64,000 bases of DNA from Sphingobacteriaceae bacterium. GTDB taxonomy: Bacteria > Bacteroidota > Bacteroidia > Sphingobacteriales > Sphingobacteriaceae. This document shows, piece by piece, positions 1 through 64,000 of this stretch. The first letter of the stretch is position 1; every line of letters begins with the position of its first letter. The position numbers and the translations under genes are program-made. The stretch is taken from the NCBI GenBank assembly GCA_947463785.1, contig CANHRG010000001.1, positions 124,001 to 188,000 of the forward strand. Direction: 5' to 3'. The notes beneath the pieces are model-generated. The model did not search any database. It saw only the letters and a program-made list of their open reading frames with translations, and was not told the DNA's origin.

Positions 1-537
1 AAGTGTTTTTTGAGGTGGCTCCTCAATTATTTTTAACAGGGTGTTTCCCTCTTTATCCAGGTATTCTGGCAGCCACATGATGAGGATTTTATATTGGCCC
101 TCAAATGGCTTTAAGCTCAGTTTTTGGAGAATTTGATGGCATTCGGCAATATTGATATTGGCCTGTTTGTTTTCTGCATTTAACGAATTTCGCCATTCAT
201 CTAAACCCAAGTACGGATTAGCCAAAAAAGCTTCACGCCATTGAGCGATAAAAGTTTGGGCCGTATCTTCTTTATGTTGCGCAAAGAACGGATAGGAAAA
301 ATGCAGATCGGGGTGCACCAGTTTCTCGTATTTGCGACAGGAAGCACATTCCCCACAACTATCTTCCGCTCCGGGCTGTTCGCAAGAAATGTATTGGGCA
401 TACGCCAAAGCCAAAGCCAAACTTCCAGATCCTTCCGGACCAAGGAACAATTGCGCATGACTCACTCTGCCGGCTTTAACCGTTTCTATGAGGTGTTTTT
501 TGACCGCTTCTTGCCCAACAATTTCTTTGAACTGCAT
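1..537 (-). CDS. holB: DNA polymerase III delta' subunit (clamp loader), 3'-truncated by window edge
   Basis: The 179 visible residues begin at the ATG complementary to 535-537 and read without a stop to base 1, so the C-terminus lies outside the window. The N-terminus has the clamp-loader AAA+ fold: an MQFKEIVGQ start, a P-loop-like GPEGSGSL at residues 33-40, and a four-cysteine zinc module at C52, C61, C64 and C67. The Walker A lysine is replaced by Ser39, as expected for the non-ATPase delta' subunit rather than the DnaX motor. The family loads the beta sliding clamp on DNA. It is divergent from ruvX with 54 bases between the two starts. A DnaX-like paralogue is the alternative, but the missing lysine argues against it. 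Confidence 0.85.
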   Translation of the reverse strand, partial: MQFKEIVGQEAVKKHLIETVKAGRVSHAQLFLGPEGSGSLALALAYAQYISCEQPGAEDSCGECASCRKYEKLVHPDLHFSYPFFAQHKEDTAQTFIAQWREAFLANPYLGLDEWRNSLNAENKQANINIAECHQILQKLSLKPFEGQYKILIMWLPEYLDKEGNTLLKIIEEPPQKTL

Positions 538-591
538 GCTTGCAAAATACGGAAAATTTCAAAGTATCATTCATAATCAACACCTTTGCAC

Positions 592-1014
592 ATGCCCCGC
601 ATCATGGCCTTCGATTATGGAACCAAGCGTATCGGTATTGCCGTTACTGACCCGCTGCAAATTATTGCTACCGGACTCGAAACCATTCACCCGAAAGATA
701 GCGTAGCCTATTTGCAAAAATACCTGGCCCAAGAGGACGTATGCTGTTTCGTGGTAGGTGAACCCCGACGAATGGACGGTTCACATTCAGACGTGGAACG
801 CCAAATCAAAGGATTCTTGAGTTTACTGAACAAGCATTTTCCGCATATTCCCATCGAACGCATGGATGAGCGCTTCACCTCTAAAATGGCTTCATCCAGT
901 ATTGCACAAAGTGGATTAAAGAAAAGTGACCGACAGAGCAAGGAACTGGTAGATACGGTTTCGGCTACCCTGATTTTGCAATCGTATTTAGAGAAAAAAG
1001 CTCATGGATTTTGA
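592..1014 (+). CDS. ruvX: RuvX/YqgF-family putative Holliday junction resolvase / pre-16S rRNA nuclease
   Basis: A 140-residue RNase H-fold protein, normal length for the family. Motifs visible: FDYGTKRIGIAVTD at the N-terminus (first acidic residue), VGEPRRMDG in the middle and VDTVSA near the C-terminus, matching the acidic residues of YqgF proteins. The ATG at 592 is preferred over a TTG six bases upstream because MPRIMAFDYG is the usual family start. Known roles are 16S rRNA 5'-end processing and possibly recombination. It heads a plus-strand run, with 38 bases to the methyltransferase gene downstream. Confidence 0.92.
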   Translation: MPRIMAFDYGTKRIGIAVTDPLQIIATGLETIHPKDSVAYLQKYLAQEDVCCFVVGEPRRMDGSHSDVERQIKGFLSLLNKHFPHIPIERMDERFTSKMASSSIAQSGLKKSDRQSKELVDTVSATLILQSYLEKKAHGF

Positions 1015-1052
1015 GTTTTAAGTGCTAAAATTCAAATTCTTACCTTTATACC

Positions 1053-1691
1053 ATGTCTTTACTCAGCGAAGAGCTTAACCAATACCTGGATTATTTGGCC
1101 GAACCGGAAAGTGACCTGTTGCGAAAAATCAATAGGGAAACCCATCTGCAAGTACTGATGCCGAGAATGCTTTCGGGCCATTTTCAAGGCAGAACGCTAA
1201 GCATGCTGAGTAAACTGGTTCGCCCAGAGTGTATTCTCGAAATCGGAACATTTACTGGTTACGCTACACTTTGTTTGGCAGAGGGGCTTCAAAAAGATGG
1301 GGTCATCCATACGATAGATATTAATGAAGAGCTGGAGGATCGAGTAAGAAGTTATTTTGCAGCATCTGAATTCAAAAACCAAATTCAGTACCATATTGGT
1401 GATGCGATGGAAATTATTCCTCAATTGAAGTTAAAACCAGATTTGGTTTTTATCGACGCCGACAAAAAAAACAATGCCAACTATTACGACCTAATTTTTG
1501 AACAGGTAAAACCTGGCGGCCTGATCTTGATTGATAATGTGCTGTGGAGTGGAAAAGTGATCGATTCGGAAAAGTTGGATAAAGACACGCAAACGATAAG
1601 AGCCCTGAACGAGAAAGTTAAAAACGACGACCGTGTTGAACAGTTGCTTTTACCAATCAGAGATGGTTTATGGATTATCCGAAAAAAATAA
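1053..1691 (+). CDS. Class I SAM-dependent O-methyltransferase
   Basis: A 212-residue protein of the Methyltransf_3 (caffeoyl-CoA/catechol O-methyltransferase-like) family. The SAM-binding motif is LEIGTFTGYATLCLA around residues 61-76, followed by the acidic HTIDIN strand and FIDADKKNNANYYD, which carries the metal-binding aspartates, with NVLWSGKV downstream. It probably methylates a hydroxyl group using SAM and a divalent metal. The substrate cannot be told from sequence. Its stop codon is four bases before the GTG start of the next gene, so the two are probably co-transcribed. TACCTTTA just before the start resembles the phylum's TAnnTTTG box with one mismatch. Confidence 0.88.
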   Translation: MSLLSEELNQYLDYLAEPESDLLRKINRETHLQVLMPRMLSGHFQGRTLSMLSKLVRPECILEIGTFTGYATLCLAEGLQKDGVIHTIDINEELEDRVRSYFAASEFKNQIQYHIGDAMEIIPQLKLKPDLVFIDADKKNNANYYDLIFEQVKPGGLILIDNVLWSGKVIDSEKLDKDTQTIRALNEKVKNDDRVEQLLLPIRDGLWIIRKK

Positions 1692-1695
1692 AATC

Positions 1696-2358
1696 GTGAA
1701 AAATCTTATCCTCCTTGCTTTCTTTTTACTCGGATTTATTCCTGCAAAAAGCCAAACAGCAGACCGCATTTACATTGATAAATATAAGGATCTGGCGGTT
1801 AGGCAAATGAAAGAGCACGGCATACCCGCCAGCGTAATCCTAGCAGTGGCTATGCACGAATCGGCCAGCGGAACCAGTAAAATTGCCCGATACCTGAACA
1901 ATCATTTTGGTATTAAAGGGCGAAATCGGGTAAAAACCATTCGTTCGAGCTATAAAAGTTACGATTCGGTAGACAACTCTTACGAGGATTTTATTCGCCT
2001 AATGAAAGAAAAACCCGGTTTTAGTAAGTTGTTTAAACAATACCCGCATTACGATTATAAAAACTGGGTCAGAGGAATACAGCGAGGGGGTTATGCCCAT
2101 AGCAAAACTTGGGGAAGCCAGGTAAGGGCATTTATCGTTAAGTATAAATTATACGAGTACGACGATCGGCCAGCAGACTGGGTAGATTCGCCCAGCAAAG
2201 AGCCTGTAAATTCATCCACAGCTAAAATTTACCGAGTTAAAAATGGTGATACCCTATCAGGGATTGCCAAAAAATTGGGTACAAGCGTAAAACAATTAAT
2301 GAATAAAAACGGCTTGAAAACAAGTAAAATTAAGCCCGGACAACGATTAAAGTATTGA
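1696..2358 (+). CDS. Exported GH73-type glucosaminidase with C-terminal LysM domain
   Basis: A 220-residue protein if started at GTG 1696, chosen because it gives a standard signal peptide (VKNLILLAFFLLGFIPAKSQ) right after the upstream stop. An in-frame ATG at 1663 would lie inside the methyltransferase gene. Residues about 25-155 form the FlgJ/GH73 glucosaminidase fold, with catalytic-type Glu in AVAMHESASG and the NNHFGIKG signature. The last 45 residues are one LysM peptidoglycan-binding repeat. It likely cleaves N-acetylglucosaminyl bonds in the periplasm. Its TGA overlaps the ATG of the next, related gene. Confidence 0.87.
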   Translation: MKNLILLAFFLLGFIPAKSQTADRIYIDKYKDLAVRQMKEHGIPASVILAVAMHESASGTSKIARYLNNHFGIKGRNRVKTIRSSYKSYDSVDNSYEDFIRLMKEKPGFSKLFKQYPHYDYKNWVRGIQRGGYAHSKTWGSQVRAFIVKYKLYEYDDRPADWVDSPSKEPVNSSTAKIYRVKNGDTLSGIAKKLGTSVKQLMNKNGLKTSKIKPGQRLKY

Positions 2359-3149
2359 TGAAAAGGATCGTTTTTTTCTACGCTTTAAGCGTATTGATTT
2401 TGAGTTCCTGCGGTGTAAAAAAACTGTTTCATGGTCGCGATGAAAAGAGTAACGCAGGCAAGGCTTTTACTCCAGAAACCTATATCGATCGTTTCAAATA
2501 CATCGCGATAGCCGAAATGGATAAAAACGGCATTCCGGCGAGTATTACCCTTGCTCAAGGCTTACTGGAGTCGGGCAATGGGAATAGCGAATTGGCCATT
2601 AAAGCCAATAATCACTTCGGAATTAAGTGTAACGGCGAATGGAATGGCAAGAAAATCTACAAAGACGACGATGAAAAAAACGAATGTTTCCGCGTGTACG
2701 GATCGGCAGAACAGTCGTTTGTAGATCATTCTGAATTTTTAAAAAGAAAAAGATATGCCCCCCTGTTCGACTTGAAAAAAGACGATTACAAAGGCTGGGC
2801 AAAAGGATTAAAAGAGGCAGGCTATGCTACCAATCCAAAATATCCAGATTTGTTAATTAATCTTATTGAGCGTTACCAATTGTATCGGTTTGATGGAAAA
2901 GATTATCCTGCCGATAGGGTAAAACGGGAAGACCGGGTAATTACGGAGATCGCGACGGAAAAACCCCAGGAAACGGAAAAAGGCAAAATGAAAAGTGCGG
3001 TGAGTATGAAAATATACGAAGTGAAAGAAGGTGATACACTGTATTCCATTGCCAAAACTTTTGGATTGAGCGTGGCCGACTTGAAAACTCTAAATAATTT
3101 GCAAAGCGATACGGTAAACATCGGTCAGTTGCTTTTAGTTGCTAAATAA
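2358..3149 (+). CDS. Glucosaminidase lipoprotein with C-terminal LysM domain
   Basis: A 263-residue second copy of the same architecture. The signal peptide ends in a lipobox (LILSSC), predicting lipidation at Cys18. The glucosaminidase domain shows PASITLAQGLLESGNG with catalytic Glu and the NNHFGIKC signature, and the LysM repeat (YEVKEGDTLYSIAKTFGLS) fills the last 45 residues. Start ATG 2358 overlaps the upstream TGA by one base, indicating translational coupling. It has an extra charged loop (KDDDEKNE) in the catalytic domain compared with its neighbour. It probably acts as a membrane-tethered cell-wall hydrolase partner of the upstream secreted enzyme. Confidence 0.87.
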   Translation: MKRIVFFYALSVLILSSCGVKKLFHGRDEKSNAGKAFTPETYIDRFKYIAIAEMDKNGIPASITLAQGLLESGNGNSELAIKANNHFGIKCNGEWNGKKIYKDDDEKNECFRVYGSAEQSFVDHSEFLKRKRYAPLFDLKKDDYKGWAKGLKEAGYATNPKYPDLLINLIERYQLYRFDGKDYPADRVKREDRVITEIATEKPQETEKGKMKSAVSMKIYEVKEGDTLYSIAKTFGLSVADLKTLNNLQSDTVNIGQLLLVAK

Positions 3150-3208
3150 GGTGTTAAGTTTTGTTAAAAGCGGTAGTTTAAAAACCATTTAACGTAGTTT
3201 TAGTCGAT

Positions 3209-3955
3209 TTGAAAAAGCGCATCTTCATAAGCCTTTTGTTCATCCTCATGGTAGGAAAACTGCTTGCACAAGAACGAATTGTAAGGGGATTGGTTTTTGA
3301 TCGCGATAGCAAAGTTCGCCTTACTAGGGTGTTTATAGTTAACAGCCGAACCCAAATCGGTTTTTACAATACGACCAAGGGAGAATTTAAAACTACTGCT
3401 CAAACCGGCGATGTGCTCATAGCTCGACTGGAAGGGTTCAGAAGCGATACCGTAAAAGTTGGTCCTGAGGGCGATGTGCTATTCTTCCTGAAAAGAAACA
3501 GCATCCGATTGAAAGAGGTACTGATTAAAGACACTTTACAAAACCCGGTAAAGAAGGTTTTAGAAACCCGAGAGGATTTTAAAGACATTTACCGTAAGGG
3601 TAATGTATCCGATATTTTTACTACGGGTGGCGGGAATGGAATGGGTGGCGCTGGATTAAGTATTGATGCACTGTACAATGCCGTTAGCCGTGAAGGTAAA
3701 AATGCCCGGTTTTTACAAAAAATCATAGATCGAGATTACAAAGAGGCGGTAATTGATTACCGCTATACCCCAGCTTTGGTGCAACAAGCTACTGGTTTAA
3801 CCGGCCTAAAACTCAAAGATTTTATGCAGCAATACCGACCAACCTACAACTTTGTGTTGGTGGCCAACGACTACGAAATGATTCGTTTTATTCAGGGTGC
3901 CTACCAACGATACCTGATTAACCCGGGGGCTTATCGCTTGCCACCACTGAAATAA
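3209..3955 (+). CDS. Exported protein with carboxypeptidase-regulatory-like N-terminal domain, function unknown
   Basis: A 248-residue protein started at TTG 3209 with a clear signal peptide (KKRIFISLLFILMVGKLLAQ). Residues about 22-90 look like the beta-sandwich found at the N-terminus of many Bacteroidota outer-membrane proteins (RGLVFDRDSKVRLTRVFIVN, then a G-D-V-L-I-A-R-L-E-G-F strand). The remainder has no domain I recognise. It follows the glucosaminidases by 59 bases. A second exported protein of the same plan lies at 9628-10266 on the other strand. Confidence 0.65.
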   Translation: MKKRIFISLLFILMVGKLLAQERIVRGLVFDRDSKVRLTRVFIVNSRTQIGFYNTTKGEFKTTAQTGDVLIARLEGFRSDTVKVGPEGDVLFFLKRNSIRLKEVLIKDTLQNPVKKVLETREDFKDIYRKGNVSDIFTTGGGNGMGGAGLSIDALYNAVSREGKNARFLQKIIDRDYKEAVIDYRYTPALVQQATGLTGLKLKDFMQQYRPTYNFVLVANDYEMIRFIQGAYQRYLINPGAYRLPPLK

Positions 3956-3977
3956 TCGCAGACTTCGGACCTTCCTA

Positions 3978-4009
3978 TTGCGGTTTTAAAGCGGGAATAG
4001 CTAAATTTG
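3978..4009 (+). promoter_or_regulatory. Promoter for ffh
   Basis: TTG at 3978-3980, a 21-base spacer, and TAAATTTG at 4002-4009 match the Bacteroidota sigma factor consensus (TTTG, 19-21 bases, TAnnTTTG). Transcription would begin near 4015, leaving a leader of about 15 bases before the ffh ATG at 4029. Confidence 0.6.
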
Positions 4010-4028
4010 TGTCCATTTCAACAGCTAA

Positions 4029-5372
4029 ATGTTTCAAAACTTACAAGATAAACTCGACAGAGCCTTTAAAGTATTAAAGGGACAAGGTACCATTACCGAG
4101 ATCAACGTGGCCGAAACCATGAAAGAGATCCGTAAAGCCTTGTTAGATGCGGACGTAAATTATAAAACTGCCAAAACCTTTACCGACGAGGTAAAAGAAA
4201 AAGCCCTGGGTCAGAATGTACTTACGGCAGTATCACCGGGCCAGTTGCTCACTAAAATCATGAACGATGAGCTTGCCCGGCTTATGGGTGGTGAGGCTGC
4301 TGATTTGAATTTATTGGCAAATCCCACCGTAATCCTGATTGCAGGTTTAAATGGTGCCGGTAAAACTACATTCTCAGCCAAACTGGCTAACTACTTAAAA
4401 ACACAAAAAGGCAAAAAGCCTTTATTGGTTGCAGGCGATGTTTACCGTCCGGCGGCTATAGATCAATTACAAGTTTTGGGTGAACAAACCGGTGTATCGG
4501 TTTACGCCGATTTAACTTCAAAAGATCCTATAGGGATAGCAGTGGCAGGTATTGCGGAAGCGAAGAAGAACGGAAACAATGTGGTGATTGTGGATACCGC
4601 GGGCAGGTTAGCTGTAGATGAGGAGATGATGAATGAGATTGCCGCAGTTAAAGACGCCACACAACCTCATGAAATTTTGTTTGTGGTAGATTCCATGACC
4701 GGTCAGGATGCTGTAAACACCGCAAAAGCATTTAACGACCGTCTAGATTTTACCGGAGTGGTATTAACCAAATTAGATGGCGATACCCGTGGTGGTGCGG
4801 CCCTATCCATCAAATCGGTGGTTAACAAACCGATTAAGTTTATTGGTACCGGCGAGAAAATGGAAGCACTGGATGTATTCTATCCAGACCGCATGGCTTC
4901 TCGTATTTTGGGTATGGGTGACGTGGTTTCTTTGGTAGAGCGTGCTCAAATGCAGTTCGACGAAAAGGAAGCTGCCGAACTCCAAAAGAAAATTCGCAAG
5001 AATAAATTCGATTTCAATGATTTTCTGAATCAGATTCAGCAGATCAAGAAAATGGGAAATATGAAAGACCTCATGGGTATGATCCCCGGGGTTGGCAAGG
5101 CCATCAAAGATGTAGATATTGACGACAATGCGTTCAAGCCGGTTGAAGCCATTATTCGCTCCATGACTCCTTTCGAACGCGAAAATCCAGACGCCATTTC
5201 TACCAGTCGCCGCACCCGTATTGCCAGAGGCTCAGGCACCAATATCACCGAAGTCAATAAATTGATTAAACAATTTGAAGATATGCGCAAGGTAATGAAG
5301 CAATTCTCTAACCCGGCTGCTGCAGCCAAAATGATGCGGGGAATGCCGCAAATGCCGTTCGGCAAAAGGTAA
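4029..5372 (+). CDS. ffh: Signal recognition particle protein Ffh (SRP54)
   Basis: A 447-residue SRP GTPase of normal length. It has the N domain, then the G domain with GLNGAGKTT at residues 106-114, the DVYRPAAIDQL insertion, DTAGR and TKLDGD, and a methionine-rich M domain from about residue 320 that includes the RNA-binding SRRTRIARGSG motif. It binds signal sequences of nascent membrane proteins and delivers ribosomes to FtsY. No 4.5S RNA gene was seen nearby. It is monocistronic by appearance, with its own promoter and a hairpin plus T-run at 5397-5429. Confidence 0.97.
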   Translation: MFQNLQDKLDRAFKVLKGQGTITEINVAETMKEIRKALLDADVNYKTAKTFTDEVKEKALGQNVLTAVSPGQLLTKIMNDELARLMGGEAADLNLLANPTVILIAGLNGAGKTTFSAKLANYLKTQKGKKPLLVAGDVYRPAAIDQLQVLGEQTGVSVYADLTSKDPIGIAVAGIAEAKKNGNNVVIVDTAGRLAVDEEMMNEIAAVKDATQPHEILFVVDSMTGQDAVNTAKAFNDRLDFTGVVLTKLDGDTRGGAALSIKSVVNKPIKFIGTGEKMEALDVFYPDRMASRILGMGDVVSLVERAQMQFDEKEAAELQKKIRKNKFDFNDFLNQIQQIKKMGNMKDLMGMIPGVGKAIKDVDIDDNAFKPVEAIIRSMTPFERENPDAISTSRRTRIARGSGTNITEVNKLIKQFEDMRKVMKQFSNPAAAAKMMRGMPQMPFGKR

Positions 5373-5396
5373 AATCAAAAAATCACAATAAAAAGG

Positions 5397-5429
5397 AGCC
5401 ATTTTAGTTAATACTGAAATGGTTTTTTT
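5397..5429 (+). terminator. Hairpin plus T-run after ffh, abutting the yifB start codon
   Basis: AGCCATTT (5397-5404) pairs with AAATGGTT (5417-5424), with a 12-base loop and seven consecutive T ending at 5429. The ATG of yifB begins at the very next base. It reads as an intrinsic terminator for ffh, or as an attenuator in the yifB leader. Confidence 0.7.
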
Positions 5430-6968
5430 ATGCTCGTCAAAACCTTCGGCAGTGCCGTTTATGGAATAGAGGCCATCGGTATTACCATCGAAGTCAATAT
5501 CAGCCCCGGCACCAAGTATTACATGGTGGGTTTGCCCGATAATGCGGTCAAAGAAAGCCTTCACCGGGTAGAAAGTGCAATTCAAAGTGCAGGCTTTCGC
5601 ATGCCCAGGCAAAAAATTGTGGTCAATCTGGCACCTGCCGATATTCGCAAAGAGGGGTCTGCCTACGATTTAGCTATCGCGATAGGTATTTTGGCAGCCT
5701 CATGCCAGGTAAACCAAGAACAGCTGGAAGATTACCTGATTATGGGCGAACTTTCGCTGGATGGTAGCCTTCAGGGAATAAAGGGAGCGTTACCCATTGC
5801 CATCCAAGGCCGTAAAGAGGGTTTTAAGGGATTGTTTCTTCCGCAGCAAAACGCCCGAGAAGCAGCTATTGTATCCGATTTTGATGTTTATGGAATACGT
5901 AGTCTGAAAGAGCTTGCCGACTTTTTTAATCAGAAACACATTCCAGAACCTATAGTTATCGATACCCGTCAGGAGTTTTTGACTAACATCAACGCGTACG
6001 ATAACGACTTTGCAGACGTAAAGGGACAAGAAAACATCAAGAGGGCCCTCGAAATTGCCGCGGCCGGCGGTCATAATGTAATACTGATCGGTCCTCCGGG
6101 AGCTGGAAAAACCATGTTGGCCAAGCGTTTATCCACCATTTTACCACCTCTTAATCTTCACGAGGCGCTAGAAACCACCAAAATTCATTCAGTTGCCGGG
6201 AAAATGGCCGCAGCAGATTCATTAATGACCGTTCGTCCCTTTCGGTCGCCGCATCATACCGTAAGTGATGTTGCCCTTGTGGGCGGAGGCATTCATCCAC
6301 AACCCGGCGAAATATCTTTGGCGCACAATGGTGTTTTATTTCTCGACGAATTGCCTGAATTTAAACGAACTGTACTCGAGGTGATGCGTCAACCCTTAGA
6401 AGAAAGACGCGTAACCATCTCCAGAGCAAAGTTTAGTGTAGATTATCCGGCGAGCTTTATGTTGGTCGCTTCCATGAACCCGTGCCCCTGCGGGTTTTAT
6501 AATCATCCGGAAAAAGAATGTATTTGTGGCCCCGGCTTGGTACAAAAATACCTGAGTCGTATTTCTGGACCTTTATTGGATCGCATCGACTTGCACGTTG
6601 AAGTTACTCCGGTAAATTTCAATGAACTTTCCTCAGAAAAAGCAGGAGAAAAAAGTGAACTGATCCGAAAACGGGTAATCCTTGCCCGGGAGATTCAACA
6701 AGAGCGTTTCCAAACAAAAGCAGAAGTTTATTGCAATGCGCAAATGAATCCGCAAACTGTTCGGAATTTGTGCAAAATCGATACGGCCGGGCAAACACTA
6801 CTGAAACAGGCTATGGAAAAGCTGGGATTATCCGCCCGGGCATACGATCGAATTTTAAAGGTAGCCCGAACCATTGCCGATTTAGCCGAAAGTGATGAAA
6901 TCGAGATAGCGCATTTGGCAGAAGCTATTCATTACCGCAGCCTCGACCGGGAGGGCTGGGCCGGCTAA
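5430..6968 (+). CDS. yifB: YifB/ComM-family Mg-chelatase-like AAA+ ATPase
   Basis: A 512-residue protein with the complete family layout. An N-terminal Lon-substrate-like domain ([22 protein letters not shown] start) is followed by an AAA+ module with Walker A GPPGAGKT near residue 222 and Walker [12 protein letters not shown] conserved Cys cluster (MNPCPCGF...CICGP) and a C-terminal Mg_chelatase_C helical domain complete it. In proteobacteria ComM promotes branch migration during natural transformation. Here that role is only inferred from homology. The annotated start gives the standard N-terminus even though it touches the upstream terminator T-run, so translation or transcription must tolerate that hairpin. 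Confidence 0.93.
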
Positions 6969-7012
6969 ACAGGCTCTTGCTAAAGAAGTTAAATGAATCG
7001 TAAATTCACTGC

Positions 7013-7654
7013 ATGAAAAAATCAATATTCTTCGTGCTTTTGACCGCTGCCGTTATTGCCTGTAATGCTCAAACTAAAAAGTCTCCGGCCGGCATTCAAA
7101 AAGTGAATCTGAATCCGCCGAAGGGCAAAGCCATTGCCGCTTTTGCCGAAGGTTGTTTCTGGTGCTCGGAAAAGATATTTGAATCGGTAGCTGGAATTGA
7201 CTCGGTGGTTTCGGGTTATGCCGGTGGAAACAAAGCTAATCCTACGTACGAAGAGGTAAGCTCTGAAACCACCGGACACGCTGAATCGGTTCTGATTTAT
7301 TACAATCCTCAAAAAATCAGCTACAAAGAGTTATTACGCGTTTTCTTTACTTCACACGATCCAACCACCAAAGACCGACAAGGTCCGGATGTGGGTTCAT
7401 CCTATCGAAGTGTGATTTTTTACCGCGATGCTGCTGAAAAAGCACGTGCAGAGTTCGCCATCAGAGAGCTGAGCAAATCCGGTCAATTCAGAAAACCGAT
7501 TGTAACTGAACTATTGCCATTGAAGGAATTCTGGCGTGCAGAGGAATATCATCAAGATTTTGCCAAAAAGAACCCAAATCAAGGCTACATCAAAGCGGTA
7601 TCGAATCCTCGTTACGAAAGTTTTAAAAAAGCCTATAAATCCAAAAGCAAGTAG
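7013..7654 (+). CDS. msrA: Peptide-methionine (S)-S-oxide reductase, probable lipoprotein
   Basis: A 213-residue MsrA with a signal peptide ending in VIAC, predicting lipidation at Cys17 and a periplasmic location. The catalytic segment is GCFWC with nucleophile Cys48 and an extra Cys51 where most MsrA proteins have Gly. The downstream GYAGG and EEYHQDF motifs are conserved. It repairs S-methionine sulfoxide in exported proteins. No MsrB domain is fused and none lies adjacent. The long linker (residues 20-40) fits a tethered enzyme. Confidence 0.93.
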   Translation: MKKSIFFVLLTAAVIACNAQTKKSPAGIQKVNLNPPKGKAIAAFAEGCFWCSEKIFESVAGIDSVVSGYAGGNKANPTYEEVSSETTGHAESVLIYYNPQKISYKELLRVFFTSHDPTTKDRQGPDVGSSYRSVIFYRDAAEKARAEFAIRELSKSGQFRKPIVTELLPLKEFWRAEEYHQDFAKKNPNQGYIKAVSNPRYESFKKAYKSKSK

Positions 7655-7805
7655 GCAAAATTTCCAATTTGAAAGAAAAACAAGAGCATGTATTGGCCAA
7701 TTGTAACGACTGAAAAAAAGGTTAAAAATAGTTCGGTTAAAAAGTTTCTAAGCGTATCTGCCGGAGCGAAAGGCCATTTGACGATAAAAACGTAATTTGC
7801 CACCC

Positions 7806-9032
7806 ATGGATCATCAGCTACATACCCTTCAAAACGGTATCCGCGTTTTACTCAAACCTCATGCTTCTGAAATAGCTCACGCCTGCATTTTAGTCAATGC
7901 CGGTTCTCGTGATGAAGCTACAGGAAAAGATGGCTTGGCGCACCTGATTGAGCATTTGCTATTTAAACGTACCGAAAGGCGAAATACGAATCAGATTCTG
8001 AACCGATTGGAATTGGTTGGAGCGGATTTGAATGCCTATACGACCAAAGAATACACCTGCATTCATGCTTCATTTTTAAATCAATACCTGGAACGGGCAC
8101 TAGATTTGTTCGAAGACCTGGCTTTTCATTCTGTTTTTCCCGAGGAGGAACTGGAAAAAGAGAAAGGGGTAATACTGGATGAAATTGCTTCTTACCTGGA
8201 CCAACCCGAAGAAGCTATTCAGGATGATTTCGAAGAACTTATTTTTAAAGACCATGCCTTGGGGCGAAATATTTTGGGTACTCCCAAAACCATGTCTTCG
8301 CTGACAAGAAAAGATATTCAGGAGTTCATCAAGGCTAATTATCGCACCAATGAAATCGTTATTGGAATTTGTGGTGCCTATGATTTTGCCAAGGTGGTGA
8401 ACGTAACCGAAAAATTATTTGGACATCTGCCAGCTAATTTATCGTCAACAAAACGAAAATCGCCTGAGGGCTACGAACCAGAGCAGATGATAGCACAAAA
8501 ACCCATTAATCAATGCCATGCAGTTATGGGTAATCGGGCCTATGAAATCCATCATAGCAACCGAGAAGCACTTTTGCTGTTAAACAACCTCTTAGGTGGG
8601 ATGGGCATGAGCTCCAGACTAAATCTGGAAATCCGTGAAAAATACGGCATCGCCTATACCATCGAATCCAATTATACACCACTCTGCGATTCTGGGATTT
8701 TTTCTATTTATCTCGGAACCGATGCGGAAAAAATAGACAAAGCACTCAAACTGGTTCACCGTGAATTAAAAAAACTACGTGAGCAAAAAATTGGTGATGT
8801 TCAGTTGCATCGGGCTAAACAAAAATTTATTGGTCAGATTGCCTTGGCAGAAGAAAACCGACTCAGCCTAATCATTTCACTTTCCAAAACTTTGCTCGAT
8901 TTTGGGAGTATAGATCCGATTGAAGTCTTATTTGCCAAAATTAATCAAGTCACGTCCGAACAGTTGCTTCGTATTTCGAATGAGATTTTTGAACCTGAGA
9001 AACTCAGCCTCTTGGTATTTAAGCCCGAATAG
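7806..9032 (+). CDS. M16-family zinc peptidase
   Basis: A 408-residue single-chain M16B-type peptidase. The inverted zinc motif HLIEH is at residues 46-50, and the distal glutamate lies in KGVILDEIASYLDQPEE. The C-terminal half is the catalytically inert repeat with the LLNNLLGGMGMSSRL...EKYGIAY signature. ATG 7806 is preferred to TTG 7797 because it opens directly into the conserved strand HQLHTLQNGIRVLL. No signal peptide is visible, suggesting a cytoplasmic enzyme similar to PqqL/YmxG-type processing peptidases. Its natural substrate is unknown. Confidence 0.92.
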   Translation: MDHQLHTLQNGIRVLLKPHASEIAHACILVNAGSRDEATGKDGLAHLIEHLLFKRTERRNTNQILNRLELVGADLNAYTTKEYTCIHASFLNQYLERALDLFEDLAFHSVFPEEELEKEKGVILDEIASYLDQPEEAIQDDFEELIFKDHALGRNILGTPKTMSSLTRKDIQEFIKANYRTNEIVIGICGAYDFAKVVNVTEKLFGHLPANLSSTKRKSPEGYEPEQMIAQKPINQCHAVMGNRAYEIHHSNREALLLLNNLLGGMGMSSRLNLEIREKYGIAYTIESNYTPLCDSGIFSIYLGTDAEKIDKALKLVHRELKKLREQKIGDVQLHRAKQKFIGQIALAEENRLSLIISLSKTLLDFGSIDPIEVLFAKINQVTSEQLLRISNEIFEPEKLSLLVFKPE

Positions 9033-9049
9033 AAGCGGCTTCAATTTCG

Positions 9050-9057
9050 TATGTTTG
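9050..9057 (+). promoter_or_regulatory. Possible -7 promoter box for def
   Basis: TATGTTTG matches TAnnTTTG exactly. No good -33 element lies 19-21 bases upstream. If used, the transcript would start within a few bases of the def ATG at 9062, making it nearly leaderless. Confidence 0.35.
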
Positions 9058-9061
9058 TAGC

Positions 9062-9631
9062 ATGAAGATGCCCATTGTTGCCTACGGCGATCCGGTTTTA
9101 AAGAAAGTTGCGCAAGATATCGGTCCTGAATATCCCGATTTGAATCAACTCATTGAGAACATGTTTGAAACTATGTATCATGCGCAGGGCGTGGGTCTGG
9201 CTGCACCGCAGGTCGGCTTGTCCATTCGTTTATTTGTAATTGATGCCTCCCCTTTTGAAGAAGATGATTCCCAATTAAAGGATTTTAAAAAAGTATTCAT
9301 CAATGCCAAAATCACAGAGGAACAAGGTGAAAAATGGAACTTCAATGAAGGTTGTTTGAGTATTCCAGATATTCGCGAAGACGTAAGCCGACACGAAAGC
9401 CTAAGCATTACTTACCAGGATGAGCACTGGAACTGGCATACCGAAAACTACCACGGTTTGGCGGCACGTGTTATCCAACACGAATACGATCATATTGAAG
9501 GCAAACTTTTAACCGACCGACTGAGCCCACTACGCAAGGCCATGCTGAAAGGCAAACTAGAAGCCATCAGTAAGGGTATGGTGAAAGTAGATTATAAAAT
9601 GAAGTTTCCGGCCTTGAGTAAGAAACGCTAA
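9062..9631 (+). CDS. def: Peptide deformylase
   Basis: A 189-residue deformylase with all three metal-site motifs: GVGLAAPQ at 43-50, EGCLS at 96-100 (ligand Cys98) and HEYDH at 140-144. It removes the N-formyl group from nascent proteins using Fe2+ or Zn2+. The loop between motifs 1 and 2 (DASPFEEDDSQLKDFKK) is typical of the Bacteroidota type. Its stop codon overlaps the stop of the convergent gene at 9628 by four bases. Confidence 0.97.
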   Translation: MKMPIVAYGDPVLKKVAQDIGPEYPDLNQLIENMFETMYHAQGVGLAAPQVGLSIRLFVIDASPFEEDDSQLKDFKKVFINAKITEEQGEKWNFNEGCLSIPDIREDVSRHESLSITYQDEHWNWHTENYHGLAARVIQHEYDHIEGKLLTDRLSPLRKAMLKGKLEAISKGMVKVDYKMKFPALSKKR

Positions 9632-10266
9632 TTCGATTCCTGCTGCTTATTACCCCGCATTATTTGCTGAATAAACGCACCCCACGCAAAAGGATTTAAG
9701 AGTGGATTAGCCATCCGTTGATTTATGTTTCGGTTCATTAAAGACATGTGGCTATTCCTAAAGTTCATCGATTGAATTTCCTGCCCATCTCGCGGAAGCG
9801 TACGGGCCAAAGATACAATGCTGGAGTTGGAAACGTTTTTCTTAGCGATAGCCAAGTCGTCGTCCGCAATTTTCATGGTCAAAAATTCTTTCTTAAACTC
9901 ATCCTCACTTGCCCAAGGGTAAACCCTAACCATCGGCAGGCTGATCACCTCTTGTCTCATCCGAACCATGACCGTGTATTTATCGTCGGGAAGGTTTTTG
10001 GGAATAATGACACTTTGTTTGCCAAAACCTACCGCCGTAAAACTTAAGGTATCACCTTCGTGAGCCACAAAAGAAAAGTAACCTTTATAATTGGCTACAT
10101 AGGCCGAAAGCTTGTCAACCGTTTCATTGGTAATGGTTACATAGGGCACCACTACATTGCTATCTCGATGAATGATTACTCCGGAAAATTGCACCAACTT
10201 TCCGGGTGTCTGAGCTATAGCTGCAGAAGCCAGAAATATCATGAATACTATTAACCGGAATCTCAT
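9628..10266 (-). CDS. Exported protein with carboxypeptidase-regulatory-like domain, function unknown
   Basis: A 212-residue protein with signal peptide MRFRLIVFMIFLASAAIAQ. Residues about 27-105 form a CarboxypepD_reg-like beta-sandwich (FSGVIIHRDSNVVVPYVTITN, then NYKGYFSFVAHEGDTLSFTAVGFG), the fold that precedes TonB-dependent receptors but stands alone here. The C-terminal 100 residues are unassigned and end in a polar QQESN tail. It shares general layout with the protein at 3209-3955. No partner transporter is adjacent. Confidence 0.65.
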   Translation of the reverse strand: MRFRLIVFMIFLASAAIAQTPGKLVQFSGVIIHRDSNVVVPYVTITNETVDKLSAYVANYKGYFSFVAHEGDTLSFTAVGFGKQSVIIPKNLPDDKYTVMVRMRQEVISLPMVRVYPWASEDEFKKEFLTMKIADDDLAIAKKNVSNSSIVSLARTLPRDGQEIQSMNFRNSHMSLMNRNINQRMANPLLNPFAWGAFIQQIMRGNKQQESN

Positions 10267-10312
10267 TGCTTCTAAAATAGTTAAAACCTAAGTTTTGGTG
10301 TGTTAAATAATG

Positions 10313-10591
10313 TTAATTGAGACGCTGGGGCATAACCGCATTCGGATCGTCCATATCGGTGAGGTTAATGGCTTCAACGCCCAAAATTTCAGGAACAGCT
10401 TTTTTAATAGCCTCCTCAATTCCGGCTTTCAAGGTCATTATACTCATGGGGCAGGATCCGCAAGAGCCCAAAAGTTTCAATTTAACAATGTAATCGGGTG
10501 TAATTTCTTCAATAGATACATTTCCACCATCGGCCTCCAAATAAGGTCTTATGGTATCTAAAGCGCTTTCTACCCTTTGTAATAATTCCAT
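10313..10591 (-). CDS. NifU C-terminal-domain (Nfu-type) Fe-S scaffold protein
   Basis: A 92-residue stand-alone NifU_C domain. It begins with the family helix (VESALDTIRPYLEADGGNVS) and carries the cluster-binding CGSCPMS (CxxC) motif. Such proteins carry [4Fe-4S] clusters to apo-targets. It lies 11 bases downstream of the Mrp-type carrier on the same strand, a pairing that fits a shared role in Fe-S cluster delivery. The C-terminus (DMDDPNAVMPQRLN) is slightly longer than the minimal domain. Confidence 0.92.
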   Translation of the reverse strand: MELLQRVESALDTIRPYLEADGGNVSIEEITPDYIVKLKLLGSCGSCPMSIMTLKAGIEEAIKKAVPEILGVEAINLTDMDDPNAVMPQRLN

Positions 10592-10602
10592 GCTCTAAAT
10601 TA

Positions 10603-11679
10603 CTAAATTTTCACCGCTTGATTTTCGGCATTCTGAATAGCCACTTGCTGCGCTACTTTTTGAGCCAATTGCACAAAAGCGGTCGACATTGGATTTTCGG
10701 TCTCCAAGATAACCGGTTTACCCGCATCTCCGGCATCGCTGATGCTTTTTACCAAAGGTATTTCACCCAAAAAGGCCAGACCGAATTCCTGAGCCAGGTG
10801 CTGTCCGCCACCCTGACCAAAGATATAATACTTGTTTTCCGGCAGTTCTGCTGGCGTAAAATAAGCCATATTCTCAACTACACCCAGAACCGGAACGTCG
10901 ATAGCATTCATCATAAACATACCTATACCTTTTCGGGCATCAGCAAGGGCTACTTGTTGTGGCGTAGTTACAATCACAGCACCGGCAATTGGGTAGGATT
11001 GAGTTAAAGTGATGTGAATATCACCGGTTCCGGGAGGTAAATCCACTACCAAATAATCCAATTCGCCCCAATCGGCATCGTTGAACAATTGTTTCACCGC
11101 AGTAGAAACCATGGGTCCACGCCATGGCACCGGTTGGTTGGGATCAGTAAAAAACCCAATGGAAAGCAGTTTAATTCCAAATTTATGAATGGGCTGAATC
11201 AGCGTTTTACCACCCGGCATTTCGTTTGCTTTGGGACGAGCTCCCTCTAAACCGAACATGATTGGAATTGAAGGTCCGTAAATATCGGCATCGATTAAGC
11301 CAACACTTGCGCCGGTTTGGGCCAAGCCCAAAGCCAGGTTTACCGCCATGGTAGATTTTCCTACGCCACCCTTTCCGCTCGCTACCGCAATAATGTTTTT
11401 TACATTCGGTAGGGGCTGATTTGCCTGCGTAGTTACGCGTGATGTCATGTTGATATCCACTTCAATATCTTTACTGATGAAGTGTTTAATGGCATTGCGG
11501 CAAGCATTTTCAATCATCGCTTTTAGTGGACAAGCCGGAGTAGTCAATACCACTGAGAAGTAAAGTTTGTTCCCTTCAATACGGATGTCCTCAATCATGT
11601 TTAGGGTAACCAGGTCTTTTTTAAGATCCGGATCTTCCACATGGCTGAGCGCTTGTAATACTTGTTCTTTGCTAATCAT
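10603..11679 (-). CDS. apbC: Mrp/ApbC-family P-loop Fe-S cluster carrier
   Basis: A 358-residue protein. Residues 1-90 are an MIP18/DUF59 domain (LSHVEDPDLKKDLVTLNMI, with Cys in TPACPLK). The rest is the MinD-like ATPase with deviant Walker A SGKGGVGKSTMAVN and the DADIYGPSIP and VDLPPGTGD motifs. The usual C-terminal CxxC is not evident, as also happens in some family members. It is the first gene of a two-gene unit with the Nfu-type protein and has a TATTTTTG box 24 bases upstream. Confidence 0.92.
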   Translation of the reverse strand: MISKEQVLQALSHVEDPDLKKDLVTLNMIEDIRIEGNKLYFSVVLTTPACPLKAMIENACRNAIKHFISKDIEVDINMTSRVTTQANQPLPNVKNIIAVASGKGGVGKSTMAVNLALGLAQTGASVGLIDADIYGPSIPIMFGLEGARPKANEMPGGKTLIQPIHKFGIKLLSIGFFTDPNQPVPWRGPMVSTAVKQLFNDADWGELDYLVVDLPPGTGDIHITLTQSYPIAGAVIVTTPQQVALADARKGIGMFMMNAIDVPVLGVVENMAYFTPAELPENKYYIFGQGGGQHLAQEFGLAFLGEIPLVKSISDAGDAGKPVILETENPMSTAFVQLAQKVAQQVAIQNAENQAVKI

Positions 11680-11702
11680 TGTACATCACAACTAAATTCA
11701 AT

Positions 11703-11710
11703 CAAAAATA
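11703..11710 (-). promoter_or_regulatory. -7 promoter box for the apbC-nfu unit
   Basis: On the minus strand TATTTTTG matches TAnnTTTG. The start codon lies 24 bases downstream of the box. No convincing -33 element is seen. Confidence 0.5.
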
Positions 11711-11789
11711 CCAATCTATTGGGGTAAAACGTTTTTTTATGCGGGTTTTTACAGATATTTGACCCGGGTATTGCTACCCAAAAGGTCTT

Positions 11790-13856
11790 ATGTTCCAAAA
11801 ATTAAGCAGCTTTTACACAAAATACCAGATTACCATTCAACACTATGCCCGTAAAGCTGCGTGGGTGCTCGTTTCGCTTGTTTTTCTGCTGTTCATTGCA
11901 GGAGTTATTGCCTTTCTGAAACGTGATGCCATTTTAAATGTGCTAATCGCGAAAGCAAAAAACAAGGCAAAAACCGAATATCAAATCAAACTCGAGATTG
12001 ATAACCCGCACTTTTCCGGATTGAGAACGGTTTCTTTCGATCGGATTACGGCCGTTCCTGACCATCGCGATAGCTTACTGGCTTTACACCATTTGGATGT
12101 GAGCGTACAACTTTTGCCGCTAATTTTTGGTGATGTAAAACTTGCCGAATTGGCTATGGATAGCGGTTTTCTGCATCTGGTAAAACGCGACAGTTTACGG
12201 AATTACGATTTTTTGTTCCGAAAAAAGAAAGAAAACGGCGAACGTGCCGAATTAAACCTGGCTTCCTTGGGCAACCGCTTACTCAATAGTGTTTTTTATA
12301 AAATTCCTGAAGATCTGGATGTGCAAAACTTTGAGTTAAAGTGGGTAGAAGATACGTCGGGGGTTACCTTAACTATTGATCAAGCTAAGATTGATGGAGG
12401 TACCGTTCAGTCGAACATTAGCGTAAACAATGGCGCTGCAGTTTGGCACGTAAACGGCGAAGTAGACCCAGGAGATCGCCAACTGGATTTGACTTGGTTT
12501 GCCGATGGTAAAAAAGTAGAATTGCCTTATCTGGAAAAAAGACTGGGGCTAAAACTCAATTTTGATCAGCTAAGCACTAAACTCGAGGATGTGAGTTACT
12601 TTGCCGGTAAACTCAAAATGAGTGGCTATTGGTCGGTAAAAAACCTGTTGATCAAACACCCAAAAATTGCTGCACATGAGGTAATTGTTCCGGATGGGTT
12701 GCTGAATGCAGAAGTTGCTGTTGGTGGAAAATACATCGAACTCTCTGAATCGTCAGTAATTCAGTTAGGGAAAGTGGCGTTAAATCCTTTTGTACGCTTT
12801 ACCCTCAAGCCTCACAAAATTTACGAATTAAAACTACATACCGATGAGCTGGAGGCTCAGGAGGTGTTCAACTCTTTCCCAAAAGGTTTGTTCGAATCCT
12901 TAGAGGGTATTCGGGTTCAGGGTAAACTGCAATACGATTTAAATTTTTACCTGGATGAAAAAGAGCCGGATAAGGTGGCTTTCAACTCGGAGTTAAGCAA
13001 AGATAATTTTAAAATCCTGGGGTACGGAAAAACCAATTTGTCTAAAATTAACGGCACGTTCATGTACACTCCGTTTGAGTATGGAAAACCGATGCGGGAT
13101 ATTCTAATTGGGCCTGAAAACTCAAATTTTACACCCTTAGACCAAATCTCTCCCTACTTAAAAAATGCTGTTTTAACTGCCGAAGATCCTTCGTTTTTTG
13201 GCCATCGGGGCTTTGTAGAAGAGGCCATTCGAAAGTCCATAGCTACGAATTTTGAACGCAAAGCTTTTAAGCGTGGCGCAAGTACCATATCGATGCAATT
13301 GGTTAAAAACGTGTACCTGAGTAGGCAGAAAACTCTTGCTCGTAAAATTGAAGAAATGCTGATAGTTTGGCTCATCGAAAACCAGCGTTTATCTTCTAAA
13401 AGCCGAATGTTTGAAGTGTACCTGAACCTGATTGAATGGGGACAAAACATTTACGGTATTGGTGAAGCCTCACGCTATTATTTTGATAAACATCCTTCAG
13501 AATTGAATCTGGGTGAAAGTATTTACCTGGCCAGTATTGTACCCCGACCAAAATCATCGCTTTACTTCTTCGAGTATCAGGGTAACTTACGACCCAATAT
13601 GGTAGGATATTTCAATACCATTGGGGGACTAATGGCAAAACGCGGCTTAACCGAGGCCGATAGTACCGGTTATGGTTTCTACAATGTTCGACTCAAAGAA
13701 AGCCTTCGTTACTTAATTACACCACCCGATTCGTTGTTGACCGACAGTTTGCTGAATAACGACGATTCGGCTATTGGAAACGAGTGGCTCGAAGCACTTA
13801 TCAAAAAACAGCAAGCAGACAGTGTTGCACTGCATCAACCTAAAAAAATAAAGTAA
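11790..13856 (+). CDS. Membrane-anchored GT51 peptidoglycan glycosyltransferase with long AsmA-like N-terminal region
   Basis: A 688-residue protein with one transmembrane helix at about residues 27-46. A 390-residue periplasmic region follows, rich in beta-strands and reminiscent of AsmA-type proteins. The glycosyltransferase 51 domain spans about 440-620. GT51 motifs are clear: TAEDPSFFGHRGF (catalytic Glu near 466), KRGASTISMQLVKNVYLS and RKIEEMLIVWLIE. No transpeptidase domain follows, so it is monofunctional like MtgA but about 2.5 times longer. It should polymerise lipid II. The hpt gene starts five bases after its stop. Confidence 0.85.
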   Translation: MFQKLSSFYTKYQITIQHYARKAAWVLVSLVFLLFIAGVIAFLKRDAILNVLIAKAKNKAKTEYQIKLEIDNPHFSGLRTVSFDRITAVPDHRDSLLALHHLDVSVQLLPLIFGDVKLAELAMDSGFLHLVKRDSLRNYDFLFRKKKENGERAELNLASLGNRLLNSVFYKIPEDLDVQNFELKWVEDTSGVTLTIDQAKIDGGTVQSNISVNNGAAVWHVNGEVDPGDRQLDLTWFADGKKVELPYLEKRLGLKLNFDQLSTKLEDVSYFAGKLKMSGYWSVKNLLIKHPKIAAHEVIVPDGLLNAEVAVGGKYIELSESSVIQLGKVALNPFVRFTLKPHKIYELKLHTDELEAQEVFNSFPKGLFESLEGIRVQGKLQYDLNFYLDEKEPDKVAFNSELSKDNFKILGYGKTNLSKINGTFMYTPFEYGKPMRDILIGPENSNFTPLDQISPYLKNAVLTAEDPSFFGHRGFVEEAIRKSIATNFERKAFKRGASTISMQLVKNVYLSRQKTLARKIEEMLIVWLIENQRLSSKSRMFEVYLNLIEWGQNIYGIGEASRYYFDKHPSELNLGESIYLASIVPRPKSSLYFFEYQGNLRPNMVGYFNTIGGLMAKRGLTEADSTGYGFYNVRLKESLRYLITPPDSLLTDSLLNNDDSAIGNEWLEALIKKQQADSVALHQPKKIK

Positions 13857-13861
13857 AGCGC

Positions 13862-14395
13862 ATGAAAGTCGGAGATCTGAATTTTGAACTCAAAATCAAA
13901 AAAGAGCAAATCCAACAACGGGTTGCCGAATTGGGTTCAGAGATCTGTGCCGATTACCAAAATAAAACACCTGTTTTTTTAGGGGTGCTGAGTGGCAGTT
14001 TTATGTTTTTGGGTGATTTGATGAAAGTAATCACACTACCTGCAGAAGTAAGCTTCGTAAAATTAGCCTCCTACGAGGGAGAAAAAAGTAGCGGAACCGT
14101 TCAAACCCAACTGGGATTAACGCTAGAGATTGCAGGTAGAGATGTAATTATTGTTGAAGATATCGTAGATAGCGGACATACCATGGCGTTTTTACTACAA
14201 ATGCTGCAACAGGAACGACCACAGTCGATTCGCATTTGCAGTTTACTGTATAAACCTCAGGCATGTCAGCATGATTTTGAAGAGTTGAACTACGTGGGCT
14301 TCGAAATTCCCAATGATTTTGTGGTGGGTTACGGTTTAGATTATAACGGTTTGGGGCGAAACCTAAAGGATATTTACCAATTAGCCGCCAATTAG
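13862..14395 (+). CDS. hpt: Hypoxanthine phosphoribosyltransferase
   Basis: A 177-residue type I phosphoribosyltransferase. The PRPP-binding motif VIIVEDIVDSGHT is at residues 95-107, the SGSFMFLGDL flexible-loop region at 44-53, and the purine-contact segment VGYGLDYNGLGRNL near the C-terminus. It salvages hypoxanthine and probably guanine to IMP and GMP in the cytoplasm. It is tightly spaced behind the transglycosylase gene and 28 bases ahead of psd, giving a mixed-function operon. Confidence 0.95.
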   Translation: MKVGDLNFELKIKKEQIQQRVAELGSEICADYQNKTPVFLGVLSGSFMFLGDLMKVITLPAEVSFVKLASYEGEKSSGTVQTQLGLTLEIAGRDVIIVEDIVDSGHTMAFLLQMLQQERPQSIRICSLLYKPQACQHDFEELNYVGFEIPNDFVVGYGLDYNGLGRNLKDIYQLAAN

Positions 14396-14423
14396 GGATT
14401 TTTTTAGCAATTTTGCAGCCGAT

Positions 14424-15101
14424 ATGACAAAAATGACGCTTCATAAAGAAGGAACAACCACCATTGCATTAACCATTCTATTCATTTTCGTGTTAAATGC
14501 CTTGGTTCAGTTTTTTCTGCCACAATACACCTGGTTTCGGTGGTTGATTTACCTGCTTTCGGCCGGACTTTTCGGAATTGTAGTGCAGTTTTTCCGTAAA
14601 CCTTACATCAACCCAACCACCGGCGATAACTTGGTTATTTGCCCAGCAGACGGTAAGGTTGTGGTAATTGAAGAAACTGAAGAAACCGAGTGTTTGAAAG
14701 ATCGTCGCATTCAAGTCTCCATATTTATGTCACCTTTGAATGTACACATCAACCGAAATCCAATATCTGGAGTGGTAAAGTATTTCAAATACCATCCGGG
14801 TAAATATTTATTCGCTTGGAATCCGAAATCATCAACAGAAAACGAAAGAACAACCGTTTTGGTAGAAAACAGGCAAGGAGTCCCTGTATTATTCCGCCAA
14901 ATTGCCGGTGCTCTGGCTCGACGAATTGTTTGGTATGTAAAAGAAGGCGATCAGGTGAAGCAAACTGAGGAGTTTGGGTTTATTAAATTTGGTTCCAGAG
15001 TAGATGTTTTCTTACCTTTAGGTACAAAAGTTAATGTAAAACTCGGAGATACCGTAAAAGGTGGAATCAGCGTTTTAGCAGAGTTTAAAAACAATAAATA
15101 A
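14424..15101 (+). CDS. psd: Phosphatidylserine decarboxylase, short (PSD-B/archaeal-like) type
   Basis: A 225-residue membrane enzyme with two hydrophobic segments at about 12-32 and 37-56, then the conserved VICPADGKVVVIEE, FMSPLNVHINRNPISG and FGFIKFGSRVDVF motifs. Self-cleavage before Ser191 (in FGSR) would create the pyruvoyl cofactor. It converts phosphatidylserine to phosphatidylethanolamine. No pssA is adjacent. A small exported peptide gene follows nine bases after its stop. Confidence 0.93.
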   Translation: MTKMTLHKEGTTTIALTILFIFVLNALVQFFLPQYTWFRWLIYLLSAGLFGIVVQFFRKPYINPTTGDNLVICPADGKVVVIEETEETECLKDRRIQVSIFMSPLNVHINRNPISGVVKYFKYHPGKYLFAWNPKSSTENERTTVLVENRQGVPVLFRQIAGALARRIVWYVKEGDQVKQTEEFGFIKFGSRVDVFLPLGTKVNVKLGDTVKGGISVLAEFKNNK

Positions 15102-15110
15102 CAGATAACC

Positions 15111-15278
15111 ATGAAAAAAGTATTCGCTGTATTAGCTTTAGCTGCCTTTGTAAGTGCTGCTAACGCCCAAGAACCTAAAAAAGAAGCTTGCTGCAAGAAA
15201 ATGGCAGAGCGCAAAGAAGGGCAAAAAATGAAGTGCTCTAAAGATTGTGAAAAATCATGCTGCAAGAAAAAAGCTTAA
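15111..15278 (+). CDS. Small exported Cys/Lys-rich protein (55 aa), unknown function
   Basis: The ATG at 15111 opens a 55-codon frame ending with TAA at 15276-15278. The first 19 residues form a clean signal peptide (MKKVFAVLALAAFVSAANA). The mature part is about 36 residues, very rich in Lys and holding six Cys as CC, C, C and CC, with KEACCKKM and KSCCKKK ends. Spacing suggests metal binding or disulfide pairing. It lies nine bases after psd and just before a strong terminator, so it is the last gene of that operon. Codon use resembles its neighbours. It is too short for many gene finders. Confidence 0.75.
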   Translation: MKKVFAVLALAAFVSAANAQEPKKEACCKKMAERKEGQKMKCSKDCEKSCCKKKA

Positions 15279-15293
15279 TTGCGCTTTAAATAC

Positions 15294-15329
15294 AAAAAAG
15301 CCTTCTCTGAATCAGAGGAGGCTTTTTTG
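15294..15329. terminator. Bidirectional intrinsic terminator between psd operon and gdh
   Basis: AAAAAAGCCTTCTCTGA pairs with TCAGAGGAGGCTTTTTT across a very short loop, with A-run and T-run on either side, so it can serve both the plus operon ending at 15278 and the minus gene ending at 15348. Confidence 0.85.
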
Positions 15330-15347
15330 TTTGGAGTAGTTGGCGAG

Positions 15348-16574
15348 TTAAACCAACTGTTTTAAGGCTATTTCAAAGGCCGTTTCAGAAATCTTGGTTT
15401 TGGCACTCGATAGTTTATGTGTTTTTTCTAGAGCTGTGCGAATTACACTAGATGCATCTTGAAAAATTGCGGCATCGCTCATCTCTACATTCTTTTGCAT
15501 CAGGTAGGCAAAAACCCTGGCCATGCCGCAGTTCGAGATAAAATCAGGGATTACGGCTACGTGCTGATCGGCATATTCCATAATCGGACCAAAGAATATT
15601 TCAGGATCGGCAAAGGGAACATTGGCGCCACATGCAATTACCTCCAAACCCGCGTTTATTAGGTTTTGAACCTGATCTTGTGTAACCAATCTGGAAGCAG
15701 CTGCCGGAACAAAAATCTCGGCTTCGGTTTTCCAGAGTTCTTGTTTGATCCGGTCAAATGGGATCAAATTATCGGCAACCAACATATTACCCTGACGGTT
15801 TAAGAATAAATTCCGAATCTCTTCAAAACTAAATCCTGCCGGGTTCAACAATCCTCCCACGCGATCAATTATTCCTACAACTTTTACACCTTGGAGGGCC
15901 AAATAAAAAGCTGCTGCTGCACCCACATTACCCCAACCTTGAATTATAGCACGTTTTCCGGCAATATTTCCTCCATAAATCTGATAAAAATGACGAATAG
16001 ACTCGGAAACACCATAGCCGGTAATCATGTCGGCAACCACATATTTACGCTTTACATCGGGTGTAAACTCGGTATCTTCCAATACTTTTGAAACACCGTA
16101 ACGTAATTGGCCAATTTGATGAATACGTTCGTTTTCTTTGGCCTGATAATGCCCATTAATTACGCCTTCTTGTGGATGCCATAAGCCATAATTCTCAGTG
16201 ATTGGAATTACTTCGTGTATCTCATCCACATTTAAGTCGCCGCCCGTTCCGTAATAGTTTTTAAGCAAAGGGATTACCGCTTTGTACCAACGTTCAAGCA
16301 CGCCTTTCTTACGAGGATCAGCAGGATCAAAATTAATTCCAGATTTAGCTCCACCAATGGCCGGACCAGAAACGGTAAATTTTACCTCCATGGTTTTAGC
16401 TAAAGATTCTACCTCACGTTTATCCAAACCTTTACGCATACGGGTACCACCTCCGGCAGCTCCGCCGCGTAAAGAATTGATAACCACCCAGCCCTCTGCT
16501 TCAGTTTCTGCATCTTTCCACTCAAAAACAATTTCTGGACGCTTTTCTTCAAACTTTTTTAACAGGTTCTTCAT
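15348..16574 (-). CDS. Glu/Leu/Phe/Val dehydrogenase family protein
   Basis: A 408-residue NAD(P)-dependent amino-acid dehydrogenase. The N-terminal substrate domain shows GGAAGGGTRM, SGPAIGGAKSGI and GTGGDLNVDEIHE, and the Rossmann domain has IIQGWGNVGAAAAFYLA. The start is set at ATG 16574 (MKNLLKKFEEKRPEIV), because the longer frame would run through the terminator of the upstream rplS gene. It catalyses reversible oxidative deamination of an amino acid. Whether the substrate is glutamate or a branched-chain amino acid is not clear by eye. Confidence 0.88.
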   Translation of the reverse strand: MKNLLKKFEEKRPEIVFEWKDAETEAEGWVVINSLRGGAAGGGTRMRKGLDKREVESLAKTMEVKFTVSGPAIGGAKSGINFDPADPRKKGVLERWYKAVIPLLKNYYGTGGDLNVDEIHEVIPITENYGLWHPQEGVINGHYQAKENERIHQIGQLRYGVSKVLEDTEFTPDVKRKYVVADMITGYGVSESIRHFYQIYGGNIAGKRAIIQGWGNVGAAAAFYLALQGVKVVGIIDRVGGLLNPAGFSFEEIRNLFLNRQGNMLVADNLIPFDRIKQELWKTEAEIFVPAAASRLVTQDQVQNLINAGLEVIACGANVPFADPEIFFGPIMEYADQHVAVIPDFISNCGMARVFAYLMQKNVEMSDAAIFQDASSVIRTALEKTHKLSSAKTKISETAFEIALKQLV

Positions 16575-16591
16575 GTTCGATGATTTTAAAT

Positions 16592-16626
16592 AAAAAAGCC
16601 TCCCCAAAAAATCGGAGAGGCTTTTT
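16592..16626 (-). terminator. Intrinsic terminator after rplS
   Basis: A ten-base stem (AAAAAGCCTC with GAGGCTTTTT) with a 14-base loop. The minus strand gives a T-run right after the stem. It lies 15 bases past the rplS stop and 17 bases before the dehydrogenase start, so the two genes are separate units. Confidence 0.85.
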
Positions 16627-16641
16627 ATATAGTGTATAGAC

Positions 16642-16989
16642 TTAAACTCTTTTTGATTTGATACGAGCTGCTTTACCGGTTAATTCACGTAAGTAGAACA
16701 ATTTTGCTCTGCGAACTTTACCGAAGTTAACTACTTCCACTTTCTCAATGTTTGGAGAGTTGATAGGGAATATACGCTCAACACCAACGCCGTTAGACAT
16801 TTTACGAACAGTAAAGGTTTCATTAGCACCAACACCATTGCGTTGAATAACTACACCTTGGTAAAGCTGAACACGCTCTTTATTACCTTCGCGAATTTTA
16901 TAATGCACAGCAACGGTATCTCCTGATTTGAACGAAGGAATTTCATTTCTAACTACCGCCTGATCTTCTACAAATTTTACTAAATCCAT
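16642..16989 (-). CDS. rplS: 50S ribosomal protein L19
   Basis: A 115-residue L19 of normal length. Signature segments are [59 protein letters not shown] and the basic C-terminus ([22 protein letters not shown]). It sits at the 30S-50S interface. In many bacteria rplS directly follows trmD, but here trmD and rplS are separated by two small genes, one facing the opposite way. rplS therefore needs its own promoter, and a hairpin leader is present upstream. Confidence 0.97.
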
Positions 16990-17007
16990 GATTTTAAGCT
17001 CTTAACA

Positions 17008-17044
17008 CGATTTTTAACCTCGTAAAAATCGGACTGCAATTTTA
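17008..17044 (-). promoter_or_regulatory. rplS leader: perfect hairpin behind a promoter-like box
   Basis: The minus-strand sequence TAAAATTG (17037-17044) is one mismatch from TAnnTTTG. Immediately downstream, CGATTTTTA (17031-17023) and TAAAAATCG (17016-17008) form a perfect nine-base stem around a six-base loop, 18 bases before the rplS ATG. The stem would be at the very 5' end of the transcript. It may be a ribosomal-protein leader used in autoregulation. L19 leaders are described in other bacteria. I could not compare structures. Confidence 0.5.
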
Positions 17045-17091
17045 GGCAATTATTTTCAATTTAAAAAGAGCTTTTAAAAATTTTCCACATT

Positions 17092-17364
17092 TTATCCAGA
17101 ATGTTTATAATCCTCCAACAGTTCGGTAATGTGCTTGCATTTAATCAGCTTGTTTTGCAGCCCACCCGGCTTTACGCCAAACATCTGCTCCAGCTGAACC
17201 ATTTTTTGGTAAGGAATATCCCGATCTTCCTCTAATTTGATGTTCCGGTAGTTGAAAAAGGTATTCGGAGATATTTTCAAAACTTTAGGAATGATTTTGA
17301 GTGCTCTCTTATAATCTCTCATTGGCAAATTTGATAACATTTCGTTGATACTATATTTATACAT
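17092..17364 (-). CDS. Small HTH-like protein, unknown function
   Basis: A 90-residue basic protein with no signal or membrane segment. The predicted order of helices and the segment ISPNTFFNYRNIKLEEDRDIPYQKMVQLEQMFGVKPGGL resemble a divergent Cro/C1-type HTH domain followed by a short tail (KCKHITELLEDYKHSG). It shares the ending pattern V-x-P-G and a later C-K-x-x-T-E with the divergent protein at 17501-17872, suggesting they are related. It lies upstream of rplS on the same strand. A DNA-binding role is inference. Confidence 0.6.
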   Translation of the reverse strand: MYKYSINEMLSNLPMRDYKRALKIIPKVLKISPNTFFNYRNIKLEEDRDIPYQKMVQLEQMFGVKPGGLQNKLIKCKHITELLEDYKHSG

Positions 17365-17398
17365 GAGTTAAATTTTATAGATTTAAAGAAAAAATTGT

Positions 17399-17415
17399 AT
17401 ATTTTATCAAAATAT
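17399..17415. promoter_or_regulatory. Perfect 17-bp dyad in the divergent intergenic region
   Basis: ATATTTT, ATC, AAAATAT form an exact 7-3-7 inverted repeat between the divergent small genes at 17364 and 17501. The region is very AT-rich, so a chance occurrence is possible. Its position suits an operator for one of the HTH-like proteins. Confidence 0.4.
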
Positions 17416-17500
17416 TGAGAGCGTTAAAATTCCTTTAGTAAGTATTACGAATAAAAATAAGAATTACAATTAATATATTATAATTTATACTTAAATTTTT

Positions 17501-17872
17501 ATGTATTTAAAAGAAACCGTAGATAAACTGCTTAAAAAACAAAACCGATCCCTGAGTTGGCTAGCTGCCGAAATGAATAAGTCTTTTGACGGACTAAAGT
17601 TGAGTCTGGTAAAGGGATCTATCAAATACAAAGACTTGATCCTCATGGCTATTAAATTGGAAGTGCATCCCGGCGAGTTTTTTGAAAGCGATCATACGGG
17701 TTATTCGCCTGAGGAATGGCGAAGCGTATTAGAAGAAGGTGAAGCTCAATATTCGAACATAAAAAAGGAATTGTTTTCCTGCAAGGAGCTTACAGAAGCA
17801 CTTAAAGATCAATTAAAAGATAAAGAGCGGATTATCGAATTACTCCACAAAAGTGGGTACTCTGAAGAATAG
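17501..17872 (+). CDS. Small HTH-like protein with C-terminal coiled coil, unknown function
   Basis: A 123-residue cytoplasmic protein. Residues 1-65 look like a divergent XRE-type HTH (TVDKLLKKQNRSLSWLAAEMNKSFDGLKLSL, then YKDLILMAIKLEVHPGEFFE). Residues about 78-118 form a charged helix with heptad character (EEGEAQYSNIKKELFSCKELTEALKD), which may dimerise. It is divergent from the smaller relative at 17092-17364 and ends three bases before the stop of the convergent trmD. Together the pair sits inside what is normally a continuous ribosomal operon. Confidence 0.62.
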   Translation: MYLKETVDKLLKKQNRSLSWLAAEMNKSFDGLKLSLVKGSIKYKDLILMAIKLEVHPGEFFESDHTGYSPEEWRSVLEEGEAQYSNIKKELFSCKELTEALKDQLKDKERIIELLHKSGYSEE

Positions 17873-17875
17873 TGC

Positions 17876-18553
17876 TTATTCGTTTAGCAAATCAGGACGT
17901 CTTTGTTGAGTACGCTCCAGGGCTTGCTCATGGCGCCACTCGTCAATAACTTGTTGGTTGCCACTCAGCAAGACTTCGGGTACGCGGTGCCCCTGCCAAT
18001 CGGCAGGACGAGTGTAAACAGGAGCATCTAACAAACCGTCCTGAAAAGAATCGGAAAGGGCTGATGTTTCGTCAGTAAGCACTCCGGGAATTAACCGAAC
18101 CACGGCGTCTACCAGTACAGCTGCAGCAAGTTCGCCGCCCGAAAGCACGTAATCGCCAATAGAAATTTCACGGGTAACATACATATCGCGAATGCGTTGG
18201 TCTATGCCTTTATAATGACCACAAAGAATTAGGATGTTTTGCCCGCCAACCAAGCTGTTTGCAATTCCCTGGTCGAGCCTTTCGCCATCGGGGCTCATAA
18301 AAATGACCTCGTCATACTGACGCTCTTTGTTCAGCGCCTCAATACAATTGGCAAACGGTTGAATGGTCATCACCATACCGCTGCCGCCACCATAGGGATA
18401 ATCATCCACGCTTTTGTGCTTATTATCCGCGTAATCACGCAAATTGTGCACGTGGATTTCGGCCAAACCCTTTTGCTGTGCCCTTTGCAAAATAGAATGT
18501 GCAAATGGACCATCTAGTAAGCCAGGTAAAACGGTGATGATATCGAAACGCAT
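17876..18553 (-). CDS. trmD: tRNA (guanine37-N1)-methyltransferase
   Basis: A 225-residue SPOUT methyltransferase. Start ATG 18553 gives the standard [16 protein letters not shown]-terminus; the longer frame would overlap the upstream XRE gene. Motifs include [13 protein letters not shown] and the trefoil-knot segments [11 protein letters not shown] and [14 protein letters not shown], plus the C-terminal [23 protein letters not shown]. It makes m1G37 in tRNAs reading CNN and other G36-containing codons and prevents +1 frameshifting. It lies only 14 bases after an XRE-family gene whose unit has its own promoter, so its supply may be controlled by that regulator. Confidence 0.97.
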
Positions 18554-18567
18554 GGTCAAATTTACGT

Positions 18568-18768
18568 TTAATCTGTTTCTTCCAATTGAAAAATATCTCC
18601 CACCTGACACTCAAAATAAGCGGCAATTTTTAAAGCCAAGACGGTTGAAGGTACATACTTAGCCGATTCAATGGTATTAATGGTCTGCCGACTTACCCCA
18701 ATGGCTTCGGCCAAATCGGCTTGGGTAATGTTCTTGATGGCTCGCTGCACTTTGATCGAATTTTTCAT
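18568..18768 (-). CDS. Small XRE (Cro/C1-type) transcriptional regulator
   Basis: A 66-residue protein that is almost entirely an HTH_3 domain: helix 2 and recognition helix read [20 protein letters not shown], followed by [20 protein letters not shown]. It matches the very short stand-alone regulators usually encoded next to a small membrane protein. Its ATG directly follows the TAG of the upstream membrane-protein gene (TAGATG), indicating coupled translation, and trmD begins 14 bases after its stop. It probably represses its own promoter at 19213-19262, which contains dyads. Confidence 0.9.
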
Positions 18769-19209
18769 CTAATAAGCTTGGTTATCACTATAGATCATGG
18801 CCCTGAAACGAATAATGAACAATATAAGCACGCTAAACATATTGTAAACCATGATCTCGAAAAAGGCGGAACTATGTACTACAAGAATCTGCAAGCCTAA
18901 AATGGCATAGTTCAAATAAACCGCAAATTGTAGGGATTCTAGTCGCAATTGAGCTATTCGTTCATCTTCTACCTTTTCTTTTGAAAATGCAATAAACAGT
19001 AAGCTAACGATTAAACCAATGCTCGCAATCTCATCGGTAAAATTTAAGGTTCCGCTGTCAAACAAATTCCCTTGTATTCCTAAATCAAAATCTAAAAAAT
19101 CGAAACGAAAATCGCCATACATACAAGCCAAACCTAATGCTAATGAGGGGAGAAAAATGAACCAGCCTATACGTCGATAATGATGCGGAAATAAAAATCT
19201 GCTTTGCAT
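18769..19209 (-). CDS. Small four-helix membrane protein, partner of the XRE regulator
   Basis: A 146-residue protein from ATG 19209 (a TTG nine bases earlier is less likely). Four hydrophobic segments are visible: IGWFIFLPSLALGLACMYG near residue 15, IGLIVSLLFIAFSK in the middle, LNYAILGLQILVVHS, and MVYNMFSVLILFIIRF at the C-terminus. No enzymatic motif is seen. Small membrane proteins encoded with short XRE regulators are common in Firmicutes and Bacteroidota, but their role is mostly unknown. It starts a three-gene unit with the regulator and trmD. Confidence 0.75.
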   Translation of the reverse strand: MQSRFLFPHHYRRIGWFIFLPSLALGLACMYGDFRFDFLDFDLGIQGNLFDSGTLNFTDEIASIGLIVSLLFIAFSKEKVEDERIAQLRLESLQFAVYLNYAILGLQILVVHSSAFFEIMVYNMFSVLILFIIRFRAMIYSDNQAY

Positions 19210-19212
19210 AAT

Positions 19213-19262
19213 TGTCAAGTTTGTTTTAACAAAAGTAAAACATATTTGACATTTTTTCCAAA
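19213..19262 (-). promoter_or_regulatory. Promoter with nested inverted repeats for the membrane protein-XRE-trmD unit
   Basis: On the minus strand TTTG (19262-19259), a 21-base spacer and TACTTTTG (19237-19230) give a full Bacteroidota promoter. TGTTTTA (19242-19236) and TAAAACA (19228-19222) form a perfect 7-7-7 dyad centred on the -7 box. An outer pair, TGTCAA (19251-19246) and TTGACA (19218-19213), has the same centre (about 19232). The translation start is at 19209. A repressor bound here would block the promoter. Confidence 0.65.
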
Positions 19263-19266
19263 TTTC

Positions 19267-19800
19267 TTAAGAATTTAAATATAAATCGATCAAACCTTCT
19301 GGTAAATTGACGTGCAAAACCCCTTTTTTATCGTCTATTTCAACAATAAACTCGTCGTTTAGGGGGAAAAGGATTTCGCGAAACTGGTGGGGCACCACCG
19401 CTACGTACTGCTGCGGATACTCGTGAATTTCTACAATCTCACCCAACTCTCCTCGAGTTTCATCAATTACCAGAAATCCCTTTAAATCGGCAATTAAAAA
19501 TTCATCCGGATTCCGTTCCGGCTTTTTAGTATTGGGGAGATAAACCTTTTTTCGGATGAGTTTTTCGGCTTTTTCAACCACATCTACATCTTCAAAATAA
19601 ATGTTTGCGGTTTGATTGGGCTGCAGTTTAACTTGATTTATAAAGTACGGAATCAGCTTGCCGTTCATTTCAAGAAATACGGTGTCTAAATCCAAATCTT
19701 GTGGCTCGGGATATTCGAAGAACAGCTGTACCTCACCCTTTAAACCTTTGGTTTTGGTAATATAGCCGATGTAAAAACTGTCTTCGATTTTCATGGTCAT
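19267..19800 (-). CDS. rimM: Ribosome maturation factor RimM
   Basis: A 177-residue RimM. The N-terminal beta-barrel begins FYIGYITKTKGLKGEVQLFFEYPEPQDL, and the C-terminal PRC-barrel shows LGEIVEIHEYPQQYVAVV and the closing LHVNLPEGLIDLYL. It binds S19 and helps 30S head assembly. It follows rpsP on the same strand with a 63-base gap containing a hairpin. Its 3' end nearly touches the -33 element of the following membrane protein-XRE-trmD promoter. Confidence 0.95.
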   Translation of the reverse strand: MTMKIEDSFYIGYITKTKGLKGEVQLFFEYPEPQDLDLDTVFLEMNGKLIPYFINQVKLQPNQTANIYFEDVDVVEKAEKLIRKKVYLPNTKKPERNPDEFLIADLKGFLVIDETRGELGEIVEIHEYPQQYVAVVPHQFREILFPLNDEFIVEIDDKKGVLHVNLPEGLIDLYLNS

Positions 19801-19804
19801 TAAA

Positions 19805-19840
19805 CAAAAATGTCACCCCAAAAATACATTCGGGATGACA
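19805..19840 (-). terminator. Intercistronic hairpin between rpsP and rimM (terminator or attenuator)
   Basis: On the minus strand TGTCATCCC (19840-19832) pairs with GGGGTGACA (19819-19811) through nine base pairs including one G-U, followed by five T at 19810-19806. The loop also contains TATTTTTG, a possible -7 box for rimM. The structure could lower rimM expression relative to rpsP. Confidence 0.6.
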
Positions 19841-19863
19841 CAATTTCTATTTGTTTAGCAGAA

Positions 19864-20556
19864 TTACTCAGCAGCTGGAGTTTCCTCGTCAGCAGGAGCT
19901 TCTTCTGCAGCTGGTGCTTCCTCTGCTGCAGGAGCCTCTTCAACAGGGGCTTCTTCGGCAACCGGAGCTTCTTCAAGTGCTGTTTCCGCTAAAGTTTCTT
20001 CTGCAGCAGCTTCAACAGCTACTTCTGCACCTTCTTCCACTACCGCTTCTTCATTAGCAACTGCCTCTTCAACAGCTGGCTCTTCTACTTCAGCAGGAGC
20101 AGCTAATTTAGCTTCAATAGCAGCAGCTTTTGCTTCTTTACGTTTTGCTTCAACAGCTAAGGCTTCTTTTTTCGCTTTCTCTTTCGATTGAGCCAATGAA
20201 TCTACCTTACCAGTGATTTTGTTTTCTTTAGCGCTAAACCAAGCTGCGAATTTTTCTTCCGCTTGTTCTGCAGTTAATGCACCTTTTTTAACACCGCCTT
20301 GAAGATGTTTTTTGTATAAAACACCTTTGTAAGACAAAATAGCACGACAAGTGTCTGTAGGCTGGGCACCTTTGTTCATCCAGTCTAAAGCTTTGTCAAA
20401 ATTTAAGTCGATGGTTGCCGGGTTGGTGTTAGGGTTGTAAGAACCAATCCGCTCAATGAATTTACCGTCTCTCGGAGCACGTGAATCCGCCACCACTAGG
20501 TGATAAAAAGGTCTTCCCTTTTTACCGAATCTTTGCAATCTGATTTTAGTTGCCAT
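19864..20556 (-). CDS. rpsP: 30S ribosomal protein S16 with long acidic Ala/Glu/Pro C-terminal tail
   Basis: A 230-residue protein. Residues 1-80 are canonical S16 ([42 protein letters not shown]). Residues 80-150 are a basic, Lys-rich helical extension. Residues 150-230 are low-complexity acidic sequence of repeated [11 protein letters not shown]-like units. Most bacterial S16 proteins are 80-90 residues. C-terminal extensions of this kind are known in Bacteroidota annotations but vary greatly in length. The tail's function is unknown. A TATCTTTG promoter box lies about 58 bases upstream. Confidence 0.95.
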
Positions 20557-20613
20557 GTTTAATTTAAGTTTATGTATTCAACATATTTCCCGGAGTCTCC
20601 TACTGCGGGGCTG

Positions 20614-20621
20614 CAAAGATA
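20614..20621 (-). promoter_or_regulatory. -7 promoter box for rpsP
   Basis: The minus strand reads TATCTTTG, an exact TAnnTTTG match. The leader would be about 50 bases and contains a CTCC/GGAG pair that could form a small stem. No strong -33 element was seen. Confidence 0.5.
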
Positions 20622-20685
20622 GCAATAAATCGGAATTAAAAAACAGAAAATGAAGCTGTTGCCCCTGTAAGTTGTTGAATTAATA

Positions 20686-21660
20686 CTATAGAGACAAGAT
20701 TTCTACAATTTTCAGCAGGTTTGGATTTACTTCGCCAATGTGTTTGATGGCTTGTTTAAATGGTGTAAACCTGATCTCGTTATTAACCAATCCTACCATT
20801 TCACCTTTTCTGCCTTCCAAGAGCGCCTCAACAGCAGCCACACCTAAGCGGCTGGCCAAAACACGGTCCATACACGAAGGACTACCACCACGCTGGATGT
20901 GGCCTAAGATAGAAACACGGGTATCGATGTTTGGAAACCGATCTTTAACCGCATCTGCAACCTGTATTGCTCCTACGTCGTCTCCCTCGGCAACAATGAT
21001 AATTTTTGAGGATTTATCTTTTCTTCCGTGTTCAAGTCGTTCCATCAGGTGAGGAAAATCGGTCTTGGTTTCCGGAATCAAAATTGCTTCGGCACCGGAT
21101 CCAATTCCACTTCGCAAAGCAATTAATCCTGAATCTCGACCCATAACTTCCACAATGAACAAACGGTCGTGAGATTCTGCTGTATCGCGGATTTTATCTA
21201 CCGCATCTACTACGGTGTTTAGGGCTGTATCGTAACCAATGGTATAATCGGTTCCAGCCAGGTCGTTATCAATGGTACCCGGTAAACCCATTACCGGAAC
21301 TCCAAATTCTTCAATAAAAATATTCGCTCCGGTAAAGGTACCATCGCCACCTACACCAACCAGAGCATCAATTTGGTGCTTTTTAATTTGCTCAAAAGCT
21401 TTTTTTCTACCCTCTGGTGTTCTAAACTCAGCACTACGGGCGGTTTTTAGAATGGTGCCTCCGCGTTGTATGATGTTGGCCACCGATTTACGATCCATTT
21501 GGATGATCTCACCATTGATCAAACCCTCATAACCACGCATAATGCCTACCACTTCTAAATTGTGGTACAAAGCGCTACGTACAACGGCACGAATAGCAGC
21601 ATTCATTCCTGGAGAATCGCCTCCTGAAGTAAATACACCAATTTTTTTTACGACACCCAT
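20686..21660 (-). CDS. pfkA: ATP-dependent 6-phosphofructokinase
   Basis: A 324-residue bacterial PFK-A of usual size. Active-site motifs are TSGGDSPGMNAAIR (ATP), GGDGTFTGA, LPGTIDNDLAGTDYTIGYDTA with the catalytic Asp, and VEVMGRDSG. The Gly in GGDGT is the feature usually linked with ATP rather than pyrophosphate use. It commits fructose 6-phosphate to glycolysis. Its start lies two bases after the dsbD stop, so it is the last gene of birA-dsbD-pfkA. Confidence 0.97.
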   Translation of the reverse strand: MGVVKKIGVFTSGGDSPGMNAAIRAVVRSALYHNLEVVGIMRGYEGLINGEIIQMDRKSVANIIQRGGTILKTARSAEFRTPEGRKKAFEQIKKHQIDALVGVGGDGTFTGANIFIEEFGVPVMGLPGTIDNDLAGTDYTIGYDTALNTVVDAVDKIRDTAESHDRLFIVEVMGRDSGLIALRSGIGSGAEAILIPETKTDFPHLMERLEHGRKDKSSKIIIVAEGDDVGAIQVADAVKDRFPNIDTRVSILGHIQRGGSPSCMDRVLASRLGVAAVEALLEGRKGEMVGLVNNEIRFTPFKQAIKHIGEVNPNLLKIVEILSL

Positions 21661-21662
21661 AC

Positions 21663-23642
21663 TTATTGTCCTTTTGACACTAACTTTCCGGAATCTAAAA
21701 AACGGATATAATTGTTAATATCCAAATTAAATGCCTGCGCAGGGACCAATTGTTTGCCGCTAGCATCTACAATTACATAATACGGTTGAGAATTGGTTCC
21801 GAAGGTGCTGGCCTGAAAATCACTCCATTTTTGGCCAATGGTTCTAATTTTTTTGCCGCTGAATTTAGAAATATATTGCTCCGATTCGGTTAATTCGGTT
21901 TTGTCATCCACATAAAGTGAAATGAGCACATAATCTCCTTTTAAACGCTTCAATACCTCTGGATCTGCCCAAACACTGGCCTCCATTTTACGGCAATTGG
22001 TGCAACTCCATCCGGTAAAGTCTAACAAAACGGGTTTGTTTTGCTGCTTGGCATAAGCCAAACCTTCTTCGTAATCGTAAAATGCGTCCAGTCCGTAAGG
22101 AGCATGGAATAAATTGGCGTATTTTTTAGCTGATGAGGCTTCTGCAGCTGGAGCCGATGCTTTAGATAAATCGAAATCTTGGGTGGTTTGTGGCGGAAGC
22201 CAGGCATTGATACCCTTTAAGGGTGCGCCCCATAAACCAGGAATCATGTAGCTGGTAAAACCCCAAACCAACATCGCGAAGATTAATCGCGGTAGTGAAA
22301 TGAAAGGCAAATCGCTATCGTGCGATAATTTGATTTTTCCAAGAAGATACATGCCCCAGAAAGCAAAAATGACAATCCAGATAATTAGGAATACATCGCG
22401 ATCGAACACTCCCCAATGGTATGCCAAGTCTACATTTGATAAAAATTTAAAGGCTAAGGCCAGTTCCAAAAATCCCAAAGAAACCTTGACAGTATTCAAC
22501 CATCCGCCCGACTTCGGCATCTCCTTTAACCACGATGGGAAAATGGCAAACAGCGTAAATGGAATGGCCAATGCTGCCGAAAACCCAAACATACCCATAG
22601 CTGGGCCAAGGTAAGCACCTTTCGAAACGGCATCAACCAACAAGGTTCCAATAATTGGTCCGGTACATGAAAAGGAAACAAGAGCGAGGGTAAAGGCCAT
22701 GAAAAACAAGCCCAATAAACCGCTCTTATTCGACTGTTCATCCATTTTATTTACAAACCTGGATGGTAAGGTGATTTCGAATGCGCCTAAGAATGAAATG
22801 GCAAAAACAACCAGAAGAGCAAAAAATAAAAGATTGAACGTTGCGCTACTTGCCGCTTCATTCAGGGCCGAAGTGCCGAAAATCAGCGTGATAGCCAGAC
22901 CCAATGCCACATAAATAAAAATAATAGATAGGCCATAAACCAATGCGCTTTGTATTCCTTTTGCTCTTGAGCCCGATTTCTTGGTAAAATAAGAAACGGT
23001 TAGGGGTATCATCGGGTAAATACACGGCATGAAGAAGGCGGCCAATCCACCCAAAAAGCCGGCAATAAAAATGGCCCATAAGGTGTTTTCGCTATCGGTT
23101 GAGGTTGATTGTGGTGGTGTTTTCACCTCAACAGTATCGGTTTTTGTACGATCTGTTACAACATTTGCGCTTAAGGTATCTGTTTGAGCCTGAGCCAAAT
23201 CAATTGCCACAGAAAACTCTTCTTCTGAAGGTGGCAAACATTTCTGATCGTTACAAACCATAAACTCCAATACACCAGAAACGGTGGTTTTGGGGTTTTT
23301 TAGTTTAACTTTTTGGGTAAAGGTTGCCTGATTTTGATGCCATGCTATCTGCATGCCAAAATTGTTGTCGTAAGCGCTTACAGCCTTGGGGGTTTCGCTA
23401 ACTTTACCTATAAGTGTGTAGTTTGCTGAGGGTTTGAATTTGAACGAGGTGGGTATGGGGCCACCCTCTTCAATAAATTGAGAATAGAGGTGCCAGCCTT
23501 TATCAATTTTGACCTGTATCAACACATTGGCCTCAGTTTCACTAAGCTTTTCAAAGGAATACGACCACTTAACCGGAGTTTCAATTTGTGCGTTAGCACC
23601 CAGGGTTAGCAGGATTAGCAGTAAGCCGAGTAGTTTTCTCAT
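21663..23642 (-). CDS. dsbD: Thiol:disulfide interchange protein DsbD-like (cytochrome c biogenesis-type)
   Basis: A 659-residue protein with signal peptide MRKLLGLLLILLTLGANA, then a DsbD N-terminal domain holding CNDQKCLPP. Eight or so membrane helices contain the paired cysteines MPCIYPM and FSCTGPIIG. A C-terminal thioredoxin domain carries active site WSCTNCRKME. All three redox pairs of DsbD are present. The protein passes electrons from cytoplasmic thioredoxin to periplasmic partners. It is five bases after birA and two before pfkA. Confidence 0.93.
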   Translation of the reverse strand: MRKLLGLLLILLTLGANAQIETPVKWSYSFEKLSETEANVLIQVKIDKGWHLYSQFIEEGGPIPTSFKFKPSANYTLIGKVSETPKAVSAYDNNFGMQIAWHQNQATFTQKVKLKNPKTTVSGVLEFMVCNDQKCLPPSEEEFSVAIDLAQAQTDTLSANVVTDRTKTDTVEVKTPPQSTSTDSENTLWAIFIAGFLGGLAAFFMPCIYPMIPLTVSYFTKKSGSRAKGIQSALVYGLSIIFIYVALGLAITLIFGTSALNEAASSATFNLLFFALLVVFAISFLGAFEITLPSRFVNKMDEQSNKSGLLGLFFMAFTLALVSFSCTGPIIGTLLVDAVSKGAYLGPAMGMFGFSAALAIPFTLFAIFPSWLKEMPKSGGWLNTVKVSLGFLELALAFKFLSNVDLAYHWGVFDRDVFLIIWIVIFAFWGMYLLGKIKLSHDSDLPFISLPRLIFAMLVWGFTSYMIPGLWGAPLKGINAWLPPQTTQDFDLSKASAPAAEASSAKKYANLFHAPYGLDAFYDYEEGLAYAKQQNKPVLLDFTGWSCTNCRKMEASVWADPEVLKRLKGDYVLISLYVDDKTELTESEQYISKFSGKKIRTIGQKWSDFQASTFGTNSQPYYVIVDASGKQLVPAQAFNLDINNYIRFLDSGKLVSKGQ

Positions 23643-23647
23643 AATAT

Positions 23648-24415
23648 TTAGTCGATAATGAATGCTATTTCTTTAAACCCAAACTCACAAATCTGATCTC
23701 CAAAGTCGATTTGCAATAAACCAATATTAGAAACCCCGATTATCCGGCCGGTTTTCAATTCATCTCCAAGCTTGAACGTAGCCGAATCTTCAAATTTATA
23801 CAAACCGTTTAGGTATTCCTGATGAATACGGTCAAATTTTCGGGATTTCAATGCAAGGTAGCGTGCTTCAATAGCTCGACAAAGGTCGGCTAATAGTTGA
23901 TTTAAATCACAATCTCTGTGTAAAATAGTGCGTATGGAAGTCGCATTTAACGAGTCGGGGAATTCTGTTTGATTGACATTTAGTCCGATTCCAATTACCG
24001 CGTGTTTCCATCGGCTACCCTGAACAATATTCTCAATCAATATACCGGCAATTTTTTGCTTGTCAACCAAAATATCGTTTGGCCATTTGATCGAGACGGT
24101 TGATCCTAAAAGTGGCTTCAAAACATCCAAAACTGCTAAACTAATGGCTTTATTGAGTTCAAACTGCTGAGTTATTTGCAGAAAACCCGGAGACAAAAGC
24201 ACGCTAAAAGTCAGGTTTTTACCAGCTTCGCTTAGCCAGGTGTTTTGTTGCTGTCCTCTGCCCTCAAATTGGTTTTCTGCCATAATTACAGTGCCTTCTG
24301 GTAATGGCGCAGAATTTGACAATACCTCTTTTACGTAAGCGTTTGTAGAGGCAACTGCGGAAAGTTTAACCAAATTTTGACCGACAAATAATCCTGAAAA
24401 AGTGTTATTTTGCAA
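23648..24415 (-). CDS. birA: Biotin--[acetyl-CoA-carboxylase] ligase
   Basis: A 255-residue BPL_LplA_LipB-type ligase without an N-terminal HTH, so it lacks the repressor function of E. coli BirA. Motifs: GRGQQQNTWLSEAGKNLTFS (biotinyl-AMP loop) and KWPNDILVDKQKIAGILIE, with a short C-terminal SH3-like domain. No ATG or GTG exists in the first 44 codons. The TTG at 24415 is the only reasonable start and lies 26 bases downstream of a full promoter. It attaches biotin to carboxylase carrier proteins. Confidence 0.9.
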   Translation of the reverse strand: MQNNTFSGLFVGQNLVKLSAVASTNAYVKEVLSNSAPLPEGTVIMAENQFEGRGQQQNTWLSEAGKNLTFSVLLSPGFLQITQQFELNKAISLAVLDVLKPLLGSTVSIKWPNDILVDKQKIAGILIENIVQGSRWKHAVIGIGLNVNQTEFPDSLNATSIRTILHRDCDLNQLLADLCRAIEARYLALKSRKFDRIHQEYLNGLYKFEDSATFKLGDELKTGRIIGVSNIGLLQIDFGDQICEFGFKEIAFIID

Positions 24416-24440
24416 TGGGTAAGCCTCTGATACGAATACC

Positions 24441-24473
24441 CAAAACTAATTTTTTTTAATGGTAAAAAACAAA
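24441..24473 (-). promoter_or_regulatory. Promoter for birA-dsbD-pfkA
   Basis: On the minus strand TTTG (24473-24470), a 21-base spacer and TAGTTTTG (24448-24441) match the phylum consensus at both elements. The -33 element lies inside the start of the divergent rsfS gene. It supports the TTG start of birA at 24415. Confidence 0.6.
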
Positions 24474-24833
24474 GCTGTAGAAGAATCAACACGAATTTCA
24501 GAAATCATTATTCACGGAATTCAAGAAAAAAAGGGGAATGATATCGTTCGCTTAGACCTTAGAAATATTCATAGTTCAGTATCAGACTACTATGTAATTT
24601 GCCACGCCAACTCTGCCACACAGGTAAAAGCTATTGCACAAAGTGTGGAAGAAGAAGTTTTCAAAGCCTTACAGCTGGATCCTTGGAGAAAAGAGGGCAT
24701 ACAACACGGAGAGTGGGTGTTGTTAGATTATGTTGACGTAGTTGTACACATTTTTAAAACAGAAAAAAGAGCCTTTTATGGAATAGAGGAGCTTTGGGGA
24801 GATGCTGAAATTCAAACCTACCAAAGTGCCTAA
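24459..24833 (+). CDS. rsfS: Ribosomal silencing factor RsfS
   Basis: A 124-residue RsfS/Iojap-family protein. Characteristic segments are IIHGIQEKKGNDIVRLDLRN, DYYVICHANSATQVKAIAQSVEEEV, PWRKEGIQHGEWVLLDYVDVVVHIF and FYGIEELWGDA. It binds L14 and keeps the 50S subunit from joining 30S under starvation. It is divergent from birA and 32 bases ahead of ftsH. Confidence 0.96.
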   Translation: MVKNKAVEESTRISEIIIHGIQEKKGNDIVRLDLRNIHSSVSDYYVICHANSATQVKAIAQSVEEEVFKALQLDPWRKEGIQHGEWVLLDYVDVVVHIFKTEKRAFYGIEELWGDAEIQTYQSA

Positions 24834-24865
24834 TCGGCTTAGAATTATTGCCTTGCCTTAAGATA

Positions 24866-26974
24866 ATGAAAGAAAACAAATCGAATTCACAAAAACCTGT
24901 GAGAAAAATTCCTGGAAAGAAAATCGTTCCCAAGCCACCGAAGTTCAATATTATGTGGCTATATGCGGCTATCATTTTGGGCTTAATTGTAGTTCAATAC
25001 TTGTTTAACGCGAATCCAGCGAAACAGATCAGCTACCAAAAGTTTGAGAATGAACTATTAAAAACCGGGGATGTAGAAAAACTAGTTGCTTATAAAAATC
25101 AAGATCTGCTAACTGTTGAGGTCTATATTAAAAAAGACAGACTGAAGCAGCCCAAATACAAAGATGTAAAAGCCGAGAACACTTTCGCTAGTGCCACAGA
25201 TGCTGGACCACAATTTTACTTTACCGAAGGTTCTGATGCTGCGCTACAAGCCAAATTGAAAGAGGCGGAGCAAACTATTCCTGCCGAAAAGCGTACGCCG
25301 CTCATTTTCGAATCTAGAGAAAGTCCTTGGGCTGGTTGGTTCATGTCGTTCATTTTACCGGTTTTACTATTGATCGGTTTCTGGATTTTCATCATGCGCC
25401 GTATGGGCGGAGGAGCCGGCGGTGGTGGCGGTGGCCAAATTTTCAACATCGGTAAATCTAAAGCCACCCTTTTTGATAAAGAATCGCAGGTAACCATCAC
25501 CTTCAACGACGTTGCCGGTTTAGAAGAGGCAAAACAAGAGGTGATGGAGATTGTAGATTTCCTCAAAAATCCTAAAAAATACACCAATTTGGGTGGAAAA
25601 ATACCTAAAGGAGCACTTTTGGTAGGGTCTCCCGGTACAGGTAAAACACTGATGGCTAAAGCTGTTGCCGGCGAAGCGCAAGTGCCTTTTTTCTCCCTTT
25701 CGGGATCTGATTTCGTAGAAATGTTTGTGGGTGTTGGTGCTTCCCGTGTTCGCGATTTGTTTAAACAAGCGAAAGACAAAGCACCTTGTATCATCTTTAT
25801 TGACGAGATTGATGCCATTGGCCGTGCCCGCGGTAAAAACAACATCATGGGCGGCAACGACGAACGCGAAAACACGCTGAACCAGTTGCTGGTAGAAATG
25901 GATGGTTTCGGTACCGATTCGGGTATCATCATTTTGGCGGCTACTAACCGTCCGGATGTATTGGACTCTGCACTTTTGCGTCCAGGTCGTTTCGATCGAC
26001 AAATTTCAATCGATAAACCCGATTTACTAGGTCGTGAACAAATCTTCAAGGTACACCTTAAGCCTTTAAAGCTGGATAAAGATGTTGATCCGAAAAAATT
26101 ATCGGCTCAAACTCCAGGCTTTGCCGGAGCAGAAATTGCCAACGTGTGTAACGAGGCCGCATTAATTGCTGCCCGACGTAACAAAGAGGCAGTTGATATG
26201 CAGGATTTCCAAGATGCCATTGACCGCGTGATTGGTGGTTTAGAGAAGAAAAACAAAATTATTTCTCCGGAAGAGAAACGAATTGTGGCTTACCACGAAG
26301 CCGGACATGCCATTGCTGGTTGGTTCTTGGAACATGCTGATCCATTGGTAAAAGTTTCTATTGTTCCGCGTGGTGTGGCTGCTTTGGGTTATGCCCAATA
26401 CTTGCCCAAAGAACAATTTTTATACACTACCGAACAACTAACCGATGGCATGTGTATGACCATGGGTGGACGTGTGGCCGAAGACATTGTGTTTGGTAAA
26501 ATTTCTACCGGAGCACAAAACGATTTGGAGCGCATTACCAAGCTCTCTTACGCCATGGTTACCATTTACGGTATGAACGGTAAAGTGGGTAATGTATCGT
26601 TCAACGATACCCAGGGTGAGTACCAGTTCAACAAACCGTATTCTGAAAAAACATCGGAATTGATTGACCAGGAAGTGCGCAACCTGATTCAATCGGTTTA
26701 CGACCGAACCAAGGTTTTACTAACTGAAAAGAGAGAGGGTTTGGAAAAGCTTGCTCAGAAACTTTTAGAAAAAGAGATCTTGTTCCAGTCTGATTTGGAG
26801 GAAATTTTAGGTAAGCGTCCTTTTGAACACCGCACCACGTATGATGAGTTTGTGAACGGTAAGGGGGTTGAGGATAAAAAACCTAAAACTACCCGCAAGA
26901 AAAAAGAAAAGGAACACGAAGGCATGGTAGATCACAATATCGATTTACCTGAAAACAGATCTTCTCAAGATTAA
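24866..26974 (+). CDS. ftsH: ATP-dependent zinc metalloprotease FtsH
   Basis: A 702-residue membrane AAA+ protease. ATG 24866 is chosen over an upstream non-ATG frame. Two membrane helices are at about 29-47 and 154-180, with a periplasmic domain between. A glycine-rich linker (GGGAGGGGGG) leads to the AAA domain with GSPGTGKT near residue 253, [10 protein letters not shown] and the SRH region (RPGRFDRQI). The zinc site HEAGH is near residue 477. The Lys-rich C-terminus is typical of the phylum. It degrades misfolded membrane and some cytosolic proteins. The LUD gene follows after six bases. Confidence 0.97.
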
Positions 26975-26980
26975 AAATCC

Positions 26981-27625
26981 ATGAAAGAAACTACGGCCAA
27001 GGAGAGAATGCTCAAACAAATCCGCAAGGCCTTGCTGGATAAAAAGGATAATCCTTACCCCAATTTGGAGGATACGCCAGTTTATGCACCAACCGATGAG
27101 TTTCTGGAGGTTTTATTTGCGGAGCAACTCACCGCAATTGCAGGTTCATTTGTGTACTGTGAAGATGATATTCAGTTTGTAGAAAACCTGATCGAGTTAG
27201 CTGAGGAAAAGAAATGGCGTAAAATTTATTGCTGGGAACCAAGGCTGCAAGAAATGCTTAAGCACTTCGAGTATCCTTTTCAGGCAAACGATCAAGATTT
27301 CTTAAAAGCCGAAGTAGGCATTACACTGTGTGAATCGCTGGTTGCCCGTAATGGAAGTGTCTTAATTTCTAACGGAAATGTCGCGGGGCGTCGTTTGAGC
27401 ATTTATCCAGGAGTACACATTGTTTTGGCTTACACCTCTCAATTGGTTTTGGATTTAAAAGATGGATTCAAACTCTTGAAAGAAAAATATGGAAATCAGC
27501 TGCCAAGTATGATCAGCAACATCACCGGACCAAGTCGTACGGCCGATATTGAAAAAACCCTGGTTTTAGGTGCCCATGGCCCCAAAGAGTTGTATGTTTT
27601 TCTGATTGACGATTCGGCAGCTTAA
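26981..27625 (+). CDS. LUD-domain (LutC/YkgG-type) protein
   Basis: A 214-residue LUD (lactate utilisation) domain protein, with VGITLCESLVARNGSVLISN, RRLSIYPGVHIVLAYTSQLV and the GPSRTADIEKTLVLGAHGPKELYVFLI C-terminal motif that closes the family. LutC acts with LutA and LutB in iron-sulfur lactate oxidation elsewhere. Neither partner is present here, so the role at this locus is open. It is six bases after ftsH, an arrangement I associate with Bacteroidota genomes. It may serve a function other than lactate oxidation. Confidence 0.88.
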   Translation: MKETTAKERMLKQIRKALLDKKDNPYPNLEDTPVYAPTDEFLEVLFAEQLTAIAGSFVYCEDDIQFVENLIELAEEKKWRKIYCWEPRLQEMLKHFEYPFQANDQDFLKAEVGITLCESLVARNGSVLISNGNVAGRRLSIYPGVHIVLAYTSQLVLDLKDGFKLLKEKYGNQLPSMISNITGPSRTADIEKTLVLGAHGPKELYVFLIDDSAA

Positions 27626-27784
27626 TATTACTTTTTACTGATTTTAGAAGCAATTTGTTGCTTGTCGCCCATGGATAACCCAAAGGCGTGCAAGCAAATA
27701 AGTTTGTTTTAAAGATTGCTTATAGGTAGCTTAGGGTATTCTATCCTATTAAAAACCATTCGGTTTTACATTTTAATACACTAA

Positions 27785-28858
27785 ATGAATACGATCAAGA
27801 GCATCATAATCGGAACGGGGAGTTATTTACCAACCCATATTGTTAAAAACAAAGACTTTTTAAACCACCAGTTCTACGAAAAAGACGGCCAGCCTATTTT
27901 ACGCGACAATGCCGAAATCATCAGTAAATTTCAAGACATTACCGAAATAGAAGAACGTCGCTACGCAGACGATGATCAACTGGCATCTGATTTAGGTTAC
28001 TTGGCCGCAAAAGAGGCCATTGAAAGTTCGGGGATTGAACCGGAAAGTTTAGACTACATTATTGCTGCCCACAATTTTGGAGATATTGAAGCGGGTGATA
28101 CGCATGTGCAAATTATGCCCAGTTTGGCTTCTAAAATCAAACATAAATTGGGTATTGAAAATCCGAATTGTGTAGCCTACGATTTGCCATTCGGCTGTCC
28201 GGGTTGGGTTCAGGGAATAATTCAGGCTGATTATTTTATTAAATCTGGTGATGCAAAACGGATTTTGGTGGTGGGTTGTGAAACCCTTTCCAGAGTAAAC
28301 GATCCACACGACCGGGATAGTATGATTTTTGCCGACGGTGCCGGCGCTGCCATTTTGGAAGGAAAATCCGATACCAAGTCGGGTATTATCGCCCATAAAA
28401 CTCAATCTCATACGCATAAAGAAGCATATTACCTGTATTGCGGGCATTCCAGTAAACCCGATTTCAAAAAGAACGATGTGTTTATTAAAATGGAAGGCCG
28501 TAAAATTTACGAGTACGCCTTAAGTAATGTGCCCATGGTTGTTAAAGAAGCCATTGACCGTGCCGGCTTGGATATTGCAGACATTAAAAAGGTGCTGATT
28601 CATCAGGCCAACGGAAAAATGGACGAAGCTATTGCTAAACGTCTTTTGAAACTGTATGGCAAAACCGACATGCCAGAACGGATGATCCCTATGACCATCG
28701 CTACCTTGGGTAATAGTTCGGTAGCAACCATTCCAACCATGCTCGACATGATTTTGAAAAACAACATGGAAACTCACGAACTAAACGAAGGAGATATTGT
28801 GGTTTTTGCTTCGGTGGGCGCCGGAATGAATATTAATGCGGTGGTTTATAAATTTTAA
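27785..28858 (+). CDS. 3-oxoacyl-ACP synthase III (KASIII) family protein
   Basis: A 357-residue FabH-like ketosynthase with the full triad: Cys138 (PFGCPGW), His273 (HQANGKM) and Asn310 (GNSSVAT). It is about 30 residues longer than housekeeping FabH, with an extra segment near the N-terminus (YEKDGQPILRDNAEI). No fatty-acid genes (plsX, acpP, fabD) are adjacent, so it may serve a specialised chain-initiation or head-to-head condensation. The 159 bases upstream hold only a small AAGCAA/TTGCTT hairpin at 27648-27663 and no clear promoter. Confidence 0.88.
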   Translation: MNTIKSIIIGTGSYLPTHIVKNKDFLNHQFYEKDGQPILRDNAEIISKFQDITEIEERRYADDDQLASDLGYLAAKEAIESSGIEPESLDYIIAAHNFGDIEAGDTHVQIMPSLASKIKHKLGIENPNCVAYDLPFGCPGWVQGIIQADYFIKSGDAKRILVVGCETLSRVNDPHDRDSMIFADGAGAAILEGKSDTKSGIIAHKTQSHTHKEAYYLYCGHSSKPDFKKNDVFIKMEGRKIYEYALSNVPMVVKEAIDRAGLDIADIKKVLIHQANGKMDEAIAKRLLKLYGKTDMPERMIPMTIATLGNSSVATIPTMLDMILKNNMETHELNEGDIVVFASVGAGMNINAVVYKF

Positions 28859-28874
28859 AAAAACCAAGCTATAC

Positions 28875-28908
28875 AAAAAAGCCCCTCGATAACTCGAGGG
28901 GCTTTTTA
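28875..28908. terminator. Bidirectional terminator between KASIII and zinc-ribbon genes
   Basis: AAAAAAGCCCCTCGA pairs with TCGAGGGGCTTTTT around a four-base loop. The flanking A-run and T-run let it serve both converging genes. Confidence 0.9.
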
Positions 28909-28921
28909 TTTTTCAGTGCTA

Positions 28922-29665
28922 TTAGGCCTCTGCTTTAACGCCCGCAATGGCTTCATCCACCAAAATACGTCCGCAATGTTCGCAAACAATAATTTTCTTA
29001 TGCTGACGAATATCAAGTTGACGCTGAGGAGGAATTTGGTTGAAACAACCTGAGCAAGAATCACGCTGAATGGTTACTACAGCTAAACCATTTTTAGCGT
29101 TTCCGCGTAAACGGTGGTAGGCAACCAATAAACGCTCGTCAATTTTAGTCTCTGCTTTGATTGCCTTTGTGTTTAATTCTTCTTCTTCTTTCTGAGTTTC
29201 AGCGGTAATTACATCTAACTCTGATTTCTTTTGATCTAGGTCTTTTTTACGGCCCTCTAAATCAGCAACAGCTTTTTCGTAAACCTCCGTTTTTGTGGTG
29301 ATTTCGAAACCAAATTCTTTGATTTTCTTTTCAGAAACCTGAATATCTAATCCCTGAATTTCAATTTCTTTGGAGATAGCTTCGTATTCACGGTTGTTTT
29401 TTACCTCGTTAAGCTGGGCTTCGTATTTCTTAATGGTAGCTGTAGCCTCTTTAATGGTGTTTTTACGCGTTACGATTGAATCTTCCAAATCGTCTAACTC
29501 AGCTTTAATTTTCTGAATACGGGTTTCTAAACCGGCTACATCATCTTCTAAATCGGCCACTTCAACAGGTAATTCACCTCTAATTTGGCGGATTTTATCA
29601 ATTTGGGTATGAATAGATTGCAATTCGTATAGCGCTTGCAATTTTTGTTCTACGGTTTGTTCCAT
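28922..29665 (-). CDS. Coiled-coil protein with C4-type zinc ribbon
   Basis: A 247-residue protein. Residues 5-190 are a long antiparallel coiled coil rich in Glu and Lys. The C-terminus is a zinc ribbon with CSGC and CEHC pairs (about residues 203-236), matching the zf-RING_7 (DUF164) family. A nucleic-acid or protein-tether role is likely but unproven. It overlaps the preceding nif3 stop/start by one base, so translation is coupled. This pairing of nif3 with a DUF164 gene is widely conserved. Confidence 0.9.
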   Translation of the reverse strand: MEQTVEQKLQALYELQSIHTQIDKIRQIRGELPVEVADLEDDVAGLETRIQKIKAELDDLEDSIVTRKNTIKEATATIKKYEAQLNEVKNNREYEAISKEIEIQGLDIQVSEKKIKEFGFEITTKTEVYEKAVADLEGRKKDLDQKKSELDVITAETQKEEEELNTKAIKAETKIDERLLVAYHRLRGNAKNGLAVVTIQRDSCSGCFNQIPPQRQLDIRQHKKIIVCEHCGRILVDEAIAGVKAEA

Positions 29666-30762
29666 TAAATTAAATAGTTAACGGGGTTTGTGTTTTGTTC
29701 TGTTAAATGGAGTGCAAAGTTAGGAAATTTTTCACTAATTCTTTCAAACAAAAGCGTTTGCGTAAACTGTTCGCTTTCGTAATGACCCACATCGGCAATC
29801 ACAATTCGCCCTTCGGCATCAAAAAATTCATGGTATTTGTAATCGGCGGTTATAAAAACTGATGCTCCTGCTTGGATGGCTTGTGGCAACAAAAAGCTCC
29901 CAGAACCACCGCATATGGCCACTTTTTGAATTTCTTTACCCAGTAAATTGGTGTGGCGAATCAATGAACAGTTCAGTTGTTTTTTAACCAGCTTTAAAAA
30001 ATCAAGTTCGTTCATCGGGTTTTCCAAATCGCCCAACATTCCAGACCCAACCAGGGGATGGGCATTGCTGATAGGGTAGAGATCGTAAGCCACCTCTTCG
30101 TAAGGATGGGTTTCAAAAAGTGCTTTCAACACCTTTCCCTCTGAAGCTATCGAAAAAATTACCTCGATTCGGGTTTCGCTTTCGCGATGTTGTTCCCCTT
30201 GCTGCCCCAAAAATGGAGTTGAACCTGGACCTGCTTTAAAGGTGCCCAAACCTTCGGTATTATAACTACACTCCGAATAATTACCAATGTTGCCGGCACC
30301 TGCGGTAAAAAGTGCTTGTCTAACTTCTGTTGCTTGAGCAGATGGACAAAAGGTGACCAATTTTTTAAGAATGCCTGATTTTGGCGCTAGCGGTTTCAGG
30401 TTTTTCAAGCCCAATCTATCTGCCAGCGCTTTATTTACCCCATCCAAAACATTGTCGTAATTGGTATGAATGGCATACAAAGCAATGTTGTGTTTAATGG
30501 CTTTCATCACCACCCGCTCCACGTAGTTTTTACCATTAAATCTCTTTAATCCCTTAAAAACGATGGGGTGGTGTGAGATAATGAGGTTGCAGCCCTTTCG
30601 AATAGCCTCATCCAGAACCACTTCTGTGCAATCCAGAGAAATGAGCGCCGATTTTACATCCTCATCAGAACTACCCACCAACAGGCCCGAATTGTCGTAC
30701 TCTTCTTGATACGCCAAGGGAGCAAGTGTTTCGAGAAAATCGGTAATTTCTTTTAGCCTCAT
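29665..30762 (-). CDS. Nif3-like dinuclear metal centre hexameric protein
   Basis: A 365-residue protein of the long NIF3/YqfO type. The N-terminal metal motif is ISHHPIVFKGLKRF and the C-terminal part is DVGHYESEQF. Between them, at about residues 130-235, is the inserted PII/CutA-like domain (FSIASEGKVLKALFETHPYEEVAYD). The family is linked to GTP cyclohydrolase-like folds and to 5-formyltetrahydrofolate or NAD metabolism in different reports, with no settled function. It lies seven bases after the TM2 gene. Confidence 0.93.
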   Translation of the reverse strand: MRLKEITDFLETLAPLAYQEEYDNSGLLVGSSDEDVKSALISLDCTEVVLDEAIRKGCNLIISHHPIVFKGLKRFNGKNYVERVVMKAIKHNIALYAIHTNYDNVLDGVNKALADRLGLKNLKPLAPKSGILKKLVTFCPSAQATEVRQALFTAGAGNIGNYSECSYNTEGLGTFKAGPGSTPFLGQQGEQHRESETRIEVIFSIASEGKVLKALFETHPYEEVAYDLYPISNAHPLVGSGMLGDLENPMNELDFLKLVKKQLNCSLIRHTNLLGKEIQKVAICGGSGSFLLPQAIQAGASVFITADYKYHEFFDAEGRIVIADVGHYESEQFTQTLLFERISEKFPNFALHLTEQNTNPVNYLI

Positions 30763-30769
30763 TTAAAAC

Positions 30770-31126
30770 TTAGTTAATCATTCTTGCCATATTTGCAGCT
30801 TCTAATGCAACTTTTTGGTTGTACTCTTGGGCAATAGATTTGTAGTTTATCAAATCAACAAGAGTGCCAATAAAACAGAAACCAAAGGTTATAAGGTACA
30901 ATACCCCCATGCCAATTTGACCCGTTACAAAACGCTGCACTCCAGCTACAATTACAAAGCCCAGTAGAGTGAAGATTAAAATGTCTTGAGGATCTTTGCG
31001 CTTACTTGTGTACAGCATGGCAAAATTTTTAGCCTGACTATCGCTCATTGATCCGGTTAATTGTTCTAAAAATTGCAGTTCATTGGGGGTAATTCCCTTA
31101 AGCTGCATAAATAATTGTGAATTCAT
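30770..31126 (-). CDS. TM2-domain membrane protein
   Basis: A 118-residue protein with a helical N-terminal half and a TM2 domain: two hydrophobic helices (ILIFTLLGFVIVAGVQRF and IGMGVLYLITFGFCFIGTLVDLI) joined by the VTGQIG turn. TM2 proteins are small and poorly understood, often linked to envelope stress. It is in the middle of a five-gene minus operon, ten bases after the DUF2752 gene. Confidence 0.85.
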   Translation of the reverse strand: MNSQLFMQLKGITPNELQFLEQLTGSMSDSQAKNFAMLYTSKRKDPQDILIFTLLGFVIVAGVQRFVTGQIGMGVLYLITFGFCFIGTLVDLINYKSIAQEYNQKVALEAANMARMIN

Positions 31127-31136
31127 GTTTTGGTTT

Positions 31137-31421
31137 TTATGATTTTAAAGATACTAGAAATTGATGGCTTAATTGAACCGTTCGATAAGTCAAAATGCAC
31201 AAAGTGGGGATAGCCAACCAGTGCTGATTCCAAGAGTTTAGTAAATCTCCGTGGAGCAGATACACCAAAGATCTACCCAATCCGCACCCCGGACACCAGG
31301 ACCAGCCCATAGTTGCAACCGGGCAAAGAGTGTAATGATGAGTTCCGGGCTCCGAAAATGCCAACAGAAGCAAAGCCGAAATCCAGACAATCAACTCGAA
31401 GGGTATAGCTCTTTTTGACAC
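31137..31421 (-). CDS. DUF2752-family membrane protein
   Basis: A 94-residue protein with two or three membrane segments and the DUF2752 hallmark GWSWCPGCGLGRS (CPxCG plus basic residue), followed by HGDLLNSWNQHWLAIPTL. Function of the family is unknown. It lies four bases after the DUF4199 gene and ten bases before the TM2 gene. Confidence 0.87.
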   Translation of the reverse strand: MSKRAIPFELIVWISALLLLAFSEPGTHHYTLCPVATMGWSWCPGCGLGRSLVYLLHGDLLNSWNQHWLAIPTLCILTYRTVQLSHQFLVSLKS

Positions 31422-31425
31422 CGTA

Positions 31426-31839
31426 TTAAAGGTTTCGTGGTCTGGTCATCAAGAGTAAAGATACCACTAAAACCAATAAAATCCCTACCACGCCCATGGC
31501 AGCCAAACGTTGCATGTAATCTATTTTTTGCATTCTAGAATCGGTGTATTCTAGGTAAAAACTCAAAGTGGCCATATACAATACCGAACCAACTATTAAA
31601 ATTTTAAAGCCCTGCATCATGGCTTGAAATAAACTCATTTTGTTTCGGAGTTGTTTTCGATAACTTTTAAGTCCAAAATAAAGTCCACCGAAAGGAATAC
31701 CTACCGAGAGGTATTCGGTCCAGGTAATGTCGGCCAGGGCCTGTGGATTCAAATGATAAAAACCGAGTTCGTGCATCAACATGATCCAAAAACCACTTAA
31801 AAACCCAATTGCCAATCCATATTTAATTGCATTTCCCAT
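31426..31839 (-). CDS. DUF4199-type membrane protein
   Basis: A 137-residue protein with four hydrophobic segments (YGLAIGFLSGFWIMLMHELGF, YLSVGIPFGGLYFGLKSY, GFKILIVGSVLYMATLSFYL, and VVGILLVLVVSLLLM). The layout, with charged Lys/Arg after helix 2, matches DUF4199 proteins of Bacteroidota. It heads the operon DUF4199-DUF2752-TM2-nif3-zinc ribbon. It is divergent from mfd with a 98-base gap. Confidence 0.72.
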   Translation of the reverse strand: MGNAIKYGLAIGFLSGFWIMLMHELGFYHLNPQALADITWTEYLSVGIPFGGLYFGLKSYRKQLRNKMSLFQAMMQGFKILIVGSVLYMATLSFYLEYTDSRMQKIDYMQRLAAMGVVGILLVLVVSLLLMTRPRNL

Positions 31840-31912
31840 AGCCCTGGCTAATAACCCTTATAAAACAGCGATGTGGCGAACTTGTTTTTTAGAAATATGC
31901 TGTGGCTTAAGC

Positions 31913-31920
31913 TATATTTG
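31913..31920 (+). promoter_or_regulatory. -7 promoter box for mfd
   Basis: TATATTTG, an exact TAnnTTTG match, 17 bases before the GTG start of mfd. A -33 element at the right spacing is not evident. Confidence 0.5.
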
Positions 31921-31937
31921 CAGCGAAATCAGGATTA

Positions 31938-34900
31938 GTGAACATCAGGGAAATTATTCATCGATACAAGGATGATCCCCGGATTGCCGAATTGGGCCAA
32001 GCGCTGAATTCGGGTAAAAATCCAAAGATACACCTTAAGGGTCTCGTCGGATCAAGTGATGCGATGCTGGCTACTGCATTGTATTTTTTTCAACATCAGC
32101 CTGCTGTTTTTGTACTCTCCGACCGAGAAGAGGCTGCTTACTTTTTGAGTGATTTGGAAAATCTGCTCCAAAAAGAAGTATTATTCTTTCCGGGATCGTT
32201 CAGAAAGTCTTTTGATTTCACCCAGCCCGACAGTAGCATGGTGTTGCAGCGGGCCGAAGTACTCAACGAACTCAAGTACCAGAGCGAATTTGGAAAGCTG
32301 GTGGTAACCTATCCCGAGGCTTTGTGCGAAAAAGTAATCGATCGGACTGCACTCGAAAAAAATACGCTCGAAATTGCCAAAGGAAATAAGCTGGATATTG
32401 ATTTCATGGCCGATTTTCTGAGTGGCTACGAATTTGATCGTGTCGACTTTGTGTATAGCCCCGGCCAATTTGCAGTAAGAGGTGGAATTGTAGATATTTT
32501 TTCGTTTTCGCACCAACGGCCTTACCGGGTAGAGTTTTTTGGCGATACCATCGAAAGTATTCGTGATTTTGAAATCGAAGATCAGCTTTCGGTTAATCAT
32601 TTTGAAGAGATTACCATCATTCCTAATGTTCAGGCAAAAGTTCTTGGCGATCACAAAATATCGCTTTTAGAATATGTGGATTCCACTAGCCAGATCTGGT
32701 TTAAAGATGTGCAACTCACACTCGATGTGATTGAACGGGGCTGTAAAAAAAGTGTCGAACTGTGGAAGGCTCTTTCCGAAACAGATAAACAGCAAAATCC
32801 GGAGTGGATTGATCCTAAATTTCAATTCATAGACGATAAGTTGCTCGCCGATCAGCTTCAAGATTTCCCGGTAATTGAATTTGGTAAACAGTTTTTTTAC
32901 AATGCCGATGTGAGCATCCGGTTAAACATGAGTCCCCAGCCTTCGTTTAACAAAGACTTTGGATTGCTGACTCATAACCTAAAAACAAACGAGGCGGAAA
33001 AAATTGAAAACTTTATTTTCACCGATTCGGCAAAACAAGCGGAGCGCTTGTACAACATTTTTGAGGATCTTGACAAAACCGTACACTTTACCCCATTCCA
33101 GCTTTCCTTGCGGGAGGGCTTCGTAGACCGCGATCAAAAGCTGGCTTGCTACACAGATCATCAAATATTTGACCGGTTTTACAAATACAAAACCAAGAAA
33201 GGGTATGTACGTTCTCAAGCGCTTACCCTTAAAGAGCTTCGCGATTTAAAACCAGGCGATTACATTACGCACATCGACCATGGAGTTGGCCGTTACGATG
33301 GTTTGGAAAAAATAGAGGTGAATGGCAAAACCCAGGAAATGATTCGTTTGGTTTACGCCGATAATGATTTGCTTTATGTAAACATCAACTCATTGAATCG
33401 CATTGCGAAGTTTTCGGGCAAAGAAGGTGCGATTCCAAAAATGAATAAACTGGGTACCGATACCTGGGAAAAACTAAAGCGTTCGACCAAGAAAAAGGTT
33501 AAAGATATTGCCCGCGATTTGATTAAACTTTACGCACAGCGTAAGGCGCAAAAGGGAAACGCATTTAGTCCGGACACCTATTTACAAAACGAATTGGAAG
33601 CTTCGTTTATTTACGAAGATACTCCGGACCAGGAAAAAGCAACCGCCGATCTGAAAAAAGACATGGAGGCCCCGCATCCAATGGATCGGCTGATTTGTGG
33701 TGATGTGGGTTTCGGAAAAACAGAAGTGGCCATAAGGGCTGCCTTTAAGGCAGTAGCCGATGGAAAACAGGTGGCCGTTTTAGTTCCCACCACCATTCTG
33801 GCCTTACAACATTTCAAAACCTTTAGTTCGCGACTAAAAGATTTTCCTTGTACCATCGATTACATCAATCGATTCAAAACACCCGCACAAATCAAAGAAA
33901 GTTTGCAAAAACTGGCGGATGGTAAGGTAGATATCATTATCGGAACTCATCGTTTGGTGAGCAAGGATGTGAAGTTTAAAGATTTGGGCTTACTCATTAT
34001 TGATGAGGAGCAAAAATTTGGAGTTGGCGTAAAGGAAAAATTAAAACAGTTCCGGGTAAATGTAGACACCCTAACCCTAACAGCCACCCCGATTCCAAGA
34101 ACACTGCACTTCTCGCTTATGGGTGCCCGAGATTTGAGCATCATTAGCACTCCACCGCCCAACCGGCAGCCGGTTTTAACCGAGCTGCATGTGTTTAACG
34201 AAGGTTTGATCAAAGAGGCGGTAGAGTATGAATTGGCAAGAGGCGGGCAGGTATTCTTTATTCATAACCGGGTTCAGGATTTGGCTCAACTAGGCGGATT
34301 AATTCAAAAACTGGTGCCAAACGCCCGAATTGGTATTGCCCACGGGCAACTGGAGGGAGATGCGTTAGAAGATGTGATGCTCAAGTTTGTGAATGCCGAA
34401 TCCGATGTATTGGTGGCCACCACCATAATTGAGGCTGGGTTGGATATTCCGAACGCCAATACCATCATCATCAATCACGCCCACATGTTCGGCTTAAGCG
34501 ATCTGCATCAAATGCGTGGTCGTGTGGGTCGGTCTAACAAAAAGGCTTTTTGTTATTTATTAAGTCCGCCGCTTTCTACCCTAACCAGCGAAGCCCGGAA
34601 GCGCCTGAGTGCTATTGAAGAGTTTTCGGAGTTGGGTAGCGGTTTTAATGTAGCCATGCGAGATTTGGATATCCGCGGAAGCGGAAATTTATTGGGTGCT
34701 GAGCAAAGTGGCTTTATCGCCGAAATTGGTTTCGAAATGTATCACAAAATATTGGACGAAGCCATTCAAGAGCTAAAAGAAGACGAGTTTAAGGGTTTAT
34801 TTGAGGAAGATGTTAAAGAAACATTTGTGGGCTTTACCCAAATTGATACTGATCTCGAGGTGCTGATCCCTAATGAATACGTAACGAGTGTGGCCGAGCG

Positions 34901-35312
34901 GTACAATTTGTATACTGACCTGGCTAAGCTAGAAAACGAAAAGCAATTGCGAGCTTTTGAAGATCAACTTAAAGATAGATTTGGGCCGGTGCCCGAACAG
35001 GTAAAAGAATTGTTCAACACACTTAGGTTGCAGTGGTTAGGTAAACGGATTGGTTTTGAAAAAATAGCCTTTAAGAAAAATACACTGAAGGGTTATTTCA
35101 TTAGCGATAAGCAATCGCCGTATTTTGAATCGGAAGCTTTTGGTCGGGTGTTGCAATTTGTTCAGGCAAATTCAAGGGTGTGTAATTTGAAAGAGGTAAA
35201 AAATACCTTGAGAATTGCTTTTGAACACGTTCAAGATTTGGGGCAAGCGATTGCACTTCTACAACAGATGGTCGTTCCGGCAAGTATCAATCAGCCAGTT
35301 GAAAAAGAATAG
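31938..35312 (+). CDS. mfd: Transcription-repair coupling factor Mfd
   Basis: A 1124-residue translocase with GTG start. Domains in order: UvrB-like region (to about 350), RNA polymerase interaction domain ([20 protein letters not shown] near 440), SF2 helicase with Walker A [10 protein letters not shown] near 588, DEEQ and [12 protein letters not shown], RecG-like motif region ([17 protein letters not shown]), and the TRCF C-terminal domain ([12 protein letters not shown]). It releases stalled RNA polymerase and recruits UvrA. Its 3' end overlaps the convergent TonB-like gene by 26 bases. Confidence 0.97.
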   Translation: [1124 protein letters not shown]

Positions 35313-36324
35313 GCAAAATATAGGTTGATCTTACCGGTTTTCCTTCGGCAATTCCCGGCGACCATCGGGGTGATTTTCTCAGAACACGAAGCGCTTCTTC
35401 ATCGCATCCCGCACCAATACCTCTAACAACTTTCAGGTTGCTCAATTCGCCGCTTGGCTCTACAATAAAACTAATAAAAACACGGCCTTGAACCCGTTTT
35501 TCAAGTGCTTGAGATGGATAATTAATCGATTGACCCAGAAAACGTGCCAGCTTTTTTTCACCTCCCGGAAAGCTAGGAGCAATATCAAGTGTGCCTGAGC
35601 TGTAGATGCTGTTCTCGTTCGGTTCCTTAATTCGGACATCTGTATTTGGTGGTTCGGGTTGGCTTACCGGGGCTTCATCGGTCACCAGTTCGGGTTCATT
35701 ATTTAGAATTTGACTGCTGATTAGTCTGATTTCTAATTCTTTTAATGAGCAGATTTTCCCTTCTTTAGTTATGCGCATCTCCAGCAAAATCTGTGCGGTT
35801 TCCTGGGCGTTTTTGGACGGCTTGAAATAGCTTTGCTGAGTCCAATAGGTCGCCACAAGTGTGTCGTTTTTGTGTTCAAAACTTAGGGTTGGTACCTGCC
35901 AAATCAGTTCTAGGTTTTTCAAGTCGGCCAGGCGAGCTGCATTAACTTTCTTCAGTCCTTGATAGGTTAGGTTGTGGTAGTTGAAATACGTTTGGGTAAG
36001 CGGGGCGAAATAACTGGGTGGGTCAAAATATCCTTTTCTCTGATCCACATAAAAGGCTTCGATAAATTTGGTTAAAGATGCTTTTACCTCTTGGGCATCC
36101 ATTTCTTGTGATTGCTCCAGTAGCTGTTCTGTTCCGTGTTGAACAATGGTTTCGGGGGTTTGCTCGGGTTTAAAATACGAGCGAATATCTTCGGCATAAA
36201 TGCTGATGAGTATTAACAGCAACACAATTGCGCCCATCGCAATAGCAAAATTTAAAACCGATCGATCAGGTTTAATATCTGGCTCTGATAAATTGGGTTC
36301 TTCTTGCTCTAGGTTGATAGACAT
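35287..36324 (-). CDS. TonB C-terminal-domain protein (energy transducer-like)
   Basis: A 345-residue protein with one membrane helix (SVLNFAIAMGAIVLLLILISIYA, about 24-46) behind a cytoplasmic N-terminus, a periplasmic helical/NTF2-like region and a Pro-rich linker. The C-terminal TonB domain spans about 255-345 (PSFPGGEKKLARFLGQSINYP, then GRVFISFIVEPSGELSNLKVVRG, CDEEALRVLRKSPRWSPG). No ExbB or ExbD is adjacent. It may couple to outer-membrane receptors, but the unusual middle region suggests a specialised role. It follows cdsA by 14 bases. Confidence 0.82.
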   Translation of the reverse strand: MSINLEQEEPNLSEPDIKPDRSVLNFAIAMGAIVLLLILISIYAEDIRSYFKPEQTPETIVQHGTEQLLEQSQEMDAQEVKASLTKFIEAFYVDQRKGYFDPPSYFAPLTQTYFNYHNLTYQGLKKVNAARLADLKNLELIWQVPTLSFEHKNDTLVATYWTQQSYFKPSKNAQETAQILLEMRITKEGKICSLKELEIRLISSQILNNEPELVTDEAPVSQPEPPNTDVRIKEPNENSIYSSGTLDIAPSFPGGEKKLARFLGQSINYPSQALEKRVQGRVFISFIVEPSGELSNLKVVRGIGAGCDEEALRVLRKSPRWSPGIAEGKPVRSTYILPILFQLAD

Positions 36325-36338
36325 TGCTCAGTGGGCGT

Positions 36339-37136
36339 TTAAAAAAACAATAGGTAAAAATAAACCAGGGGTGCTGCAAAAAACAGGCTATCAAAACGAT
36401 CCAACAAACCGCCGTGGCCAGGCAAAAGTCCTCCGGAATCTTTGGTGTTCAGGCTTCGTTTCAACATGGATTCGGTCAGGTCTCCAAAGGTTCCTGCAAC
36501 CGAAGCTATTAACCCCACAATTAGCCAATTGTTTAAGTTAAGTTCTGTAAAGTACTGGCTTAAGATTCCGGCGGCAACTAGGGTAATAAATAGCCCGCCA
36601 AAGAAGCCTTCCCATGATTTTTTAGGCGAATGGCGCTCAAAAAGACGATTTTTACCAAATTTTACTCCAAATACATAGGCGCCTGTATCGTTGGCCCAAA
36701 TCAGGAGCAATAACCCAAGTGGGTACTGAAAATTAAAGGTGCCGTCTAAAAAGGCTAAGCACAGGTACAAACCAAATGGGACAACAACATATACCGGACC
36801 AAGAATAGTAAGTGCTATGTTTTGAAATGGTTTTTCGGTCTTTCTATATAACTCTACGATATAGATTAGTATAACTACTGGTATGCACAAAGCCAGGAGT
36901 TTGTATTCTAAACTTCCTTGGGCAATAGAACTAAAAATCCTAAATAATAACGTGCCCAATGCAATACCCAATGGTAGTTGGGGGGTATACTGTTCAGATC
37001 CGACCAAACGAAAATACTCGAACAAGGTGGCCATGCTTAGGAAAAGGTAAAAAGTTAGAAAAACGGTTTCTCCCAGTAAAAGTGAGGCAAGCATGGCTGT
37101 GCCAAAGAAAAACGCGGTTATGGCTCTGGTTTTCAT
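36339..37136 (-). CDS. cdsA: Phosphatidate cytidylyltransferase
   Basis: A 265-residue membrane protein with about seven helices. The C-terminal signature SMLKRSLNTKDSGGLLPGHG, continuing into GLLDRFDSL, matches the CDP-diglyceride synthetase pattern exactly. It makes CDP-diacylglycerol from phosphatidate and CTP. It overlaps the DUF2007 gene by four bases. psd, a later step of the same pathway, is about 21 kb away at 14.4 kb. Confidence 0.95.
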   Translation of the reverse strand: MKTRAITAFFFGTAMLASLLLGETVFLTFYLFLSMATLFEYFRLVGSEQYTPQLPLGIALGTLLFRIFSSIAQGSLEYKLLALCIPVVILIYIVELYRKTEKPFQNIALTILGPVYVVVPFGLYLCLAFLDGTFNFQYPLGLLLLIWANDTGAYVFGVKFGKNRLFERHSPKKSWEGFFGGLFITLVAAGILSQYFTELNLNNWLIVGLIASVAGTFGDLTESMLKRSLNTKDSGGLLPGHGGLLDRFDSLFFAAPLVYFYLLFF

Positions 37137-37342
37137 TGTTCTGATTCGTGTTGGGTAATTACTGCTTTAGCGGCTTCGGCGTCAGTTTCAGCTGTCCAAA
37201 TCTGCACTTCGCCAAAGTGATAGGATGAGTCTTTTTTGTTGAGCAGAACGGCTTCAATTGTGTTTTCAATCAATAATTGGCGGATCAATTCGGCCTTTAA
37301 AAAATCGGAGTGTGAATACACCTTAACCCAGTTTTTATCCAT
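37133..37342 (-). CDS. DUF2007-type putative signal-transducing protein
   Basis: A 69-residue protein with the family layout: WVKVYSHSDFLKAELIRQLLIENTIEAVLLN at the N-terminus and EVQIWTAETDAEAAKAVI at the end. The fold is ferredoxin-like and may bind a regulatory partner. Function is unknown. It overlaps the CPBP protease gene by eight bases and cdsA by four. Confidence 0.85.
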   Translation of the reverse strand: MDKNWVKVYSHSDFLKAELIRQLLIENTIEAVLLNKKDSSYHFGEVQIWTAETDAEAAKAVITQHESEQ

Positions 37343-38261
37343 GTTTATGCGTGTTTGGTAAAGCCCGGCTTTGTGAATAACGATAGAACATCCACAGTGT
37401 AGCCGAGGTAAAAAATAAACTCAACGCATAAACAGAGGGCGATTCAATGGTAGCCTGGCTTAACGTATCGATCGGTTTTCCTTGCTGTTGGTAAACAAAG
37501 GCGGCAATTACTGCGGCACCATTATTGATGAGGTGGGCGAAAATCGGGAACCACAAGTTGTTGCTCCATAGCATTAAGTAACCAAAACAAGCACCTAGTA
37601 ACATTCGGGGAAGGAAACCGTAAAACTGAAGATGGATAGCGCTAAAAATGATGGCGGAGATCCAGATACCCCAATGTGGATTTTTGGTCCAACGGGTAAA
37701 AATATGCTGGAAACAGCCCCTAAACACGAGCTCTTCGCCAATAGCCGGTAACAGTGCAATCATGAATAAGTTGAGCGCAAGCTGACCATAGTTATCCATT
37801 TTTAACAGTTGTGTGGTCAAGTCGGCCAATTGATCCTCCTGTTGGCGCATCCAGGCTTCCAAACTTTCTAAAAATGCCGGTAAATGCATGCTTTGGTTAA
37901 GCACTTGTGTCCATTCGAGCAATGCCGATGAAGCAAACATGAGAATAACCGTCAAAATCAATAAAAGTGGATGAAATCTGGTGTTCAGTTTAAAATACGC
38001 CGTTGGCATTTCTCCCTGAAAGCGGGCAAAAAACCATGCGGGAACGATGAAAGTGCCTATGCTAGAAAATATTTGCAGAATTTTTAAAAAACCAATGTTG
38101 GCCGTACCCGTGGTCATATTTAAAAGTTCAGCTGTGCCGTAGATCAGAGAACCGATTAGCATACCCAATAAACTGAAAACCAGTGTTCCAGCCAATGCAA
38201 ATAGGATTAAATAAAATAGTGAATACAATGGGTGGCGATTCTGGATTTGCGATTCGGGCAT
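37335..38261 (-). CDS. CPBP-family intramembrane glutamic-type endopeptidase
   Basis: A 308-residue polytopic protein (about eight helices). ATG 38261 is used since the longer frame starts at a non-ATG codon. Catalytic motifs are EELVFRGCFQ (EExxxR) and FSAIHLQF (FxxxH), with the third motif HLINNGAAV. The family includes Rce1 and bacteriocin-immunity proteases. The natural substrate is not known. It heads an operon with DUF2007, cdsA and the TonB-like gene. Confidence 0.9.
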   Translation of the reverse strand: MPESQIQNRHPLYSLFYLILFALAGTLVFSLLGMLIGSLIYGTAELLNMTTGTANIGFLKILQIFSSIGTFIVPAWFFARFQGEMPTAYFKLNTRFHPLLLILTVILMFASSALLEWTQVLNQSMHLPAFLESLEAWMRQQEDQLADLTTQLLKMDNYGQLALNLFMIALLPAIGEELVFRGCFQHIFTRWTKNPHWGIWISAIIFSAIHLQFYGFLPRMLLGACFGYLMLWSNNLWFPIFAHLINNGAAVIAAFVYQQQGKPIDTLSQATIESPSVYALSLFFTSATLWMFYRYSQSRALPNTHKHG

Positions 38262-38278
38262 GGTCAATTGATAATTTG

Positions 38279-38304
38279 TACCTTTGTGTATCAAAACAAA
38301 AATA
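38279..38304. promoter_or_regulatory. Divergent -7 boxes for dusB (+) and the CPBP operon (-)
   Basis: TACCTTTG on the plus strand at 38279-38286 faces dusB (ATG 38323), and TATTTTTG on the minus strand at 38304-38297 faces the CPBP operon (ATG 38261). The boxes are only ten bases apart, so the two promoters probably overlap and compete. Confidence 0.5.
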
Positions 38305-38322
38305 GCGAATTCAGTTTAGCTA

Positions 38323-39315
38323 ATGTCGGTAAAGATTGGAAATATAGATTTAGGCGAATTCCCGCTGTTGCTGGCACCCATGGAAGACGTGAGTGATCCA
38401 CCATTCCGTTACGTGTGCAAACAAAACGGGGTAGACATGATGTATACCGAATTTATTTCCTCTGAGGGTTTAATTCGAGATGCCGCCAAAAGCCGCCAAA
38501 AGCTGGATATTTTTGAGTACGAACGCCCCATCGGAATACAAATTTTTGGCAGCCAGATAGAAACCATGCGGGAGGCTACAGAAATTGCTACCAAGGCCGA
38601 TCCTGATTTAATTGACATCAACTACGGTTGTCCGGTAAAAAATGTCGCCTGCAGGGGAGCTGGGGCAAGTTTGTTGCAGGATATTGATAAGATGGTGGCT
38701 ATGACCAAAGCGGTTGTGGAAAGCACCCACCTTCCCGTTACGGTGAAAACCCGCCTCGGCTGGGACGATACCACCAAAAATGTATATGAAGTGGCTGAGC
38801 GTTTGCAGGATGTGGGCATCAAAGCGCTCACCATACACGGGCGCACAAGGGCGCAAATGTATAAGGGTTTGGCCGACTGGACCTTGATCAGAGAAATTAA
38901 ACGAAACCCTAGAATTCAGATTCCAATTTTTGGGAATGGAGATGTGGATAGTGTGGAAAAAGCGGCAGATTGGAGATTGGAATACGAAGTGGACGGAATT
39001 ATGATCGGCAGAGCTGCGATTGGCTACCCCTGGATCTTTAGAGAAATTAAACATTTCTTTAAAACCGGTGAAAAGCTGGCCGGTCCAACATTAGAAGAAC
39101 GTATTGAGGTTTGCCGAACACACTTGCAAAAATCAATTGAATGGAAGGGTGAAAAAACCGGTATTTTTGAAATGCGAAGACATTACGCAAACTATTTCAA
39201 GGGAATACCTGATTTTAAAGAATACCGAATGAAACTGGTTTCTTTACAAAATGTTGATGCTATTGAATCGGTTTTAACGGAAATTGCTGATAAGTTTGAA
39301 GTGGTTTCGGCCTAA
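38323..39315 (+). CDS. dusB: tRNA-dihydrouridine synthase B
   Basis: A 330-residue FMN enzyme. The TIM barrel shows LLAPMEDVSDPPFR, YTEFISSEGL, INYGCPVKN (with a Cys-containing catalytic loop CRGAGASLL), KTRLGWDD, HGRTRAQMYKG and GNGDV. GRAAIGYPWIF is followed by a short C-terminal helical domain. It reduces uridines in tRNA D-loops. It has its own promoter box, and 20 bases separate its stop from the apaG start. Confidence 0.96.
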   Translation: MSVKIGNIDLGEFPLLLAPMEDVSDPPFRYVCKQNGVDMMYTEFISSEGLIRDAAKSRQKLDIFEYERPIGIQIFGSQIETMREATEIATKADPDLIDINYGCPVKNVACRGAGASLLQDIDKMVAMTKAVVESTHLPVTVKTRLGWDDTTKNVYEVAERLQDVGIKALTIHGRTRAQMYKGLADWTLIREIKRNPRIQIPIFGNGDVDSVEKAADWRLEYEVDGIMIGRAAIGYPWIFREIKHFFKTGEKLAGPTLEERIEVCRTHLQKSIEWKGEKTGIFEMRRHYANYFKGIPDFKEYRMKLVSLQNVDAIESVLTEIADKFEVVSA

Positions 39316-39335
39316 TTTTTGAGCTATTGCCTAAG

Positions 39336-39722
39336 ATGGTTACACAAATTACAGACGGTGTTAAGGTTTCGGTTGAAACGGTGTTTCAACCAGAATATTC
39401 AAATCCTGCTAGCGGGCATTATATGTTCGCGTACAAGATCACGATTGAAAACCTGGGAGAATATACTGTGCAGCTCCGGAGAAGACACTGGATTATTTAC
39501 GATTCTAATGGAACATCTCGTGAGGTAGAAGGTGAAGGTGTGGTTGGAGAACAGCCTATTATTGAGCCCGGAGAGTTTCATGAATATGTATCCGGCTGTA
39601 ATCTAAAAACCGATATGGGAAGTATGAAGGGATCGTATGAAATGTGTAGATTGTTAGATAATCAACCCTTATTGGTGAACATTCCCGAGTTTCAGCTAAT
39701 CGCTCCCCATCGACTGAATTAA
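39336..39722 (+). CDS. apaG: ApaG-domain protein (Co2+/Mg2+ efflux-associated)
   Basis: A 128-residue ApaG protein with the beta-sandwich motifs ASGHYMFAYKITIENLGEYTVQLRRRHWII, VEGEGVVGEQPIIEPGEFHEYVSGC and MKGSYEM. ATG 39336 is preferred over a TTG three codons upstream. The molecular role is unclear. It was linked to cobalt resistance and folds like eukaryotic F-box partners. A strong terminator follows directly. Confidence 0.94.
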   Translation: MVTQITDGVKVSVETVFQPEYSNPASGHYMFAYKITIENLGEYTVQLRRRHWIIYDSNGTSREVEGEGVVGEQPIIEPGEFHEYVSGCNLKTDMGSMKGSYEMCRLLDNQPLLVNIPEFQLIAPHRLN

Positions 39723-39724
39723 TA

Positions 39725-39754
39725 AAAAAAGCCCCGTGAAGTCGGGGCTTTTTT
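39725..39754. terminator. Bidirectional terminator between apaG and the M4 protease gene
   Basis: AAAAAAGCCCCG pairs with CGGGGCTTTTTT around a six-base loop. It sits two bases after apaG and five bases before the minus-strand stop at 39760. Confidence 0.88.
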
Positions 39755-39759
39755 CTGAT

Positions 39760-42700
39760 TTAACGCTGGATGATTAACTTCTGTGAATAAACCTCTCGGT
39801 CTCTTCTCAATGTAATTAAGTAAATACCGTTGGCATAATTAGAAACATCCAGCCCTCTTCCATCCCAAGGTTGTTTAACTAAAAGGCGCATTCCTTCCGA
39901 ATTGTACAACTCTAGTGTAAAGTTTTCTGCACTTGTTCCTTTTATACTCAAATCAACCCTATCGGTAGTCGGATTTGGGTACAGGTTGAGGCTTACCGGA
40001 TCTAAGGGTGCTTCTGTTGAAGTGTTGTCGGTTTGGGGTTTAGGAGCCATTAAAAATTGGCCGTTTATTAAATAATTGGGGTTATCTAGATACAGTCCAA
40101 TATCCATAGCGGCTTTGAAAAGTACCGTTTCGCCAGAATAAAGTGCCGGATCATACCCATTGATTCCCTTTCCACATGGGGTAGCGTCGTAAAGGGCCCC
40201 GTTGCCACCATAGGCATAGGTGCGCATAATGGTGTAGCCCGAAAGTGTAGTAGCCCATTCTGGAACTAGAAAATTCACATGATATGTATTGCTTGCTTTA
40301 TCGTATTTGGCTTTATATTTTTCGCCCAATTCAAATACACCGTTTCGATTAAAGTCAATCCAGAAATAGGCTTTGAATTTATTCAAGCACAATGCAAAGT
40401 CCTCAACATCGTCAGCAATTAATGGACACGAACCACCCATACTAGATTCATCTTGGGGTTCCTTATTTGGATTATCCTGTAAATCACCCAGGCTGAAACC
40501 GAATGGAGGTTGGGTTTGACAATTTGATAAAAACTGATTTGCGCCTTGATCAGCTGGGGCCAACTGCAATCCAGAGGGTTTGAAACTAAATGTTATAGAA
40601 TAGGATTTTCCAGCTTTTAAGGTAAAGTTGCTGGCATCAAAAAAGTAGGTCCCCTGGCCCACATTGTGGTCAAACATCACACCCTCCTCACAGCCCACTA
40701 ATTTGAAATTTTTAAAACTTAATCCGGTAAATTCGGGATGTGCGGAAGCAAATGCTGGAAGGGTACCGTTTTTGATTTCACAATAATCCTGAACCACAAT
40801 ACCATAGTCTTCCACATATCGGTCTTCTATGTTGTTAACATCAGGACACGCTGCTGCGTCTTTTTGTTTACTCAGTACTACCCTTAAGATTAGTTTTTGT
40901 CCTTTTAGATAACCAGCGGCTGGAACCGTCGTAGCTACTCCAGCAGTTCCATTGCCTATTTTCTCTGAAAGATCAAAAGAGCCATCGGCATTGGCATCAA
41001 TCCACATGGTCCAATACAGGCTTTCTTGAAAATAGGGTTTTTTTATCGCGTCAACTTTTACATCGTACAAAAATCCCGGTGCGGCTTCTATGGTTAAATA
41101 GGTATAATCGCGGTAGCCGCCAATAAAGTCTTTGGGTTTGGATGTTTGGATGTTCGCCATACTAAACGAACTGATATAAAAATGCGGGTCATATCCCGCT
41201 GGTGGGGCGCAGGGTTGATTTGAACTGTAATCCAATTGGTCAATTCCGACTGCATTCCAGGCGTTTTTTACTGCATCTACTTCCGCAGCATCTTCACCAA
41301 AAATGATTTTGGCAGCCAATATGGTTTGAAGCGCAAAACTATGAAAGTCGCTAGTTGAGCCTAAAAAATTTATGGTAGTATGGTAAATGATCTTGGCCAC
41401 ATTTTCTATCCCAATACCCTGAACAGCAACTGTGTTAGCTGGGTTGGTTTCGAGGGCAATGTTGCCGCCCTCTGCTAACAAATAAGTCCAATGCGAAATT
41501 ACTGTAGAGTTGAAATGCTCATCGTGTGTTGTATTGCTCCAAAACTTTCCCTTATAGAACGCTGGATGCTGGTTTGAGTTGGGGTCTTTTGCATTTCTAA
41601 CTACCGAATATCCCATCAGGTTTTCATAATATTCTTGAAATCCGGGGCTTCCAGAACTGGTTACCCAGTTGTTGCCAAATTTTTCTTTGTAAGCTAGCGG
41701 GTTAATGTCGTTTTGGGGTACAGGATGTGTTTTTAGGAAGTAGTCGGATAAACAATACGACCAAATATCGCTCAGGGATTCATTCAAAATCCCGGGTTCG
41801 GTATAACCACCAATCAGACCCGATTCGCTAACCGTAAACGCATGTGAATATTCATGGTAAACTGTTTTTAGGCTTGGAAAAACATAAATTTCAGGGTCTT
41901 TAATCCCAGGATCGAAGGGAAAAAATAGGGTTGATTCTCGATCATAAAATGAGCCAGCTAAGGCTTTTTCCAACACATATGTCTTCATGGGTGACCAAGC
42001 CCCATCAAATCCCCACCTGCCATATTCAAGCATAAAATAATCAAATATGTTCTCGGTTCCTAGAGATACCAATTCGGCAATCTTAAATGCATTAGCTGTT
42101 TTTAAACGATAGTCTCCTTGACCCAGGTACTCATCGGTAGTATTAAATTGTTGCGGTAATCCAATAGGCGTCGTGCCGTTATAGTCTTCGATTTTTTCGA
42201 CGTCTATTCTGGCGTTGCCATTTTTTAAGTAATAGTTTTGATTTTGCTGATCTTTTACAGCTGATACTAAGAAATCACGTTGATCAACCCTTACCCACGC
42301 TGACGTGGAATTCAAGTTTTCATTGGCTTGAAAATCAGTTGATTTTAACGCCGGTGGGGTGCTTAGCTTATTTTCTTGATGCATCAGGTTGATTTTTTTA
42401 ATAATTTTTCCTTTTTCTGCATCAACATACACGAATTCTCTACTTAAGGGTTCCACGGCAAAAACTTCAGCCTTATATGCCAAGCGGCCTTCGGGTAAAA
42501 TAAGTAGTTCGGGTTTGGGGAAATACGTTGCCTTCTGGTCGTTTTTTCGCTCTTTTAGTGCGGATTCTAAATTGGGATCTTGCCAAGCGTATTTGCGGGC
42601 CCCGTTGTTGCTTAAGATTTTGGCCAGGGCCCCCTCGGGCGATAGTTGGGCTTTGGTGTTAATGTCTGTTATGAGGTTGTCGAAATCCTGCATAACATAG

Positions 42701-43017
42701 CGGGGTTTTCCGTTTTGATGTACCAACCTGAGTTCGCTGCCCTCTACCCGAATTCCTTTGTAATACAGGTTATACACATCGGTTACCAGACCTAAAGATT
42801 TGTCTTGCTTAGATTTTACTTTTTTAAATTCCTGATTGTTGCCGGGGTGAAGTAATTGATTAATTGTGTTTCCCGGCGATCGATCATCCGGTTTAATCAC
42901 CAGAATTCTTTGTGTTTTTATTGGTTTTTGGGGTTCTCTTTGAGGGGTTTTTACCTCCTGACCCTTGGCCACCAATAGCCAGGTCAATGCCATTAAGCAT
43001 GTACATGTTTTTTTCAT
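39760..43017 (-). CDS. Secreted M4 (thermolysin-type) metallopeptidase with GEVED repeats and T9SS sorting domain
   Basis: A 1085-residue secreted enzyme. Signal peptide MKKTCTCLMALTWLLVAKG, then an FTP/PepSY propeptide (LYYKGIRVEGSELRLVHQNG) to about residue 220. The catalytic domain has HEYSH near residues 386-390 and a distal glutamate in NESLSDIW about 20 residues later. Two GEVED-like domains each contain a W/F-I-D-x-N-x-(D/N)-G-x-F-E/D motif (WTMWIDANADGSF and FWIDFNRNGVFELGE). The last 75 residues are a type IX secretion signal (NLYPNPTTDRVDLS, then ANGIYLITL). It probably degrades extracellular protein. Confidence 0.9.
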   Translation of the reverse strand: MKKTCTCLMALTWLLVAKGQEVKTPQREPQKPIKTQRILVIKPDDRSPGNTINQLLHPGNNQEFKKVKSKQDKSLGLVTDVYNLYYKGIRVEGSELRLVHQNGKPRYVMQDFDNLITDINTKAQLSPEGALAKILSNNGARKYAWQDPNLESALKERKNDQKATYFPKPELLILPEGRLAYKAEVFAVEPLSREFVYVDAEKGKIIKKINLMHQENKLSTPPALKSTDFQANENLNSTSAWVRVDQRDFLVSAVKDQQNQNYYLKNGNARIDVEKIEDYNGTTPIGLPQQFNTTDEYLGQGDYRLKTANAFKIAELVSLGTENIFDYFMLEYGRWGFDGAWSPMKTYVLEKALAGSFYDRESTLFFPFDPGIKDPEIYVFPSLKTVYHEYSHAFTVSESGLIGGYTEPGILNESLSDIWSYCLSDYFLKTHPVPQNDINPLAYKEKFGNNWVTSSGSPGFQEYYENLMGYSVVRNAKDPNSNQHPAFYKGKFWSNTTHDEHFNSTVISHWTYLLAEGGNIALETNPANTVAVQGIGIENVAKIIYHTTINFLGSTSDFHSFALQTILAAKIIFGEDAAEVDAVKNAWNAVGIDQLDYSSNQPCAPPAGYDPHFYISSFSMANIQTSKPKDFIGGYRDYTYLTIEAAPGFLYDVKVDAIKKPYFQESLYWTMWIDANADGSFDLSEKIGNGTAGVATTVPAAGYLKGQKLILRVVLSKQKDAAACPDVNNIEDRYVEDYGIVVQDYCEIKNGTLPAFASAHPEFTGLSFKNFKLVGCEEGVMFDHNVGQGTYFFDASNFTLKAGKSYSITFSFKPSGLQLAPADQGANQFLSNCQTQPPFGFSLGDLQDNPNKEPQDESSMGGSCPLIADDVEDFALCLNKFKAYFWIDFNRNGVFELGEKYKAKYDKASNTYHVNFLVPEWATTLSGYTIMRTYAYGGNGALYDATPCGKGINGYDPALYSGETVLFKAAMDIGLYLDNPNYLINGQFLMAPKPQTDNTSTEAPLDPVSLNLYPNPTTDRVDLSIKGTSAENFTLELYNSEGMRLLVKQPWDGRGLDVSNYANGIYLITLRRDREVYSQKLIIQR

Positions 43018-43151
43018 AATTGCGTTAATTTTAAACCTGTTGTTAATTAATAGTTAAATATAGGTTTATATATAACAGCAATTATTGGCATTTATTGTTC
43101 TTTAATTAACCTTTGATTAATTTTAGTGTTGGGGAGATTTATTCTAAAAAC

Positions 43152-43183
43152 AAAAAAGCCCGTAAACGTTCTGTCTACGGGCT
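43152..43183 (-). terminator. Terminator for the YugP-type peptidase gene
   Basis: AAGCCCGTA pairs with TACGGGCTT across an 11-base loop. On the minus strand a T-run follows the stem, 22 bases past the stop at 43205. Between 43018 and 43151 I see only AT-rich sequence with a TATATTTA box near 43062 that may serve the M4 protease gene. Confidence 0.78.
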
Positions 43184-43204
43184 TGAATAAAAATGGAATG
43201 CCAA

Positions 43205-43894
43205 CTAGTCTCTTCTATTTAGAAGCATGCTGGCGTAGTAAACGAGTGTGGCTAATGAACCCAGCGCTGCAACTACATAAGTCATGGCAGCCCACCAAAG
43301 CGCATCTTTTGCCTGGTCGTGTTCCTCTGCATTTCCAGCCATAACTCCACCCTGAGTGTTTAACCAGGCTAGAGCACGGTTACTAGCATCGAATTCTACC
43401 GGTAGGGTAATAAAGCTAAAGAAAGTAACGATGGCTAAAGCAGCAACACCAACTGCCAATACGATATAATTTCCGGAAAAAGCCATCAATAAAACACCGA
43501 TCATAAGTGTCCATTGAACTAAGGTTGAAGCTACACTTACCACCGGAACCATCGATGAGCGGAATTGCAACCAAGAATAGGCTTTAGCGTGTTGAACGGC
43601 GTGACCACATTCGTGAGCAGCTACCGCTGCAGCGGCCACACTTTTGCCGTGGTATACTTCTGGGCTCAGGTTTACGGTTTTGTTTGCCGGATTGTAATGA
43701 TCGGTTAATTGACCTTCTACCGAAATAATTTGTACATCTGCTAATCCGTGATCGGCCAACATTTTTTCGGCAATATCTTTGCCACTCAAGCCCGAGCTCA
43801 GCCCAACCTCTGAATATTGTTTGAATTTACTTTTAAAGCGCCATTGTACTACAAAACTGATAATACCAACAGCTATTAATAAGAATAATCCCAT
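43205..43894 (-). CDS. Zinc metallopeptidase, YugP/DUF-type (Zn_peptidase_2)
   Basis: A 229-residue membrane protein with an N-terminal helix (GLFLLIAVGIISFVVQWRFKSKF) and two more helices after residue 110. The cytoplasmic-facing catalytic motif is AAHECGHAVQH near residue 93, preceded by DHYNPANKTVNLSPEVYHGKSVAA, the family signature. The role is not established; relatives act in membrane protein quality control. It has its own terminator and lies alone between the M4 protease and the FAD gene. Confidence 0.9.
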   Translation of the reverse strand: MGLFLLIAVGIISFVVQWRFKSKFKQYSEVGLSSGLSGKDIAEKMLADHGLADVQIISVEGQLTDHYNPANKTVNLSPEVYHGKSVAAAAVAAHECGHAVQHAKAYSWLQFRSSMVPVVSVASTLVQWTLMIGVLLMAFSGNYIVLAVGVAALAIVTFFSFITLPVEFDASNRALAWLNTQGGVMAGNAEEHDQAKDALWWAAMTYVVAALGSLATLVYYASMLLNRRD

Positions 43895-43985
43895 GTTTTT
43901 GCGTTTGATTAATGGTTAAATATAGAAAGGTTTATTCAAAAAGTATTCCGCAATTGAAACGGAAACTAATTTTTACCTTTAAGAG

Positions 43986-45131
43986 ATGGAAAAGTCATTT
44001 TCATTTTGGGAACAAGAGCGCTTTTTAGCCCGCTTTGATGTATTGGTAATTGGTGGTGGGTTGGTAGGTTTAATGGCGGCCTATCAAACCAAAAAGCAAA
44101 ATAGTGCCTTGCGGGTTGGCGTGGTAGAAGCGGGTTTTTTACCTACTGGTGCAAGCACTAAAAATGCGGGTTTTGCTTGTTTTGGTAGTATTTCGGAATT
44201 GACAGATGAGCTTGAAGAAGGAAGCTCAGAAGCTGAATTGCTCGCTGTGGTGGAGCTCCGCTGGAGGGGTTTGCAGCTTTTGCGCTCTATTTTGGGAGAT
44301 GAAATTATTGATTATGAACCCCTGGGTGGTTTCGAGGTGTTTAAAAAAGCCCAGTCTGATTTAGCTCAGAAAAGTTTGGATCAAATCGGTCATTTTAACA
44401 GTCTTTTGTCTGACATTACCGGTAGCAGTGACATTTACCGACCCGCTTCAGAAAAAATTAATGACTGGGGGCTGGGCAATACCGATGTGGTTATTGAAAA
44501 TAGGCTGGAGGGGCAGATTGACACCGGAAAAATGATGTTGGCGCTCATTAGGCGGGTGCAGGAGGCTGGTGTATTGGTGTTTACCAATTGCCGGGTGGAA
44601 CAAATTGAGGGTGGATCTGCGGCACAAACTGTTTATACCAATCAGGCTAAATTTAGCAGCCGGAAAATTATTGTGGCTACCAATGCCTTTAGTGGTTCAT
44701 TGTTTCCTGAGCTAAACATTATACCGGGTCGGGGTCAGGTGTTGGTTACTGAGCCTATTCCGAATTTAAAAATACGCGGCGCCTTTCATTACGACAGGGG
44801 TTATTATTATTTCCGAAATGTTGGTGATCGGATATTGTTGGGCGGGGGTAGAAATTTAGATTTTAATGAAGAACAAACAACCGAGTTTGGGGTGACCGAT
44901 TTGGTGCAAAACGAATTGGAAAAATTGTTGACCGAAGTTATTTTACCGGGTCAGAAACCAAAAATAGACTATCGCTGGAGTGGAATTATGGCTTTTGGCG
45001 ATGAATTAAAACCGATTATAACTGAAGTAATTCCGGGTGTTTATACGGCGGTTAGGTGTAATGGAATGGGGGTGGCCATGGGTAGCCAAATGGGTAAGTT
45101 GGTGGCAGAGCTTGTTGTAGAAAGCGTTTAG
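43986..45131 (+). CDS. FAD-dependent oxidoreductase (DAO family)
   Basis: A 381-residue flavoprotein with dinucleotide-binding motif VIGGGLVGLMAAYQT near residue 20 and the second FAD motif GASTKNAGFACFGS. The C-terminal D-amino-acid oxidase signature reads YYYFRNVGDRILLGGGR, with GVYTAVRCNGMGVAMGSQMGK at the end. The substrate is likely an amine or amino acid. The specific reaction cannot be assigned. TACCTTTA just before the start is one mismatch from the -7 consensus. Confidence 0.85.
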   Translation: MEKSFSFWEQERFLARFDVLVIGGGLVGLMAAYQTKKQNSALRVGVVEAGFLPTGASTKNAGFACFGSISELTDELEEGSSEAELLAVVELRWRGLQLLRSILGDEIIDYEPLGGFEVFKKAQSDLAQKSLDQIGHFNSLLSDITGSSDIYRPASEKINDWGLGNTDVVIENRLEGQIDTGKMMLALIRRVQEAGVLVFTNCRVEQIEGGSAAQTVYTNQAKFSSRKIIVATNAFSGSLFPELNIIPGRGQVLVTEPIPNLKIRGAFHYDRGYYYFRNVGDRILLGGGRNLDFNEEQTTEFGVTDLVQNELEKLLTEVILPGQKPKIDYRWSGIMAFGDELKPIITEVIPGVYTAVRCNGMGVAMGSQMGKLVAELVVESV

Positions 45132-45153
45132 GTAACGAAGCATCGCCATAGCT

Positions 45154-45161
45154 TATATTTG
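45154..45161 (+). promoter_or_regulatory. -7 promoter box for rmuC
   Basis: TATATTTG, an exact TAnnTTTG match, 26 bases before the ATG at 45188. The -33 region is weak. Confidence 0.45.
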
Positions 45162-45187
45162 TATTTTAGTTTAATAATATTGTATTC

Positions 45188-46534
45188 ATGGAATTAGCTG
45201 TTTTAGCACTTGCTGTATTGGTTCTGGGTTTTGCTGTTTTTTTAATTATTAAAAAACCACAAAGCGCTGAAGGGGTTTCTCTCGACGAATTGAATCGGCT
45301 AAAAGCCGAAAACCAAAAATTAATTGTGGAGCAGGCAAAGGCTTCGCAGTTGGCTGAAGGTTTAAGCCAAGAAAGGGAGCGATTGGAGCTGCGTTTAACC
45401 GAAATCAATGCCGAACTCGGCCTAGAAAAGTCTCGAATTGCAAAGGCGGAAGAGGCGTTTAAAGCTCAACGGGAGCGCTTGAACGAACAGCAAGAATACA
45501 TTGATAAGCTGCAACAACAGTTTAAAACCGAATTTGAAAACATCGCCAATAAATTACTCGAAGAAAAATCGAATAAGTTTACTGAGCAAAACCGAAATCA
45601 GCTAGACACCATATTGTCTCCATTTAAAGAAAAATTGAAGGATTTTGAAGAAAAGGTAGATAAGGTTTACAAGGCAGAATCTGATGAACGAAATACCTTA
45701 AAGGGGGTTATTGGACAACTGATGGAGCTCAACAAGGTGATGAGCACCGATACCCAAAATTTAACCAAGGCGCTCAAGGGTGATCAGAAAAAGCAGGGTA
45801 ACTGGGGGGAGGTTATATTGGAACGGGTGTTAGAACGATCTGGCTTAGTGAAAGACCGAGAGTTTCGGGTTCAGGCTAGTTTAACCGGCCCGGATGGGAA
45901 CCGGTTGCAGCCCGACGTTATTGTTGACTTGCCGGACAATAAACACCTGGTAGTAGATTCGAAAGTTTCGCTGGTGGCTTACGAAAGACTGGTTAACTGT
46001 GAAAGCGATGAGGAGCGCTCGGTGTTTGCTAAAGCTCACGTTGAGTCGATTAAAAACCACGTGAAAGATTTGAGCAGTAAGAATTACCACGATTTATACC
46101 AAATTAACTCCCCGGATTTTGTACTGCTGTTTGTGCCTATTGAGTCTTCATTTAGTATTGCTGTTCAGTCTGAGCAAGATCTGTTTGATTTTGCCTGGGA
46201 GCGACGAGTAGTAATTGTTAGTCCATCTACCTTATTGGCCACCCTAAGTACAGTTGCTAGTATTTGGAAGCAGGAGCGACAAAACAAAAACGTGCTGGAG
46301 ATTGCCCGGTTAAGCGGGGCGATGTACGACAAGTTTGAAGGATTCATTAAGGATCTGGACGGGATTGGTAAAACCTTGCAACAAAGTCAGAATTCGTTCG
46401 AAAGTGCGATGAAGAAACTCACCAGTGGTAACGGTAGTCTTACCACCACGGCCGAAAAAATCAAAAAGCTAGGCGCAAAAGCCAGCAAGCAAATCGATCA
46501 AAAGTTTTTAGACGAAGAAGAATCTGCAGATTAA
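45188..46534 (+). CDS. rmuC: DNA recombination protein RmuC
   Basis: A 448-residue RmuC with one N-terminal membrane helix (LAVLALAVLVLGFAVFLII), a coiled coil at about 30-165 and the nuclease-like core. The core motifs include KKQGNWGEVILERVLERSGL, DGNRLQPDVIVDLPDNKHLVVDSKVSL and LLFVPIESSFSIAVQ. The family limits inversions of short repeats; its fold is PD-(D/E)XK-like. Its stop overlaps the convergent thiL stop by four bases. Confidence 0.96.
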   Translation: MELAVLALAVLVLGFAVFLIIKKPQSAEGVSLDELNRLKAENQKLIVEQAKASQLAEGLSQERERLELRLTEINAELGLEKSRIAKAEEAFKAQRERLNEQQEYIDKLQQQFKTEFENIANKLLEEKSNKFTEQNRNQLDTILSPFKEKLKDFEEKVDKVYKAESDERNTLKGVIGQLMELNKVMSTDTQNLTKALKGDQKKQGNWGEVILERVLERSGLVKDREFRVQASLTGPDGNRLQPDVIVDLPDNKHLVVDSKVSLVAYERLVNCESDEERSVFAKAHVESIKNHVKDLSSKNYHDLYQINSPDFVLLFVPIESSFSIAVQSEQDLFDFAWERRVVIVSPSTLLATLSTVASIWKQERQNKNVLEIARLSGAMYDKFEGFIKDLDGIGKTLQQSQNSFESAMKKLTSGNGSLTTTAEKIKKLGAKASKQIDQKFLDEEESAD

Positions 46535-47571
46535 GCTTTAAAGGCGTTCCAGCCTTGGGCCTTAATTTCGTGCATGTTTCCAGATTTTGAAATTAGTTGG
46601 CAACCGGAAGCCAAATCGGTAATGTGTCCAATTACACTAATATCTGGACTGTTTTTAATCTTGTCGTAATCGGCTTGTTTAATGGTAAACAACAATTCGT
46701 AATCTTCACCTCCGTTTAAAGCACAGGTTGTTGGGTCAATACCAAACTCTCTGGCGGTATCGTAGGTCATTGGGTCAATAGGGATTTTTTCTTCGTAAAT
46801 ATGACAGCCTTTTTGAGATGCTTTACAGATGTGTTTAATTTCAGATGCTAAACCATCCGAAATATCAATCATGGCTGTTGGTTTTAATTTGATTGATCTT
46901 AGGTATTCGATTATATCTTTGCGGGCCTCAGGTTTCAGTTGTCGTTCTACAATGTAGTCTTTGCCCTCTAAATCGGGCTGAATATTTGGATTCTCCAGGA
47001 AAATTTGTTTTTCTCTTTCCAGCAATTGTAAACCAATGTAAGCCGCACCTAAATCGCCCGAAACACAGATTAAATCGCCTTCTTCTGCACCATCGCGGTA
47101 GCAAATGGCTTTTTCATCGGCAGAACCAATGCTGGTTACGCTTATAATTAGGCCTTGTTTAGAAGATGAGGTATCGCCGCCCACTAAATCAACCCCGTAT
47201 TTTTTACAAGCAATCTGGATGCCTTCGTATAATTCTTCTATCGCCTCAAGCGGAAAGCGGCTCGATAAGCCAATAGAAACGGTAACTTGGCTTGCTATAC
47301 CATTCATGGCGTAAATATCGCTAAGGTTGACTTGTATGGCTTTATAACCTAAATGTTTGAAGGGGATATAAGCCAAATCGAAATGGATACCTTCCAGTAA
47401 CATATCGGTAGAAACCAGGGTTTTTTGCTTTCCGAAATCTAAAACAGCAGCATCATCGCCAATTCCCTTAGTAGAACTGCTTTGTTCTAACTTAAAATGT
47501 TGGGTGAGATGGTTAATTAAACCAAACTCTCCTAATTTTTCAATTTCTGTACGCTCTTTATTTTCAAACAT
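46531..47571 (-). CDS. thiL: Thiamine-monophosphate kinase
   Basis: A 346-residue AIR-synthase-like kinase. Motifs: IGDDAAVLDFGKQKTLVSTDMLLEGIHF at the N-terminus, GDTSSSKQGLIISVTSIG, and MIDISDGLASEIKHI with NGGEDYELLF toward the C-terminus. It makes thiamine diphosphate from thiamine monophosphate and ATP. It is the third gene of nadA-SnoaL-thiL, eight bases after the SnoaL gene. Confidence 0.95.
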   Translation of the reverse strand: MFENKERTEIEKLGEFGLINHLTQHFKLEQSSSTKGIGDDAAVLDFGKQKTLVSTDMLLEGIHFDLAYIPFKHLGYKAIQVNLSDIYAMNGIASQVTVSIGLSSRFPLEAIEELYEGIQIACKKYGVDLVGGDTSSSKQGLIISVTSIGSADEKAICYRDGAEEGDLICVSGDLGAAYIGLQLLEREKQIFLENPNIQPDLEGKDYIVERQLKPEARKDIIEYLRSIKLKPTAMIDISDGLASEIKHICKASQKGCHIYEEKIPIDPMTYDTAREFGIDPTTCALNGGEDYELLFTIKQADYDKIKNSPDISVIGHITDLASGCQLISKSGNMHEIKAQGWNAFKA

Positions 47572-47579
47572 TATCTAAA

Positions 47580-47924
47580 TTATTTTGCTTGTTGTTCTAT
47601 AAAAGATTGTCTATCCCAATACCCTCGCTGACTTTTAATTTTTCCGTTTTCAATCCAAAAGAAACCGCAACCTCTCAAGCCTTTTGGATCTTTCCATTCT
47701 AATATACCTACGTTTCCATCTTCAAAAATATTCTCTACCAAACATACCATCTCATAGGTCTTAAAGTCTTCTTTAAAAAATTGTTTAATGTTTTCTCTTC
47801 CCCGAATTATACCAATAGGGGTTTGATGATTACTAGCATCTTCATGGTATAAGGACGCTAATCCATTGTAATCTTGTTTATTAAAAAATACAACAAATTG
47901 ATGTAGAATATCTTTTGGTCTCAT
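47580..47924 (-). CDS. SnoaL/NTF2-like protein
   Basis: A 114-residue protein from ATG 47924, the start that avoids overlap with nadA. It has the SnoaL-like polyketide-cyclase fold: HQFVVFFNKQDYNGLASLYHEDASNHQ at the N-terminus and GRENIKQFFKEDF, then a beta-rich half ending FFWIENGKIKSQRGYWDRQ. Fold members are cyclases, hydratases or binding proteins. The role beside nadA and thiL is unknown. Confidence 0.78.
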   Translation of the reverse strand: MRPKDILHQFVVFFNKQDYNGLASLYHEDASNHQTPIGIIRGRENIKQFFKEDFKTYEMVCLVENIFEDGNVGILEWKDPKGLRGCGFFWIENGKIKSQRGYWDRQSFIEQQAK

Positions 47925-47931
47925 TGCTCTT

Positions 47932-48924
47932 TTATAAACCAATTTGGGCAGATATTTCCAGCATCCGCTCAATGGGTTTTTGTGCTTGTTGAATTACTGT
48001 TTCGGGTAATGTAATTTCCGGAAGTTCGTTTTTTAAACAGAGGTATAATTTTTCCAAAGTATTGCGTTTCATGTGCGGACAATCGTTGCAAGCACAGGTG
48101 GTATTTGGTGGGGCCGGAATAAACGTTTTATCTGGATTCGATTTTTCCATTTGGTGGATAATCCCACTTTCTGTTGCCACAATAAATTCCTTAGCGGGAT
48201 TTTCAATTGTATACTTCAGTAATCCTGTAGTTGATCCGATATAATCAGCCATACTTAAAATCACTTCTTCACATTCCGGATGAGCAATGAATTTAGCGTT
48301 AGGATGCTGGCTTTTGAGTTTTAAAATACGTTGTTGCGAAAAAATCTCATGAACCATACAAGCGCCATTCCATAATACCAATTCGCGACCTGTTTTTTGA
48401 GCTACATATCTGCCTAAATTTCGATCAGGACCAAAAATAATAGGCTGATCTTTAGGTAAACTATTTACAATTTGAACAGCATTAGATGACGTACATACAA
48501 TATCGCTCATCGCCTTTAGTTCAGCTGTACAGTTTACATAGGTAATCACAACATGATTCGGATAACGTTCTTTAAACTTGGCAAATAAATGCGGCGGACA
48601 ACTATCTGATAAAGAACATCCTGCTTTTAAATCGGGTAATAAAACCTTCTTTTTAGGTGATAAAATCTTAGCTGTCTCGGCCATAAAATGAACACCTGCA
48701 AATACAATTACCTCTGCATTTGTTTTAGCAGCTTGCTGTGATAAGCCTAAACTATCTCCAATATAATCGGCAATATCTTGAATATCTGGCTCCTGATAAT
48801 AATGTGCTAAAATAACTGCATTCTTTTCTTTCTTTAACCGGTCTATCTCTGCAAATAAATCTAAAGTAGGATCAATAGCCTCTTCTATAAAACCCTTCAC
48901 ATTCAACTCTTCTAAGGTATTCAT
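47932..48924 (-). CDS. nadA: Quinolinate synthase
   Basis: A 330-residue NadA. It has the three-domain repeat with [22 protein letters not shown] and [10 protein letters not shown], plus Fe-S ligand cysteines in [10 protein letters not shown], the MVHEIF segment following NGACM, and [14 protein letters not shown]. It condenses iminoaspartate with dihydroxyacetone phosphate using a [4Fe-4S] cluster. It is divergent from nadB, which supplies its substrate, across a 396-base AT-rich gap. Confidence 0.97.
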
Positions 48925-49320
48925 TTCTACACCGATTAATAATTACTATTTATTTTATATAAAAGATTCTTATGGTTTATTAAGCTGTTGGTATTGTGAA
49001 AAAGTCACACGCTTTTTTATTGTGTTTTAACTTATTCTTTTTTTATCCACAGATTTATTCCTTTATTTAAAAACTAACTTATTGATTATCAGTTTTTATA
49101 ATTAGAAGTAAAATTTTAATTCACAGAGTAGTGTTTATTTTTTATCAGTCTATAAAAAGTGGATAACCCCCAAAACTTAGCTGATAAATTTTTCAAAACT
49201 CGATGTTTTAACTCCCTTTTTACACCCAATTTTCCTTTATGAGTTTTTACTAACTTTTCTTCTACACAAAATTAACATCTTTATTGGCGTTATTAACAGG
49301 GATGTCAACGTAATATTAGC
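48925..49320. other. AT-rich nadA-nadB intergenic region with DnaA-box matches
   Basis: This 396-base non-coding gap has no ORF of note. It contains a perfect DnaA box TTATCCACA (49043-49051) and an 8/9 match on the other strand (49158-49166). A TGTGA/TCACA half-dyad with five-base spacing lies at 48995-49009, and long A/T tracts are present. It may be the nad regulatory region, an origin-linked element, or both. No clear TAnnTTTG box is present for nadA or nadB. Confidence 0.5.
49043..49051 (+). promoter_or_regulatory. Perfect DnaA box
   Basis: TTATCCACA is identical to the high-affinity consensus. A second near-match (TTATCCACT on the minus strand) lies 107 bases away at 49158-49166. Confidence 0.5.
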
Positions 49321-50904
49321 ATGAAGACCGATTTTTTAATTATTGGATCAGGTATTGCCGGCTTAAGTTTAGCTTTAAAACTAGCTCAACATGGAAAAGT
49401 GTTGATCATCACTAAATCTAATGAAGATGAATCGAACACAAAATATGCTCAAGGTGGTGTAGCTGTAGTGGTGGATAAAACCGATTCGTTTGAAAAACAC
49501 ATACAAGATACCCTAATTGCTGGTGATGGTTTATGCGACCGGTATATTGTTGAACTTGTTATTAAAGAAGGCCCCGAACGCATACAGGAAATTATTGATT
49601 ACGGTACTCATTTTGATAAAACAAGTCAAGGTGCTTATGATTTAGCTAAAGAGGGTGGACATTCTGAACATCGGGTATTACATTATAAAGACGTAACGGG
49701 TTTAGAAATTGAGAGAAGCCTTTTAGCGCAGATTCATCAACATCCCAGTATTGAAATATTAACCCATTATTTCGCTGTTGAACTAATTACGCAACACCAC
49801 CAAGGTAAGTTAGTGGATAAAAGTACCGATACTATACATTGTTTTGGTAGTTATGCGCTTAACACAAAATCTCATCAGGTAGAGAAAATTCTAGCTAAAG
49901 TAACCGTTTTAGCAACGGGAGGTGCCGGTCATATTTATGCCAATACTACTAACCCAACCATTGCTACCGGCGATGGTATTGCCATGTTATACCGAGCAAA
50001 AGGCAAGGTGCGAAATATGGAATTCATCCAATTTCATCCAACAGCTTTATACCACCCCGGAGAATATCCATCCTTTTTAATTTCTGAAGCAGTTCGAGGT
50101 TTTGGCGGTATTTTAAAAGACAGAAACGGACGCGAGTTTATGCAAGATTACGATGAGCGAAAATCATTAGCTCCCCGGGATATTGTAGCTCGTGCAATCG
50201 ATTCTGAAATGAAGAAATCGGGCGATGATTTTGTTTATTTAGACATTCGAAATCGCTCTAAACAGGATATTTTAACACATTTTCCGAATATTTATGCCAA
50301 ATGTTTAAGCATTGGTATTGATATGACCAAGGAGATGATACCGGTTACACCTGCTGCGCATTACATGTGTGGTGGTATTTTGGTTGATGAGCACGGACAA
50401 TCATCAATTCACCGATTATATGCTTGTGGAGAGTGTGCATCTACCGGTTTACATGGAGCTAACCGATTAGCATCCAACTCTTTACTGGAAGCTACTGTAT
50501 TTGCGCACCGCATTTATTTGGATGCTATCGCTAAATATGATCACTACGATTTTCCGGAAGACATTCCAGATTGGGACGACAGTAATACACAACTTTCTAA
50601 CGAAGATATTTTGGTTACCCATAACCTTCGCGAAACCCAAAAAATCATGAGCGATTATGTGGGTATTGTTCGTTCGGATTTTAGATTAGAACGGGCTTGG
50701 CGTCGATTACACCTGATTTACGAAGAAACAGAAGACTTCTATAAAAAAACAAAGCTTTCTGTTCCACTTTGCGAACTTAGAAATGTGATCCAAACCGCGT
50801 ATATTGTCATTAAATCAGCTATGCTGCGTAAAGAAAGCCGGGGTTTACACTATACTACCGATTATTTACAACATAGCGACAACCCAACAGATAATGTTTT
50901 TTAA
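49321..50904 (+). CDS. nadB: L-aspartate oxidase
   Basis: A 527-residue flavoenzyme. The FAD-binding motif is LIIGSGIAGLSLALKLA at residues 5-21. Active-site segments are NTKYAQGGVAVV, RAKGKVRNMEFIQFHPTALY, the RGFGGILKD region, TPAAHYMCGGILVDEHGQ and GLHGANRLASNSLLEATVF. It oxidises aspartate to iminoaspartate for NadA. It is divergent from nadA, and the carbonic anhydrase gene follows 11 bases after its stop. Confidence 0.97.
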   Translation: MKTDFLIIGSGIAGLSLALKLAQHGKVLIITKSNEDESNTKYAQGGVAVVVDKTDSFEKHIQDTLIAGDGLCDRYIVELVIKEGPERIQEIIDYGTHFDKTSQGAYDLAKEGGHSEHRVLHYKDVTGLEIERSLLAQIHQHPSIEILTHYFAVELITQHHQGKLVDKSTDTIHCFGSYALNTKSHQVEKILAKVTVLATGGAGHIYANTTNPTIATGDGIAMLYRAKGKVRNMEFIQFHPTALYHPGEYPSFLISEAVRGFGGILKDRNGREFMQDYDERKSLAPRDIVARAIDSEMKKSGDDFVYLDIRNRSKQDILTHFPNIYAKCLSIGIDMTKEMIPVTPAAHYMCGGILVDEHGQSSIHRLYACGECASTGLHGANRLASNSLLEATVFAHRIYLDAIAKYDHYDFPEDIPDWDDSNTQLSNEDILVTHNLRETQKIMSDYVGIVRSDFRLERAWRRLHLIYEETEDFYKKTKLSVPLCELRNVIQTAYIVIKSAMLRKESRGLHYTTDYLQHSDNPTDNVF

Positions 50905-50915
50905 TAGAATTAAAC

Positions 50916-51440
50916 ATGCCACTTGTATTACCCGTTAAAGGAATTTCCCCCGATTGGGGAACAGATTGTTTCATTGCCGAAAACGCCACGCTGGTAGGCG
51001 ATGTACAGCTAGGAAATCAGTGTTCTGTATGGTTTAATGCAGTTATCCGTGGCGACGTAAACCACATTCGCATTGGAAATTGTACCAACATACAGGATGG
51101 CGCTGTTATCCACTGTACCTATCAAACCGCAGCCACTTCAATCGGAAATTATGTGTCTATTGGTCACCAGGCCATGGTACATGGCTGTACCTTAAAAGAC
51201 CGAGTTTTGGTGGGCATGGGAGCCATTATTATGGATCATGCGGTGGTGGAAGAATATTGTATTATTGCTGCTGGTGCCATTGTTTTAGAAAACACGGTTT
51301 GCGAATCGGGATACATTTATGCCGGAGCTCCCGCAAAAAAAATTAAAGCTATTTCTGATAAGCAACGGGAGCTTTTAGATCAACTACCCGACAGGTATGT
51401 GATGTATAGCACTTGGTTTACAGATCCTTTGGCACAGTAA
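50916..51440 (+). CDS. Gamma-class carbonic anhydrase-like protein
   Basis: A 174-residue left-handed beta-helix protein with hexapeptide repeats (VSIGHQAMVHGCTLKDRVLVG). The three zinc histidines of the gamma class appear in HCTYQ and in SIGHQAMVH. It resembles YrdA/CaiE proteins, where anhydrase activity is not always shown. Its 3' end overlaps the convergent lipoprotein gene by 23 bases. Confidence 0.9.
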   Translation: MPLVLPVKGISPDWGTDCFIAENATLVGDVQLGNQCSVWFNAVIRGDVNHIRIGNCTNIQDGAVIHCTYQTAATSIGNYVSIGHQAMVHGCTLKDRVLVGMGAIIMDHAVVEEYCIIAAGAIVLENTVCESGYIYAGAPAKKIKAISDKQRELLDQLPDRYVMYSTWFTDPLAQ

Positions 51441-53094
51441 TCTTTTCTTCCAGATCCCAGTTTGCTCTTAGGGTAATTGTTTTTTCGTAATTCCAGATTT
51501 TTTCAGGTTGGGTATTATTTTCCAGGTTGCCAGTATCCCATTTTCCATTTTTGTTTTCATCTAAAACAAAACGAAGCATGTATTTTCCGGTTGGATATGT
51601 AGTATAAACCAGCTTTTTATTCGTGTTTATTACATCTTCTTTCACGATGTTTTTCTGCTCACCAATAAGCTGTACTACATATTGCTTACTGGTATCAGCC
51701 AGGTCAATAGTTAAAGCCAGATTACCGTAACTCTCCAGTTTATCGAGCTCAAACGTTCTGGAATAGGCCTTGGTTTTTAAACCCGAAATTCCGGTAAATG
51801 CACCTTCTGCAAACTTAAGTTCATAAGTCCGGTCATTTTTAAACAGATAACTTAACTGAAACTCCATGTTCGTTTTAGCCGTTTTAGTAAAAGTCCAACC
51901 GCTAACTATCTGCGAAGCCGCCAATAAGACAATTTTACTTGTATCTAACTGCAATACGGGCATAGAAACTTTTAAACTGAATTTGGAACCGGGTTTCAAT
52001 TTGCCATTGCCGATATTGTCTTTAATGGTCGGAGTCCTGTTCAGGTTTTCTCTTTTGTTTCGATAAATGGTTGTTTTATCAATCAACGATTCCCCACTAT
52101 AAACACCCACTTTTAATGAATCAAAATCAATACTAGTTGTCCATATTGATGTTGTATCACCCGCCAGACTAAACTCTGTTACTGCATCCTTTAAAAACCG
52201 GTCACCATCCAACTCTTTAATTTCTGGTTTAGCTATACCTTTATTTAACACTAGTTGAATACGCCCGTCGGCATCTATTTTCTTATCAATAATCTTCACC
52301 TTCGCCGGTTCCTCTTTGAAAACCCGGAATGTTAAGCTGCTGATATTCTTATTCAGATTAATCGGCGTGTCTATAAAACCAATTTCATCCAGACCCCGAT
52401 TGTAGATTCTGTCTGCCGAACTCTCCCGCATGGCGTAAACTTTATAGTTTGCTGAGCGTAAATTCTTTAGTACAAAGTTTCCCGCCGAGTCCGTCTGGGT
52501 ATAAATACTCGGCTTCTTCTTACCCAACAAAGTGTCTTGCTCGGCGGGGAAAACAAATACCACAGTTTCTTTGAGTCGTTCGTTGGTGATTGCATCTTTA
52601 ACCGTTCCGGATACGCTTAAAGAATCCAGAACCACTCCGCTTGAAAACACATAGCTAAAGTTTTTCAGGATGTTGTTTTCGTTTACATCACCAATGGATT
52701 TTCCAAAATTGATGGTATAGGTGGTGTTCGGCTCAAGTGCTTGATCAATCCCAACTTCGAGTACATTCTTTTTTGCTTTTGCTTCGAGCGGATTTTCTAG
52801 TGCCGGCGAAATCGTAATTTCTGAGTAGGTGTTGTTAAGTTTTACAAATTCATCAAATACAATCTCGATTTTCTTTGCGTTGAATTTTGTGCTTAGATTT
52901 TTTGGGTTTTCCGAAAGAACCTTTGGCGGCTTGGTGTCTTTTGGTCCGCCGGTTGGAGTTTGCATACTTGCACAAGCTCCCATGATCAAAACAAGCGACA
53001 ACACAGACATCAACACACTCAAAAACCCAGACCCTTTGTTTAAGGCATTTTTTTGACCATTTAAGCCAACTTCTCTCGTTTTGGATATATACAT
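51418..53094 (-). CDS. Lipoprotein with SbsA-type Ig-like domain and repeated beta-sandwich domains
   Basis: A 558-residue exported protein. The signal region ends in LIMGAC, predicting lipidation at Cys41. Next comes ASMQTPTGGPKDTKPPKVL, the N-terminus of a common Bacteroidota lipoprotein family with an SbsA Ig-like domain (FDEFVKLNNTYSEITISPAL, then LEPNTTYTINFGKSIGDVNENN). A CarboxypepD_reg-like strand region follows (SVSGTVKDAITNERLKETVVFVFP). The C-terminus ends YEKTITLRANWDLEEKITVPKDL. It probably sits in the outer membrane. Function is unknown. Confidence 0.8.
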   Translation of the reverse strand: MYISKTREVGLNGQKNALNKGSGFLSVLMSVLSLVLIMGACASMQTPTGGPKDTKPPKVLSENPKNLSTKFNAKKIEIVFDEFVKLNNTYSEITISPALENPLEAKAKKNVLEVGIDQALEPNTTYTINFGKSIGDVNENNILKNFSYVFSSGVVLDSLSVSGTVKDAITNERLKETVVFVFPAEQDTLLGKKKPSIYTQTDSAGNFVLKNLRSANYKVYAMRESSADRIYNRGLDEIGFIDTPINLNKNISSLTFRVFKEEPAKVKIIDKKIDADGRIQLVLNKGIAKPEIKELDGDRFLKDAVTEFSLAGDTTSIWTTSIDFDSLKVGVYSGESLIDKTTIYRNKRENLNRTPTIKDNIGNGKLKPGSKFSLKVSMPVLQLDTSKIVLLAASQIVSGWTFTKTAKTNMEFQLSYLFKNDRTYELKFAEGAFTGISGLKTKAYSRTFELDKLESYGNLALTIDLADTSKQYVVQLIGEQKNIVKEDVINTNKKLVYTTYPTGKYMLRFVLDENKNGKWDTGNLENNTQPEKIWNYEKTITLRANWDLEEKITVPKDL

Positions 53095-53183
53095 CTAAAA
53101 AATATTTTTTCGCTCTCTAATAGCCTTGTTTTAATCCATTGGTAAATAAATCATAAACATTTGATTTTCAACCGATTAGCCAA

Positions 53184-55046
53184 CTATTTTGTCATATGCA
53201 CCATTAAAACTGAAATATCTGAAGGTGAAACACCAGATATTCTGGAAGCTTGCCCCAATGTTCTCGGTTTTATCCGAACCAATTTTTCTCGAGCCTCTTT
53301 TGATAGCGAAACCAGGGTTTGGTAATCGAAGTCAGGATTGATTTCTCGGTCCTCCATCTTTTTCATCTTCTCTACAATCTCCAACTCTTTCTCAAAATAG
53401 CTTTCATATTTCACCTTTATTTCCGCTTGTTCAATTTCCTCTGCAGAATACTCTCCTAGGTTTTTGTCAAGCGAGTCAAGCGCTTTCCTCAAATCTGAAA
53501 TGCCAACCTGTGGTCTGCTCAACAATTGGATAAGTTTTGTTTTCTGATTAATGGTAGATGTTCCAAGTTCTTCCAAAAGTCCGTTTACTTGATCGGGTTC
53601 AACGCTTTCTTTCTTGAACAAGTCCACCATTTCGTCTGAGTTTTTGATTTTATGTCCTACCTTTTCCATCCTGTCATCTGTAATCAAGCCCAATTCGTAT
53701 CCCATTTTACTCAACCGAATGTCCGCATTGTCTTGACGAAGCAACAAGCGGTGCTCAGCTCGTGATGTGAACATGCGATAGGGTTCTTCTGTTCCTTTGG
53801 TCACCAGGTCATCAATCAATACCCCAATGTACGATTCCGAACGTTTCAGGATCAATTCATGCTTATCCTTTATTTTTTGATGCGCATTTACCCCCGCAAT
53901 AAAACCCTGACAAGCCGCTTCTTCATAACCCGTTGTGCCATTTATTTGGCCGGCAAAAAACAGATTTTTCACCAATTTGGTCTCAAGTGTTAAGTCTAAC
54001 TGTGTTGGGGGGAAGTAATCGTATTCAATCGCATAACCCGGTCGGAACATGCGTGCATTTTCAAATCCCGGTATTTGGGTTAAGGCCTTGTATTGTACAT
54101 CTTCGGGTAGTGAGGTTGAAAAGCCATTCACATAAATTTCAACCGTGTTCCAACCCTCTGGCTCAACAAATATTTGATGACGCTCACGCTCAGCAAAGCG
54201 GTTAATCTTGTCTTCGATAGACGGGCAGTAACGAGGCCCTAAGCCCTTTATTCTACCGGTAAACATTGGGGATTTTTCGAAACCCTCTTTCAGTGTTTCG
54301 TGTACATCAGCATTAGTATACGTTATCCAACAACACCGCTGCTCTTCTACCAATGGAACATCGGTATACGAGAATCTACCCCGCTCATCGTCGCCCCACT
54401 GCTCCTCCATTTTACTGTAATCAAGCGTTCTTCCGTCAACACGTGGGGGTGTACCCGTTTTCATTCTTCCCGCCTCAAAGCCCAATTCTACCAACTGCTC
54501 TGTTATTCCGGTTGCAGCTTTTTCACCCGTTCTACCACCACCAAATCGCTTCTCACCAATATGTATAATTCCGTTTAGAAAAGTACCATTGGTAAGCACA
54601 ACCGCCTCTGCATCTATTTCTATTCCCAATGAAGTGATTACACCACTTACCTTGTCGCCCTTTAGTTTTATTCCGGTAACAGTATCCTGCCAAAAATCTA
54701 CATTGGGTGTTTGTTCCAACGCTAAACGCCATTCTTCCGCAAAGCGCATCCTGTCTATTTGTGCTCTTGGACTCCACATCGCCGGCCCCTTAGATCTATT
54801 AAGCATACGGAACTGAAGTGTTGTTTTATCGCTAATGATACCAGAATAGCCACCAAGCGCATCAATCTCCCGGACAATTTGTCCCTTTGCCACCCCGCCC
54901 ATCGCCGGATTACAACTCATTTGTGCAATTGTTCCCATATTCATGGTAATCAACAACACTTTTGAGCCCAGGTTTGCCGCAGCCGCAGCTGCTTCACAAC
55001 CTGCGTGACCGGCACCAACCACTATAATATCGTATTTGCTAAACAT
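53184..55046 (-). CDS. mnmG: tRNA uridine-5-carboxymethylaminomethyl modification enzyme MnmG (GidA)
   Basis: A 620-residue flavoprotein of normal length. FAD motif [12 protein letters not shown] is at residues 8-19, followed by [24 protein letters not shown] and [11 protein letters not shown]. The C-terminal helical domain ends [14 protein letters not shown]. With MnmE it modifies wobble uridines of tRNA. Its start lies 57 bases after the neighbouring gene's stop, in a gap with a parS site and a -7 box. In E. coli this gene (gidA) borders oriC, which is suggestive but not proof here. Confidence 0.97.
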
Positions 55047-55057
55047 AGTTATTTCCG

Positions 55058-55073
55058 TGTTTCACGTGGAACA
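55058..55073 (-). promoter_or_regulatory. parS site 1 (ParB binding site), in mnmG leader
   Basis: The plus strand reads TGTTTCACGTGGAACA, the reverse complement of TGTTCCACGTGAAACA, a perfect 16-bp parS match. It begins 12 bases upstream of the mnmG start codon, overlapping the expected transcription start. Confidence 0.9.
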
Positions 55074-55076
55074 CCA

Positions 55077-55084
55077 CAAAAATA
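55077..55084 (-). promoter_or_regulatory. -7 promoter box for mnmG between two parS sites
   Basis: The minus strand reads TATTTTTG, an exact TAnnTTTG match. It is four bases from parS site 1, so ParB bound there would overlap the transcription start. Confidence 0.5.
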
Positions 55085-55104
55085 ATTAAAATAATCCCGA
55101 TCGC

Positions 55105-55350
55105 TTAGTTTGTTCCACGTGAAACACTTTTAAACAAGGCATAAAGACTAACCACCACCCAAACACCCTCAAGCACCACGAAAGGGTAGAAGCTAATGAG
55201 GTATGCCGAAATGCCACAAAGTCCGGCGCCTAATGCATTTACCAAGCTGTATACCGGGTTGTTTACTTGAATTTTTTTAAATAGATTCAGCAAGAAGGCA
55301 ATTAACAAAAGGCTTACCCCAATGGTGCCTAATAGATCAGATGTTTGCAT
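55105..55350 (-). CDS. Small CBU_0592-type membrane protein
   Basis: An 81-residue protein with three hydrophobic segments: DLLGTIGVSLLLIAFLLNLF, VYSLVNALGAGLCGISAYLISF and VVLEGVWVVVSLYALF. Order and the NALGAG turn match the CBU_0592-like membrane family of unknown function. The last six codons carry a complete parS site, so its C-terminal VSRGT peptide is partly dictated by that DNA element. It is upstream of mnmG on the same strand. Confidence 0.8.
   Translation of the reverse strand: MQTSDLLGTIGVSLLLIAFLLNLFKKIQVNNPVYSLVNALGAGLCGISAYLISFYPFVVLEGVWVVVSLYALFKSVSRGTN
55111..55126 (+). promoter_or_regulatory. parS site 2, inside the coding end of the membrane-protein gene
   Basis: TGTTCCACGTGAAACA is a perfect 16-bp parS consensus. 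It lies 37 bases beyond parS site 1, in the opposite orientation, and encodes part of the final residues of the upstream membrane protein. Confidence 0.92.
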
Positions 55351-55447
55351 AATTTACACTTAGATCCAAAAATAACCCTATTGTCACAATTTTTGAATTT
55401 GATGGGTTATAAAGATGTAAAATATGCGATTTGTTTGTTTAAACATT

Positions 55448-55455
55448 TAATTTTG
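55448..55455 (+). promoter_or_regulatory. -7 promoter box for the pirin gene
   Basis: TAATTTTG is an exact TAnnTTTG match four bases before the ATG at 55460, which would make the mRNA nearly leaderless. No -33 element at 19-21 bases was found. Confidence 0.35.
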
Positions 55456-55459
55456 AATC

Positions 55460-56170
55460 ATGAAAAAAGTCATTCATTTAGCTACTGAAAGGGGTTTTGC
55501 AGACCATGGCTGGCTAAAAGCTGCCCACTCATTTAGTTTTGCAAATTACTACGATCCCCAAAAAGTCCATTTTGGATTGTTGAGGGTGCTTAACGATGAT
55601 ATTGTTGCTCCTGGGATGGGCTTTGGCATGCACGGACACGACAACATGGAAATTGTTACCATCCCCCTTAAGGGTATATTGGCACATAAAGACAGTTTGG
55701 GTTCTGAAGGAACAATCACACCCGGCGAGGTGCAAATCATGTCTGCTGGAAGTGGAATCAGACATTCGGAGTTTAACGGTTCAAACACTGAAGCAGTAAA
55801 TCTTCTACAGATATGGGTGTTTCCGAAAGAGCGAAATATACAACCCAGATACGATCAAAAACAGTTTGATACCAAGCTGGCGAAAAACAAATTCCAAATA
55901 CTGGTTTCCTCAGATCAAGAAGGTGGATCACTTTGGATTAATCAGGATGCCGTTTTTGCACTGGGAGATTTCCAATCGGGCTCTACATACACCTATACCA
56001 TCAAACATCCGGGTAACGGTACGTATGTATTTGTGATAGAGGGCTCAATTAATCTAGACAACACCAACCTTGGCAGAAGGGATGCAGCAGGTGTTTACGA
56101 TACCGAAGAACTGTCGTTTACCGTACAAGAAGATGCTAAAGTATTGGTAATTGAAGTGCCGATGGAATAG
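55460..56170 (+). CDS. Pirin-family cupin protein
   Basis: A 236-residue bicupin. The metal ligands are in FGMHGHDNMEIVTIPLKG and the SAGSGIRHSEFNGS motif (two His pairs plus Glu). The N-terminus ERGFADHGWLKAAHSFSFANYYDP is diagnostic of pirin (YhhW-type). Homologues act as quercetinases or redox sensors. The role here is unknown. It stands alone between minus-strand genes. Confidence 0.92.
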   Translation: MKKVIHLATERGFADHGWLKAAHSFSFANYYDPQKVHFGLLRVLNDDIVAPGMGFGMHGHDNMEIVTIPLKGILAHKDSLGSEGTITPGEVQIMSAGSGIRHSEFNGSNTEAVNLLQIWVFPKERNIQPRYDQKQFDTKLAKNKFQILVSSDQEGGSLWINQDAVFALGDFQSGSTYTYTIKHPGNGTYVFVIEGSINLDNTNLGRRDAAGVYDTEELSFTVQEDAKVLVIEVPME

Positions 56171-56178
56171 TGTTGTAA

Positions 56179-56610
56179 TTAAAAATTACGCAGGCCCAGG
56201 TACTGATTTTCCTTATCGGTCATCTGGGCTTTTTCTTTTTTACCCTTATCGGTATACCCCAATAAGTGCAATACTCCATGAATCATTACCCGGTGTAGCT
56301 CATCGCGTTCAGCACTTTTGAATTTATCGGCATTTTCTTTGATGCGATCAATGCTGATAAAAACATCTCCCACTACCACACGCTCTTCTTCGCTAGTATC
56401 AAACGTAATGATATCCGTGTAGGTATCGTGATTCAAATACTGCCGATTGATGCCCAATAAATATTCATCGCTACAAAAAATATAGTTCAATTCTTTCAGG
56501 CGATAAGATTCATTTTTTACAGTATTCAAAATCCAATTCCGAATCTCCGATTTCTGTTTGAGGGTAAAGATTATATCTTCGGTAAAGAAATGTATGGCGT
56601 TTTTGCTCAT
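56179..56610 (-). CDS. ybeY: Endoribonuclease YbeY (rRNA maturation factor), atypical metal motif
   Basis: A 143-residue YbeY. The N-terminal segment LNYIFCSDEYLLGINRQYLNHDTYTDIITFD and the VVGDVFISIDRI strand are clear. The metal motif reads HGVLHLLGYTDKG: two of the three usual histidines are kept, but the third (normally H after D) is replaced by Lys after Asp. The protein matures rRNA 3' ends and takes part in ribosome quality control. Its start overlaps the stop of the anti-sigma gene by one base. Confidence 0.93.
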   Translation of the reverse strand: MSKNAIHFFTEDIIFTLKQKSEIRNWILNTVKNESYRLKELNYIFCSDEYLLGINRQYLNHDTYTDIITFDTSEEERVVVGDVFISIDRIKENADKFKSAERDELHRVMIHGVLHLLGYTDKGKKEKAQMTDKENQYLGLRNF

Positions 56611-57044
56611 TAAATTTTAAAATGGAGTTCGATTTGGTTGCCGATTGAATTAAACAGACACCGGTCTGCTAATTTACGAATGATATAGATACCCCGACCA
56701 CTTGTTTTTTCTCGATTTTCGGTTGTTGTTGGATCTGCAACGTTCTCATAATCAAATCCTTGCCCCTCATCTCCAATCTGAATTACTAAAAACCCATCTC
56801 TGTTTAGTTCAAGATTAATGTAAACACGTAACTTTTTGTCGGATTTGTTGCCATGCACAATCGCATTGATACAGGCCTCATTGGTACAGGTTAACATCCG
56901 GGCAAAGGTGTCGTCATCTAATACATATTTTTTTTGCACATCTTCCATAAATTTATCCAGCCGGTTTAAGCTTTCCAATTCTGAAGCAAGTTGCAGAGTA
57001 GACAAATCCGACCTGGAAAACGTATGCGAATTACCCGATACCAT
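56610..57044 (-). CDS. RsbW-type ATP-binding (anti-sigma/HATPase_c_2) protein
   Basis: A 144-residue GHKL-fold kinase-like domain. The N-box is TNEACINAIVHGN and the G1 box is GDEGQGFDY, with the later glycine-rich GRGIYIIRKLAD. It belongs to the serine-kinase anti-sigma factor group. No cognate anti-anti-sigma factor or sigma gene is adjacent. It overlaps ybeY by one base and is divergent from tRNA-Pro. Confidence 0.87.
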   Translation of the reverse strand: MVSGNSHTFSRSDLSTLQLASELESLNRLDKFMEDVQKKYVLDDDTFARMLTCTNEACINAIVHGNKSDKKLRVYINLELNRDGFLVIQIGDEGQGFDYENVADPTTTENREKTSGRGIYIIRKLADRCLFNSIGNQIELHFKI

Positions 57045-57099
57045 GAATTCTAATTTATGAATTTAAACGCCGAATCGTGTTAAAAATTCTCAAAACCCG

Positions 57100-57107
57100 T
57101 ATTTTTG
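57100..57107 (+). promoter_or_regulatory. -7 promoter box for tRNA-Pro
   Basis: TATTTTTG matches TAnnTTTG and lies eight bases before the tRNA 5' end at 57116, close to the expected spacing for a transcript starting near 57113. Confidence 0.55.
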
Positions 57108-57115
57108 TACGCTTA

Positions 57116-57189
57116 CGGGATGTAGCGTAGCCCGGTATCGCGCCAGCATGGGGTGCTGGAGGTCGTCGGTTCAAATCCGGCCATCCCGA
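57116..57189 (+). tRNA. tRNA-Pro (anticodon GGG)
   Basis: A 74-base cloverleaf: acceptor stem CGGGATG with CATCCCG, anticodon stem CCAGC/GCTGG enclosing ATGGGGT (anticodon GGG at 57150-57152), and T-arm GTCGG-TTCAAAT-CCGGC. The discriminator is A at 57189 and the CCA is not encoded. The 3' end of this gene is repeated exactly downstream (57330-57351). Confidence 0.95.
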
Positions 57190-57195
57190 CATCAA
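57174..57195 (+). repeat. 22-bp direct repeat, copy 1 (tRNA-Pro 3' end)
   Basis: This 22-base block covers the T-loop end, acceptor 3' strand and six bases beyond the tRNA. An identical copy is at 57330-57351, 156 bases downstream. Such duplications are typical of integration (att) sites in tRNA genes, or of a decayed second tRNA. Confidence 0.85.
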
Positions 57196-57227
57196 AGCTT
57201 TCACGAAAGTGAGGGCTTTTAATTTTT
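57194..57227 (+). terminator. Probable tRNA-Pro terminator
   Basis: AAAGCTTTCAC and GTGAGGGCTTT form an 11-bp stem with a GAAA tetraloop, followed by TAATTTTT. It starts five bases after the tRNA end. The stretch 57228-57329 holds no ORF. Confidence 0.7.
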
Positions 57228-57329
57228 ATAACTTTTGTAGTTATTCTAAAAGGATCAAAAATTAAAAGATTACAGCGAAGCTGTTAAAGGCTTTGATGAA
57301 TCATTAACCCCACTGGATCGCCGTAAGGC

Positions 57330-57351
57330 AATCCGGCCATCCCGACATCAA
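57330..57351 (+). repeat. 22-bp direct repeat, copy 2 (possible att site or tRNA remnant)
   Basis: Identical to the 3' end of tRNA-Pro (57174-57195). The bases just upstream (CTGGATCGCCG) also faintly resemble the tRNA's T-arm region (CTGGAGGTCGTCGG), so a decayed tRNA copy is the leading alternative to an attachment site. Confidence 0.8.
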
Positions 57352-57352
57352 T

Positions 57353-57386
57353 AAAAAAACCCGCTTCTTTCGAGGCGGGTTTTTTA
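57353..57386. terminator. Terminator between tRNA-Pro region and the metalloprotease gene
   Basis: AAAAAACCCGC pairs with GCGGGTTTTTT around a loop of about ten bases, with T-runs on both strands. It is 14 bases before the minus-strand stop at 57401. Confidence 0.88.
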
Positions 57387-57400
57387 TGGAGTAAACTAAT

Positions 57401-59905
57401 TTAGTTTTTCGGATCTAGGACATCCTGGATGCTAACCAAAGCGTCTTCCAGGTGCGCTTTAACCACCGGGTTTGTAAATTTGGTTAAGCTTGAGCGAATT
57501 TCTGAAGCCAGATTTTTCAACTCTCTTCTAGCCAAAGGTCTAATATCTGAACCACTGGCATCAAAACGAGGACCCATTTGTGCAGCAAACGCAGCAGGAA
57601 CTGCAGGAGCATCTTGTTTGTTAATCAAGAAGCCCATGCGCTCAATGTATGCTCTTTGCAGGTTTCTCTTATAGGTATCTACATTTCCACCTGTTTTCAA
57701 CTCGCCCCAAACACCTTTGTGTACATCAGCAAACAAATCGGTTAAGCTGTATGCTTTGTCTCCGTTTTTAGCGGTATTGTCAATTACACGAGCTAAACGA
57801 TTTGGTTCTAAAATGCTATTTAAAATGTTTACTTGTGTACCGCGAAGGCGCTCAACAATTCCGGCATTATCAAATTTATTCAGGATATTTTGGTCTAACA
57901 TCCAGGTAGGCGTATTAAATGCCTGAGCAGAGATAAACCGAACAGCTTCCTGCTGTTTCGCTTTGGCTACGTGGGTATATACCGGACCCTTTTGATCGTA
58001 GGTTTTATCGTTTTCATAAATACCACCGATGTTGGAACGAACGTGACCCATATAACGATTCCATTGACCCAAAACTTCGCCATACAACTCTCTTAAGTTA
58101 TCGTATGGTTTACCTTCTTCGTACGTCCATTTTTCAATGTTTGGAAGAATGCGCTTCAGGTTGGCAATACCATAAGTAGAAGCTTTAACCGCATCGTCAC
58201 CCAAATCTTCAGACTGAGATCTTGGATCGATTGGGCTTCCGGTTTGTTGTCCGTAGAAATAGCGAGGATCTCCAGCTCTTTCTACTGTCCATTTATTTAA
58301 GATTTTAGCATCTTCTTCGGCGGTTTTGTTATCAAACCAGGTATAAGCCCACTTAATTGCCCATTTATCGTATTCACCGATACCAGGATACAACACTACA
58401 TCACCATCACCAGGCTGAGCAATGTAGTTGAAACGAGCATAATCCATGATTGATGGAGCAGTTCCACCCATTTTCTTCGTAAATGAAGGTGAACGCAATG
58501 AATCAACCGGATAAGCAACACTTGATCCGAAGTTGTGTGCCATACCCAGGGTGTGACCCACTTCGTGTGAAGACACAAATCGGATTAACTGACCCATAAC
58601 TTCATCTTTAAATTTAGGTGAACGAGCTTCTGGGTTAATGGCAGCAGTTTGTACAAAGAACCAGTTACGCACCAGGTTCATTACGTTGTGGTACCAACCG
58701 ATATCTGATTCTAAGATTTCTCCAGAACGAGGATCGGCAATGTGCGGACCATATGCATTTGGAATATTTGATGCGAAATAACGAATCACAGAGTAACGAG
58801 CATCTTCTGGACTCCAATCCGGATCGTTAGGTGGGTCTAAACACACAATCGCATTTTTGAATCCTGCAGCTTCGAACGCCACATTCCAATCGTTTACACC
58901 ATCCTTAAGATACTTGCGCCATTTTTGTGGAGTAGCAGGATCGATATAGTAAACGATTTGTTTTACAGGTTCTACCAATTGGCCTTTTTTATAGGCTTCT
59001 TTGTCTTTAGGCTCTAAATACCAACGACGAGCGTAACGGGTTACGGTTGCTTTTTGGGCATCGATTCCGTAATCTGTTTGGGTTTGTGAGAAAATACCCA
59101 CACGATCATCAGATAAACGCGGTTTTGTAGGCACTTTAGCCAATAATAACATCGAATTATGAATCTCAACGGTCATAGAACCCACACTTCTGTCGCCCGG
59201 AGGCTCAGCAGCACGGTAGGTTTTAGAAGTTCTTACTTCAATGTTGATCGGGAAACTCTTGATGGTATCTACAAAAGAACGACTTTCGTCTAAAGCCGAA
59301 ATTTTGTACTGGGTGCGCAATTGAGAAGGCAAACCTAGAGACTGTACATCTTTTGCGAAAAGATCAGTTACGTCAATTACCACCGAACTAGAGTCCTTGT
59401 TTATCGCTTTGATCTCAAAAGAAGCTAAAATCGCATCCAGGTTAGAGTTTTTAACCGACTGGTACATATCTGTACCCTGAGCGGCTATGTTGCGGTAAGA
59501 AGGAATACGGATTAATACTTGTTTGTCTCTTTTTTGCCATTTCCACACCTGCTCATTTAATTCTTCGCCACCATAAGTGCCGTCCATGGTAGGGGTTTTG
59601 GCATAGCGCGTTACTACCAGCATTTCTCTTCCAAACAAAGAGTCTGGGATTTCGTAATAGTACTTACCGTCTAAAAAGTGAACTTTAAATAAACCCTTGT
59701 CGGTTTTAGCCTTGGCGGTTATCACCTCGTTGTAGGGTCTAATTCCGCTTTTTGGTGCAGCGGGAGCAGCGGGGGCTCCACCTGGAGCAGCAGCCGGAGC
59801 AGCACCGCCCGGTCTGGTTTGGGCCCATCCGGTATTTAATCCAGATAGGATGAACAGGGATGACAACAATACGGTCAAACCTGATTTTGTGACTAATTTA
59901 TTCAT
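57401..59905 (-). CDS. Exported zinc-dependent metalloprotease with DUF5117/DUF5118 domains
   Basis: An 834-residue exported protein. A signal peptide (MNKLVTKSGLTVLLSSLFILSG start) is followed by a low-complexity Pro/Ala/Gly stretch at about 30-55 (GGAAPAAAPGGAPAAPAAP). The N-terminal beta-rich domain (DUF5118/5117-like) precedes a metzincin-type zinc motif HEVGHTLGMAHNF near residue 445, with MDYARFNY downstream as the Met-turn. The family is widespread in Bacteroidota and its substrates are unknown. It lies 86 bases after the BNR-propeller gene on the same strand, with a TATATTTG box before it. Confidence 0.85.
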   Translation of the reverse strand: MNKLVTKSGLTVLLSSLFILSGLNTGWAQTRPGGAAPAAAPGGAPAAPAAPKSGIRPYNEVITAKAKTDKGLFKVHFLDGKYYYEIPDSLFGREMLVVTRYAKTPTMDGTYGGEELNEQVWKWQKRDKQVLIRIPSYRNIAAQGTDMYQSVKNSNLDAILASFEIKAINKDSSSVVIDVTDLFAKDVQSLGLPSQLRTQYKISALDESRSFVDTIKSFPINIEVRTSKTYRAAEPPGDRSVGSMTVEIHNSMLLLAKVPTKPRLSDDRVGIFSQTQTDYGIDAQKATVTRYARRWYLEPKDKEAYKKGQLVEPVKQIVYYIDPATPQKWRKYLKDGVNDWNVAFEAAGFKNAIVCLDPPNDPDWSPEDARYSVIRYFASNIPNAYGPHIADPRSGEILESDIGWYHNVMNLVRNWFFVQTAAINPEARSPKFKDEVMGQLIRFVSSHEVGHTLGMAHNFGSSVAYPVDSLRSPSFTKKMGGTAPSIMDYARFNYIAQPGDGDVVLYPGIGEYDKWAIKWAYTWFDNKTAEEDAKILNKWTVERAGDPRYFYGQQTGSPIDPRSQSEDLGDDAVKASTYGIANLKRILPNIEKWTYEEGKPYDNLRELYGEVLGQWNRYMGHVRSNIGGIYENDKTYDQKGPVYTHVAKAKQQEAVRFISAQAFNTPTWMLDQNILNKFDNAGIVERLRGTQVNILNSILEPNRLARVIDNTAKNGDKAYSLTDLFADVHKGVWGELKTGGNVDTYKRNLQRAYIERMGFLINKQDAPAVPAAFAAQMGPRFDASGSDIRPLARRELKNLASEIRSSLTKFTNPVVKAHLEDALVSIQDVLDPKN

Positions 59906-59933
59906 GTGATTTAATTTGGTTTTCTTGTTCTAA

Positions 59934-59941
59934 CAAATATA
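59934..59941 (-). promoter_or_regulatory. -7 promoter box for the metalloprotease gene
   Basis: The minus strand reads TATATTTG, an exact TAnnTTTG match, 28 bases before the ATG at 59905. A TTG lies upstream but at 24-base spacing. Confidence 0.45.
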
Positions 59942-59991
59942 ATTTTTGATCAATCTATTCCCGGTCAATAACAGTAAAGTTACACAGGTAA

Positions 59992-62955
59992 TTATTTGGT
60001 TTCTCCGGGTTCTTCTGGTTCATTTTCTGCTTCGGGCTCAAAATTAAATTGTCCTCTACCCGCCGGAGTAATGGTAATACTTTGTTTGAATGATGCACCA
60101 TTCGTTCCCGCAATTTCCAAGCTGTATTTTCCGGCTTGCAGATACGTGGTTTTGTTGGCACCCGCAACTGGGTTTCCCCTTTTAGCCTTAACCCATTCTT
60201 CTCGGTATGCTTTTACCTGGGCCTCATCCACGCCTAAATTGTATTCGCTGTAGTTTAAGCCACGGGTTGCGTTAGCGGTCCATTCTTTTAAAAGCAAGCC
60301 ACCCTCGGTTTTGATGGCCATTTTCACCGTTCCGGCAGCAGCGGCAAAGAATGGAACCGAAAGTTTGGGCTCGAAATACTCGTCGCCCATTTTGCGCCCC
60401 CAGAAAGTGCTATAGGATATGCTTGGAATTTCAAATGCATGAAGATCTTTTTGTATTAATTCTGGTGTAAACTGTTGGAGCTCTTTCACACTCGTAATCC
60501 AAATTGAACGGCCATGGGTACCCACAACCAATTCCTGATCACGACTCTGAACAGCTACATCATGAACAGCTACAGCTGGCAAGCCTCCGCCAAATCTCAT
60601 AAAGGAAGCACCCTGATCCAGTGAAACGTATAAACCATGGTCTGTACCTACATATACAATGTTTTTGTTTTTAGGATCTTCTTTGATCACGTTTACCGGC
60701 TCAAGCGGTAAGTCGGTGCCAATACGAGTCCAGGATTGACCATAATTGGTAGATTTATACACGTATGCTGTAAAATCATCATTTCTATAACCATTTAATG
60801 AGGCATAAACAGTTCCTTCGTTAAATGCCGAAGCGCTTACCTGACTTACCCATAAATCTTGGGGTAATTTGTCTGAAATGCGTGTCCAGGTATAACCACC
60901 GTCTTTGCTGATGTGAATCAACCCATCGTCAGAGCCGGCGTAAATCAAGCCAAACTTTAGCGGAGACTCATCAATGGTAGTTAAGGTTCCATACGCAATA
61001 TCGCCCGGTTTACCGCCCTTGGTCAAATCGCCCGAAAGGGTAATAAAATCTGTTGCTTGATTTAGAGAACGGTGAAATTTATTGGAACCAAAGTAAACGA
61101 TATCCTGATTGTGTTTAGAAACCAAAACGGGTGATTCCCAGTTCCATCTCAAGGGACGTTCACCCAATTCGTGTTTCGGTTGAAAAGGCAAACGTTCGCC
61201 AGTTTGCTGATTTACACGGTTGTAGAACCCGTATTGAGATCCAGTATAAACCAAATTGTTGTCACGGGTATCGATGGCTACTTGCATACCATCCCCACCG
61301 TTTAATCTTTTGTAAGGATATTCACCATTGTCGTACCAGCCGTAACCTGCTTTATAAGTTGATGGACCCACCCAAACACCATTGTCTTGCAAACCACCAT
61401 ACACACGGTAAGGCTTAGCCATGTCTACCGCAACAGAGTAAAACTGCCCAACGGCGGGTGTATTTGCTTTGAACCAGGTTTTACCGTCGTCGTAAGATAG
61501 GTTTACACCACCATCGTTACCGTTGATGAGGTGTCCGTCTTTATTCGGGTTAATCCAAAGTGCGTGGTGATCAGAGTGTACATTGTCACCATCAATTGAG
61601 TTGAATGTTTTACCACCGTCATCTGATCTCCAAATCGGTACTCCAAAAATGTAAACCTTGTCCGGATTTTGTGGTGAAACACGAATTTGGCCAAAATAAT
61701 ACCCATAGGTATTGTACAAACCCCTCAAATCCATGGTATTTGCTTTCGCCCAGGTTTTGCCCGCATCGTTACTTCGGTATACCTCAGCTTCAATAATGGC
61801 GGTGCCAAACATTTGAGAGTTGGCATCTTCCAGGTATTCTACCAATGCCAAAGGTTTGAGTTCATCGGCTTTTACAGAAGATTTAACCGATTGTGCGGTG
61901 TGTTTTGCCGGAAAGCGATTTTCTCTCAAAAAGGCATTCAATTTCTCATCATTCAGCCCAAGAAAATCTTCCTTGCTGATGGAGCGAAAAGTATCTTTAG
62001 TATACTCGTCTTTTTTCTCTGTTTTTTCTTCAGATCGTGCCGATTGATTGTCTACAATGGCGTAAATAATATTCGGTTGTTGCGGATAAACAGCCAGGCC
62101 AATTCGCCCAATTCCTTCGCCTTGTGGAAAGCCGCTATTACCACCGCTAATCATAGTCCAAGTTTCACCACCATCGGCACTTTTATAGATGCCAGAGCTG
62201 GTGCCACCTTCTACGAAATTCCAGGCCCGTCGTTCGCGATGCCAAAGCGCAGTATAAATCACATTTGGGTTTTTAGGATCAATATCGATATCAATTGCAC
62301 CGGTGTTTTCATCGCTACTTAAGGTTAGTTTCCAGCTTTTTCCACCATCGCTTGTTTTGTAAAAACCACGTTCTTTATTTGGGCTGTACAAATGACCTAG
62401 TGCTGCCGCATAAACGGTATTCGGATCCCCAGGTTTAATCACAATTCTTCCAATATGGTGCGATTCGGGTAAACCCATATTCTCCCAGGTTTTTCCACCA
62501 TCGGTGCTTTTATAAATACCGGTACCAGCGTATGAAGAACGGCTTGAATTGTTTTCGCCGCTACCCACCCAAATGGTTGTTTTTTTGCTTTGCGGAGTCC
62601 ATCCTGACCAATCAACAGCGATGTCTCCAATGGTCATCGATTCTTGTTGTTCGAACATGGGTTCGAACGAGATTCCATTATTTACTGTATGCCAAAGTCC
62701 ACCAGAAGCATAAGCCACATAAAATTCAGTGGCATCTTGTGGATTTACGTCAATATCTACCACGCGGCCGCTCATGATGGTTGGACCCACAGATCTGAAC
62801 CGGAGCTGACTTACTAAACTGTTTTTTTCAAGATTTTGTCGCTGTTTAAAGCTTTCTAGACGCAAATTTGCCGGAGTGGCAGTTTTGGTTTTTTGTGCGA
62901 TTAGGCTTGTCGTTACACTAGAAACGATCAAACACAGAAGAAGAAATTTTTTCAT
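59992..62955 (-). CDS. Exported BNR/sortilin-like (VPS10-type) beta-propeller protein
   Basis: A 987-residue protein with signal peptide MKKFLLLCLIVSSVTTSLIA. At least ten copies of the Asp-box/BNR motif are visible, such as SKDGGYTWTRI, STDGGKTWENM, SADGGETWTM, SNDAGKTW and SLDQGASF, pointing to ten-bladed propeller folding. A C-terminal domain (SISYSTFWGRKMGDEYF, then AGKYSLEIAG) is unassigned and ends with the charged EPEEPGETK tail. It resembles exported 'glycosyl hydrolase' BNR proteins whose enzymatic role is unproven. The metalloprotease gene follows on the same strand. Confidence 0.85.
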   Translation of the reverse strand: MKKFLLLCLIVSSVTTSLIAQKTKTATPANLRLESFKQRQNLEKNSLVSQLRFRSVGPTIMSGRVVDIDVNPQDATEFYVAYASGGLWHTVNNGISFEPMFEQQESMTIGDIAVDWSGWTPQSKKTTIWVGSGENNSSRSSYAGTGIYKSTDGGKTWENMGLPESHHIGRIVIKPGDPNTVYAAALGHLYSPNKERGFYKTSDGGKSWKLTLSSDENTGAIDIDIDPKNPNVIYTALWHRERRAWNFVEGGTSSGIYKSADGGETWTMISGGNSGFPQGEGIGRIGLAVYPQQPNIIYAIVDNQSARSEEKTEKKDEYTKDTFRSISKEDFLGLNDEKLNAFLRENRFPAKHTAQSVKSSVKADELKPLALVEYLEDANSQMFGTAIIEAEVYRSNDAGKTWAKANTMDLRGLYNTYGYYFGQIRVSPQNPDKVYIFGVPIWRSDDGGKTFNSIDGDNVHSDHHALWINPNKDGHLINGNDGGVNLSYDDGKTWFKANTPAVGQFYSVAVDMAKPYRVYGGLQDNGVWVGPSTYKAGYGWYDNGEYPYKRLNGGDGMQVAIDTRDNNLVYTGSQYGFYNRVNQQTGERLPFQPKHELGERPLRWNWESPVLVSKHNQDIVYFGSNKFHRSLNQATDFITLSGDLTKGGKPGDIAYGTLTTIDESPLKFGLIYAGSDDGLIHISKDGGYTWTRISDKLPQDLWVSQVSASAFNEGTVYASLNGYRNDDFTAYVYKSTNYGQSWTRIGTDLPLEPVNVIKEDPKNKNIVYVGTDHGLYVSLDQGASFMRFGGGLPAVAVHDVAVQSRDQELVVGTHGRSIWITSVKELQQFTPELIQKDLHAFEIPSISYSTFWGRKMGDEYFEPKLSVPFFAAAAGTVKMAIKTEGGLLLKEWTANATRGLNYSEYNLGVDEAQVKAYREEWVKAKRGNPVAGANKTTYLQAGKYSLEIAGTNGASFKQSITITPAGRGQFNFEPEAENEPEEPGETK

Positions 62956-62999
62956 TAATCCAATTTGGTTTAATGTAAATATAGTTTTTTGTACTACAA

Positions 63000-64000
63000 C
63001 TAGATTCTTCTTTTAAGCGTAAAAATTATTTTTTTGGATTCCCTGCTTCCTTTAGGAATAAACTCTAAAAATAAGTTTCGATCATCACCCGATTTAAAAT
63101 ACTCAGTGATTTCATTCAAACTCATTTGCTCAATGGGTTTTAGGTTAATGGCCAGCAACTCGTCTCCGGGTTTTATTCCCTCCCATTCGGCAGGAGAGTT
63201 GGGTGCAACGCGGCTAATTATACATCTTTTGAAATCTGGAGCTAGTGTGCTGAACTCTAAACCGCTCATATCGTATTCGAACCGCTCATTGTAATATATA
63301 GAGGGTTTAACATAAACCGCCCCGATGTTATAATCCCACACCATTTCGAAGCGTTTCAATACCGAATTACCCAAATTTCCGTTACGACCGGGCACCAAAA
63401 CCTTAATCAGCACATCGTTATAATTCGGAAAAGCGGCAATAACATTTTTTAAAATATATTTACCCAAACTGAGCTCCGGTGTTCGAGCCAAGTAGCCTGT
63501 AATTGGTCCAGCCAAACCCACTCCCAGGTTTTCAGCAATATGTACATCGGGTAGTTGAAAAGGAACTCCAGCTCGATCTTCCAGCGATAGCGGGTGACCC
63601 GCACCGGTATCCATCACTAATTTTGCCAGCACCTGTTCTCCAGAGCTTAGCCTGACCAAGGTTTCTATATAGGGCTTATTTTCTTCAATACTGATTGGTA
63701 TTTTGTAACCCTTTTTTAACAAATAACGACTACTTTCTGGATACACCACAATTGTATTGTTGTTATAACTTATTCTTACTATCTGATTTTTAAAAAACTC
63801 GTAACCCAATAAACCATGAATAGGAATACCCATGTATTCAGAAAGGTTAAAAGCGTCTTTTTTCAAAATGGCAGCCCGAATTCCCGTGGCTTTAGAAAAG
63901 CCCACTTCCATACTAATGGGTGGAGAAATGAATGCCTCTAATTCACCGCGTTCGCCCATTCCGGATATTTTGAAGCTACGCAGGTTATCTAGTTTTAAAC
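63000..64000 (-). CDS. Aspartyl protease with C-terminal PDZ domain, 5'-truncated by window edge
   Basis: The frame ends at a TAG (63000-63002) and stays open past base 64000, so the N-terminus is outside the window. About 333 residues are visible. A retropepsin-like aspartyl protease core includes KLVMDTGAGHPLSL (catalytic DTGA). A PDZ domain fills the last 95 residues (IISRVAPNSPAEWEGIKPGDELLAIN, then EYFKSGDDRNLFLEF). The layout suggests a family where a first aspartic lobe lies upstream. It is probably exported, as Bacteroidota relatives are. Substrate unknown. Confidence 0.82.
   Translation of the reverse strand, partial: LKLDNLRSFKISGMGERGELEAFISPPISMEVGFSKATGIRAAILKKDAFNLSEYMGIPIHGLLGYEFFKNQIVRISYNNNTIVVYPESSRYLLKKGYKIPISIEENKPYIETLVRLSSGEQVLAKLVMDTGAGHPLSLEDRAGVPFQLPDVHIAENLGVGLAGPITGYLARTPELSLGKYILKNVIAAFPNYNDVLIKVLVPGRNGNLGNSVLKRFEMVWDYNIGAVYVKPSIYYNERFEYDMSGLEFSTLAPDFKRCIISRVAPNSPAEWEGIKPGDELLAINLKPIEQMSLNEITEYFKSGDDRNLFLEFIPKGSRESKKIIFTLKRRI

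Follow-up and report, generated by a model that had tools for sequence, protein, structure and literature searches.

A pair of exact parS sites ahead of mnmG as the probable sole ParB loading point beside the replication origin of a Sphingobacteriaceae bacterium

Two parS sequences lie just ahead of mnmG in a Sphingobacteriaceae genome, which raises the question of whether they are the centromere at which ParB loads close to the replication origin, and why such sites should stand beside a tRNA modification gene. The window, by which we mean the whole analysed stretch of 64,000 nucleotides, corresponds to C1:124001-188000 of an assembly of 1,814,911 bp in 15 contigs (99.5% complete). A preliminary description of it had reported two exact parS 16-mers in opposite orientation with 37 bases between them, and both the coordinates and the sequences were verified. 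Each site is the exact reverse complement of the other; parS is nearly palindromic, and we know of no meaning of the inverted orientation of a parS pair. The features of the locus, in window positions, are as follows.

55058 to 55073, no strand assigned: parS site 1, TGTTTCACGTGGAACA, an exact match whose position is kept in relatives
55111 to 55126, no strand assigned: parS site 2, TGTTCCACGTGAAACA, an exact inverted copy of site 1; a second upstream site is kept in the genus
53184 to 55046, minus strand: mnmG (gidA), tRNA uridine-34 modification enzyme (TIGR00136, 826 bits; PF01134)
55105 to 55350, minus strand: open reading frame (ORF) for an 81-aa CBU_0592-family membrane protein (NF047864, 47.5 bits, cut-off 25), kept in the genus
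55077 to 55084, minus strand: TAnnTTTG box, TATTTTTG, candidate -7 element of the mnmG promoter, between the parS sites in 5 of 5 genus members

The same description had regarded the pair as a likely main ParB loading site. A search of all 15 contigs for TGTTNCACGTGNAACA returned just these two exact matches, 53 bp apart, and zero equivalent sites outside the pair; the reversed-pattern control gave 0 matches in the whole genome, and matches with one or two mismatches were about as numerous as those of the control. Since 14 fixed bases correspond, by arithmetic, to about 0.007 expected sites per genome, two of them within 53 bp are not due to chance. The genome encodes one ParB with ParA directly upstream, both on contig C3, so that the absence of parAB, which would have spoken against the proposal, does not apply. 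Residues 40-243 of this ParB, comprising the CTP-binding and HTH region, align with solved chromosomal ParB, Spo0J and Noc proteins, including Caulobacter ParB, and the specificity positions read from the alignment are R and G in 'KNRSTVTNYLRLLKLP ... SMGHARAL' (the RXXG signature; RSTV..., GHARAL). In the published work R173 and G201 specify parS, Q and R at those positions specify Noc, and RXXG is absolutely conserved in extant ParB orthologs (PMC7383237); the R and G found here therefore indicate a ParB of the parS type. The pair thus has a consensus match, a small cluster of sites far above chance and an encoded cognate ParB, and its role as the main loading site, as the genome's sole exact parS pair, is well supported by these sequence features.

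The position of the sites relative to mnmG is close. The mnmG start codon occupies 55044-55046 on the minus strand, 11 bp from the end of site 1, and on that strand the 81-aa ORF comes before mnmG, with site 2 forming its last codons (V-S-R-G-T-N-stop). All four other genus members that were compared retain the ORF and both parS sites (one with one outer mismatch). The TAnnTTTG sequence is of the Bacteroidetes -7 type, and genus members have it at a spacing of a few bases upstream of site 1. The earlier proposal that the two sites bracket the mnmG promoter was therefore only partly right: a candidate -7 box does lie between them, but site 2 sits inside the 3′ end of the upstream gene. Over the class, the box showed no enrichment (6 seen against 3.4 expected in 125 loci), so that promoter bracketing is plausible in this genus and not a general rule; a promoter function of the box at 55077-55084 is likewise plausible for this genus. 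A search for known RNAs between 46.5 and 58 kb returned nothing except one tRNA, and tRNA-Pro (ggg) at 57116-57190 is the sole tRNA gene in the window.

The association with mnmG extends far beyond this genome. Exact parS 16-mers, one to three each, were found in 55 of 80 relatives (own genome counted), and for 30 loci of relatives the 3-kb parS stretch contained mnmG in 27 cases. Among the genomes lacking an exact 16-mer, 21 had a region upstream of mnmG that was at least partly readable; an intact 14-bp core was present at most 60 bp from the mnmG start in 13 of these, and a one-mismatch core near the start in three more. When one genome per species was scanned by pattern, parS was seen to precede the mnmG start in at least 119 stretches. 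The taxa among the matches listed are nearly all Bacteroidota, together with Chlorobiaceae and a few Proteobacteria, and the distance from the end of the core to the mnmG start, among those matches, is 2-29 bp in 117 measurable named loci (more than 115 species); within the family, the distance to the start codon is strongly constrained. A second site, if present, is mostly found in one of two places: about 35-95 bp upstream of the first, which is the arrangement seen here, or about 10-20 bp past the mnmG stop codon. In many flavobacteria (loci L140-L258, for instance L148, L163 and L188) two sites flank the entire mnmG gene, one just ahead of the start codon and the other 10-20 bp past the stop codon. 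A fixed helical phasing of the pair does not hold, as upstream pairs are spaced differently in different species.

In complete genomes the 14-bp core occurred in 15 of 19, and in 14 of these 15 every site was in or next to mnmG. The complete genome G317 has parS 27 kb from mnmG, G182 and G171 carry all their sites at the 3′ part of mnmG, and in three complete genomes with a ParB (G120, G141 and G260) the exact 14-bp core is absent genome-wide. The other genes classically found at origins are usually distant: in complete relatives parAB lies about 0.3-1.7 Mb from parS, parB itself mostly 0.7-1.7 Mb, and dnaA 0.7-1.9 Mb, being at least 0.7 Mb away in 7 of the 8 complete genomes with a known dnaA position. 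ParA and ParB were encoded within the same 8 kb as parS and mnmG at four loci among the matches listed (two Bacteriovoracaceae, one alphaproteobacterium and L222). No statement of a link between parS and mnmG was found in the literature searched, and a prior mention, for example in surveys of parS, is possible.

The preliminary description had also placed the window near the origin and named cumulative GC skew as a means to locate oriC. In the genome itself skew was uninformative: it is weak and has no clear minimum at parS, in the window or over the 425-kb contig, whether computed raw or from fourfold sites with the coding strand taken into account, and in the window it runs the opposite way, its cumulative curve peaking near 46 kb. 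The origin position is consequently inferred from relatives and from the candidate oriC described below. In relatives, each sampled at 20 stretches of 20 kb, the skew switch was found at or near the parS linked to mnmG. The clearest case is G240, whose minus-to-plus switch at 1.79-1.89 Mb brackets parS (1.851 Mb), with dnaA at 0. On this contig (C1, L329-L348) parS and mnmG stand at the skew origin, and dnaA is found about 1.85 Mb from them, at the skew terminus. The fitted switch of G033 falls at 0.33-0.44 Mb against parS at 0.311 Mb, the stretch at parS itself reading zero. Agreement was rougher in G261 (switch 3.24-3.44 Mb, parS 3.64 Mb) and in G011 (1.5-1.7 Mb, parS 0.96 Mb), where the fitted switch is 0.2-0.8 Mb off parS, and the skew of G020 was noisy.

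A candidate origin lies 6.1 kb from parS, in the gap between the divergent genes nadA and nadB, and consists of the following features.

48924 to 49321, no strand assigned: candidate oriC, the nadA-nadB gap, 25% GC, with the densest TTATCCAC cluster in and beside it
48938 to 49004, plus strand: 68-nt conserved element of the candidate oriC (profile R1), best own-genome match, E 2.8e-12
49043 to 49051, plus strand: DnaA box TTATCCACA, perfect
49158 to 49166, minus strand: DnaA box TTATCCACT, one mismatch
48153 (minus), 49470 (minus), 49812 (minus) and 51106 (plus): further TTATCCAC boxes

Four TTATCCAC DnaA boxes fall within 1.5 kb where 0.09 are expected, which makes this the densest cluster on the 425-kb contig. 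In the window as a whole, boxes with one mismatch do not exceed the chance number, so that the evidence is their clustering and conservation and not their number. G020, G033 and a Pedobacter (L168) have the same AT-rich gap next to mnmG, again containing boxes. A search of the 80 relatives with the R1 profile gave matches in 45 family genomes, and in all 37 family genomes that carry both on the same contig the best match lies 4.5-7.3 kb from parS/mnmG (median 6.2 kb); four of the 37 (own, G003, G020 and G033) had been used to build the profile. This constant distance is partly explained by conserved local gene order. A stronger argument is the loss of neighbours without loss of the element: in the sister genome G003 (L259, G003:C2:268001-288000) the element stands between thiL and a carbonic-anhydrase-like gene, nadA and nadB being gone from there. 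The idea that the element is merely a nadAB promoter is disfavoured for this reason. In G019, weak matches to profile positions 30-67 recur at many contig ends and are probably an unrelated assembly-breaking repeat. With a DnaA-box cluster in an AT-rich region conserved in relatives, the nadA-nadB gap is most likely the replication origin, and no paper naming this element as oriC was found in the literature searched. The proximity of the window to the origin, as first proposed, is supported by the relatives' skew and by this candidate, the genome's own skew giving no confirmation.

Taken together, the pair is very probably the chromosome's sole parS centromere and the single point at which the ParB-CTP clamp loads beside the origin. 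By analogy with the known ParABS mechanism, ParB would be produced from the parAB operon at its separate chromosomal location and would recognise both sites; with CTP bound it would then shut into a clamp and slide along the neighbouring DNA, so that one origin-proximal partition complex would form and be moved by ParA. Replication would start about 6 kb away, most likely in the nadA-nadB gap, and parS would have been kept beside mnmG by descent while other members of the classical origin cluster, dnaA and parAB among them, moved elsewhere.

The alternatives concern either what the sites are or why they remain where they are. That they are chance matches or Noc-type sites (NBS) instead of parS has virtually no probability, given the expected count per genome, the residues equivalent to R173 and G201 in place of Noc's Q and R, and the uniqueness and conservation of the sites, which exclude it. 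It is also very unlikely that the window is far from the origin, these being ParB sites of a genome that is reduced and has relocated its origin: the weak skew of the contig and its missing minimum would fit such a move, but the candidate oriC, which has the contig's densest DnaA-box cluster and is kept across the genus, lies only 6 kb off, and the skew of relatives speaks against it too.

The persistence of the link could be explained by common descent and local gene order, parS being a relic of an ancestral gidA-gidB-parA-parB origin cluster in which mnmG has no special role. This explanation, to which we give a little under an even chance, is compatible with the sole-centromere reading, since it concerns only why the link persists, and descent from such a gidA-parAB cluster is the simplest reason for it. 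The four scanned loci that still show mnmG with parA-parB agree with it, as does the order from candidate oriC to mnmG and parS that is kept in the family; in our judgement, however, a class-wide association on the scale of tens of bases, alongside free movement of parB, dnaA and nadAB, is tighter than drift of gene order alone would leave. The mnmG leader might also be a place of regulation: the sites would then bind ParB yet stay at mnmG mainly since ParB controls its transcription or translation there. Site 1 occupies the 5′ leader just ahead of the start codon, the short core-to-start distance recurs across species and is constrained in the family, and the -7-type box between the sites is kept in the genus. 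We nevertheless hold this to be unlikely, as the box is not a class-wide feature, the second site follows the mnmG stop in many flavobacteria, all sites are 3′ in G182 and G171, and in an E. coli reporter test ParA/ParB did not regulate the gidA promoter of P. aeruginosa (PMC3909081, citing unpublished data). The more far-reaching proposal, that the Bacteroidia centromere, irrespective of dnaA and parAB, is anchored to mnmG since parS serves at the same time as leader or promoter of that gene, appears distinctly improbable; if true, ParB occupancy near the freshly replicated origin would tune mnmG and thereby couple tRNA modification to origin segregation.

As a parS centromere of a known kind the finding is mostly ordinary, and the class-wide anchoring to mnmG together with the conserved candidate oriC adds moderate interest. 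parS at mnmG offers a simple sequence marker of the origin region in Bacteroidota, a group in which dnaA misleads, and does so also for draft genomes and MAGs; such a marker matters for coverage-based estimates of growth rate and for genome orientation. The nadA-nadB element is a concrete candidate oriC for Pedobacter- and Mucilaginibacter-type bacteria, and the long distance from parB to its sole target makes these species good subjects for the study of ParB acting remotely.

Compared with known systems, the locus resembles the B. subtilis Spo0J and Caulobacter ParB type in its identical 16-bp site, its parS-type ParB, the adjacent parA-parB and the few clustered sites, and it differs from that type in having one two-site cluster only, linked to mnmG and not to parAB. 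Hi-C of gut bacteria, including Bacteroides caecimuris, placed parS clusters at the skew-defined origin, and the same work found that the origin is often not at dnaA and warned against dnaA as an origin marker, condensin not being recognisable in the two Bacteroidetes studied there (PMC10197239, as far as its passages considered here go). The present case, in the same class Bacteroidia, is alike in that parS of its relatives falls at or near the skew-defined origin and dnaA need not lie there; these passages deal with 3D folding, and the mnmG link and the nadA-nadB element are absent from them. The Bacteroidetes oriC regions in DoriC are commonly far from dnaA (PMC4755523), and the candidate described here would likewise be an origin away from dnaA with DnaA boxes, while differing from those entries in that a family-wide nadA-nadB element next to mnmG and parS is proposed.
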